NCBI GenBank assembly: GCA_002868855.1
Contig: PKUM01000242.1
Location: forward strand, 1-38,175
Source of the DNA: Chromatiales bacterium
Lineage (GTDB): Bacteria; Pseudomonadota; Gammaproteobacteria; Steroidobacterales; BM003
Direction of reading: 5' to 3'
DNA: 38,175 nt
Shown here: positions 1 through 38,175 of the stretch, piece by piece
How the letters are laid out: each line of letters opens with the position of its first letter
Numbering within the stretch: position 1 is the first letter of the stretch
Translations under genes and position numbers: made by a program
Notes under the pieces: generated by a model
Told to the model about the DNA's origin: nothing
The model's database searches: none
Seen by the model: only the letters and a program-made list of their open reading frames with translations

Positions 1-1
1 C

Positions 2-754
2 GGCAATCGGCTCGCGGATGGAGTCTGGTGGGACGAAGATGGGCAACCGCCCGGTGTTTCAGTCGAAGTGGAATTCGCCGAAGCGCTGGGACTGGCACTC
101 GGCGATGAGTTGCGTTTCGACGTGGCCGGGGAGCCGGTCACCGGCGTGGTCACCAGTTTCCGGGTCGTTGAATGGGACAGCTTCCGGCCGAATTTTTTCA
201 TGGTGCTCTCACCTGGTCTGTTGCCGGAAGAAGCGGGGACCTTCATCAGCAGCGCGCACGTGCCGGGCGACCAGCGCCAGCTATTTGTCGATATCGCGCG
301 CGAGTTGCCCGGAGTCACGGTTTTCGACATGGAGGCGTTGCTGGGCCAGGTCCGGGGAGTAATGGACAAGGCGGCACTGGCCGTGCAGATCGTGTTCCTG
401 TTCACGCTGGCGGCCGGCGTGGTCGTGCTGCTGGCCGCGGTCCAGGCAAGCCTCGGGGAACGCCGTTATGAGGCGGCAATGTTGCGCACACTGGGGGCGC
501 GCCGCAGCCTGGTTCTGCGCGCCATCGCGACCGAGTTTGTCGTCGTCGGGATGCTGGCCGGGCTGCTTGGTGCAATTGGTGCGGGCGTGGCCGGAGCCGC
601 GCTTGCCAGCAGGGTGTTCGAGCTCGAATACGCCGGCAGTGGCAACCTTGCACTGGTCGGACTCGTGGCGGGTGCTCTGCTGGTCGGCGTCAGTGGCACA
701 CTGGCAGCCCGTTCCGCGGTGCAGCAGCCGCCGGTGACCGTGCTGCGCGAGTGA
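2..754 (+). CDS. FtsX/YbbP-type ABC transporter permease, C-terminal part (5' truncated by window edge)
   Basis: The reading frame is open from base 2, so the start lies outside the window; the GTG at 68 is only an internal codon. About 250 C-terminal residues remain. The first part is a periplasmic (MacB-PCD-like) domain, with phrases such as GVVTSFRVVEWDSFRPNFF. The FtsX permease domain follows, with three hydrophobic segments (around bases 385-445, 535-615 and 645-705) separated by ERRYEAAMLRTLGARRS, the cytoplasmic coupling motif of this family. It ends QQPPVTVLRE, typical of YbbP-like permeases (seen plus family knowledge). The partner ATPase would be upstream. The exported substrate is unknown; YbbP relatives sit beside ybbA and tesA. 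The stop lies 39 bases before the Nudix start. Confidence 0.85.
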   Translation, partial: GNRLADGVWWDEDGQPPGVSVEVEFAEALGLALGDELRFDVAGEPVTGVVTSFRVVEWDSFRPNFFMVLSPGLLPEEAGTFISSAHVPGDQRQLFVDIARELPGVTVFDMEALLGQVRGVMDKAALAVQIVFLFTLAAGVVVLLAAVQASLGERRYEAAMLRTLGARRSLVLRAIATEFVVVGMLAGLLGAIGAGVAGAALASRVFELEYAGSGNLALVGLVAGALLVGVSGTLAARSAVQQPPVTVLRE

Positions 755-780
755 TGCCGTTTGTGGCGGCATTACTTGGC

Positions 781-786
781 TATACT
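781..786 (+). promoter_or_regulatory. Candidate -10 element for the Nudix gene
   Basis: TATACT is a 5/6 match to the sigma-70 -10 consensus. Its end lies six bases before the Nudix ATG at 793, so transcription would start at or next to the start codon. No convincing -35 is seen at the right spacing (the best is a poor TTTGTG about 15 bases upstream). Confidence 0.3.
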
Positions 787-792
787 GCCGTC

Positions 793-1221
793 ATGTCGCG
801 CCCGGTTTACAGGCTGTCTTCCGGTGTCGTAGTGGTTCGCGAGACGGCGGATGGATATCGCTTTCTGATGCTGCGCGCATTCCGTAACTGGGATTTTCCG
901 AAGGGTATCGTCGAGTCCGAAGAGGAGCCGTGCGCTGCGGCGTTGCGCGAGGTCGAGGAGGAAACCGGTATCGCCGACGTCGATTTCGCGTGGGGTTGTG
1001 ACTACTTTGAAACCGGCCCGTACATTCGCGACAAGATTGCCCGCTACTACCTGGGGCGGACCGCGACCGCCGAAGTCGTTTTGGGCGTCAGTCCGGAACT
1101 CGGCCGCCCTGAACACCACGAGTACCGCTGGGTCAGCGAGCGTGCTGCATGGGAACTCGCGTCGCCCCGGGTTCGCGAAGTGCTTGCCTGGGCCCGGGAG
1201 AAACTCCGGCAACAATCTTAG
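793..1221 (+). CDS. Nudix hydrolase, probable Ap4A-type dinucleoside polyphosphatase
   Basis: 142 residues. Nudix hydrolases cleave nucleoside diphosphates linked to another moiety. A full Nudix box, G-x5-E-x7-REVEEETGI, spans about residues 37-59 and supplies the Mg-binding REVEEE glutamates. The preceding RNWDFPKG resembles the WxFPKG seen in bis(5'-nucleosyl)-tetraphosphatase and related small Nudix proteins. The start at 793 is chosen because the family begins just before the first beta strand (VYRLSSGVVVVRE); an upstream ATG at 754 would overlap the permease stop and add unrelated residues. It converges on the photolyase gene with only 6 bases between the stops. The exact substrate cannot be read from the sequence. 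Confidence 0.88.
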   Translation: MSRPVYRLSSGVVVVRETADGYRFLMLRAFRNWDFPKGIVESEEEPCAAALREVEEETGIADVDFAWGCDYFETGPYIRDKIARYYLGRTATAEVVLGVSPELGRPEHHEYRWVSERAAWELASPRVREVLAWAREKLRQQS

Positions 1222-1227
1222 CGCCGG

Positions 1228-2661
1228 TTACCCGCTACCGTATTTTTTCAGTCTTGCCAGCGCTTCCAGCGCGGCCTTGCGGCTGGTCGCAAGATCGACC
1301 ACCGGGGCGGGATAGAGGTCCGGGTCGGGCCTGACCCGGTCGGGCGCCTCCCACGGTTTGTGAATCCAGCGGTCGGGCAGATCTGCGAGCTCGGGTATCC
1401 AGCTGCGGACATAGCTGCCGTCGGGGTCGAACTTCTCTCCTTGCCGCACCGGGTTGAAGATGCGGAAATACGGCGCCGCGTCGGCCCCGCAACCCGCTGC
1501 CCACTGCCATCCCAGCGTGTTGTTCGCAAGATCCGCGTCGACGAGGGTGTCCCAGAACCACCCGGCTCCCGCGGTCCAGGGTACGCGCAGGTTCTTTACC
1601 AGCAGCGATGCGACGATCATCCTCACCCGGTTGTGCATCCAGCCGGTGTGCCAAAGCTCGCGCATTCCAGCATCGACGATCGGAAAACCGGTTCTGCCCC
1701 GCTGCCAGGCCGAGAGCAGATCGCCGTGATTTTCACGCCATGGGAAATCTGCGTACTTGCTGTTCAGCGGCTGGTCCGGTGTGTGCGGATAGTGAAACAG
1801 CACGTGGTGGGCGAACTCGCGCCAGCCGATCTCCCGCAGAAACGCCTCGGCTCCGGGCTGGCTGCGCTGCAACAGACTGTGCTGGCCAACCCGGTGCCAG
1901 ACACTGCGCGGAGAAATCTCGCCAAAATGCAGGTGAGGAGAAAGTCGGGACGTCCCCGCTACAGAGGGAACCTCGCGGCCGTCCGCGTAATTGGCCAGCG
2001 CGGTGTCGCAAAAGTCCGCCAGACGGGCGTGGGCGGCATGCTCGCCCGGTTGCCACATCCGCGCCAAACCGTCATACCAGCCAATCTCCGGCATCAGGTT
2101 CAGCGCATCGAGCGTCACCGATTTCACGCTGGAATCCGGGCGCGACGGCAGGCTGGCCGGGGCCGGCAGCGGTTCGGCTATCTCCGCCTGGCGCTGGCAG
2201 GCGCGCCAGAATGGCGTGAACACCCGGAAGGGGCCACCCTTGCCGGTGCGGATTTGCCACGGTTCGAACAGCAGGTTGGCGGCAAAACTCTCGACGGCAA
2301 TGCCGTCGCCACGCAACTCCTCCTTGATCCGGGCATCACGCTGGCGGGCGGCGGGGTCATACATTCGATTCCAGTAGACCGCGTCCGCGCCGCTTTCGGC
2401 CAGGCATTCGCGCAGGCATTGCAGTGCCGGGCCGCGTTTGAGCGTCAGCGATTGTCCGAGTTTTGCGAGGTCGGCGTCGAACCGCTCGAGACTGTGGTGC
2501 AGCCACCAGCGCGATGCCGCTCCGGCCGACCATGGCTCGGTTGCGGACTCCGCCTCTATATAGAGCAGAACCAGTTTGTCGTGGCGGTCTGCGGCAGATT
2601 CCAGCGCGGGATTGTCAGCCAGGCGCAGGTCGCGGCGAAACCAGACGATGGCGGTACTCAC
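1228..2661 (-). CDS. phrB: Deoxyribodipyrimidine photolyase, class I CPD type
   Basis: 477 residues, close to the 472 of E. coli PhrB. The enzyme uses blue light and FADH- to split cyclobutane pyrimidine dimers. The N-terminal Rossmann-like antenna domain opens with IVWFRRDLRLADNPAL. The C-terminal FAD-binding domain contains RGRTGFPIVDAGMREL, TGWMHNRVRMIVASL, ANNTLGWQWAAGCGADAAP and YFRIFNP, all hallmarks of the class I group; the tryptophans of the electron-transfer chain fall in these blocks. The GTG at 2661 is chosen because it places VWFRRDLRL at the expected N terminus and follows the upstream gene's TGA by one base. It is probably the second gene of a two-gene unit with the dehydrogenase. 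Cryptochrome-like function is possible but less likely. Confidence 0.95.
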   Translation of the reverse strand: MSTAIVWFRRDLRLADNPALESAADRHDKLVLLYIEAESATEPWSAGAASRWWLHHSLERFDADLAKLGQSLTLKRGPALQCLRECLAESGADAVYWNRMYDPAARQRDARIKEELRGDGIAVESFAANLLFEPWQIRTGKGGPFRVFTPFWRACQRQAEIAEPLPAPASLPSRPDSSVKSVTLDALNLMPEIGWYDGLARMWQPGEHAAHARLADFCDTALANYADGREVPSVAGTSRLSPHLHFGEISPRSVWHRVGQHSLLQRSQPGAEAFLREIGWREFAHHVLFHYPHTPDQPLNSKYADFPWRENHGDLLSAWQRGRTGFPIVDAGMRELWHTGWMHNRVRMIVASLLVKNLRVPWTAGAGWFWDTLVDADLANNTLGWQWAAGCGADAAPYFRIFNPVRQGEKFDPDGSYVRSWIPELADLPDRWIHKPWEAPDRVRPDPDLYPAPVVDLATSRKAALEALARLKKYGSG

Positions 2662-2662
2662 G

Positions 2663-3619
2663 TCAAACGACCCGCCCGAAATTTCCGCCGCCGGCGAAGC
2701 TCTCGATGCACTGTGCGATCTGCTCCAGAGCTCGCTGGCGGGCCTCCCGCGCGGCCCATGCAATGTGCGGCGTCACGATCAGGTTGTCGAGATCGACATC
2801 GAGCAGCGGATCGCCGTCCACCGGTGGTTCGCGTCGCAGCACATCGATGCCGGCACCACCCAGCCTGTTGCCTTGTAATGCGCGGACCAGCGCGTCGCCG
2901 TCGATCAGCCCGCCGCGCGCGGTATTGATAAGCAATGCATCGTCTTTCATTAACTCGAGTTCAGGTTCACCGATCAGATTTTCTGTCGAGCTGTTAAGCG
3001 GACAATGCAGGCTGACTATGTCCGATGTCGCCAGCAATTCGGGTAGTGGCAGGCGCTCAGGCCGCGAGCCGTCCGAGGCCATACGGCGCGCGACACAGAC
3101 TTCCATGCCAAAGGCGCGCGCGGCCGCGGCAACGGCGCCGCCGAGTACGCCGTAGCCGACGATACCGAGGCGCTTGCCGGCAAGTTCACGGATAGGGTGA
3201 CCGAGCATGCAGAACTGCGGACTATCGCGCCAGCCATCGGCCTTGAGGTCCGCTTCATAGGCCTTGAGGTGCTGCGTCAGTCCCAGGATCAGTGCGAAAA
3301 CGTGCTGCACGACGGAGGCGGTGCAATAGGCGCGTATGTTCGTCACGGCGACGCCGGCCTTTCGCGCTGCCTCCAGATCGACATTGTCGGTGCCGGTTGC
3401 CGCCAGTGCGATCAGTTTCAGGTCCGGGATGGCGGCGATAGTCGCCGCATCGATGCGTACCTTGTTGATCACGGCGACCTGCAGGCCGGCGAGGCGCTGA
3501 AGCAACAGCTCGGGCGGCGTGACGTCGTAATAGACGATGCACGGGGCGGCCCGATCGAGCGGTGCCGTATCGATGTCCCGGGAGCTGAGCGTTGCGAAAT
3601 CGAGTACTGCAGCGTGCAT
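2663..3619 (-). CDS. D-2-hydroxyacid dehydrogenase, glycerate dehydrogenase/hydroxypyruvate reductase type
   Basis: 318 residues, the usual length for HprA-like enzymes that interconvert hydroxypyruvate and D-glycerate with NAD(P)H. The Rossmann motif GIVGYGVLGGAVA is in the middle. Catalytic residues are recognisable: Arg in NTARGG, Glu in RREPP and His in TPHIAWA. The ATG at 3619 is chosen because MHAAVLDF lines up with the family N terminus (M-x3-VLD); an ATG four codons upstream (3631) is possible. Neither has a good Shine-Dalgarno. It is the first gene of a minus-strand pair with the photolyase (one base apart), which may be co-transcription only. The acid substrate is inferred from family resemblance and could be another small 2-hydroxyacid. 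Confidence 0.88.
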   Translation of the reverse strand: MHAAVLDFATLSSRDIDTAPLDRAAPCIVYYDVTPPELLLQRLAGLQVAVINKVRIDAATIAAIPDLKLIALAATGTDNVDLEAARKAGVAVTNIRAYCTASVVQHVFALILGLTQHLKAYEADLKADGWRDSPQFCMLGHPIRELAGKRLGIVGYGVLGGAVAAAARAFGMEVCVARRMASDGSRPERLPLPELLATSDIVSLHCPLNSSTENLIGEPELELMKDDALLINTARGGLIDGDALVRALQGNRLGGAGIDVLRREPPVDGDPLLDVDLDNLIVTPHIAWAAREARQRALEQIAQCIESFAGGGNFGRVV

Positions 3620-3626
3620 GGCAAGA

Positions 3627-3655
3627 TTCATAAGCGAGGACGGTGCAGCTATGAT
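3627..3655 (+). promoter_or_regulatory. Candidate sigma-70 promoter for the YcgN-like/deiodinase pair
   Basis: TTCATA (3627-3632, 4/6) is followed after 17 bases by TATGAT (3650-3655, 5/6). The predicted start is near 3662, giving a leader of about 20 bases before ATG 3683. The -10 patch reads CTATGATAC, so the minus strand offers TATCAT (3656-3651) for the divergent dehydrogenase gene. Confidence 0.45.
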
Positions 3656-3682
3656 ACCGGGACCGATCGGGTGAGGCCCGCC

Positions 3683-4150
3683 ATGCTGCCGTATTGGGAA
3701 ACAAAGTCTCTGGAACAAATGAGCGCCGACGAGTGGGAAAACCTGTGCGACGGATGCGCCCGCTGTTGTCTGCACAAACTGCAGGATGCCGACACGCTCG
3801 AAGTTCACTATACCTGCGTGGCATGCCGCCTCCTGGATGCCACCACGTGCCGCTGCAGGTCCTACCGCAGCCGGGCCGAGCTGGTACCGGATTGCATGGT
3901 CCTGCGACGCGATCGGATGGAAGCCATGCCGGCTCTGCCGTCGAGCTGCGCATATCGGCGCATTGCCGAAGGGCGCGGGCTGGCACCCTGGCATCACCTC
4001 GTATCCGGCAGCCGCGAGACGGTGCATACGGCCGGCATCTCCGTGAGAGGACGGGTGTTGCCCGAGGATCAGGTGGCGGTGGACGGGCTCGAGGATTACC
4101 GGGTGACCTGGCCGCTGGAGGCCGGTCCGGAAGATGGGAAAGACCAATGA
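3683..4150 (+). CDS. YcgN/UPF0260 family cysteine-rich protein
   Basis: 155 residues, the normal length for the YcgN (UPF0260) family, whose function is not established. It has the family's conserved cysteine cluster: [16 protein letters not shown] near residues 18-33, then [19 protein letters not shown] and PDC. This arrangement resembles the CxxCxxCC metal or Fe-S type zinc/iron-binding families, so metal binding is an inference. The start at 3683 fits the family N terminus, and a promoter-like sequence lies just upstream. Its TGA overlaps the next gene's ATG as ATGA (4147-4150), so the two proteins are probably translated in a coupled way. Confidence 0.88.
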
Positions 4151-4818
4151 CCAAAAGTTCAGAAATGTTGCCGCTCGCGGGATTTCCCGACTACAGCGAC
4201 GAGGAGATGCTGCAACGGGCGCGGGCGTTTCACAGCCAGATCGCAAGGCGCCGCACCGTGCGTCATTTTTCCGATCGCCCGGTACCGCGGGCGCTGATCG
4301 ACGAGTGCCTGCAGGCTGCGGGCAGCGCGCCGAGCGGCGCCAATCTCCAGCCGTGGCATTTCACGGTTGTGACCGATCCCAAGCTGAAGAAGAAGATCCG
4401 TGAAGCGGCCGAGGAACAGGAGCGCCATTTCTATGAACACCGGGCTTCCGATGAGTGGCTCGAGGCGCTGGCCCCGCTCGGCACGGATGAGCACAAGCCG
4501 TATCTCGAGATTGCGCCGTGTCTGATCGCGATTTTCAGTCAGCCTTATCATCGCGAACCGGACGGCACAAAGGTCAAACACTATTACCCGGCCGAGTCGG
4601 TCGGCATCGCGACCGGGTTTCTGATTGCCGCGTTGCATGACGCAGGGCTCGCGACGCTGACTCACACACCGAGCCCGATGGGATTCCTGAACGAGGTGCT
4701 CGGGCGGCCGCCGCATGAGCGTGCCTTCCTGTTGCTGGTCGTGGGATTTCCGGCCGAGGACGCCACCGTGCCGGCCATCGAACGCAAACCGCTCGATGAG
4801 TTTGTGACTCACCGTTAG
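4147..4818 (+). CDS. Iodotyrosine-deiodinase-type nitroreductase family flavoprotein
   Basis: 223 residues. This FMN-dependent nitroreductase-fold protein is closest in pattern to the iodotyrosine deiodinase (IYD) branch, which removes halide reductively from halotyrosines. The FMN-binding start [39 protein letters not shown] and LGRP-x2-ER follow IYD closely. The human IYD substrate-clamping residues Glu157, Tyr161 and Lys182 align with Glu92, Tyr96 and Lys117 here with identical spacing (4 and 21 residues). The C terminus ([15 protein letters not shown]) also matches human IYD (ATVPDLKRKPLDQ). No membrane anchor is seen, as expected for bacterial forms. It overlaps the upstream YcgN-like gene by four bases. 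A general nitroreductase role is the alternative. Confidence 0.88.
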
Positions 4819-4825
4819 GCGTTGC

Positions 4826-7564
4826 TCAGCCGGTATTCTGTAACGCGTGCGCGATGCCGTTGATGCTGGCAAACAGCGCTGCCAGCGTTGCATCGTCGGG
4901 GCGGTTCGCGCTGCGCCAACGCTTCAGCAGATCCGTCTGCAGCAGGCTGATTGGATCGACGTAGGGGTTGCGCAGACGGATCGCGCGCTGCATCGAGCGC
5001 TGGCGTTGCAACAGCACATCCGTGCCGCGTAGCTGCAGCAGGCGCCGGACCGTCAGTTCGTATTCCTCGAAAATGGGGTCGAAGAAATGGCGCAGGGAGG
5101 GCTCGACCAGGTCGTTGTAATGCGACACGATATCCATATCGCACTTGGCCAGCACCAGTTCGAGGTCCTCCAGCAAACTGTCGAGAAATGGCCACTGGGC
5201 GACGGTGTCGGTCATTGTTTCGAGGCCAAACCGGGTTATTGCCGCGTCGATGCCGCTGCCCACTCCGAACCAGCCTGGCAGGAAACAGCGGTTCTGGGTC
5301 CACGCAAACACCCATGGAATGCTGCGCATGGACTCGATGGAGACATGCTGTGGCTCTGCCATCGGCCGCGATCCGATTTGCATGCGCTCTATCACGTCGA
5401 TCGGCGTGACCTGGCGAAAGTAGTCCGCGAACGCTGGATCGTCGAAGATCATGCCGCGGTATTTCTGCCGCGAGTTGCGCGCAATCACTTTCATAATATC
5501 GTTCCAGGTCTGTTGTTCCGCCATGGAAGCGCTGACCGTGTTGGTGGCGCTGGCGATCGAACTGACCGCGCGTTCGAAATTCCGCAACGCCACCCCCTGC
5601 AAACCGTATTTCACGCTCATCATTTCGCCGGGTTCGGTCACGACGAGCAGGCCGTTGACGGTACCGGGCGGCGAGCCCAGAACGACGTTGTGAGTTTTGG
5701 CGCCGCCCCGGCTGATGGTGCCACCGCGTTCATGGCAAATCGTGAGATCCGCGGACGCGTTGGATACGGCCTGCTGCAATTGTGTCTGCAGCCGGTACAG
5801 CCGCCAGCGCGCATCGGCAAGGCCGCCCTCGCGCGTGCTGTCGGCGTAGCTGATCATTACTAACTGGCGATCGCCGCGGCTGTGCAGATGTTTGCGGTAA
5901 GCAGGCTGCTCCAGCGCAACACGCATCATCTCGGCCGTATTGTCGAGGTCGCTGCTGCGCTCCACCTGCGGGCAGATGTCCAGCGGTACGGCATTGCTGC
6001 GGTCGGTGAGCGCCGCCCATTGCGCCAGCAGCAGGAGCGACAAAAGGTCGTCCGGCCCGCAAGCGTCGCCGATCAATAGCGAACCGATTGCCTGCTCGCC
6101 ATAGCGCCTGCGGCACAGCGCCAGCGTCTCGAGAATGCCGAGCGTGCGCCGCGTCGCCGTGCCCAGTTCGGCCGTGGCGGGGACCTCGGATTCCAGTGCA
6201 TTGCTGAGGATTGCGGCGCGCTCGGCCGGGAGGCGCTCCTCCCAGTTCTGTTCGCCCAGGCCGTCGCTGACCGCTTCGCGCAGACTCGCGGCATCGAAGC
6301 GAACGTCGACCGTGACCATGTGAAAGCCAAAAGTCTCGGCTTTCCATATCAGCTTTCTGAGCGGTGCCGCACCGGCGTGTATGCCGTTATGGGTTTCGAG
6401 GCTGGTCGCAATCGTTTCCAGATCGGCGACGAATTGATCGACCCGACGATAGCGCCGGTCCGCGTCTTCGAACGTCGCATAAATTCGCGCCGCGATCAGC
6501 TGCAACGCGACCCGGTACGGCATTTCGCGGTGACGCCGGTGGACACCGTGCATCGCCCGCGGAAACGAGGTCGTGTACGACTCGATCATGTGCTCTACGG
6601 CTTCGTCGACGTCGACAAGCTGGCGGCTCTGGGTCAGCTGCGAGGCAATCTTGAGACAATCGCGGCGGTAGCGATCGAGAATCAATGTGCGTTGCCGGTT
6701 CAGCGTTTCCTTGATCGTCCGGGCTGAAATATCGGGATTGCCTTTCAGGTCGGCGCCGACCCAGGAGCCGAATCGTAAAACGCCCGGCGGGACAATGCCG
6801 GATTCCGCCTCCGGGTAGGCGAGATGGACCGCATTCTCCAGATTGGTGTAGAAATCAGGGATCGTGGGATAAATCACGTCGGTCAGGAAGAACAGGATGT
6901 GCTCGAGTTCATCGGCAATTGCCATGCGCGAGCTCGGGTGCTCTTCGGTCTGCCAGGCGGTCGTCATTTCCATCCGCACCGCGTCGAGTCCCTCGCTCTC
7001 CTCGGCAGGGGTCATGGACGGATCGAGTCGGGCCAGCAAATGGCCGGCAATGCGTTGTTGTTTCTGCAGCAACGTGCGCCGGGTGGGTTCCGTCGGATGG
7101 GCCGTGAACACCGGTTGAAATCGCGTCGATGCGAGCAAGTGGCGCAACTGCTCCAGCGAACAGCCATTCTTGCGTAGCTGCAGGAACGTGGTGTCGAGCC
7201 CGCCGGGCTGCGAATGCGCCTTGTCGCGCTGGTATGCGCGGCGACGCCGGATCCGGTGAACCTGCTCGGCCATGTTGACGACCTGGAACCAGCTCGAAAA
7301 CGCACGAATAAAATTGCGCGTCAGTTCGGCGGGAAGTTCGTCGAACAGGCGAGTCAGTTCGCTGTCGTCATGCTCCGGCGACTGGCGCCGCCGAATCGCC
7401 GCACGACGCGCGGATTCGACGTTCTCGTAAAGCGCATCGCCGCCCTGTTCGCGCAACAGTTCTCCGAGCTGCTCGCCGAGAAGGTGGACGTCACGCCGCA
7501 GGCCGGCATCCTTGGCTGCGAACTGGATGCCTTCCCGATCGATAGTTGCGCCGCTGGTCGACAT
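4826..7564 (-). CDS. ppc: Phosphoenolpyruvate carboxylase family protein (divergent)
   Basis: 912 residues, the usual PEPC length. PEPC makes oxaloacetate from PEP and bicarbonate. The catalytic-His motif FTAHPTEPTRRTLL (His156), HERGGTISRGG, IPWVFAWTQNR, RLRNPYVDPISLLQ and the C-terminal QNTG are all present. Several usually fixed positions differ from E. coli Ppc: the bicarbonate-site Lys in YSDSAKDAG (Lys546) is Arg578 in YADSTREGG, the basic stretch after GSRP (KRR) is MAE, and the first Gly of GRGGS is Glu. It may be a working variant or a paralogue with altered regulation. The ATG at 7564 is preferred over a GTG at 7576; neither has a clear ribosome site. It follows the glutathione-transferase gene closely, and its stop faces the deiodinase stop 7 bases away. 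Confidence 0.88.
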   Translation of the reverse strand: MSTSGATIDREGIQFAAKDAGLRRDVHLLGEQLGELLREQGGDALYENVESARRAAIRRRQSPEHDDSELTRLFDELPAELTRNFIRAFSSWFQVVNMAEQVHRIRRRRAYQRDKAHSQPGGLDTTFLQLRKNGCSLEQLRHLLASTRFQPVFTAHPTEPTRRTLLQKQQRIAGHLLARLDPSMTPAEESEGLDAVRMEMTTAWQTEEHPSSRMAIADELEHILFFLTDVIYPTIPDFYTNLENAVHLAYPEAESGIVPPGVLRFGSWVGADLKGNPDISARTIKETLNRQRTLILDRYRRDCLKIASQLTQSRQLVDVDEAVEHMIESYTTSFPRAMHGVHRRHREMPYRVALQLIAARIYATFEDADRRYRRVDQFVADLETIATSLETHNGIHAGAAPLRKLIWKAETFGFHMVTVDVRFDAASLREAVSDGLGEQNWEERLPAERAAILSNALESEVPATAELGTATRRTLGILETLALCRRRYGEQAIGSLLIGDACGPDDLLSLLLLAQWAALTDRSNAVPLDICPQVERSSDLDNTAEMMRVALEQPAYRKHLHSRGDRQLVMISYADSTREGGLADARWRLYRLQTQLQQAVSNASADLTICHERGGTISRGGAKTHNVVLGSPPGTVNGLLVVTEPGEMMSVKYGLQGVALRNFERAVSSIASATNTVSASMAEQQTWNDIMKVIARNSRQKYRGMIFDDPAFADYFRQVTPIDVIERMQIGSRPMAEPQHVSIESMRSIPWVFAWTQNRCFLPGWFGVGSGIDAAITRFGLETMTDTVAQWPFLDSLLEDLELVLAKCDMDIVSHYNDLVEPSLRHFFDPIFEEYELTVRRLLQLRGTDVLLQRQRSMQRAIRLRNPYVDPISLLQTDLLKRWRSANRPDDATLAALFASINGIAHALQNTG

Positions 7565-7577
7565 GTCAGGTAACACG

Positions 7578-8252
7578 CTATACGAGTAGCTTCGCCGCTT
7601 TGTCGGCGAATTCCTGTTTGCGTTCGTCGGTCTCGAGCCGAACCGGTTGCGGAACGTCGCGACCGCGCAGCACCGCGGGACGTGCGCCGACCTGTTTCAG
7701 CCAGCGTTGCAGGTTGGTCAGATCGTCGATTTCAACGCCAGCCCACTCGTATAGCGCCGCCCACGGCCAGGTGGCAATGTCGGCGATTGAATAGTCGCCG
7801 GCCAGATATTCGTTATCGGCGAGACGGGTGTCGAGCACGTGGTAGAGGCGATAGGTCTCGCGCTGATAGCGCTCGATAGCGTAAGGGATTTTCTCCGCGG
7901 CGTAACGATAGAAGACATTGGCCTGGCCCTGCATCGGTCCCAGCCCGCCGATTTGCCAGCACAGCCATTGCAGCACTTCGGAGCGTCTCTTGACATCGGT
8001 CGGCATCAGCATGCCGGTTTTTTCCGCCAGGTAGATCAGGATTGCCCCGGATTCGAAAACGACGAAGTCGTCGGCATCATGATCGACAATTGTCGGAATG
8101 CGCCCGTTGGGGTTGAGCTTGAGGTAGCTCTCCTGCTTCTGTTCCAGCTTGTCGAGTTTCAGTTCGTGGACTTCGTAAGGCAGTCCCATTTCCTCGAGTG
8201 CGATTGATGCTTTCCAGCCGTTCGGCGTTGCAGCTGTGTACAGGCTGATCAT
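7578..8252 (-). CDS. Glutathione S-transferase, YfcG/YghU (Nu-class) type
   Basis: 224 residues. The N-terminal thioredoxin-like domain begins [20 protein letters not shown], with Thr9 and Asn11 at the same positions as the catalytic-site Thr9/Asn11 of E. coli YfcG. The glutathione-binding [15 protein letters not shown] follows. The all-helical C-terminal domain contains [35 protein letters not shown] and [11 protein letters not shown], all near-diagnostic for the YfcG/YghU group, which acts as a disulfide-bond reductase on glutathione disulfides (family knowledge). GAGGA lies upstream of ATG 8252. It sits between yajQ and the PEPC-like gene on the same strand, with gaps of 10 and 13 bases. 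Confidence 0.93.
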
Positions 8253-8262
8253 GGGTCGGTCC

Positions 8263-8745
8263 TCAATCGCGAAAGTTCTTGTACTGCAGAGGCAGATCGA
8301 TATCCGACTCCTTGAACATTGCAATCACCGTCTGCAAGTCGTCGCGTTTCTTGCCGGTTACCCTGAGTTGTTCGCCCTGGATCGCGCACTGTACCTTGAG
8401 CTTGGCATCCTTCACCTGTTTGACCATCTTCTTGGCCAGCGCGGTGTCAATGCCCTGACGCAACAGTACTTCCTGCTTTGCCTGCTGCCCTGTGATCACG
8501 GGCTCGCGCTCCTCGAGGCAGGCGATGTCGATCTGGCGCTTGGCAAGCTTGCCGCGCAATACGTCCAGCATTTGTTGTAGCTGAAAATCGACCTGCGCTG
8601 TCAGCACGATCATCTGTTCTACGATTTCGTATTTGGCCCCGGTTCCCTTGAAGTCGAAGCGGTTGGTGATTTCACGATTGGCCTGGTCAACGGCATTGCT
8701 TACTTCGTGCATATCCAGCTCGGATACGATGTCGAATGACGGCAT
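8263..8745 (-). CDS. yajQ: YajQ family nucleotide-binding protein (UPF0234)
   Basis: 160 residues, full length. It starts [22 protein letters not shown] and contains NRFDFKGT, then a second repeat of the fold ending in the family-typical [14 protein letters not shown]. YajQ proteins bind nucleotides; in Xanthomonas a member binds cyclic di-GMP and modulates a transcription factor (family knowledge). AGGAGA sits about 10 bases upstream of ATG 8745, which decides the start. The gene lies between an ABC exporter and a glutathione transferase on the same strand. Confidence 0.95.
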
Positions 8746-8785
8746 AGTTGTCTGTCTCCTGCGGAACCGGACCGTGGGGAGGCCA

Positions 8786-8791
8786 AGTATA
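8786..8791 (-). promoter_or_regulatory. Candidate -10 element upstream of yajQ
   Basis: On the minus strand this reads TATACT. Transcription would begin near 8779, about 34 bases upstream of the yajQ ATG at 8745. No good -35 is visible at 16-18 bases, so this may depend on an activator or be chance. The 95-bp gap 8746-8840 holds nothing else recognised. Confidence 0.3.
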
Positions 8792-8840
8792 CGGCCCCCG
8801 GGCGAGATGACCCAGTCGTGGTTAAGCGCCGCCGCCGGTA

Positions 8841-10676
8841 TCAGCGATAACCGGCGGCCTGCAGCTCGAACAGGCTCGCATAGTGACCGCCACGGTCCAG
8901 CAATTCCTGATGCGATCCGCTCTCGATAATGCGGCCATTGCCGAGCACCAGGATCTGGTCGGCGATCCTCACGGTCGAAAACCGGTGCGAGATCAGGATG
9001 GCAATCCTCCCGGCACGGGTCTTGCCGACATGCTCGAACACCTGGGCCTCGGCGGCGGCATCCATCGCAGCCGTCGGTTCGTCGAGTACCAGAATATCCG
9101 CGTCTTCGCGCATGAACGCGCGCGACAATGCAATTTTTTGCCACTGTCCGCCCGAGAGTTCCTGACCGTCCTTGAACCAGCGTCCCAACTGGGTTTCGTA
9201 ACCTAGCGGCATTCCCGCGATGAACTCGGAAGCGGTGCCCTGGCGAGCAGCCTCGCGCCAGCGCCCGGCATCCCCGAAACGGCGGGTATCGCCGGCGCCG
9301 ATGTTCTCGCCAAGCAGCATCTGGTAGCGCGCGAAGTCCTGAAAAATCACCGCGATGCGTTGCCGCAGCACATCGCGTTGCCATTCGCGCAGATCCAGTC
9401 CGTCGAGCAGGATGGCGCCGCTGTCAGGGTCATATAGCCGCGTCAGCAGTTTGATCAGGGTGGTCTTGCCCGACCCGTTTTCGCCGACCAGTGCAAGGCT
9501 CTCGCCCGGGCGGATGTGGAAACTGACGTCATCGACAGCGGGACGGCTGGCGCCAGGATAGGTAAACGACACGTTTTCGAAGCGTATTCCGTCGCCCGGG
9601 CTCGGGCCTTCCGTCAGCGAGCCGAGATCGGCCGGGACGTCCTGTTCGAGGTATTCGTACAGGTTCGACAGGTAGAGGTTGTCCTCGTACATGCCGCCAA
9701 CAGCGCTCAGGATCGATGCGACCGATGACTGGCCCTGTTTGAACAGCGCCAGGTACATCGTCATCTGGCCCAGCGTGATACGTTCCGCGACCGTCGCCAG
9801 CACGATCCAGGCGTAGGCGCCATAAAAGGCGGCGGTCGCGACAAGCCCGAGCACGGTGCCCCAGAAATCCCGACGCAGGGTCAGGCTGCGATCCTCGCGA
9901 TACAACTCGCGGAAAATCTCGCGGTAACGCTCGAGCATCAGGTCGCCTAGTCCGTAAAGCTGCACTTCCTTGGCGAAGTCTTCGCGCGCCAGCACCATCT
10001 CGATATACATCTGCCGGCGGGTCTGCGGCGAGCGCCAGCGGAACAGGCGAAATGCATCACCGGAGAATTTGGCCTCGGCGATGAAAGCGGGAATGCCGGC
10101 AACAGCCAGGATGACCAGGGTCCACGGCGAAAATTGCCATAACAGTGCCGCGAAACTGGTCAGCGCGAGCAGGTTCTGAACCAGCCCGAAGGTGCGATTT
10201 ACCAGGCTGAGCGGACGCGATGACGCCTCGCGCCGGGCCCGGGTCAGCTTGTCATAGAACTCCGAGTCCTCGAAATCGCGCAGCCGCAGGGTCAGGGCCT
10301 TCTCGAGGATCATGGTATTGACGCGGTGTCCGAGCTGTACCCGCAACAGTGACTGGCAGGTCGAAATGCCGCGCTGGGCGATCGCGAGCACGGCGACGAT
10401 AGCGGCTTCGATGGCGACAAGCCGCAGGGCATCGTTGACCTCTGTCCCCGGGGCATCGCGGACCAACGCGACTACCGCATCGACGATCAGTTGGCCGACA
10501 TAGGCGATTGCGGCGGGTAGCACACCCGCTATCGCGGTCAATAGCGCGAAGCCGATAGTCAGGGCGGGATTGGTTTGCCACACCAGTTCTATGGCGCGGC
10601 GCCCGTAGCGGAATACGCCGAAAAAACGGGTGAGTCCGCCCGCGTCGGCCGTTGCCGCTGCTTCTGTCGGTTGCAT
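8841..10676 (-). CDS. ABC exporter, fused membrane and ATPase domains
   Basis: 611 residues. The N-terminal half is a type-1 exporter membrane domain with about six hydrophobic segments, the clearest around residues 38-75, 88-103, 165-195 and 275-300. DFEDSEFYDKLTRARREA resembles the first-loop motif (F-E-N/D-x-EFYDKL) of peptide/lantibiotic exporters such as NisT. The ATPase half has Walker A GENGSGKTT (about 395-403), signature LSGGQWQKIALSRAF (about 503), Walker B ILVLDEPTAA (about 525) and the His switch SHRF (about 560). It would work as a homodimer. There is no adjacent peptide precursor or peptidase domain, so the substrate is unknown. AAGAG lies just upstream of ATG 10676. Confidence 0.92.
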   Translation of the reverse strand: MQPTEAAATADAGGLTRFFGVFRYGRRAIELVWQTNPALTIGFALLTAIAGVLPAAIAYVGQLIVDAVVALVRDAPGTEVNDALRLVAIEAAIVAVLAIAQRGISTCQSLLRVQLGHRVNTMILEKALTLRLRDFEDSEFYDKLTRARREASSRPLSLVNRTFGLVQNLLALTSFAALLWQFSPWTLVILAVAGIPAFIAEAKFSGDAFRLFRWRSPQTRRQMYIEMVLAREDFAKEVQLYGLGDLMLERYREIFRELYREDRSLTLRRDFWGTVLGLVATAAFYGAYAWIVLATVAERITLGQMTMYLALFKQGQSSVASILSAVGGMYEDNLYLSNLYEYLEQDVPADLGSLTEGPSPGDGIRFENVSFTYPGASRPAVDDVSFHIRPGESLALVGENGSGKTTLIKLLTRLYDPDSGAILLDGLDLREWQRDVLRQRIAVIFQDFARYQMLLGENIGAGDTRRFGDAGRWREAARQGTASEFIAGMPLGYETQLGRWFKDGQELSGGQWQKIALSRAFMREDADILVLDEPTAAMDAAAEAQVFEHVGKTRAGRIAILISHRFSTVRIADQILVLGNGRIIESGSHQELLDRGGHYASLFELQAAGYR

Positions 10677-10799
10677 AGAGCTCTTTTACGTTGTTTCTCG
10701 CTGCAATGATGTTGTGTCCGGCGCCGGATTGCTAATCGGGCGCATTTGGGGCGACGGTGACGGAAGCTTGGCTAACACATTGATTCGCCGCGCTCCAGA

Positions 10800-10828
10800 T
10801 TGCGAGCGCGGGGTCAGCATGCTATGAC
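10800..10828 (+). promoter_or_regulatory. Candidate promoter in the 238-bp divergent intergenic region
   Basis: TTGCGA (10800-10805), a 17-base spacer and TATGAC (10823-10828) give a moderate sigma-70 match for the symporter gene, with a leader of about 80 bases. The region 10677-10914 separates the minus-strand ABC exporter from the plus-strand symporter and should hold promoters for both; no other clear motif, small gene or repeat was seen in it. Confidence 0.3.
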
Positions 10829-10914
10829 ACACTGCACAGATAGTGCCGGGGGGCGGTTTCTGGCGGGGTGACCCGCGGCGCCGCGCGTGACCCAGTAAGA
10901 ATAAAGGACGCTCT

Positions 10915-12753
10915 TTGATTCCAGCACCACCCGACAGTCATGGCATCGCGGTACTTGTGCTGACAGGTTTCGCCCTGGTGTTGTTTACCAGAGACCGTAT
11001 TCCGCTGGAGACCTCCAGCCTTTTCATCCTGATCCTACTGGTATTCGGGTTCCAGCTGTTTCCGTATGAGCGTGACGGCATCGTGCTGAAGCCGACGGAG
11101 TTCTTTGCCGGGTTCGGCAACGAGGCGCTGGTCGCGATTTGCGCCCTGATGATCGTCGGCAAGGCGCTCGAGACCACGGGTGCGTTGCAACCGGTCGCTG
11201 CGCTGATGGCGCGCGGCTGGCAGGCACGCCCTGCCCTGGCCATGCTTGCGACGCTGATCGTCTCGGCAATCCTGAGCGCTTTTCTGAATAACACGCCGAT
11301 CGTGGTGATGTTGCTGCCGATGCTGGTGGGGATCGCGATGCGCACCGGTACGCCGGTAGCCGGGATGCTGATGCCGATGGGGCTGGCGACGCTGATCGGC
11401 GGCATGGGCACCACGATCGGAACATCGACTAACCTGCTGGTCGTCGGTATTGCCGCGGATCTTGGCCAGCCACAGCTGCAGATGTTCGACTTCAGTGTGC
11501 CGGTGCTGATGGTGGGCAGTGTCGGTATCCTGTTTCTTTGGGCTGTTGCACCGCGAATGCTGCCGAATCGGCGGCCGCCGATGGCCGAAGCGTCGCCGCG
11601 CGTTTTCGATGCCCTGCTCTACATCAACGAGGACAGCTACGCCAATGGCAAGACCCTGGCGAAGTTGCGCGAGCGCACTCACGGCAGGTTACGGGTGGAC
11701 CGGATCCAGCGCGGCGAGGGGTTGTATGTCGCCAAGCTGCCATCCGTCACGTTGCAGGCGGGTGACCGATTGCTGGTGCGGGATACGCGCGAGCGGCTGA
11801 AGGAATTCGAGTCGCTGCTGGGCGCCACACTGCACAACGTCACCGATGGCGATGCCAGTTTCGGTGAAGTCGAGCTGCCGCCGGCGTCGGGAGGCCAACA
11901 ACTCGCCGAGGTCGTGGTTACCCGTGGATCGCCGCTGCACCGGCGCAGCCTGCGTGACGCGCGGCTTGCTTCACGCTACAAACTGTTGCCGCTGGCGCTG
12001 CATCGGGCGCGCGCTCCGACCAGCGGGTTCGATTCCGAGATAGGCGATGCGCCGCTGCGCGCCGGTGACGTGATCCTGGTCCAGGGTGCGCCCAGTAGTC
12101 TCCGTGAGATGAAAGAGAGCGGCAACATGCTGGTGCTCGATGGCACGGTCGACCTGCCGCACACCGAGCGGGCGCGGCGCGCAATCGCGATCATGTTGCT
12201 GGTCGTCGCCACCGCCGCGCTGGGATTGTTGCCGATCTCGGTCAGTGCGCTATGCGGCGTCGGGCTGATGCTGGCAACGCAAAGCCTGCGCTGGCGCGAT
12301 GCATTGGGTGCGCTGAGCGCGCCGGTGGTGCTGATTATCGTCACCAGTCTTGCGCTCGGCCTGGCGATGATGCGGACCGGAGGGGCGGAGTATCTGGCTC
12401 AGCTCTATGTGGCGGTCGCCTCCGGGCAGCCAATCTGGCTGATACTGAGCGGTCTGATGCTGGTGATGGCGCTGCTGACCAACGTGGTGTCGAACAACGC
12501 GGCGGCGGTTATCGGTACGCCGATCTCGATCAGCATTGCGACGCAACTCGGCGTGTCCCCGGAACCTTTCGTGCTTGCGGTGCTGTTCGGCGCCAACATG
12601 AGCTACGCGACGCCGATCGGCTATCAGACCAATCTGCTGGTGTTGAGCGCCGGCGGTTATACCTTCTCGGATTTCGTCCGCGTCGGTGTGCCACTGACCT
12701 TCATCATGTGGGTCGGGTTCACAATCGTGCTGACGTTGCGATACCAGCTGTAG
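10915..12753 (+). CDS. SLC13/DASS-type anion symporter with two RCK_C domains
   Basis: 612 residues. Membrane helices occupy about 1-215 and 420-612. Each half has the re-entrant hairpin signature of the divalent-anion symporters: SAFLNNTPIVVMLLP and GTSTNLLVVG in the first, NVVSNNAAAVIGTPI and TPIGYQTNLLVLSAGGY in the second. Between them, roughly residues 222-305 and 325-405, are two cytoplasmic RCK_C (TrkA_C) domains (for example QLAEVVVTRGSPLHRRSLRD and GDVILVQG). Proteins of this layout are annotated as Na+-dependent sulfate or dicarboxylate carriers; the substrate here is not determined. The start is TTG at 10915, supported by AAGGA at 10904-10908 with a six-base gap. It stands alone between divergent and downstream transcription units. 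Confidence 0.9.
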   Translation: MIPAPPDSHGIAVLVLTGFALVLFTRDRIPLETSSLFILILLVFGFQLFPYERDGIVLKPTEFFAGFGNEALVAICALMIVGKALETTGALQPVAALMARGWQARPALAMLATLIVSAILSAFLNNTPIVVMLLPMLVGIAMRTGTPVAGMLMPMGLATLIGGMGTTIGTSTNLLVVGIAADLGQPQLQMFDFSVPVLMVGSVGILFLWAVAPRMLPNRRPPMAEASPRVFDALLYINEDSYANGKTLAKLRERTHGRLRVDRIQRGEGLYVAKLPSVTLQAGDRLLVRDTRERLKEFESLLGATLHNVTDGDASFGEVELPPASGGQQLAEVVVTRGSPLHRRSLRDARLASRYKLLPLALHRARAPTSGFDSEIGDAPLRAGDVILVQGAPSSLREMKESGNMLVLDGTVDLPHTERARRAIAIMLLVVATAALGLLPISVSALCGVGLMLATQSLRWRDALGALSAPVVLIIVTSLALGLAMMRTGGAEYLAQLYVAVASGQPIWLILSGLMLVMALLTNVVSNNAAAVIGTPISISIATQLGVSPEPFVLAVLFGANMSYATPIGYQTNLLVLSAGGYTFSDFVRVGVPLTFIMWVGFTIVLTLRYQL

Positions 12754-12820
12754 TGCGCCTGCGCAGCCCCGGCCGCCGGGCGAACCGGATGGGTCGCTGC
12801 CGCAAGATGGCGCAATTGCC

Positions 12821-12850
12821 TTGACGGCGGGAGCGAGCGGGGGAGATACT
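12821..12850 (+). promoter_or_regulatory. Candidate trp operon promoter
   Basis: TTGACG (12821-12826, 5/6) and GATACT (12845-12850, 4/6) are separated by 18 bases. Transcription would begin near 12857, within two bases of the leader-peptide ATG at 12859, implying an essentially leaderless leader mRNA. The stretch 12754-12820 after the symporter stop holds only short GC-rich inverted repeats without a T-run. Confidence 0.45.
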
Positions 12851-12858
12851 CCGTCGCC

Positions 12859-12939
12859 ATGAATACGCCCTGCCAAAACCACGCCGTTTCAGTCTGGGAG
12901 CTTTGGTGGCACCGCGGCCAGGAGATGGTGACGGTTTAG
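12859..12939 (+). CDS. trpL: trp leader peptide (26 codons, three Trp)
   Basis: A 26-codon reading frame from ATG 12859 to TAG 12937-12939, 93 bases upstream of trpE. Codons 13, 16 and 17 are TGG, within SVWELWWHRG; three Trp in 26 codons is far above the usual frequency. It precedes a strong terminator and contains, right after the Trp codons, the sequence GGAGATGG that can pair with the 5' arm of that terminator. A ribosome stalled on the WW pair (12904-12909) would leave GGAGATGG free, while one that reaches the stop codon would cover it. The role is inferred as the sensor of charged tRNA-Trp; the peptide itself needs no function. A GGAG at 12842-12845 is too far upstream and overlaps the putative -10, so translation may be leaderless. 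Confidence 0.85.
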   Translation: MNTPCQNHAVSVWELWWHRGQEMVTV

Positions 12940-12971
12940 GCGAAGTATCGAGCGCACAACGGCCCATCTCC
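12921..12971 (+). promoter_or_regulatory. trp antiterminator (region 2:3) pairing
   Basis: GGAGATGG (12921-12928) is a perfect 8-bp complement of CCATCTCC (12964-12971), which forms the upstream arm of the terminator hairpin. The two structures are mutually exclusive, the classic attenuation arrangement. A candidate protective 1:2 pairing is CACC (12910-12913) with GGTG (12927-12930), which is weaker. Confidence 0.75.
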
Positions 12972-12999
12972 CGAACCCCCGGGGATGGGCCTTCTTTTT
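12961..12999 (+). terminator. trp attenuator, intrinsic terminator (region 3:4)
   Basis: GGCCCATC (12961-12968) pairs with GATGGGCC (12984-12991). The stem extends by CCC:GGG past a single unpaired T. The hairpin is followed directly by TTCTTTTT (12992-12999). It ends 33 bases before the trpE start, so it must be a conditional terminator. Confidence 0.88.
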
Positions 13000-13032
13000 G
13001 GGCGCGCCCCGGAAAAGCTGACCGAGGAGCCC

Positions 13033-14415
13033 ATGCAAGCACCTTTTGACATCATCGCCGACCTGGATACGCCGGTATCGGCCTACCTCAAACTGGAAGC
13101 GTTTCGGCCGGTCTTTCTGCTGGAAAGCGTCGAGCGTGGAGAGCACCTTGCGCGGTACTCGTTTATCGGGCTCGACGAAGGCTACCGGGTATTGCTCGAC
13201 GGCGACGGGTTGCAGCTCGGCGCGGAACGGGTTGCGCGGCCGTCCTCGGGCGCGGAGTTGCTCGGGCATCTGCGCGACGCGCTGGCCCGGGCGCCGCGAC
13301 TGACCCCGGAGTCCGACCTGCCATTCGTCGGTGGTCTCGTAGGTGCGGCCGGTTACGATGTGGTCCGCTATTTCGAACGCATGAAGACGCCTGCTGCCGC
13401 CACGATGACGGTGCCCGAGCTTGCCTATGCAGCGCCGCGCTCGGTGCTGGTTTTCGATCACCTGACCCGGCGCATGGCGCTGCTGCACGAGGGCAGCGAA
13501 GCCGAACGCCAGCAACTGCAGAAAGAAATCGTCAGAGCATTGCGCGGCGGCGTACCGTACCGGCGCTCCGGTAACTTCGTCGGCCCGGCGCGCGCGAGCA
13601 TCAGCCGCGATGACTTCATCGCCGCGGTCGGAAAGGCGAAACAGGACATACGCGCCGGGGACGTCTACCAACTGGTGCTGTCGGTCGGGTTTCACGGTGA
13701 ATGCACGGTCGACAGTTTCGATGTCTATCGCGCGTTGCGCCTGCTGAATCCGTCGCCGTACATGTATTACCTGGATCTCCCCGGGGTGACGGTTGCCGGT
13801 TCTTCGCCCGAGGCGCTGGTCCGGCTGCATGGGAGGCGGGCCTCGCTCAGGCCGATTGCCGGGACCCGTCCGCGTGGCGGCGATAGCGATGAGGACCTTG
13901 AGCTCGAGCGGCAGTTGCGCGCCGATCCCAAGGAACTCGCCGAGCATGTGATGCTGGTGGATCTCGCGCGCAACGACCTGGGTCGGGTCGCGACCGCCGG
14001 CAGTGTCATCGTCGACCCGTATTGCAGTATCGAGCGCTACAGCCATGTCATGCACCTGGTGAGTGGCGTGCAGGGTGAGCTCAGGCATGAATCCGACGCA
14101 TTCGACCTGTTTGCCGCTGCATTCCCGGCGGGGACGCTGGTCGGGGCGCCAAAGGTGCGGGCGATGGAACTGATCGATCAGTACGAGCCGACCGGGCGCG
14201 GCCTGTATGCCGGAACGGCCGGTTACTTTGGCATTGGCGGTGACATGGACCAGGCGATAGCCATCCGCACGCTGGTCTTCACCGAAGGCGCCTACACGTT
14301 CCAGGCCGGCGCCGGAATCGTCGCCGACTCGGTGGCCGAGGCCGAATACGACGAAGTGCTGGCGAAGAGCCGCATCCTGCGCCGGGCTCTGGAAATGGCC
14401 CAGGAGGGACCATAA
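13033..14415 (+). CDS. trpE: Anthranilate synthase component I
   Basis: 460 residues. TrpE converts chorismate and ammonia (supplied by TrpG) to anthranilate. The N-terminal domain carries the tryptophan feedback element LLES (residues 29-32) and RYSFIG. The catalytic chorismate-binding domain has DIRAGDVYQLVLS, PSPYMYYL, RPIAGTRPRG, DLARNDLGRV and AFPAGTLVGAPKVRAMELI. The PIAGT motif (Ala rather than Lys) favours anthranilate synthase over aminodeoxychorismate synthase. GAGGAG at 13024-13029 sits three bases before ATG 13033. An in-frame ATG at 12985 lies inside the attenuator stem and is rejected. Its TAA overlaps the trpG ATG by one base (TAATG). Control is by the attenuator upstream and by feedback inhibition. 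Confidence 0.97.
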   Translation: MQAPFDIIADLDTPVSAYLKLEAFRPVFLLESVERGEHLARYSFIGLDEGYRVLLDGDGLQLGAERVARPSSGAELLGHLRDALARAPRLTPESDLPFVGGLVGAAGYDVVRYFERMKTPAAATMTVPELAYAAPRSVLVFDHLTRRMALLHEGSEAERQQLQKEIVRALRGGVPYRRSGNFVGPARASISRDDFIAAVGKAKQDIRAGDVYQLVLSVGFHGECTVDSFDVYRALRLLNPSPYMYYLDLPGVTVAGSSPEALVRLHGRRASLRPIAGTRPRGGDSDEDLELERQLRADPKELAEHVMLVDLARNDLGRVATAGSVIVDPYCSIERYSHVMHLVSGVQGELRHESDAFDLFAAAFPAGTLVGAPKVRAMELIDQYEPTGRGLYAGTAGYFGIGGDMDQAIAIRTLVFTEGAYTFQAGAGIVADSVAEAEYDEVLAKSRILRRALEMAQEGP

Positions 14416-15017
14416 TGCCGCGGATATTGCTAATCGATAATTACGATTCGTTCACCTACAACCTCGTTCAGGGATTCATGAGCCTCGGCGCCGATGTCCG
14501 GGTGTTTCGCAACGACGCGATCGACGTCGCCACGGCGCGCGCCCTCGAGCCTACCCACCTGGTGATATCGCCCGGTCCGGGCCGCCCCGAAGGCGCCGGT
14601 GTTTCCATGGCGATGATCCGGGAGTTCTGCGAGACCATCCCGATCCTCGGGGTCTGCCTTGGACACCAGTCGATAGCGGCCGCATTTGGCGCGAGCATCA
14701 TCCAGGCGCGGCGCCTGATGCACGGCAAGACGTCATTGATAGAACACGATGGCTGCGGGGTTTTCGCGGGTCTGCCGAATCCTCTGGAGATCGGGCGCTA
14801 CCATTCGCTTGCGGTGGAAGAGTCGAGCCTGCCAGCCGAACTGATCGTCACGGCACGCACCGATTCTGGCGAGATCATGGGACTGCGCCATCGCAGCATG
14901 GCGCTGGAAGGCGTGCAGTTTCATCCGGAAAGTGTCCTGACACCGAACGGACCCGAATTGATGGAAAATTTCTTGCGCGAGCCCGCGAGCGCCGCAGCAC
15001 TCGCGGCGGGAGGATGA
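14415..15017 (+). CDS. trpG: Anthranilate synthase component II (glutamine amidotransferase)
   Basis: 200 residues, a class I glutamine amidotransferase that feeds ammonia to TrpE. The N terminus ILLIDNYDSFTYNLVQ is standard. The nucleophile Cys81 is in GVCLGHQ, and the His170/Glu172 pair is in VQFHPES. SPGPGRPEGAG forms the oxyanion region. It is not fused to trpD, unlike E. coli. In some species the subunit is shared with folate synthesis (PabA); position inside the trp operon points to TrpG here. The start overlaps the trpE stop (TAATG). Confidence 0.97.
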   Translation: MPRILLIDNYDSFTYNLVQGFMSLGADVRVFRNDAIDVATARALEPTHLVISPGPGRPEGAGVSMAMIREFCETIPILGVCLGHQSIAAAFGASIIQARRLMHGKTSLIEHDGCGVFAGLPNPLEIGRYHSLAVEESSLPAELIVTARTDSGEIMGLRHRSMALEGVQFHPESVLTPNGPELMENFLREPASAAALAAGG

Positions 15018-15019
15018 CG

Positions 15020-16030
15020 ATGCGCGAGCTGCTCGAACTGTTGCTGACGCGGACCGATCTCGACGAATCGCAAGCGCATCAATTGCTGATCGCGCTGACC
15101 GCGGACGACATGGAACCGGCGTTTGCCGGGGCGGTGCTCGCAGCGTTGAGGGTCAAGGGCGCATGCGCGTCTGAAATTCGCGGGCTGGCCACGGGTCTGC
15201 GCCAGCTGGCACGCAAACCGGCTATCGGCGACAGTTCGAATTGCGTCGATATCGTCGGTACCGGCGGTGACGGCTCGGGTAGCCTGAATCTCTCGACCGG
15301 TGCCGCATTACTTGCGGCCGCGGCCGGCGCCCGGGTCGTGAAACACGGTAATCGTTCCGTCTCGAGCCTGTGCGGCAGCGCCGATGTGCTGGAGGCGCTC
15401 GGTCTGGAGTTGCCGCTGGATGAACAGGCCGCCGCGGCATTGCTCGAAGAATGCGGCTTCACATTCCTGTTTGCGCCCTATTACCACCCGGCGCTGAAAA
15501 ACGTCGGGCCGGTGCGTGCCGCGCTCGGTGTGCGCACCGTGTTCAACATCATGGGTCCGCTGGTGAATCCGGCCGAACCGGGGTTCGCGGTCATTGGCGC
15601 ATATTCACCGGAGGTCGCCGCGCTGATGGCGGACACGCTCGCGGGGATGCCGCTGCGCAGGGCGTTCGTGATTCACGGCGAGCCCGGGTGGGACGAGGCC
15701 ACGCCAGTGGGTCCGTTCATGGTTTGGGACGTGCGCTCCGGTAACGTCGAGCAAAGCACGCGCGATCCGGCGAATTACGGTATAGCGCGCTGTAGCGCTG
15801 ACGACCTTGGCGGTGGCGACGCCACGGTGAATTCGCGAATACTCGGCGCGGTGCTGCGCGGCGAAAACCGCGGCCCTGCGCGCGACGCGCTGGTGCTCGG
15901 AGCGGGACTCGCACTCGAGGTGTGCGGCAAGGCCGCCGACCTCGGTGCCGGTCTTGTCCAGGCTTCTGCCGCGATCGACGACGGTAGCGCGGCCCGGGTA
16001 ATCGGCTCACTGGGTGGCCGCGCCGCATGA
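15020..16030 (+). CDS. trpD: Anthranilate phosphoribosyltransferase
   Basis: 336 residues. Transfers phosphoribosyl from PRPP to anthranilate. The PRPP-binding GTGGDGSGSLNLSTG, then KHGNRSVSSLCGSADVLEALG and VFNIMGPLVNPAEP, are diagnostic. ATG 15020 is preferred over ATG 15014 because GGGAGG at 15008-15013 directly abuts the latter but is six bases from the former. The downstream TGA overlaps the trpC ATG (ATGA at 16027-16030), which suggests translational coupling. Confidence 0.96.
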   Translation: MRELLELLLTRTDLDESQAHQLLIALTADDMEPAFAGAVLAALRVKGACASEIRGLATGLRQLARKPAIGDSSNCVDIVGTGGDGSGSLNLSTGAALLAAAAGARVVKHGNRSVSSLCGSADVLEALGLELPLDEQAAAALLEECGFTFLFAPYYHPALKNVGPVRAALGVRTVFNIMGPLVNPAEPGFAVIGAYSPEVAALMADTLAGMPLRRAFVIHGEPGWDEATPVGPFMVWDVRSGNVEQSTRDPANYGIARCSADDLGGGDATVNSRILGAVLRGENRGPARDALVLGAGLALEVCGKAADLGAGLVQASAAIDDGSAARVIGSLGGRAA

Positions 16031-16866
16031 GCGAGGCGTTTCTCGACCGGATGGCGGAAGGCTCGGCGCGCCGCCTGGAAGCTGCACGCAGCCTCGTTCC
16101 CGCAAGGGAAATCGCAGCGCGGGCCGCGGCATTGCCGCCGCCGCCGCCGCTGGTTCTGCATGCCGACGGTTTCGACATCATCGCCGAGCTCAAGCTGCGT
16201 TCGCCATCGGCAGGGACATTGTCCGACGATGCCTCGGGCATCGAGGAGCGGGTGCGGACCTATGCGCGGGCCGGCGCCGCCGCGGTATCGGTATTGACCG
16301 AGCCCGAGCGTTTTGGCGGTGAGCTTGGCCATCTCGAGCGCGCCGCCGCGGCGCTGGCGCCGCTGCGGGTTCCGGCGATGCGCAAGGACTTTTTGCTCGA
16401 TCCCTACCAGGTCAGCGAGGCACGTCTGGCCGGGGCCGGCGGCGTGCTTGCCATCGCCCGGATGCTCGACGACGGGGCGCTGCGGGCGCTGATCGACAGC
16501 GCGCTCGGGCTGGGCATGTTCGTGCTGCTCGAGGCCTTCGATGTCGCGGAGATTGAGCGCTGCGCCGACCTGATTTCCACCTACCCGGAGCATCGCCGCA
16601 ATCTGCCGCTGGGCCTGAACTGCCGCGACCTGCAGACGCTGCAAATCGACCCGGCCCGGCTCGACGCCGCGGCGGGCGCGTTTCCCCGCGACACCGTTGC
16701 TGTCGCGGAAAGCGGCCTGTTCAACGCAGCGGACGCGAGGCGGCTGGCGGGACACGGCTACCAGCTGGCGCTGATTGGCACCGCATTGATGCAGACCGAT
16801 GACGCGGCGGCGTTGCTGCGCGACATGCTGGAAGCTGGCCGTGCGGCACGTGGCGGTGCGATATGA
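16027..16866 (+). CDS. trpC: Indole-3-glycerol phosphate synthase
   Basis: 279 residues, a TIM barrel that closes CdRP to indoleglycerol phosphate. Lys56 in AELKLRSPSAG, Lys120 in MRKDFLLDPYQV and Glu169 in VLLEAFD occupy the catalytic positions of the family; GLNCRDLQTLQID and VAESGL are the later barrel motifs. It is a single-function enzyme, not fused to trpF as in E. coli. A proline run, LPPPPPL, occurs near residue 37 in the N-terminal extension. It is coupled by ATGA to both trpD and trpF. Confidence 0.96.
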   Translation: MSEAFLDRMAEGSARRLEAARSLVPAREIAARAAALPPPPPLVLHADGFDIIAELKLRSPSAGTLSDDASGIEERVRTYARAGAAAVSVLTEPERFGGELGHLERAAAALAPLRVPAMRKDFLLDPYQVSEARLAGAGGVLAIARMLDDGALRALIDSALGLGMFVLLEAFDVAEIERCADLISTYPEHRRNLPLGLNCRDLQTLQIDPARLDAAAGAFPRDTVAVAESGLFNAADARRLAGHGYQLALIGTALMQTDDAAALLRDMLEAGRAARGGAI

Positions 16867-17477
16867 GCCGGGTTCGGGTAAAGATATGTGGTATCCGCGA
16901 TGAATCCACTTTGCAGGCGGCGATCGAAGCCGGAGCGGATGCAGTAGGGTTTGTCGTCGCGGCGCCGTCTTCGCCGCGCTGCATCGAAATTGAACGCGCC
17001 GCGGAGCTCATTGCGCTGACGCCGGCGTTCGTGACGCCGGTCGTGGTCAGCCGTCACCCCGATCCGGAGACGATCCGGGAGTTGTTTGCGGTGGCGACGC
17101 CTGCCTGGTTGCAGACCGACCGGTCCGACTTTGCCAGCCTGGCCCTCGCGCCCGGCTGGAGACCGCTGCCGGTGCTGCGAGAGCCCGGTGATGGCGCGGC
17201 GTTGCAGCCCGGATGGCACACTGTTTTGTGCGAGGGTGCCGACAGCGGCAAGGGCGAACTCGGAGACTGGGGGTTTGCGGCGGAGCTGGCGCGGATCCGC
17301 GCGGTAGTGCTGGCGGGCGGGTTGCGGGCGGACAACGTCCTGACGGCAATACGCCGGGTCGGGCCGTACGCGGTGGACGTGAGCAGCGGCGTGGAATCTG
17401 CGCCGGGCATCAAGGATGTAGCGGCGATCGAGGCTTTCGTTGCCGCGGTGAGACGAGCTGAAAGCGAGGTAGGGTGA
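16863..17477 (+). CDS. trpF: Phosphoribosylanthranilate isomerase
   Basis: 204 residues. Isomerises PRA to CdRP. The N-terminal VKICGI with the catalytic Cys9 and the C-terminal LAGGL-x2-DNV and VDVSSGVESAPGIKD phosphate-binding motifs are clear. Two usual motifs are altered: the QLHGDE block reads QTDRSD, and the general-acid segment LLDA...GGTG reads LCEGADSGKGE, apparently putting Glu where most TrpF have Asp. Another branch of the family with an L-x-EG-x2-SG-x-G segment exists as far as I recall, so it is probably active. It lies between trpC and trpB with overlapping starts and stops. Confidence 0.92.
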   Translation: MSRVRVKICGIRDESTLQAAIEAGADAVGFVVAAPSSPRCIEIERAAELIALTPAFVTPVVVSRHPDPETIRELFAVATPAWLQTDRSDFASLALAPGWRPLPVLREPGDGAALQPGWHTVLCEGADSGKGELGDWGFAAELARIRAVVLAGGLRADNVLTAIRRVGPYAVDVSSGVESAPGIKDVAAIEAFVAAVRRAESEVG

Positions 17478-17479
17478 GT

Positions 17480-18733
17480 ATGGCAGCCAGAGTAGATCAG
17501 GCGACGGATGCGCAGTTGCTGCGCCAGTTGATTGATGGTCAATTGCCGGACGGGCGCGGCCGCTATGGCCCGTTTGGCGGGTGCTACGCGCCCGAGACGC
17601 TTATGCCGGCATTGCGCCGCCTCGCCAGTGCGAGCAGCGACATACTCGACCAGGCGTCGTTCCAGGCCCGCTTGTCAACCGAGTTGGCCGACTGGGTCGG
17701 CCGGCCCACGCCGCTGACGCCGGCGCGCGGACTCGGCGCCAGCTGGGGTGCGGAGGTCTGGCTCAAGCGCGAGGACCTCGCGCATACCGGGGCTCACAAG
17801 ATCAACAATGCGCTCGGCCAGGCCCTGCTGGCGCAGGAAATGGGAGCGCGGCGGGTGGTGGCCGAAACCGGTGCCGGGCAGCATGGCGTGGCGACCGCCG
17901 CGGCCTGCGCCAGGGTCGGTATCCCATGCAGCGTGTATATGGGCGAAATCGATATCGAGCGGCAGTCGCCCAACGTCGATCGGATGCGCCGTCTCGGTGC
18001 GGAAGTCATTGCGGTCACGGGTGGCGACCGGACATTGCGCGCGGCAATCGACGAGGCGTTTCGCGACTGGGTGTCGGATCCCGAGGGTACTTACTACCTG
18101 CTTGGCTCCGCGGTAGGTCCGCATCCGTATCCCTTCCTGGTGCAGCGATTGCAGGCCGTGATCGGCAACGAGGCGCGCGCGCAATTGCTTCATCGCAGCG
18201 GTGCGCTCGCTGACGCGGTATTTGCCTGCGTGGGAGGCGGTTCCAACGCGATCGGTCTGTTTCATCCATTGCTGGGCGACGAACAAACCCTGCTCTTCGG
18301 CATCGAGGCTGGGGGTGAGGGCGCCGGTCTCGGTCAGCACTCGGCCACTCTGGCGCACGGCAAACCGGGCGTGTTGCACGGCAGTTACTCGATGCTCCTG
18401 CAGGACGTCAACGGCCAGGTCCAGGAGACGCATTCTGTTTCGGCCGGTCTGGACTATCCGGGAGTAGGTCCGGAACACGCACTGCTGGCCAGCATCGGCC
18501 GGGTGCACTACGACACGGCGACGGACGAAGAGGCGCTGGATGCACTGGCCGAGTGTTGCCTGCTGGAGGGAATCCTGCCGGCACTGGAAACCGCCCATGC
18601 CTTTGCGGGTGCGCGGCGCTGGGCGGCGTCCAATCCGGGCAAGCGTATTCTTATTGGGCTGTCCGGGCGCGGTGACAAGGACATGCCGACACTGACCAAA
18701 GTCCGCCCCGGAGGGCAGCATGCAACGGCATGA
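17480..18733 (+). CDS. trpB: Tryptophan synthase beta chain
   Basis: 417 residues. PLP enzyme that joins indole (channelled from TrpA) and serine. The PLP lysine is Lys107 in HTGAHKINN; ETGAGQHGVATA, GEIDIERQSPNV, CVGGGSNAIG and GIEAGGEG complete the active site. RGRYGPFGGCYAPETLMPAL is the typical start of the conserved region. ATG 17480 is chosen, with AGGG five bases upstream; the GTG at 17474 overlaps the trpF TGA as GTGA and is an alternative. The 3' end overlaps trpA by 14 bases, consistent with the two subunits forming one complex. Confidence 0.96.
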   Translation: MAARVDQATDAQLLRQLIDGQLPDGRGRYGPFGGCYAPETLMPALRRLASASSDILDQASFQARLSTELADWVGRPTPLTPARGLGASWGAEVWLKREDLAHTGAHKINNALGQALLAQEMGARRVVAETGAGQHGVATAAACARVGIPCSVYMGEIDIERQSPNVDRMRRLGAEVIAVTGGDRTLRAAIDEAFRDWVSDPEGTYYLLGSAVGPHPYPFLVQRLQAVIGNEARAQLLHRSGALADAVFACVGGGSNAIGLFHPLLGDEQTLLFGIEAGGEGAGLGQHSATLAHGKPGVLHGSYSMLLQDVNGQVQETHSVSAGLDYPGVGPEHALLASIGRVHYDTATDEEALDALAECCLLEGILPALETAHAFAGARRWAASNPGKRILIGLSGRGDKDMPTLTKVRPGGQHATA

Positions 18734-19496
18734 ACTCATCTCTGACACGCTGCGCTCGGTGCGGGCAAGCGGCCGGGTACCGCTGGTGGCATTCCTCACG
18801 GCGGGTTACCCGCGGGTCGATCGTTTTGCCGATGATTTGCGCGAGGTCTGTGCGCATGCGGACATTGTCGAGATCGGCGTCCCTTTTACCGATCCGATGG
18901 CCGACGGGGTCACGATTCAGCGCTCGAGCGAGGCGGCGCTTGCGGCCGGTGTCAGCCTGAGCTGGATTCTCGAGCAGCTACGCGATATGGAATCGCGCCC
19001 GGGAACACCGTTGTTGCTGATGAGCTATCTCAATCCACTCCTCGCCTACGGGCTTGACCGTCTCGCCGACGACGCTGCCGCAGCCGGGGTCAGCGGGTTC
19101 ATCGTGCCGGACCTTCCGTTCGACGAGAGCGGCGATTTTCGTGTCAGCATGCAAGGCGAAGGTCTCGCCCTGGTGCAACTGGTCACGCCGATCACGCCCG
19201 ACGAGCGGCTGCGCCAGGTCTGTGACGCGAGCAGCGGGTTTGTCTATGCGGTGACGGTGGCCGGAATCACCGGTGGCGCCACGGCGCTGCCCGAAGGCAT
19301 GCACGACTATCTCGAAAGAGTCAGGGCGGTATCGACGATTCCGGTCTGCGCCGGGTTCGGGATTCGTTCGGCGCAGCAGGTCAGCGCCATAGGCGAACAT
19401 GCGGATGGTGTCATCGTGGGTTCGGCACTGGTCGAGACGATGGAGCGCGGCGAGTCGGCCGGCGCTTTCCTCGACAGCCTGCGGCCCGCCTCGTGA
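18720..19496 (+). CDS. trpA: Tryptophan synthase alpha chain
   Basis: 258 residues. TIM barrel that splits indoleglycerol phosphate to indole and glyceraldehyde-3-phosphate. Catalytic Glu51 and Asp62 lie in VEIGVPFTDPMADG; LMSYLNP, GFIVPDLPFDES, FVYAVTVAGITGG and CAGFGIRS are the usual barrel loops. GGAGGG at 18710-18715 precedes ATG 18720 by four bases. It is the last of the seven trp enzymes; its TGA overlaps the start of a DUF2007 gene (GTGA). Confidence 0.96.
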   Translation: MQRHELISDTLRSVRASGRVPLVAFLTAGYPRVDRFADDLREVCAHADIVEIGVPFTDPMADGVTIQRSSEAALAAGVSLSWILEQLRDMESRPGTPLLLMSYLNPLLAYGLDRLADDAAAAGVSGFIVPDLPFDESGDFRVSMQGEGLALVQLVTPITPDERLRQVCDASSGFVYAVTVAGITGGATALPEGMHDYLERVRAVSTIPVCAGFGIRSAQQVSAIGEHADGVIVGSALVETMERGESAGAFLDSLRPAS

Positions 19497-19813
19497 AAAA
19501 ACTCCATATCTGCAACACGCTGATGGAGGCGCAGCATCTGAAAGCCGTGCTCGAGGCCTCTGGCATTGCCACGATGATCAAGAACGAGCATGTATTCGGC
19601 GCGTTGGGGCAGGTACCGCTGAAAGAGCTGATGCCGCAGCTATGGGTGCTCGACGAGACCCAGCTGGACGACGCGAAAAATCTGCTTGCCGAAGCGCTGG
19701 ACCCGACCCCGTCGTCGGCCCCTGCCTGGCGCTGCAGTGCTTGCGGCGAGAGCCTGGAGGCGCAGTTCGACGTCTGCTGGCAATGCGGCGAGCGCCGGCC
19801 GGGACCCGACTAG
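19493..19813 (+). CDS. DUF2007 domain protein with C-terminal zinc ribbon
   Basis: 106 residues. The N-terminal 65 or so match the DUF2007 family (putative signal-transducing domain): a start like [24 protein letters not shown] and then [17 protein letters not shown]. The C terminus has two CxxC pairs, CSACGE and CWQCGE, 15 residues apart, a zinc-ribbon pattern. No function is established. It begins with GTG inside the trpA stop (GTGA, 19493-19496), so it is translated as an eighth member of the trp operon, but nothing shows a role in tryptophan metabolism. Its TAG overlaps the ubiB stop on the other strand within CTAG (19810-19813). Confidence 0.85.
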
Positions 19814-21489
19814 TATTTCCCTCTGCTGTTGCGCCGTCCCGTCAACGCACGCGGGCGCGCCCGCCACAACAGCACCGCCGCCGAGGCAACAAGCGCCCAG
19901 CCGAGCCATGCCGGGTTCGCCGCAAAGCCGATCCACAATGTGCCGGCAATCAGGATGGCCGTGCCGCTTGCCGTTACATAGCGGCGTTTGCTATCCGCCG
20001 CGATTTGCCGTTCCAGCGCCGCCATTGCCGGGTCGCGGACCCGGATTTCGAGCTGGCCGTCAGCAGCCTGTTGCACGAGTTGCTGCAGCAGCTGTGGCAT
20101 TGCCTCGATGGTTTCGCTGAGGTCCGGTAGCTGTTCGCGCAGGCGGCCGAGTACCGCGCGCCCGCTAAGGCGATCGGTCATCCACTTTTCAAGGATCGGT
20201 TGCGCGGTTTCCCACAGATCCAGTTGCGGATAGAGCTGGCGCCCCAGCCCTTCGATATTGAGCAGCGTCTTCTGCAGCAGGATCAGCTGAGGCTGCACCT
20301 CCATATCGAAGCGGCGCGCGGTGCGAAACAGCCTCACCAGGAACTGGCCGAACGAGATCTCCGACAGCGGCTTGTTGAATATCGGTTCGCACACGGTACG
20401 AAAGGCCGACTCGAGCTCGTCCAGGCGGGTCTCCGGCGGGACCCAGCCCGAATCGATGTGGAGCTTCGCGACCCGATGATAATCGCGGTTGAAAAACGCC
20501 AGGAAGTTCTCGGCCAGGTAATGCTGGTCGCGGCTCGAGAGAGTGCCGACGATGCCGAAATCGACCGCCATGTATCGCGGGTAAGCCGGGTTGGATACAT
20601 CGACAAAAATATTGCCCGGGTGCATGTCGGCGTGGAAAAAATTGTGTTGAAAGACCTGGGTGAAGAAAATTTCCACACCACTGGCGGCGAGACGTTTGAA
20701 ATCGGTGCCGCTCTCGGCGAGCTTCGTGGTGTCGGCGACGGGCACGCCATGTATGCGCTCTGTAACGAGCATCGTCGGGCGACAGTAATCCCAGTGCACC
20801 GTAGGGACATAGAGTTTTGTAGAGCCGTCGAAATTCCGACCCAGCTGTGCCGCGTTGGCCGCTTCGCGCATCAGATCCAGTTCATCGAGCACGGTTTTTT
20901 CGTATTCGCCGACGACTTCGACCGGACGCAGCCGGCGGCTTTCGCTCCAGAAACGCTCGGCCAGTCGCGCCATCGCGTACAGCACTTCGAGATCGGCCTC
21001 GATGTTGGTGCGGACGTTGGGGCGCAGGACCTTTATCACCACTTCCTCGCCACTCTCGAGCGCGGCGGTATGGACCTGTGCGATCGATGCGGCGGCGAGC
21101 GGTTCGACGTCGAAACGCGAAAAAATCTCGCTGACCGGCCGCCCGAGCGCGGTCTCGACGATTTGCTGCGCTTGCTCGCCGGAAAATGGAGGCACCCTGT
21201 CCTGAAGTTTTGCCAGTTCCGTGGCAATGTCGGCCGGCAGCAGGTCGGGTCGCGTGGACAGCGACTGCCCGAACTTGACGAATATCGGCCCGAGCTCGAC
21301 AAGCGCCATGCGCAGGCGTGAGCCGAGGCTTTCGTCCTCGCTGTAGGCGCGCCCATGTCCGGGCGCGAGACGCCGGACCCAGCTTAGCGGGCGATACAGG
21401 TGGGTAGCGCGGACAATCTCGTCGAGGCCATGGCGCAGCAAAATGCGTTGTATTGCGAACAGTCTCAGTACGACGCGAGGGCGAAACAT
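19810..21489 (-). CDS. ubiB: Ubiquinone biosynthesis protein kinase-like ATPase UbiB
   Basis: 559 residues. UbiB/COQ8-family ATPase needed for ubiquinone synthesis, associated with the inner membrane. The family KxGQ motif is FVKFGQS (Lys72, Gly74, Gln75), followed by RPDLLP. The alanine-rich loop replacing the kinase glycine loop is AAAS (132-135) in [22 protein letters not shown] and AVDFGIVG are the catalytic and metal-binding loops. Two transmembrane segments lie near the C terminus (about 505-545). It is the last gene of the ubiE-ubiJ-ubiB group, 8 bases after ubiJ. Confidence 0.96.
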
Positions 21490-21497
21490 GGATGCCG

Positions 21498-22121
21498 TCA
21501 GTTCGCGTTGTGTGGCGCGATGCCGAGCCGGTCGATACGCGCCAGCAGGCGGTCGACATCGTCGCGCAGCGTATCGACATCGCTGCAGAATTTCTCGACT
21601 TCCCAGTCAGTCGGTACGTCGCGGCTCTCTTCGCTGAGAAACTCGCCGAAATTGCGCGCCACGGTATCGCCGGTCTGGCGTGTCCACTGGCCGAGGTTGC
21701 GGAAAAAATTGCCGACCTGGTGTGCCGCGACATCGCCGATTATCTGCGACAGTTCTTCCTCCCAGTCCGGTCGGGCCGCCACCAGCAATCGGCGGAAATC
21801 GCCCGCAAGCACCGCGTCGCCGGTAGCCTTTACCGAGCCGTCGCGAAACGCGGCGCGGGGGTCGCCGAGTCCGAGCGAAGCGATGCCGAGCGGCGTGCCG
21901 ACGATCGCCGCTTCCGGATCGCCGCGGCTCTCCAGCGACATCTGTAACTCGCCGTCGCGGCCAACCAGGAAAATATTGATCCCGGTGCCACGAATGCCCA
22001 GCGCCAGGGTGTGACCCTCGAGACGGCGCAATAACTCGCCTGCCTCAGTCGACGCCGCTATGCTCCGGTTCAGCAGCGCCTGCAGCGGCGCCAGCACAAC
22101 GTCTCGTGGCGATCCGCTCAT
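21498..22121 (-). CDS. ubiJ: Ubiquinone biosynthesis accessory factor UbiJ (SCP2 domain)
   Basis: 207 residues. UbiJ is a lipid-binding scaffold of the soluble ubiquinone synthesis complex, with an SCP2-type domain in the N-terminal half ([20 protein letters not shown]...[25 protein letters not shown]). The C-terminal part ([25 protein letters not shown]) looks like a coiled coil, as in the family. Its ATG overlaps the ubiE TGA (ATGA, 22118-22121). Identification rests on the SCP2 pattern and on the ubiE-ubiJ-ubiB order known from E. coli. Confidence 0.92.
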
Positions 22122-22888
22122 AACCGGAAACCGCGGTGAAGGGCGACGATGCCGCCGCTAAGGTTGTGATAGCGGCACTGCTCGAATCCGGCTTCTTCCA
22201 TCATCGACAGCAACGTCGGCTGGTCCGGGTGACGGCGTATCGACTCGGCGAGATAGCGATAGCTTGCCTCGTCGCCGGCGATCAGTTTTCCCATGGCCGG
22301 CAACATTTTGAACGAGTAGATGTCGTACAGCGGCGCAAGGCCGGGCAGAACCGGGTGCGAGAATTCGAGCACGAGCAGCTGTCCTCCCGGCTTCAGCACG
22401 CGCCACATCGAAGCGAGCGCCGCGGACTTGTCGGTAACGTTACGCAGGCCGAAACCGATTGTCACGCAGTCGAAGCTGCGATCCGGAAACGGCAGGTTCT
22501 GCGCGTCGGCCTGGACGAAGCCGAGACCGCGAACCAGTCCCCTGTCCAGCAACCGGTCGCGGCCACGCTGCAACATTTCGCCGTTGATATCGCTCAACAC
22601 GACGCGACCGCCGGTTCCGGCCTGGCGTGCGAGGCCGGCCGCAAGATCGCCGGTGCCGCCTGCTACGTCGAGTGCTGACTGGCCAGGCCTGAGCAGGGTG
22701 CGCGCTAGGGTAAACCGCTTCCACATCCGGTGCAGACCGCCGGACATCACGTCGTTCATCAGGTCGTAGCGCCCGGCGACACTGTCGAAGACCTCACGCA
22801 CGCGGCCCGCTTTTTTCTCAAGCGGCACTTCCTCGAAACCGAAATGGGTCGTACCGGGCGCTTGCTGCCCGTTGTCGCCGTCAGACAT
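22118..22888 (-). CDS. ubiE: Ubiquinone/menaquinone C-methyltransferase
   Basis: 256 residues. SAM-dependent C-methylation in ubiquinone (and, where present, menaquinone) synthesis. [20 protein letters not shown] at the N terminus, [21 protein letters not shown], the SAM motif [36 protein letters not shown] and [14 protein letters not shown] at the C terminus are all diagnostic of UbiE. It is two bases downstream of the DUF971 gene and overlaps ubiJ. Confidence 0.97.
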
Positions 22889-22890
22889 CG

Positions 22891-23277
22891 TCAGACACCG
22901 CCGTTACCCGGCGTTTTGCGTTCGTGGCCGGCCGCTGTCAGTCGCTCGAGATAGTCCTGCCAGTGTTCCGGCTGGGCATCGCCGAGCTCGTAGAGCAGGC
23001 GCCAGTCGTACAGCCCGGTGTCGTGGCCGTCGTCGAAACACAGCCGCACCGCGTACTGGCCCACCGGTTCGACCCGGTCGATAGCCACGGCCTCCTTGCC
23101 TACCTGCAGCACTTCCTGGCCCGGACCATGGCCCTTGACCTCGGCCGAGGGTGAGTACACCCGCAACAACTCGGCGGGTAAATGGAAGCGCTTGCCATCG
23201 GCAAACGCGATTTCGAGCTCGCGTGAACGGCGATGCAGCTTGATTTCTGTCGGCTGCGGAAATTCCGTGGGCCTCAT
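22891..23277 (-). CDS. DUF971 (gamma-butyrobetaine-hydroxylase N-terminal-like) protein
   Basis: 128 residues. The family block runs from [18 protein letters not shown] through [17 protein letters not shown] to [20 protein letters not shown] and LLYELG. In eukaryotes this domain is the N-terminal part of gamma-butyrobetaine hydroxylase; stand-alone bacterial copies have no settled role. It is the leading gene before ubiE with a two-base gap, a neighbourhood seen in many proteobacteria, so a link to quinone or Fe-S biology is inferred only. The start at 23277 fits the family N terminus. Confidence 0.88.
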
Positions 23278-23314
23278 GGCGGTCTCGCTCGCATGCTTGA
23301 ATCAAAGACCCCCG

Positions 23315-23320
23315 ATTGTA
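23315..23320 (-). promoter_or_regulatory. Candidate -10 for the DUF971-ubiE-ubiJ-ubiB group
   Basis: The minus strand reads TACAAT, a 5/6 -10 match, about 37 bases upstream of the DUF971 ATG. The GC-rich upstream sequence has no recognisable -35. A perfect 7-bp hairpin (23337-23353, loop of three) just upstream overlaps the hslU stop but lacks a T-run. Confidence 0.3.
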
Positions 23321-23352
23321 CCGTGCCGGCGCTCCCGGCGGCAGTTTGCCGC

Positions 23353-24684
23353 CTACAGGATGTAGCGCGACAGGTCCTCGTCGGCAGCCAGTTCGCCAAG
23401 ATGCTCATCGACATATACGGCATCGATGCGGGTGCTGTGGCCGTTGCGATCGGCGGCTTCGAACGAAATCGACTCGAGCAGGCGCTCGAGGACCGTGTGC
23501 AGCCGGCGCGCGCCGATGTTCTCGGTACGCTCGTTGACGCTCGCGGCAATCTCCGCGATCCGGCGTACCCCGGTGTCGTCGAACGCAAGCTCCAGGCCTT
23601 CGGTCGACATCAGGGCGCTGTACTGCTCCGTCAGTGAGGCGTCGGGCTCGGTCAGTATGCGTTCGAAATCCCCGGTGGTCAGGGCGTCCAGCTCGACCCT
23701 GATCGGCAAGCGTCCCTGCAGCTCCGGAATCAGGTCCGACGGTTTCGCGACATGAAACGCACCGGAGGCAATAAACAGGATGTGATCGGTCTTGAGCATG
23801 CCGTACTTGGTGCTGACCGTGCAGCCCTCGACCAGCGGTAGCAGGTCGCGCTGCACGCCCTCGCGAGAGACATCTGCGCCCATGGACTCCGACCGCCTCG
23901 CAACCTTGTCGATCTCGTCGATGAAGACGATGCCGTTCTGTTCGACCGAGTCCATCGCGCGCTGCTTGATTTCTTCCTCGTTGACCAGCTTGGCGGCCTC
24001 CTCGTCGACGAGCTGTTTCAACGCATCCTTGATTTTTACCCGCCGGCTGCGGGTGCGCGAGCCGGACAGGTTCTGGAACATGCCCTGCAACTGACTGGTC
24101 AGCTCTTCCATTCCCGGCGGCGCCATGATTTCCACGCCCATCGGCACGGCGCTCAGCTCGATCTCGATCTCGCGGTCGTCGAGCGTACCCTCGCGCAGCA
24201 TCTTGCGGAACTTCTGCCGTGTATCGGCGGAATCGCCGGCCGCGGGCTCCTCGCTCGCGCCGTGGCGCGGCTGTGGCAGCAAGGCGTCGAGAACGCGGTC
24301 TTCGGCGGCATCCTCGGCGCGGAACCTGACCTTTTCCATTTCTTCCTCGCGCAGCATCTTGACCGCAACGTCGGCGAGATCGCGAATGATGCTGTCGACC
24401 TCGCGGCCGACATAGCCAACCTCGGTGAATTTGGTTGCCTCGACCTTGATGAAGGGAGCGCGAGCAAGCGTGGCAAGACGCCGCGCGATCTCGGTCTTGC
24501 CGACGCCGGTCGGGCCGATCATCAGGATGTTCTTGGGGGTGATTTCGCTGCGCAGTGGTTCGCCGATCTGGATCCGGCGCCAGCGGTTACGCAATGCGAT
24601 GGCGACGGCGCGCTTGGCGTTCGCCTGCCCGATGATGTGCTTGTCCAGCTCCTGGACGATTTCTCGCGGTGTCATTTGCGACAT
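23353..24684 (-). CDS. hslU: ATP-dependent protease ATPase subunit HslU
   Basis: 443 residues, the E. coli length. AAA+ unfoldase that feeds HslV. Walker A is GPTGVGKTE (57-65), Walker B is VFIDEID, and the pore loop GYVG is in [12 protein letters not shown]. The variable I domain lies between them (about 110-240). The C terminus ends SRYIL, the tail that inserts into HslV to activate it. The start [20 protein letters not shown] is standard; AGGA is 7 bases upstream. The hslV gene ends 33 bases before, the usual order. Confidence 0.97.
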
Positions 24685-24717
24685 GGGGGAGTCCTGTGGT
24701 TGACCGGCCGGCTCGGA

Positions 24718-25260
24718 TCAGGCGCCGGGACGCAGTTCCTCGATAACGAGGTTGCGGTTGGTATAGACGCAGATATCGGCGGCGATTCCGAGCGATTTCT
24801 CGACGATTACGCGCGCATCGAGATCGCTGTTCTGCAGCAATGCAAGCGCGGCGGCCTGAGCAAAATTGCCACCGGAGCCGATTGCCATGATGTCGTTCTC
24901 GGGCTCGATCACATCGCCGTTGCCGGAGATTACGAACGAGCGTTCGGTGTCGGCAACGCATAGCAACGCCTCGAGGCGGCGCAACATCCGGTCCGTGCGC
25001 CAGTCCTTGGCGAGTTCGATCGCGGCCCGGGTCAGGTTGCCGTATTGCTCGAGTTTGCCCTCGAAGCGCTCGAACAGCGTGAACGCGTCAGCCGTTCCGC
25101 CGGCAAATCCGGCCAGTACCTTATCGTTGGAAAGCCGCCGCACTTTCCGCGCGTTGCCCTTCATGACGGTGTTGCCGAGGCTCACCTGGCCGTCTCCGCC
25201 CATCACGATGGTGTCACCACGCCGGACGGTGAGAATTGTCGTGCCACGATACTGCTGCAT
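24718..25260 (-). CDS. hslV: ATP-dependent protease peptidase subunit HslV
   Basis: 180 residues. Threonine peptidase that forms double hexameric rings capped by HslU. The catalytic N-terminal Thr must be exposed by removal of a short leader, here MQQYRG before [10 protein letters not shown]; six-residue leaders of this type occur in other proteobacteria, while E. coli has only Met. [16 protein letters not shown] and [13 protein letters not shown] are the conserved later blocks. The ATG at 25260 is chosen with GGAGA seven bases upstream; an upstream GTG at 25284 adds residues foreign to the family. Confidence 0.96.
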
Positions 25261-25298
25261 TGCTGATCTCCGGACCGCTGCCAACGCGGCGTCCCGGG

Positions 25299-26219
25299 TC
25301 AGTCTTCGTCGGACCGACGGCGACGGCGCGCTCGCGGATGTGAGTCGTCGTATATGCGGGCGAGGTGCTGGAAATCAAGGTGGGTGTAGACCTGGGTGGA
25401 ACTGATATCCGCGTGGCCGAGCAATTCCTGGACCCCGCGCAAATCGCCACTCGACTCCAGCAGATGGCTGGCAAAGGAATGGCGGAACAAATGCGGGCTG
25501 ACGCTCTGGGCCAGTCCCTGGCGGCGTGCCCAGAGCTGGACCCGGGACTGTACGCTGCGCGCAGAAATGCGATTGCCGCGAGCGCCGAGAAACAGGGCCT
25601 GATCGGTGTTGGGACGGGTCAGATGCCCCCGTTGCTTCAGCCATTTGGCGATGGCGGTTCGGGCGTGGCTGCCGACCGGCACGACCCGCGTCTTGTTGCC
25701 CTTGCCGGTGACCCGCACCGTCCCGTCGGCAAGGTCCACCGCGCCGATGTCGAGCCCGACCAGCTCCGCCAGACGCAATCCGGAGGAATACAGCAGCTCC
25801 ATCATGGCCCAGTCCCGTACCGCCAGCGGATCGGTTTGCGGCAGTTCCAGCAGGCGACCCATCTGGTCGGCGTCGAGCGTTTTAGGCAGACGTTTTGGCC
25901 CGCGTGGCGCGGGCACATCCGCGGCCGGATTGGCGTCAAGCAGGCCTTCGCGGATCAGGTAGCGGAAAAAACTTCGTACCGCTGACAGGCGGCGCTGGAT
26001 ACTGCGCGGCGCCAGGCCCGCGCGGTTGTCGGCCGCCGCGAACTGGCGAATATGGAAACTGTCGAGCTGGCGCCAGGCCGATACATCCTGTTTGTCGCAG
26101 AAGGCGATGAGAGCGGTCAGATCGCGCCGGTAGTTGACGACGGTATGGCGCGAGAGCCGCCGCTCGCTGCCCAGGTGGGCCAGGTATTTTTCGATCCAGG
26201 CGCGGAACTCATCCGCCAT
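25299..26219 (-). CDS. xerC: Tyrosine recombinase XerC
   Basis: 306 residues. Together with XerD it resolves chromosome dimers at dif. The N-terminal SAM-like core-binding domain occupies about 1-100. The catalytic domain has the full R-K-H-R-H-Y set: Arg149 (SGLRLAEL), Lys173 (GKGNK), His243 and Arg246 (HLFRHSFA), His269 ([11 protein letters not shown]) and Tyr278 (QVYTH). XerC rather than XerD is assigned from the dapF-DUF484-xerC order. It starts inside the end of the DUF484 gene (11-base overlap). Confidence 0.95.
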
Positions 26220-26931
26220 CAAGACTTGCCTGGAGAGCCGTTCCGGCAAGGGCGCCGACGCGTTCCAGAAAATCCGTGCTCATGCCGGGGTGAAAATGCT
26301 CCGAACTGGAACTCCCGATCGCGAGAATTCCGATCTCGCCGTTCGCGCCCAGCGGCAGGACCGCGGCCGATCCAACCTGGTCGTTGCCGGGGCCGAACAG
26401 GAAATCGCGCTGCGCATCGCGAATATGTCCACATCGCGGACGGCCCGATTCGAACAGTGTCTGGAATGCCTTGAGACCGGGATCGGCCGGATCGGCCAGG
26501 TGCAGGAAGCCGCTCTCGCTGGCAAGGGCTTCCAGAGCAGGTGCTGGCATACGCAGAACCAGTACGGCCGAGTCGGCCATGAAGTTCTCGCGCAGCGTCG
26601 TTCCCAATGCGTTGACCACCGCCGCCGGGTCCTCTGCGCCGAGCAGCCGCAATGCGAGCTGATGGACACCGTTGGACAGTCTGTCGTTGCGTCGCGCGGT
26701 CTCGATAAGATCGTTGAGGTTGCGCTCGAGCTTGGCATTGCCATCGCGCAGCACGGCCACCTGTCGCTCTATCAACGACACGGTCGTCGAACCGGCGGTA
26801 TGGGGCAGCGAAAGATTGGCAAGGAGCCTCGGATTTAGCTCGAAGAAATCCGGGTGTTGCTGCAAGTAGTAGGCGACGGCCTCCGCGGAAATGCCATCGC
26901 TGGCGAGTGTGGTTTTACGCTGGATACTCAT
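26209..26931 (-). CDS. DUF484 family protein
   Basis: 240 residues. The N-terminal YYLQQHPDFFELNPRLLANLSLPH is the hallmark of DUF484, followed by a short coiled coil (SLIERQVAVLRDGNAKLERNLNDL) and a GAF-like domain (about 95-235) with AAVLPLGANGEIGILAIGS. E. coli's equivalent lies between dapF and xerC, as here. Function is unknown; the GAF-like fold suggests ligand binding. The start overlaps the dapF TGA (ATGA, 26928-26931). Confidence 0.92.
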   Translation of the reverse strand: MSIQRKTTLASDGISAEAVAYYLQQHPDFFELNPRLLANLSLPHTAGSTTVSLIERQVAVLRDGNAKLERNLNDLIETARRNDRLSNGVHQLALRLLGAEDPAAVVNALGTTLRENFMADSAVLVLRMPAPALEALASESGFLHLADPADPGLKAFQTLFESGRPRCGHIRDAQRDFLFGPGNDQVGSAAVLPLGANGEIGILAIGSSSSEHFHPGMSTDFLERVGALAGTALQASLDGG

Positions 26932-27758
26932 AAATTCAGTGTGCCCTCGAATGCTATCGCGGCCGCGCCGCTCATCCACAGCGGCTCCCCGGGTCCGGGC
27001 CATGATACGTGTAACTCGCCTCCGGGCAAGCAGACGTCGACTTCGGGTTCGAGCAGGCCAGCGAACCGTCCGGCCGCCACTGCGGCGCAAGCGCCGGTGC
27101 CGCATGCGCGGGTCTCACCCGCGCCGCGTTCGAAAACACGCAAGCGGATGCGTTTTTCTGAGACGCGCTGCATAAATCCGACGTTACAGCGCATGGGGAA
27201 AGCCGGATGTTCGCACAGTGCGGCGCCGATACCGGCAACGTCCACGGAATCGACATCTTCGACATCGATCACCGCATGCGGATTGCCCATGGACACGACC
27301 CGGAACCGGGTCGGAACGGTGTTGATATCAAGTGTGTACGGTGGCCCGTCAGCGGGAGCAACGAAGGGCAGTGCCTGCGGCCGGAAATCCGGCTCTCCCA
27401 TTTCCACCGCGACATTATCGGCGCTCGTTACGCGCGCGCGGATCGTGCCAGTCGGGCTGTCGAGGGTCAGTTCGCATGGCAGGGCCTCGCGGCGCAGCGC
27501 CAGCAGCAATGCCAGGCACCGCGCGCCGTTGCCGCATTGCTCAACCTCGCTGCCGTCGGCATTGACGATCCGGTACGAGGCCGCACTGGCCGCATCGCGC
27601 GCTGCAGCCAGCATCAGGGCCTGATCGAAACCGATGCCGGTGCGGCGGTCCGCGAGGCGCCTCAGCAGGCCGGTGTCCGGGGTCGGCGCATCGTCGCGGC
27701 AATCGAAAACCGCGAAATCGTTGCCGAGCCCGTGCATCTTGACGAATTTGAGGATCAT
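26928..27758 (-). CDS. dapF: Diaminopimelate epimerase
   Basis: 276 residues (E. coli 274). Interconverts LL- and meso-diaminopimelate for lysine and peptidoglycan synthesis. The two catalytic cysteines are Cys75 in EQCGNGARC and Cys219 in RACGTGACA; MHGLGNDF at the start, TGIGFDQ and VSMGNPHAV are also conserved. ATG 27758 gives the family start MILKFVKMHGLGNDF; an upstream in-frame start at 27776 is not supported. It leads the dapF-DUF484-xerC overlap group, 39 bases after the CoA-binding gene. Confidence 0.97.
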   Translation of the reverse strand: MILKFVKMHGLGNDFAVFDCRDDAPTPDTGLLRRLADRRTGIGFDQALMLAAARDAASAASYRIVNADGSEVEQCGNGARCLALLLALRREALPCELTLDSPTGTIRARVTSADNVAVEMGEPDFRPQALPFVAPADGPPYTLDINTVPTRFRVVSMGNPHAVIDVEDVDSVDVAGIGAALCEHPAFPMRCNVGFMQRVSEKRIRLRVFERGAGETRACGTGACAAVAAGRFAGLLEPEVDVCLPGGELHVSWPGPGEPLWMSGAAAIAFEGTLNL

Positions 27759-27797
27759 CCCGGGAAGCCTATTCAAGCCTGGGCCAGGCGTCGACTT

Positions 27798-28250
27798 TCA
27801 TGACGCCAGGAGGCGTGCCCGCTCTTTCAAAATGCAGCGGTCCATAATCGTCGCGATACCTGCGGCGCGGGCGCGCGCGGCGGCGCCGGGATTGACGACA
27901 CCCTCCTGCAGCCACAATGCCCGGGGGCGCAGCCGCAGGCACTCGGTGACGATGGCGTCTACATGCTGCGGCGCGCGGAATACGTCGACAATATCGACGC
28001 TTTCGCCGTCTTCGAGAACCGCGCCGATGCGGTCGAGGCCGGATACGGCGACCTCGCCCAGAATCTCGACCGCACCGGGGCGCACCGGGATGACGCGGTA
28101 GCCATAGCCCTGCATGGCAAATGCGACCCGGTGACTCGGCCGGAACGGGCGTGGCGACAGCCCTGGCATCGCGATGATGCGGGAGCGCAACAGCAACTCC
28201 TTGACGAAGTCGTCATCGGGGTTGTCCGGAAATTTTTTCGGCGCGGGCAT
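27798..28250 (-). CDS. CoA-binding domain protein, YccU type
   Basis: 150 residues with a Rossmann-like CoA-binding fold. [30 protein letters not shown], here in two neighbouring halves, is the family N-terminal block; [23 protein letters not shown] and MDRCILKE follow as in E. coli YccU. The usual V-G before LSP reads M-P-G. The physiological role is not known; related domains sense or carry CoA. It is the first gene of the long minus-strand block that continues with dapF, and it is divergent from ubiD. Confidence 0.88.
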
Positions 28251-28260
28251 GGCGGCTCAT

Positions 28261-28288
28261 TTGCACACTGGGCGCGCGTCATTATAGT
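28261..28288 (+). promoter_or_regulatory. Candidate divergent promoter: ubiD (+) and CoA-binding/dapF block (-)
   Basis: On the plus strand TTGCAC (28261-28266) and TATAGT (28283-28288) are 16 bases apart and point to ubiD (leader about 25 bases). On the minus strand the same AT patch gives a perfect TATAAT (28286-28281), placing a start near 28274, some 24 bases before the CoA-binding gene. The two -10 elements overlap. Confidence 0.5.
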
Positions 28289-28319
28289 GGCTCGGCATCC
28301 CGTGGGCGGAGTCGCTGTC

Positions 28320-29786
28320 ATGCAGTACAAGGATCTCAGGGAATTTCTCGCACATCTCGAGCGCCACGGGTTGCTCAAGCGGATTGGCGTGGCGGTCGAT
28401 CCCAATCTCGAGATGACTGAAATCTGCGATCGCGTTTTGCGCCAGCGCGGCCCTGCGCTGTTGTTCGAGAATCCGACCGGCCACCGCATACCGGTGCTGG
28501 GGAACCTGTTCGGAACCCCCGAACGGGTGGCGCTTGCGATGGGGCAGGATGAAATCTCCGGTTTGCGCGAAGTTGGCCGTCTGCTCGCATTCCTTAAAGA
28601 GCCGGAGCCGCCGAAAGGCATGCGAGATGCATGGGAAAAGCTCCCGGTCTTCCGCAAGGCGCTGACCATGGCGCCGCGCATACTGCGCAACGGTCCCTGT
28701 CAGCAGAATGTAGCGGAAGAATCAGACGTCGATCTCACGAAATTGCCACTGCAGACCTGCTGGCCGGGCGACGCGGGCCCGTTGCTGACCTGGGGTCTCG
28801 TCATTACCCGCGGACCGGGCAAGGAGCGGCAGAACCTCGGCATATACCGGCAACAACTGATCGGTCGCAATCGGCTGATTATGCGCTGGTTATCGCATCG
28901 CGGCGGCGCGCTGGATTTCCGCGAATGGCAACAGGCCCATAGCGGTGAGCCATTTCCGATCGCGGTGGCATTGGGTGCCGACCCGGCGACGATCCTGGCC
29001 GCGGTAACCCCTGTTCCCGATACCCTCTCGGAGTACGCGTTTGCCGGATTGCTGCGCGGGGCGCGCACCGAACTGGTTCGTTGCGCGAATTCGGAACTGA
29101 TGGTTCCGGCCAACGCCGAGTTCGTACTCGAAGGTCACATCGTTCCGGGTGACGAGGCGCCGGAAGGACCGTTCGGGGATCACACCGGGTACTACAACGA
29201 GGTGGAGAATTTTCCGGTGTTCACGGTAACTCGCCTGACGCATCGCAATGATCCGATCTATCACAGCACCTACACCGGCCGTCCACCGGACGAGCCGGCG
29301 ATTCTCGGCGTGGCGCTGAACGAGGTGTTTGTGCCGATCCTGCAGCGCCAGTTCCCCGAGATCGTTGATTTCTACCTGCCGCCGGAGGGTTGTTCGTACC
29401 GGGTGGCGATCGTCACGATCAAAAAGCAATACCCGGGTCACGCCAAGCGAGTGATGCTGGGAGTCTGGTCGTTCCTGCGCCAGTTCATGTACACAAAGTT
29501 CGTGATTGTCACCGATGACGATGTCAATGCACGTGACTGGAACGACGTGGTGTGGGCGGTGTCGACACGGGTCGACCCGAGCCGGGATACGGTCATGATC
29601 GATAACACGCCGATCGATTATCTCGATTTTGCCTCGCCGACCCCCGGACTCGGCAGCAAGATGGGAATCGACGCCACTGCCAAGTGGCCGGGCGAGACCA
29701 GCCGCGAATGGGGCCGGCCAATCACGATGAACGAGGACGTCAGGCAACGCGTCGACGATATCTGGACCAGTCTGGGTCTTGACTAG
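28320..29786 (+). CDS. ubiD: 3-octaprenyl-4-hydroxybenzoate decarboxylase
   Basis: 488 residues (E. coli UbiD 497). Decarboxylates the prenylated hydroxybenzoate in ubiquinone synthesis using prenylated FMN made by Ubi[55 protein letters not shown], the conserved E[10 protein letters not shown] region ([20 protein letters not shown]), [20 protein letters not shown] and GSKMGIDAT are diagnostic. The start at 28320 matches the family. The next gene on the strand is an orphan ParA after 101 bases; further on is a 2Fe-2S flavin reductase. Confidence 0.97.
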
Positions 29787-29821
29787 GTCGCCGTGGCGAC
29801 TGGAAAAGTGAAAACCCCCAA

Positions 29822-29850
29822 TAGACATTTACCGGATCGGAAACTACTTT
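29822..29850 (+). promoter_or_regulatory. Candidate promoter for the orphan ParA gene
   Basis: TAGACA (29822-29827, 5/6) and TACTTT (29845-29850, 3/6) are 17 bases apart within an unusually A/T-rich 101-bp gap (29787-29887). A compact GTCGCC/GGCGAC inverted repeat at 29787-29800 follows the ubiD stop but has no T-run, so it is not called a terminator. Confidence 0.3.
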
Positions 29851-29887
29851 ACACAAGCTAAAAATTGGTTGGAAAAAAGGGACTGGA

Positions 29888-30526
29888 ATGCGTCATATCA
29901 CCGTTCTTAATTCGAAGGGAGGTTGTGGCAAAAGCACGATCGCCACGAATCTGGCCGTTTACTTCGCACTCGAAGGTGCGCAGGTCGTGTTGGCCGATTT
30001 CGATCCGCAACGTTCCTGCCTCGACTGGCTGGAGACGCGGCCCGCCAGTTGCGCTCCTATCGCCGGGGTGGCGGCCTACAATGATGGGCTGCGCGGTGTG
30101 CCGCGCGGTACCGACATCGTCATTATCGACGCACCGGCACGCTGTCACGGCCGCGAACTGACCGATCTGGTGCGCCGTTCGGAGACGATTCTGGCGCCGG
30201 TGCTGCCATCCACGATCGATATGAAAGCGACCGGCAAATTCATTGCCGAGCTGATGCACGTCGGCAAAGTCGAGCGCAAGCAGGTCAAAATCGGTCTGCT
30301 CGCCAACCGTGTGCGCGAGCACACGTTGATATTCGAGGAGCTCAGCGACTACCTCAGGCGTTCGAAGGTGCCGTACATCGGCTCGTTGCGGGATGCGCAG
30401 AACTATGTTCGCGCCTACACCCGGGGTCTCGGCGTGCTCGAACTGCCGGAGTATCTCGCATGGCCAGACTGGGCCCAGTGGGAGCCGATCATCAGCTGGC
30501 TGGAGAGCAAGCGCAGTCAGCCCTGA
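29888..30526 (+). CDS. Orphan ParA/MinD-family ATPase
   Basis: 212 residues. The deviant Walker A of this family is KGGCGKST (Lys10 is the signature lysine), followed by NLAVYFALEGAQVVLADFDPQ and the Walker B-like IVIIDAPAR. There is no N-terminal helix-turn-helix, so it belongs with the small ParA ATPases that place plasmids, chemoreceptor arrays or other cargo. No ParB or other partner gene is adjacent, and it is 9.4 kb or more from any recognised cell-division gene. The C terminus (about 150-212, for example YVRAYTRGLGVLELPEYLAW) looks specific to its own subgroup. Its 3' end overlaps the convergent SDR gene by 10 bases. The cargo is unknown. Confidence 0.88.
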   Translation: MRHITVLNSKGGCGKSTIATNLAVYFALEGAQVVLADFDPQRSCLDWLETRPASCAPIAGVAAYNDGLRGVPRGTDIVIIDAPARCHGRELTDLVRRSETILAPVLPSTIDMKATGKFIAELMHVGKVERKQVKIGLLANRVREHTLIFEELSDYLRRSKVPYIGSLRDAQNYVRAYTRGLGVLELPEYLAWPDWAQWEPIISWLESKRSQP

Positions 30527-31434
30527 TCGTTGCTTGCGGCCGCATTCATTTCGGCGAGACTTGCCGCGATGCCGTTGGCCGGGTCGGGGTAGCGCAGGCG
30601 AACGCCCAGTTCGCTGATCATGCGCCGATTGTCGATACGGCGCGATTCGGCGATGAACGACCACGCCATGGGCGAAACCCGGGCCCGCACATCGGCGGCG
30701 GGGAGTTGCTCCGGCTCGGGCAAACCCGCAGTTTGTGCGATGCAGGCAAAAAACCTGGTCCGGCTCCAGTAGCAACCGTCGCCGACATTGTAGATGCCGG
30801 TCCGCATCGGCAGCCGGGCTGCGCGCAGACAGGCCGCCGCGAGATCGTCGACATGAATGCGGTTGCCCGGTCCTGCTTCCTGTTCGCGAATCACCGGGAC
30901 CCGGTCTTCGAGGCTGCGCAGCGGTAACCGGTGTGGGCCGTAAATGCCCGGGACGCGCAGCACGATCCAGCCAACCCCGTGGTGTTCGGCCCATGAACGG
31001 GCCGTCCTTTCGGCGGCGAGTCGGCGTCGTCCGCGACCGGTCTGTGGCTGGGTCGGGGCGGTTTCGTCGGTCAATGCGCCGCCACGGTCGCCATAGACAC
31101 CGGTCGTGCTGACATAGACAATGCCCGCCGGTGGCGGCCCCGCGAGCGCCGCCAGGAATCTCTCGAGACGCGGATCGGAATCGCCGTCCGCGGGTGGCGG
31201 CGCGAGATACACGATCACCGTGGGAGGCCCCGGCGGCAAGGTAATTGCCGGTATCACATCCGCATCGAGGTCGACAGCGAACGCCTTGTAGCCAGCCGCG
31301 GCCAGGTTTGCGGCACTTTCGGCACGGCTGGTGATGCAATGGCACGGAATTGCGTCCGCGCGCGCGAGCGCTGCGAGCCTTTGCCCGGTATAACCACATC
31401 CGGCGATGAACAATCCGTGCGCCGGTATGTCCAT
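30517..31434 (-). CDS. NAD(P)-binding SDR/epimerase family protein, YeeZ-like
   Basis: 305 residues. Extended short-chain-dehydrogenase fold: nucleotide motif GCGYTGQRLA at residues 9-18, VYVSTTGVYGD (Ser and Tyr region), RVPGIYGPHRLPL, NRIHVDDLAAACLRAA and GIYNVGDG. The GCGYxG motif and the IVYVSTTGVYG block resemble E. coli YeeZ and related SDR proteins of unknown substrate. The canonical YxxxK is not clear, so catalysis is uncertain. The ATG at 31434 is chosen because the fold starts directly after it. It is divergent from the flavin reductase (56-bp gap) with a TATTAT -10-like sequence at 31469-31464. Confidence 0.85.
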   Translation of the reverse strand: MDIPAHGLFIAGCGYTGQRLAALARADAIPCHCITSRAESAANLAAAGYKAFAVDLDADVIPAITLPPGPPTVIVYLAPPPADGDSDPRLERFLAALAGPPPAGIVYVSTTGVYGDRGGALTDETAPTQPQTGRGRRRLAAERTARSWAEHHGVGWIVLRVPGIYGPHRLPLRSLEDRVPVIREQEAGPGNRIHVDDLAAACLRAARLPMRTGIYNVGDGCYWSRTRFFACIAQTAGLPEPEQLPAADVRARVSPMAWSFIAESRRIDNRRMISELGVRLRYPDPANGIAASLAEMNAAASNDQG

Positions 31435-31463
31435 GGGACGCTCTCCGTTTCGGCGATCGCCCA

Positions 31464-31469
31464 ATAATA
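31464..31469 (-). promoter_or_regulatory. Candidate -10 shared by the divergent SDR and flavin-reductase genes
   Basis: Minus strand TATTAT (5/6) would start transcription near 31457, 23 bases before the SDR ATG. The plus strand of the same patch gives AATAAT (31463-31468, 5/6), about 22 bases before ATG 31491. No strong -35 was found for either. Confidence 0.35.
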
Positions 31470-31490
31470 CGGAGTGTGTGCCAGAACCGC

Positions 31491-32540
31491 ATGAAAGATT
31501 CGGTCAAACTGATGCCCTCGGGACAGTGCCTGTCGGTGCCGGCCGATGAGTCGATCCTCGACACGGCGCTGCATGCCGGCATCAATTTGCCGCACAGCTG
31601 CCGTGGCGGTAGTTGTGGTTCGTGCCGTGCGCGGCTGCTGCAGGGTGCGCTCGATTACCCGTTTCGGCCCCCGCTGGCACTGACCGCCGAGGAAATTGAG
31701 GAAGGGTTCGCCCTGTTGTGTCAGGCGCGGCCGATCGGCGAAGTTGTGATCGAGGCGAAGCCGATCGCGTCGCCGGAGGAGATCCGCATCAAGCGCGTAC
31801 CGTGCCGGGTGCGCAAACTCGAGCGACTGGGCCACGACGTGATGGGCGTGACATTGCAACTCCCGGCGGTGGAACCGATGCCGTTCGAAGCCGGGCAGTA
31901 CCTCGATGTCCTGCTGGACGGTGGCCATCGCCGAAGTTTTTCGATTGCCAGCGACCCTTCCGACCCGTATTTTCTCCAACTGCATATCCGCCGGGTTGCC
32001 GGTGGCGGTTTTTCGGAGCAGGTGTTCGGCGAGCTGCGCGAAGGCGCGCTGCTGACGATAGAAGGACCGTTTGGCGCTTTCCGCCTGCGCCCTGCCCAGG
32101 GCCGAACCCGGTTATTCGTCGCGGGGGGCACCGGTCTTGCGCCGATTCTGAGTATGTTGTCGCACGCAATCGCAAAGGGTCTTGAAGCGCCGGTCCACCT
32201 TTTCTGGGGCGTGCGCGGGCGCGCCGATCTTTACCATCACAGCGAGCTCGAACGCTGGCAGGACGAGCAGTCTCGTTTCCGCTATACGCCGGTTCTGTCT
32301 GAACCCGGTCCGGACGATCACTGGGAGGGCGCTGCCGGGTTCGTGCACGAGGCAGTAATTGCCGCTTACCCGGACCTGTCGCTAGCGGACGTATACATGG
32401 CGGGGCCACCGCCAATGATCGAAGCCGGGCAACGGCTGCTACCCGCCAACGGCTTGCCGCCGAAGCGGCTCTTCTTCGATTCGTTCGAATATTCCCCGGA
32501 GGCGCTCCGGGCAATGGACCGCGAACAGCGGGCGACCTAG
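31491..32540 (+). CDS. 2Fe-2S/FAD NAD(P)H oxidoreductase (flavin-reductase type)
   Basis: 349 residues. A plant-type ferredoxin domain comes first, with 2Fe-2S ligands Cys37, Cys42, Cys45 and Cys77 (HSCRGGSCGSC and LLCQAR). Then come an FAD-binding barrel (FEAGQYLDVLL...RRSFSIAS) and an NAD-binding domain (FVAGGTGLAPILSML, FWGVRGRADLY, VYMAGPPPMIEA). The layout matches proteins annotated as CDP-6-deoxy-delta-3,4-glucoseen reductase-like or phenol-hydroxylase-type reductases, which in Pseudomonas lie next to ubiD as I recall. A link to flavin or UbiD chemistry is inference. ATG 31491 is preferred to a GTG at 31476 that lies too close to GGAG. Its TAG overlaps the hemY stop in CTAG. Confidence 0.9.
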   Translation: MKDSVKLMPSGQCLSVPADESILDTALHAGINLPHSCRGGSCGSCRARLLQGALDYPFRPPLALTAEEIEEGFALLCQARPIGEVVIEAKPIASPEEIRIKRVPCRVRKLERLGHDVMGVTLQLPAVEPMPFEAGQYLDVLLDGGHRRSFSIASDPSDPYFLQLHIRRVAGGGFSEQVFGELREGALLTIEGPFGAFRLRPAQGRTRLFVAGGTGLAPILSMLSHAIAKGLEAPVHLFWGVRGRADLYHHSELERWQDEQSRFRYTPVLSEPGPDDHWEGAAGFVHEAVIAAYPDLSLADVYMAGPPPMIEAGQRLLPANGLPPKRLFFDSFEYSPEALRAMDREQRAT

Positions 32541-33754
32541 GCGGTCTGGTCGTCGGGACGGTTTCGCGGTAACGCGGTATGGCCGCTACCGGCGCCGCTG
32601 GCGATGAGCAGGCCGGAGCGAAACGCTTCCGACGCATGCTGATCTTCGCCCAGCTTCTCGAGCAGGTTACCGTACAGCGCAAACCCTTCGGCGCTCGGCG
32701 CGATAGCCAGGCTGCTTTCGAGGTAGCTGCGCGCTTTTCCCCACAGCTCGTTGGCCATCGACAGCCGCGCGACCGCTAATAACAGCACCGGGTCTTCACC
32801 ATGGTCGTGCAGCCACTGTTCGGCGTGACGCAGATGCGCGGGCTTGTCCACCACCTCCAGCCGGCCATAAATGGCGACCAGTTTCTGCCACCAGGTCTTG
32901 CGCAACGACTTGCGAATGAAAGTCTCGGTTTCCTGCTGGTGATCGTGACGCACTAGTGCCTGCAGGTAAGCGGCGGTGATATCTTCATTGTCGCGCAGGT
33001 CCTTGGGAAGGGCTCGCCACAGCTCCACGGCCCGGTCGTAGTCGGTTTCCGACGCCGCGAACAGACCGTCGTACGCGGCGATGCCGAGGCGCCGGTATTC
33101 AACATCATCGATTGCGTGACGGCGTTTCAGAACCGGTAGCACGGCTGACAAACGCTCCCAGTCGCCCAGGCCTTCGTACACCTGCGCTTGTAATTGCAGC
33201 AGCCTGCTGTTTATCGGGGCAGCCCTCGCCACCTGATCGAGAGTGGCCGCAGCGGTGCCGAGGTCGCCGCGTTCGACCTGTAACTCGGCCTCGGTCAAAA
33301 GTACCAGCGTCTGCGATTCCGGGTCGGACTCGGCCGCCAGCCTCAACCAGGACTCACAGCGCTCGGTGGCACCCTGCTGGTGCGCCGCGCGCGCGGCGCC
33401 GAGGTATCCCAGCAGAGGATTGCTGGCCCTGCGGCTGGCACGGGACAGAAATTTCTCACCGCGGTTCCAGTCGCCCTCGGCGAGCAGGGTCAGCCCGCGT
33501 TCCATTTGCCGTTGCGCGCTCTGCTTGCGCCGGCGTGCCGCGGCGCGCCCGAGTTGGCGCGGGGTGTGCCAGATTCGTGCCAGCAGCCGCAGTGCAAGGT
33601 AGAGCGCAATCAAACCCGCGACCAGGATCGGTACCGACATCTCGATCAGGTAGCCGCGAAGATTGATCATCACGTAGCCGGGATCCTCGATCAGCGCTGC
33701 TGCCAGCAAGGCGCCGCCGAGCAAACTCAGCACGATAATCAGGCCGGTTTTCAT
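32537..33754 (-). CDS. hemY: HemY family membrane protein with TPR-like repeats
   Basis: 405 residues. Two N-terminal membrane segments (about 3-22 and 39-60) flank ALIEDPGYVMINLRGYLIEMS, the family signature, followed by a long helical TPR-like region (QRQMERGLTLLAEGDWNRGEKFLSRA... and later ARLSMANELWGKARSYLESSLAIAPS). The proteobacterial HemY is genetically linked to haem synthesis but is not the protoporphyrinogen oxidase HemY of Gram-positives. It ends the hemC-hemD-hemX-hemY group and overlaps hemX by ATGA (33751-33754). Confidence 0.93.
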   Translation of the reverse strand: MKTGLIIVLSLLGGALLAAALIEDPGYVMINLRGYLIEMSVPILVAGLIALYLALRLLARIWHTPRQLGRAAARRRKQSAQRQMERGLTLLAEGDWNRGEKFLSRASRRASNPLLGYLGAARAAHQQGATERCESWLRLAAESDPESQTLVLLTEAELQVERGDLGTAAATLDQVARAAPINSRLLQLQAQVYEGLGDWERLSAVLPVLKRRHAIDDVEYRRLGIAAYDGLFAASETDYDRAVELWRALPKDLRDNEDITAAYLQALVRHDHQQETETFIRKSLRKTWWQKLVAIYGRLEVVDKPAHLRHAEQWLHDHGEDPVLLLAVARLSMANELWGKARSYLESSLAIAPSAEGFALYGNLLEKLGEDQHASEAFRSGLLIASGAGSGHTALPRNRPDDQTA

Positions 33755-35172
33755 ATTGCGTCCGCGTCCGCTTCCCCGTCCGCGCCGGGTTCGACTTGCT
33801 GTAACTGCTGCAGAGAGCCGCTAATGTCGGGAAGCGTCGGCGCAATCTGCTTGCCTTCGAGATCCGCGATCTGGCTGAGTGCGTTTGCAACGCTGCCGTC
33901 CTGCGTGTCGAAATACGTGTTGAGCCAGCTACGCACGCCGCGCAGGCTGGTGCGGTAGACCTCCTGATTACGCTGTAACAGCGCCAGTCGCGCCACTTCG
34001 AGCTTGAGTTCGAGGTTGCGATAAAGAAAGTAGACTTCATCGGGAGGCAACAACGGTTCGACTGCGGAGTCGGTTCGGCGCACGGCGACCAGGCCCTTGA
34101 GCGCCGCCTGTACCGAAGCGACGAACCGATCCCAGCCGGACTGTGATCCGGCTGCGGCGTTGGTCTGGTCCGGCGCGGTGGCGGGTGCCACGCGTTCATG
34201 GCCCTTGAGTGCCAGGCCGGAGGCTTGCTCCGACAGTGCCGAAAGTGCAAGCGCTATTCCGGTCAGGTCGGGCTGTTCGACTCGTTGCAGTGCCGCGATC
34301 TCGTCCGCAATCTCGCTGCGCACGCCGAGAAACGCCGGGTCGTCGAGCTGCGCCAGTCGCTCATCGGCAAGCCCCAGCGCCGTCTCCGCCGCGGCGAAAT
34401 TGCCTGCGAGTTGCAGCTGGCGGTTGGCGACCCGCAGATACGACTCGATTTCTTCCAGCGCAAAGTCCTGGTTCACGGGAACCGCAACCGGTTGCGGCGC
34501 GGCGCTTGCGGCCGCTTCGGCCTGTTCGATGCGCTCGTTAAGATCGTCCAGCAGCGCCGGGTCGAAACCCTCCGCTGATTCGACCTGCGTGACCTGCTCG
34601 GCCAGCGCCTGCATTGCGGCCTCGGTGTCAGCCGAACTGTTCTCGAGCGCGTCGAGCCGTCCGATCAGATCCTCCAGCTCCAGCGGCATCTGGTCGGAGG
34701 TCTGGTTTTCCAGCGCGTCCAGTCGCCCGATCAGATCCTCCAGCTCAACCGGCATCTGATCGGAGCTGGCAGACGGTGCGACATTGGCCGCCTCATCGAC
34801 ACGTTGGTCAAGCCGGGTCAGCTGATCCGTGAATGCCGCGAGTTGCGATTGCTGATCGTCCCGCAGCGCCTCAATTGCGCTGCGCTGTTCGTCGGCGAGC
34901 GCGGCGAAACCTGGGTCCGGCGAACCAGACTCGCTGTCGAGGCGTTCGATCTCGAGCCACAGATAGGCGCATGCCGCGAGCGCGAGCAGGCTGAAAATAA
35001 TCGCGACAGCAGTTCCGAACCCGGATTTGCGCTGCACGACGACCTGCGGTTCCGCAGCTGGCGGGGTGTCGCCATCTGGCGCCTGCCGCTCGGGTGCCGA
35101 TTGCGGTTCGGTAGCGGGCACCGCTGCCTCGTCGTCGCGGATTTCGTCCGCGGGTTTTCCAGTATCGCTCAT
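33751..35172 (-). CDS. hemX: HemX family membrane protein, with a 22-residue tandem duplication
   Basis: 473 residues. A charged, proline-rich cytoplasmic head (1-50) precedes one membrane segment (about 53-72, FGTAVAIIFSLLALAACAYL) and a long coiled-coil periplasmic region. The C terminus has the family blocks PDEVYFLYRNLELKLEVARLAL and YRTSLRGVRSWLNTYFD. Older databases call HemX a uroporphyrinogen-III methyltransferase, but this family has no SAM fold and its role in haem synthesis is unproved. Two adjacent copies of SDQMP(V/L)ELEDLIGRLDALEN sit in the coiled coil. It lies 57 bases after hemD and overlaps hemY. Confidence 0.92.
   Translation of the reverse strand: MSDTGKPADEIRDDEAAVPATEPQSAPERQAPDGDTPPAAEPQVVVQRKSGFGTAVAIIFSLLALAACAYLWLEIERLDSESGSPDPGFAALADEQRSAIEALRDDQQSQLAAFTDQLTRLDQRVDEAANVAPSASSDQMPVELEDLIGRLDALENQTSDQMPLELEDLIGRLDALENSSADTEAAMQALAEQVTQVESAEGFDPALLDDLNERIEQAEAAASAAPQPVAVPVNQDFALEEIESYLRVANRQLQLAGNFAAAETALGLADERLAQLDDPAFLGVRSEIADEIAALQRVEQPDLTGIALALSALSEQASGLALKGHERVAPATAPDQTNAAAGSQSGWDRFVASVQAALKGLVAVRRTDSAVEPLLPPDEVYFLYRNLELKLEVARLALLQRNQEVYRTSLRGVRSWLNTYFDTQDGSVANALSQIADLEGKQIAPTLPDISGSLQQLQQVEPGADGEADADAI
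34633..34764. repeat. 66-bp in-frame tandem duplication inside hemX
   Basis: Two head-to-tail 66-bp units, 34633-34698 and 34699-34764, encode the 22-residue coiled-coil unit with core ELEDLIGRLDALEN. The central part (GATCAGATCCTCCAGCTC) is identical in both copies, while the flanks have drifted, so the duplication is fairly recent. It extends the coiled coil without shifting the frame. Confidence 0.9.
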
Positions 35173-35229
35173 GTTTTCCCGGCATCAGTCGGAGTAGGTC
35201 GCCGCCCGAGTTGTCCTTGCCAGCTGTAC

Positions 35230-35994
35230 TCAGGTCGTATCTTCGGCTGCCGGTTCGTTGGCGATGGTATCGACCAGCAGTGCGTCCTGTGGTCCGGATG
35301 CGAGCAAAATACGACGCCCAAGCCCCAGAGACTCTGCCTTTTTTACCACACGTTCGCTGGCGGTAACCAGCCGCGTCCGTGTCAACAGCGCCTTGGCCGG
35401 GGGGCCGAGGAGAGCAATTAGTGCGTCCAGAATCTCGACGCTTCCGACCATCACGAAGTCGATTGTGGCCGCCGCAAGCAGGCGCCGCATTTCGGCCAGC
35501 CGCGCGGCGCTCGGGCGAGCCCGGACCCGGCGGTAGACCTCCGCGTAGTCGATTTGCGCGCCACGTTCGCCCAGTGTAGTGGCAAGCAGTTCGCGGCCAC
35601 CGTTGCCGCGAACTATCAATATTCGCTTGCCTGCGACGTCGTTGAGTTCCGCGCACTCGAGCAGGGCCTCCGACGTAAAACCGCTGGTAGGACGCAGAAC
35701 CCCCTCCATCCCGTGCTGTTCCAGCTCGGTCGCGGTAGCACCGCCAACGGCAGCGAGGCGCGGGAATGGCGGCGCTTGCAACAGCTGCGCCAGGCCATGC
35801 AAGACCGCGTTGCGGCTGACAAAAATGACCCAGTCATAGTCGGTAGCCGGTGCCCGCGCGGTCTGCGCCTCTATGACCAGGGTCGGCAGCGCAATCGCAT
35901 CACCGCCTTCGTCGCGAATACGCTCGCACGCCTCTTCGTTGAACGGACGCGGGCGGGTGACGAGAATGCGTTGACCCTTGAGTCGCCCGCTCAC
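35230..35994 (-). CDS. hemD: Uroporphyrinogen-III synthase
   Basis: 254 residues (E. coli 246). Closes and inverts hydroxymethylbilane to uroporphyrinogen III. HemD is poorly conserved, but the two-domain pattern is recognisable: ILVTRPRPFNEEACERI at the N terminus, DWVIFVSRNAVLHGL, AAVGGATATEL, ILIVRGNGGRELL, YAEVYRR and a TIDFVMVGSVEIL second-domain strand. The GTG at 35994 places the ILVTRP strand at the usual distance and lies four bases after the hemC stop. Position after hemC supports the call. Confidence 0.93.
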   Translation of the reverse strand: MSGRLKGQRILVTRPRPFNEEACERIRDEGGDAIALPTLVIEAQTARAPATDYDWVIFVSRNAVLHGLAQLLQAPPFPRLAAVGGATATELEQHGMEGVLRPTSGFTSEALLECAELNDVAGKRILIVRGNGGRELLATTLGERGAQIDYAEVYRRVRARPSAARLAEMRRLLAAATIDFVMVGSVEILDALIALLGPPAKALLTRTRLVTASERVVKKAESLGLGRRILLASGPQDALLVDTIANEPAAEDTT

Positions 35995-35998
35995 GGGT

Positions 35999-36922
35999 TC
36001 AATCCTGCAACGCGGCGAGGATCTGGTCGGCGCCCTGCGCCAGCGCCTGTTGCGCCAGCGCGGTTCCAATCGCTTCGGCCGCATCGCTGCGCCCTTCGAG
36101 TTCCGCCGCGACCAGTTTGCTTCCGTCCGGTGAGACGACACGGGCGCGCAGTGTCAGCGTCTCAGCGGCGATCATTGCATGGGCCGCAACCGGCGACTGG
36201 CAGCTCGCGCCAAGACCCGCGGCAAACGCCCGCTCGGATTCGACGCAGAGGGTGGTGGTAGTGTCGCCAAGTGCGCGCAGCAAGCCGGCGATTTTTTCGT
36301 CGCCTTCGCGACATTCGATGCCGACCGCTCCCTGGCCCACTGCCGGCAGGCACTGCTCGACCGACAGGTATTCGCGAATACGCTCGGTGAGACCCAGCCG
36401 TTTCAGTCCCGCCGCGGCCAGAATAGCCGCATCGCAAAAACCTTCGTCAATCCGTGACAGCCGGGTGCCGACATTGCCGCGCAGCGCAACGACCTCGAGA
36501 TCGGGTCTCTGTGCCAGCAACTGGCTCTGCCGACGCAGGCTCGAGGTTCCGAGCCTGGCGCCGTGAGGCAACTCATCGAAACGCGAAAAATTGGTGGAGA
36601 CGAATGCATCGCGCGGGTCCTCGCGATCCATGATTGCGGCAAGCATGAATCCGTCCGGCATTTGCGCCGGAACGTCTTTCATCGAATGCACGGCGATGTC
36701 GGCTCGCCCGTCCTGAATCGCGATTTCCAGTTCCTTGATGAAAAGCCCCTTGCCGCCAATCTTGGCCAGACTCTTGTCGAGGATACGGTCGCCCTCCGTG
36801 GACAGTGGGTACAGGGTCACGGTCAAGTGCGGGTGATGGCGCTGCAATGCCGCGGCGACATGTTCGGCCTGCCACAATGCCAGCGGACTCTTGCGGGTCG
36901 CGATGCGAATGGTGTCGGTCAT
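35999..36922 (-). CDS. hemC: Hydroxymethylbilane synthase (porphobilinogen deaminase)
   Basis: 307 residues. Polymerises four porphobilinogens. The N terminus RIATRKSPLALWQAEHV, KGLFIKELEIAI, DIAVHSMKDVP, ARLGTSSLRRQSQLL and LRGNVGTRLSRID are diagnostic. The dipyrromethane cofactor would attach at Cys241 in GLGASCQSP (E. coli Cys242). ATG 36922 follows the algR-type gene's TGA by one base, and AGAAGATGAA provides a weak ribosome site. It leads the haem gene group and may share transcripts with the regulator genes. Confidence 0.96.
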   Translation of the reverse strand: MTDTIRIATRKSPLALWQAEHVAAALQRHHPHLTVTLYPLSTEGDRILDKSLAKIGGKGLFIKELEIAIQDGRADIAVHSMKDVPAQMPDGFMLAAIMDREDPRDAFVSTNFSRFDELPHGARLGTSSLRRQSQLLAQRPDLEVVALRGNVGTRLSRIDEGFCDAAILAAAGLKRLGLTERIREYLSVEQCLPAVGQGAVGIECREGDEKIAGLLRALGDTTTTLCVESERAFAAGLGASCQSPVAAHAMIAAETLTLRARVVSPDGSKLVAAELEGRSDAAEAIGTALAQQALAQGADQILAALQD

Positions 36923-36923
36923 T

Positions 36924-37685
36924 TCATCTTCTTTCGTTTTTATTGATGGCGCCGTCCGCAAGATACTTGCGCACGGTACTGAGGTGGCGGCGGCTCACTG
37001 CGAGCGTCTTGTCGCTGCCGCGTAGTCGCGCGAACCACTGACCCTCGCTATTCTTTTCCAGCGCGGCCAGATATGCCACTGCGACCAACGCATTACGATG
37101 GATGCGAACGAAGCCCGATGCAAATTCTTCCTCGAGCTCCCTGAGTGATTCGTCGATCAGGATTTCGCTATCGCAAGTTCTGACAACGACGTATTTCTGG
37201 TCAGCCTGAAAACAAAGTACGTCATCGACCGGTATCAGTTGCAGGCTGTCCTTGACCTTGGCGCAAATGTGTTTTCGCGCCGCGCTCGTGTCGGTGCCGT
37301 CGCTGCCGAGAGAGCGCAGTTGCGCCAGGGTCGGACGGCGCGCGTGTCTTACCGCGTCGAGCAGGCGCTCCCGCCGTACCGGTTTGACCAGATAGCCCAC
37401 CGCGCGCGCCTCGAAAGCGTCCATCGCGTACTCGCTGTAAGCGGTGGTAAAAATCACCGCCGGCGGAGTATCGAGCTGGGTCAGGTGGCGGGCCGCCTCC
37501 ACCCCGTCCATGCCCGGCATGCGGATATCCATCAGCACCACGTCCGGATCGAGAGCTTCACACGCTTCGAGCGCGGCCCGGCCATCGCCCGCCTCGCCGA
37601 TTACCTCGCATTCACTGTCCTCCGCGAGCAGGCGTCGCAGCCGGTCACGCGCCGGTTGTTCATCATCAACGATGAGAATTTTCAT
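36924..37685 (-). CDS. algR: LytTR-type response regulator, AlgR family
   Basis: 253 residues. The receiver domain starts MKILIVDDEQPARDRLRRLL, with acidic pocket Asp7/Asp8 and phosphoacceptor Asp53 (VVLMDIRMPGMDGVEA), then FTTAYSEYAMDAFE and the VGYLVKPV lysine. The C-terminal LytTR DNA-binding domain covers about 150-250 (VDDVLCFQADQKYVVVRT, GFVRIHRNALV, VSRRHLSTVRKYL). Identity with Pseudomonas AlgR is inferred from this architecture and from the algZ-algR-hemC order. It overlaps the kinase gene by 20 bases and ends one base before hemC. Confidence 0.93.
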   Translation of the reverse strand: MKILIVDDEQPARDRLRRLLAEDSECEVIGEAGDGRAALEACEALDPDVVLMDIRMPGMDGVEAARHLTQLDTPPAVIFTTAYSEYAMDAFEARAVGYLVKPVRRERLLDAVRHARRPTLAQLRSLGSDGTDTSAARKHICAKVKDSLQLIPVDDVLCFQADQKYVVVRTCDSEILIDESLRELEEEFASGFVRIHRNALVAVAYLAALEKNSEGQWFARLRGSDKTLAVSRRHLSTVRKYLADGAINKNERR

Positions 37686-38175
37686 CGCCGTTGCTCTCTT
37701 CGGGAAATTCAAGCGTTACATCGAAACGGTCATGCTCGGCATCGATCGTCAGCCGCGATCTGCCCGGGTAAGCGAGCTCGAGTCTTTCACGAATGTTGTC
37801 GAGCGCGATCCGGTTGCCCTGCTGCCGGCGCGGTGTCGGGTCGACAGGTAACGGGTTGCTGACCTTGATGGCAACCCGGCCATTTTTTACTTCGCCGGTA
37901 ATATTGACCGTTCCGCCGTCCGGCGATGGCTCGATACCGTGATAAATCGCATTCTCCAGTAACGGTTGCACGATCAGGCTGGGTACGCGCACCCGCAACG
38001 GCAACGAATCGATTCGCCATTCGACCTCGAGCCGCGAACCGAGTCTCAGCTGCTCGATGCGCTGATAAATCCGTGCCAGTTCCAGTTCTTCCTTCAGCGG
38101 TATCCTGCTGCGCTCGTCGTGGAGCGTGGCCCGGAACAGGTCCGCCAGATCTTCCACCGCCTCCTCGGCGCGCTC
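37666..38175 (-). CDS. algZ: LytS/AlgZ-type sensor histidine kinase, C-terminal part (5' truncated by window edge)
   Basis: The frame is open to the right window edge, so only the last 169 residues are present; the GTG at 38157 is not the true start. The visible part runs from the end of the dimerisation region (EDLADLFRATLHDE...LKEELELARIYQRIEQLRLG) into the HATPase domain with the N box LIVQPLLENAIYHGIEP and the later QGNRIALDNIRERLELAYPG. The LytS-type histidine and membrane segments lie beyond the window. Assignment to AlgZ/FimS rests on the neighbouring algR-hemC order. Confidence 0.88.
   Translation of the reverse strand, partial: ERAEEAVEDLADLFRATLHDERSRIPLKEELELARIYQRIEQLRLGSRLEVEWRIDSLPLRVRVPSLIVQPLLENAIYHGIEPSPDGGTVNITGEVKNGRVAIKVSNPLPVDPTPRRQQGNRIALDNIRERLELAYPGRSRLTIDAEHDRFDVTLEFPEESNGDENSHR

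Follow-up and report, generated by a model that had tools for sequence, protein, structure and literature searches.

In the trpL region of Escherichia coli and other enteric bacteria, a Trp-rich leader peptide is encoded, the leader RNA can adopt alternative 1:2, 2:3, and 3:4 pairings, and an intrinsic terminator lies before trpE. In the alphaproteobacterium Sinorhizobium meliloti, the 5' end of trpL is located at the ATG, consecutive Trp codons and a terminator are present, and there is no repression (PMC7298713). TrpL1 (MFAHSTRNWWWTAHPAAH) of the actinobacterium Streptomyces lividans is encoded by a leaderless transcript with a WWW run and apparently Rho-independent termination (PMC8079986). 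In a limited search of the open-access literature, no report of a leaderless trpL in Gammaproteobacteria was found.

We analysed a window of 38,175 nucleotides from a gammaproteobacterium (Chromatiales bacterium, GCA_002868855.1, contig PKUM01000242.1), in which the initial annotation had proposed a complete transcription attenuator in front of trpE. This proposal was supported as the best reading by the sequence, the folds, and the relatives, and positions 12859-12999 were confirmed as a complete ribosome-mediated trp attenuator before trpEGDCFBA. The locus shares the Trp-rich leader, the 1:2/2:3/3:4 alternatives, and the terminator before trpE with enteric trpL (RF00513), whereas its leader has no Rfam match and is predicted to be leaderless, no TrpR was found in the genome, and trpG, trpD, trpC, and trpF are separate. 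It resembles S. meliloti trpL in the start at the ATG (predicted in the window), the Trp cluster, the terminator, and probably the absence of repression; however, S. meliloti has a 14-aa peptide before trpE(G), and its trpDC is located elsewhere. With S. lividans TrpL1 it has in common the leaderless transcript (again a prediction here), the Trp run, and a terminator of the Rho-independent type, whereas trpE of S. lividans is monocistronic. In both mechanism and components, the locus corresponds to a classical trp attenuator; what is new is the lineage.

Leader ORF, terminator, and trp operon

The features of the locus are listed in Table 1. A direct sequence check bore out the 26-codon leader with Trp at codons 13, 16, and 17 described in the initial annotation, with all its coordinates; the leader peptide is MNTPCQNHAVSVWELWWHRGQEMVTV, and the stop codon is TAG at 12937-12939. 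The claimed perfect complementarity between GGAGATGG and CCATCTCC and the claimed intrinsic terminator, a stem followed by TTCTTTTT, were both found, and the first base of GGAGATGG is indeed the 12th after the WW codons. Both a clustered-Trp short ORF upstream of trp genes and an intrinsic terminator between this ORF and trpE, as expected of a trpL-type attenuator, are present. A simple terminator scan reported no terminator, probably because its rules disallow the bulged base in the stem.

Table 1 Features of the trp locus, in positions of the window
Feature	Position	Strand	Basis
-35 element, TTGACG	12821-12826	+	Consensus scan; conserved in relatives
-10 element, GATACT, 18 nt after -35	12845-12850	+	Consensus scan; relatives
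Predicted transcription start, at or <=2 bases from leader ATG	12857-12859	+	Position of -10 element
trpL leader ORF, 26 codons, probably leaderless	12859-12939	+	Sequence check; relatives
Trp codons 13 (12895-12897), 16 (12904-12906), and 17 (12907-12909)	12895-12909	+	Sequence check; Trp cluster conserved
Segment 1, predicted partner 12922-12942 in ribosome-free RNA	12871-12890	+	Fold, prediction only
Segment 2, GGAGATGG, antiterminator 5' arm	12921-12928	+	Sequence, folds, relatives, covariation
Segment 3, terminator 5' arm, contains CCATCTCC at 12964-12971	12961-12973	+	Sequence, fold, covariation
Intrinsic terminator, hairpin 12961-12991, then TTCTTTTT at 12992-12999	12961-12999	+	Sequence, folds
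trpE ribosome site, GAGGAG	13024-13029	+	Read from sequence
trpE	13033-14415	+	ORF list, profile models
trpG	14415-15017	+	ORF list, profile models
trpD	15014-16030	+	ORF list, profile models
trpC	16027-16866	+	ORF list, profile models
trpF	16863-17477	+	ORF list, profile models
trpB	17474-18733	+	ORF list, profile models
trpA	18720-19496	+	ORF list, profile models

When the 279-nt intergenic region was shuffled 3000 times with dinucleotides preserved, a short ORF containing WW arose in 1.5% of the shuffles and a promoter located 5-9 nt ahead of a start codon in 0.07%; the two were never found jointly (0/3000). The Rfam search of the window and the leader yielded no element, T-box included, and no match even at E up to 10; accordingly, the gathering threshold of RF00513 (Trp_leader) was not reached by the leader. 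The seven genes trpE, G, D, C, F, B, and A form a single tight array (13033-19496). A gene for a DASS-like permease, which scored below the model cut-off, precedes the attenuator (10915-12753), and the end of a similar permease gene was also observed upstream of trpE in several relatives.

Promoter position and predicted leaderless start

TTGACG-18-GATACT was the sole sigma70-like promoter in 12700-13100 when the region was scanned with the consensus, a scan that covers sigma70-type sites only. This promoter, which abuts the ATG, had been overlooked in the initial annotation. The distance from the end of its -10 element to the leader ATG is 8 bases. As a transcript normally begins 6-8 nt past the -10 element, the RNA should start at or within about 2 bases of the A of the ATG. 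Such a start leaves no room for a Shine-Dalgarno sequence, and the leader ORF is probably leaderless. The strict pattern TTGAC-N19/20-ATACT-N6-9-ATG occurs once in the whole genome, at this site. The initial annotation had named transcription of trpE from a start downstream of 12999 as evidence that would count against the attenuator; the consensus scan revealed no promoter-like site between the terminator and trpE.

Of 196 genomes belonging to the same gammaproteobacterial order, to which Woeseia also belongs, 195 gave a TrpE match, a count that includes PabB-type paralogues; 110 trpE upstream regions, the window's own included, were compared. In 107 of the 110, a promoter-like site is followed after 4-10 nt by a short ORF with WW or WxW. 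The gap between the -10 end and the leader start is 6, 7, or 8 nt in 94 of these 107 leaders, although the start was chosen partly by promoter score, which favours this peak slightly. When positions were scanned over an 80-nt range, promoter-like sites clustered 6-8 nt ahead of the leader start, with almost none elsewhere. Promoter position and conservation thus imply a start near the ATG, the 5' end being a predicted one. Furthermore, pairing with the anti-Shine-Dalgarno sequence before the leader start showed no excess over shuffled sequences (mean -2.9 vs -2.8 kcal/mol, 107 leaders), whereas that before trpE was stronger (-4.7 kcal/mol).

These data also bear on the possibility that the same attenuator is transcribed mainly from a promoter further upstream, e.g. 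in or near the permease gene, and is translated from an ordinary 5' UTR with a Shine-Dalgarno sequence. The G-rich stretch GGGGGAG, 13-19 nt before the leader ATG and just upstream of the -10 element, looks like a Shine-Dalgarno sequence and could, given such a promoter, serve as a poor ribosome site; a promoter of another type would also have escaped a scan limited to sigma70-type sites. However, the spacing between GGGGGAG and the ATG is too long, the stretch overlaps the spacer and the -10 element of the only promoter found, and it is not conserved. Pairing of -5 kcal/mol or stronger was observed at 21 of the 107 leader starts compared with 28 of 107 after shuffling, and the position of the promoter relative to the ATG is conserved. 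We therefore regard an upstream promoter as quite improbable.

Alternative pairings and their conservation

The free 141-nt RNA folded better than shuffled sequences (z -2.1; 6 of 200 shuffles were as good). Regions covered by the ribosome were masked, as the initial annotation had suggested. With a ribosome at Trp16/17 and the polymerase just past segment 3, the 2:3 pairing formed in the ribosome-free portion of the RNA (-19.1 kcal/mol); a ribosome placed on the stop codon covered segment 2, so that the terminator alone could form, and both outcomes are those that its model requires. In ribosome-free RNA, segment 1 paired with 12922-12942 and the terminator was intact. In full-length minimum-energy folds, the terminator still formed with the ribosome at Trp13 and was still preferred under some assumed footprints with the ribosome at Trp16 or Trp17; such folds take no account of co-transcriptional order and cannot decide these cases.

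Taken alone, the window sequence gives weak evidence for the 2:3 pairing, with a z of -0.8 relative to shuffles of this GC-rich region. Across 104 relatives in the order with a detectable terminator and 2:3 pairing, the median z was -2.4 and all 104 values were below 0. The median energies were -21.6 kcal/mol for the terminator and -16.6 kcal/mol for the 2:3 pairing. The last Trp codon and the start of segment 2 are mostly 8-12 nt apart, and the stop codon is mostly located at the segment 2 start or about 20-30 nt past it; from either position, a terminating ribosome should still cover segment 2. Position 9 of segment 3 is C in 85 genomes, T in 8, and G in 2, with the complementary base (G, A, and C, respectively) in both partners; this count leans towards pairing because the 2:3 partners were taken from the best duplex. 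Segments 2, 3, and 4 change together across the order, and the comparative data make the predicted 2:3 pairing convincing. Folding and covariation indicate an antiterminator that cannot coexist with the terminator and is hidden once a ribosome reaches the stop codon.

Relatives with the same trp operon but lacking both the Trp-rich frame and the pairing had been named as a further argument against the attenuator; close relatives retain both. Outside the Trp cluster, the peptide sequence is highly variable, and a MAFFT alignment of the leaders was set aside owing to poor quality. In most relatives the cluster is WWW, which the initial annotation had overlooked. In the remaining 3 of the 110 regions (G058, G094, and G142), the promoter and the ORF are retained and the Trp cluster has decayed. 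The element is absent from five genomes: four belong to family f12 (L210-L213), in which TrpE is divergent (45-47% identical), and the fifth, G005 (L207), is a small 1.6-Mb genome with trpE immediately after the permease gene. In family f16 (G016, G030, G042, and G062; L191, L173, L178, and L179), the leader begins with GTG; this codon follows the -10 element after 6 nt and is predicted to be a leaderless start.

Regulation of the trp operon

TrpR, which a TrpR-repressed trp operon would require, was not found in the genome; the single TrpR-family protein scored 24.3 bits with the TrpR model against a cut-off of 67.25. This protein passes the YerC/YecD model (L194:1486-1794, G000:C93) and is encoded directly upstream of hisG, which adjoins the gene in 12 of 12 relatives read. 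It is possibly a regulator of histidine genes. Since the sole TrpR-family protein is of this type, attenuation may be the only transcriptional control of the trp operon, a repressor of another family still being conceivable. The TrpR-family protein is also what speaks for a constitutive terminator beside an unrelated small ORF, with trpE under other control (a TrpR-like repressor, a T-box, or TRAP). We give this reading very little credence, and the TrpR, T-box, and TRAP readings were rejected: the protein is of the YerC/YecD type beside hisG, the window holds no Rfam element, and throughout the order the Trp clusters are retained, as are the distance to segment 2 and the covariation among the three segments.

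Sequence and comparison show the position of the promoter, the leader with its Trp codons, the pairings, the terminator, the operon, and the conservation. Very probably, the whole trpEGDCFBA operon is controlled by a ribosome-mediated attenuator that responds to the supply of Trp-tRNA, with the leader translated from a leaderless transcript. For events in the cell, from the start of transcription and leaderless initiation to stalling and termination, we infer the following course. RNA polymerase would initiate at or beside the A of the leader ATG, and a ribosome would load on the 5' AUG and trail the polymerase. When charged tRNA-Trp is scarce, the ribosome would stall at Trp16/17 and leave segment 2 free; segments 2 and 3 would then pair, the terminator would be blocked, and trpE would be transcribed. 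When Trp is ample, the ribosome would reach the stop codon and cover segment 2, and the 3:4 terminator would form. If no ribosome is loaded, the 1:2 hairpin would form and the terminator would be left intact.

In S. meliloti, functions of rnTrpL/peTrpL in trans have been demonstrated. For the window, an additional action in trans, either by the leaderless RNA of about 140 nt that termination would release or by the peptide, is only a rival reading, in favour of which the predicted product is likewise a small leaderless mRNA with a terminator at its end. The peptide, however, varies widely outside the Trp cluster, and with all seven trp genes in one operon there is no S. meliloti-like need to match a separate trpDC, so that we assign such an action a low probability.

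With cis-acting attenuation as the preferred reading, an order of largely uncultured Gammaproteobacteria joins the groups in which attenuation apparently proceeds from a leaderless transcript. More than 100 natural variants with fixed distances between promoter, start codon, Trp cluster, and segment 2 provide data on ribosome-polymerase coupling without a Shine-Dalgarno sequence. For annotation in the order, we suggest that leader peptides be sought right at the promoter.

Related leaders within and outside the order

The same genome carries a second attenuator-like leader ahead of ilvC-leuA (L225:132-400, G000:C174), which is rich in Leu/Ile, MSIANRKYAFPTQGLAGFAWTPADTLGLSLILLGTAG. Its ATG lies 8 nt behind TTGACA-17-CAATAT, a hairpin and TTTTTG are located downstream, and this leader is probably leaderless too. 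No leader was evident by eye at ilvB. The same layout with Leu-rich runs was found in 9 of the 29 relatives read at ilvC; as the search required the layout itself, this number is a lead and gives no rate. It is conceivable, though unlikely, that attenuator leaders of trp and ilv/leu are generally leaderless in the order, which would make attenuation dependent on initiation by 70S ribosomes at a 5' AUG and responsive to initiation-factor state or stress in addition to amino-acid supply, with the released leader RNAs maybe acting in trans.

When 369 genomes of the class and 399 of the phylum were searched with two-gap patterns, true trp leaders were found only within the order; these patterns are strict, miss many real members, and say nothing firm on absence outside it. 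The single match outside the order (G346) was rejected because its TGGTGG is out of frame. A scan of 65 mixed, more distant trpE loci gave few WW/WxW leaders. At one deltaproteobacterial locus (L028), a WWW leader precedes the trpE match by about 276 nt, with its ATG 7 nt after TTGACA-17-TAAGAT, and is possibly another leaderless trpL.
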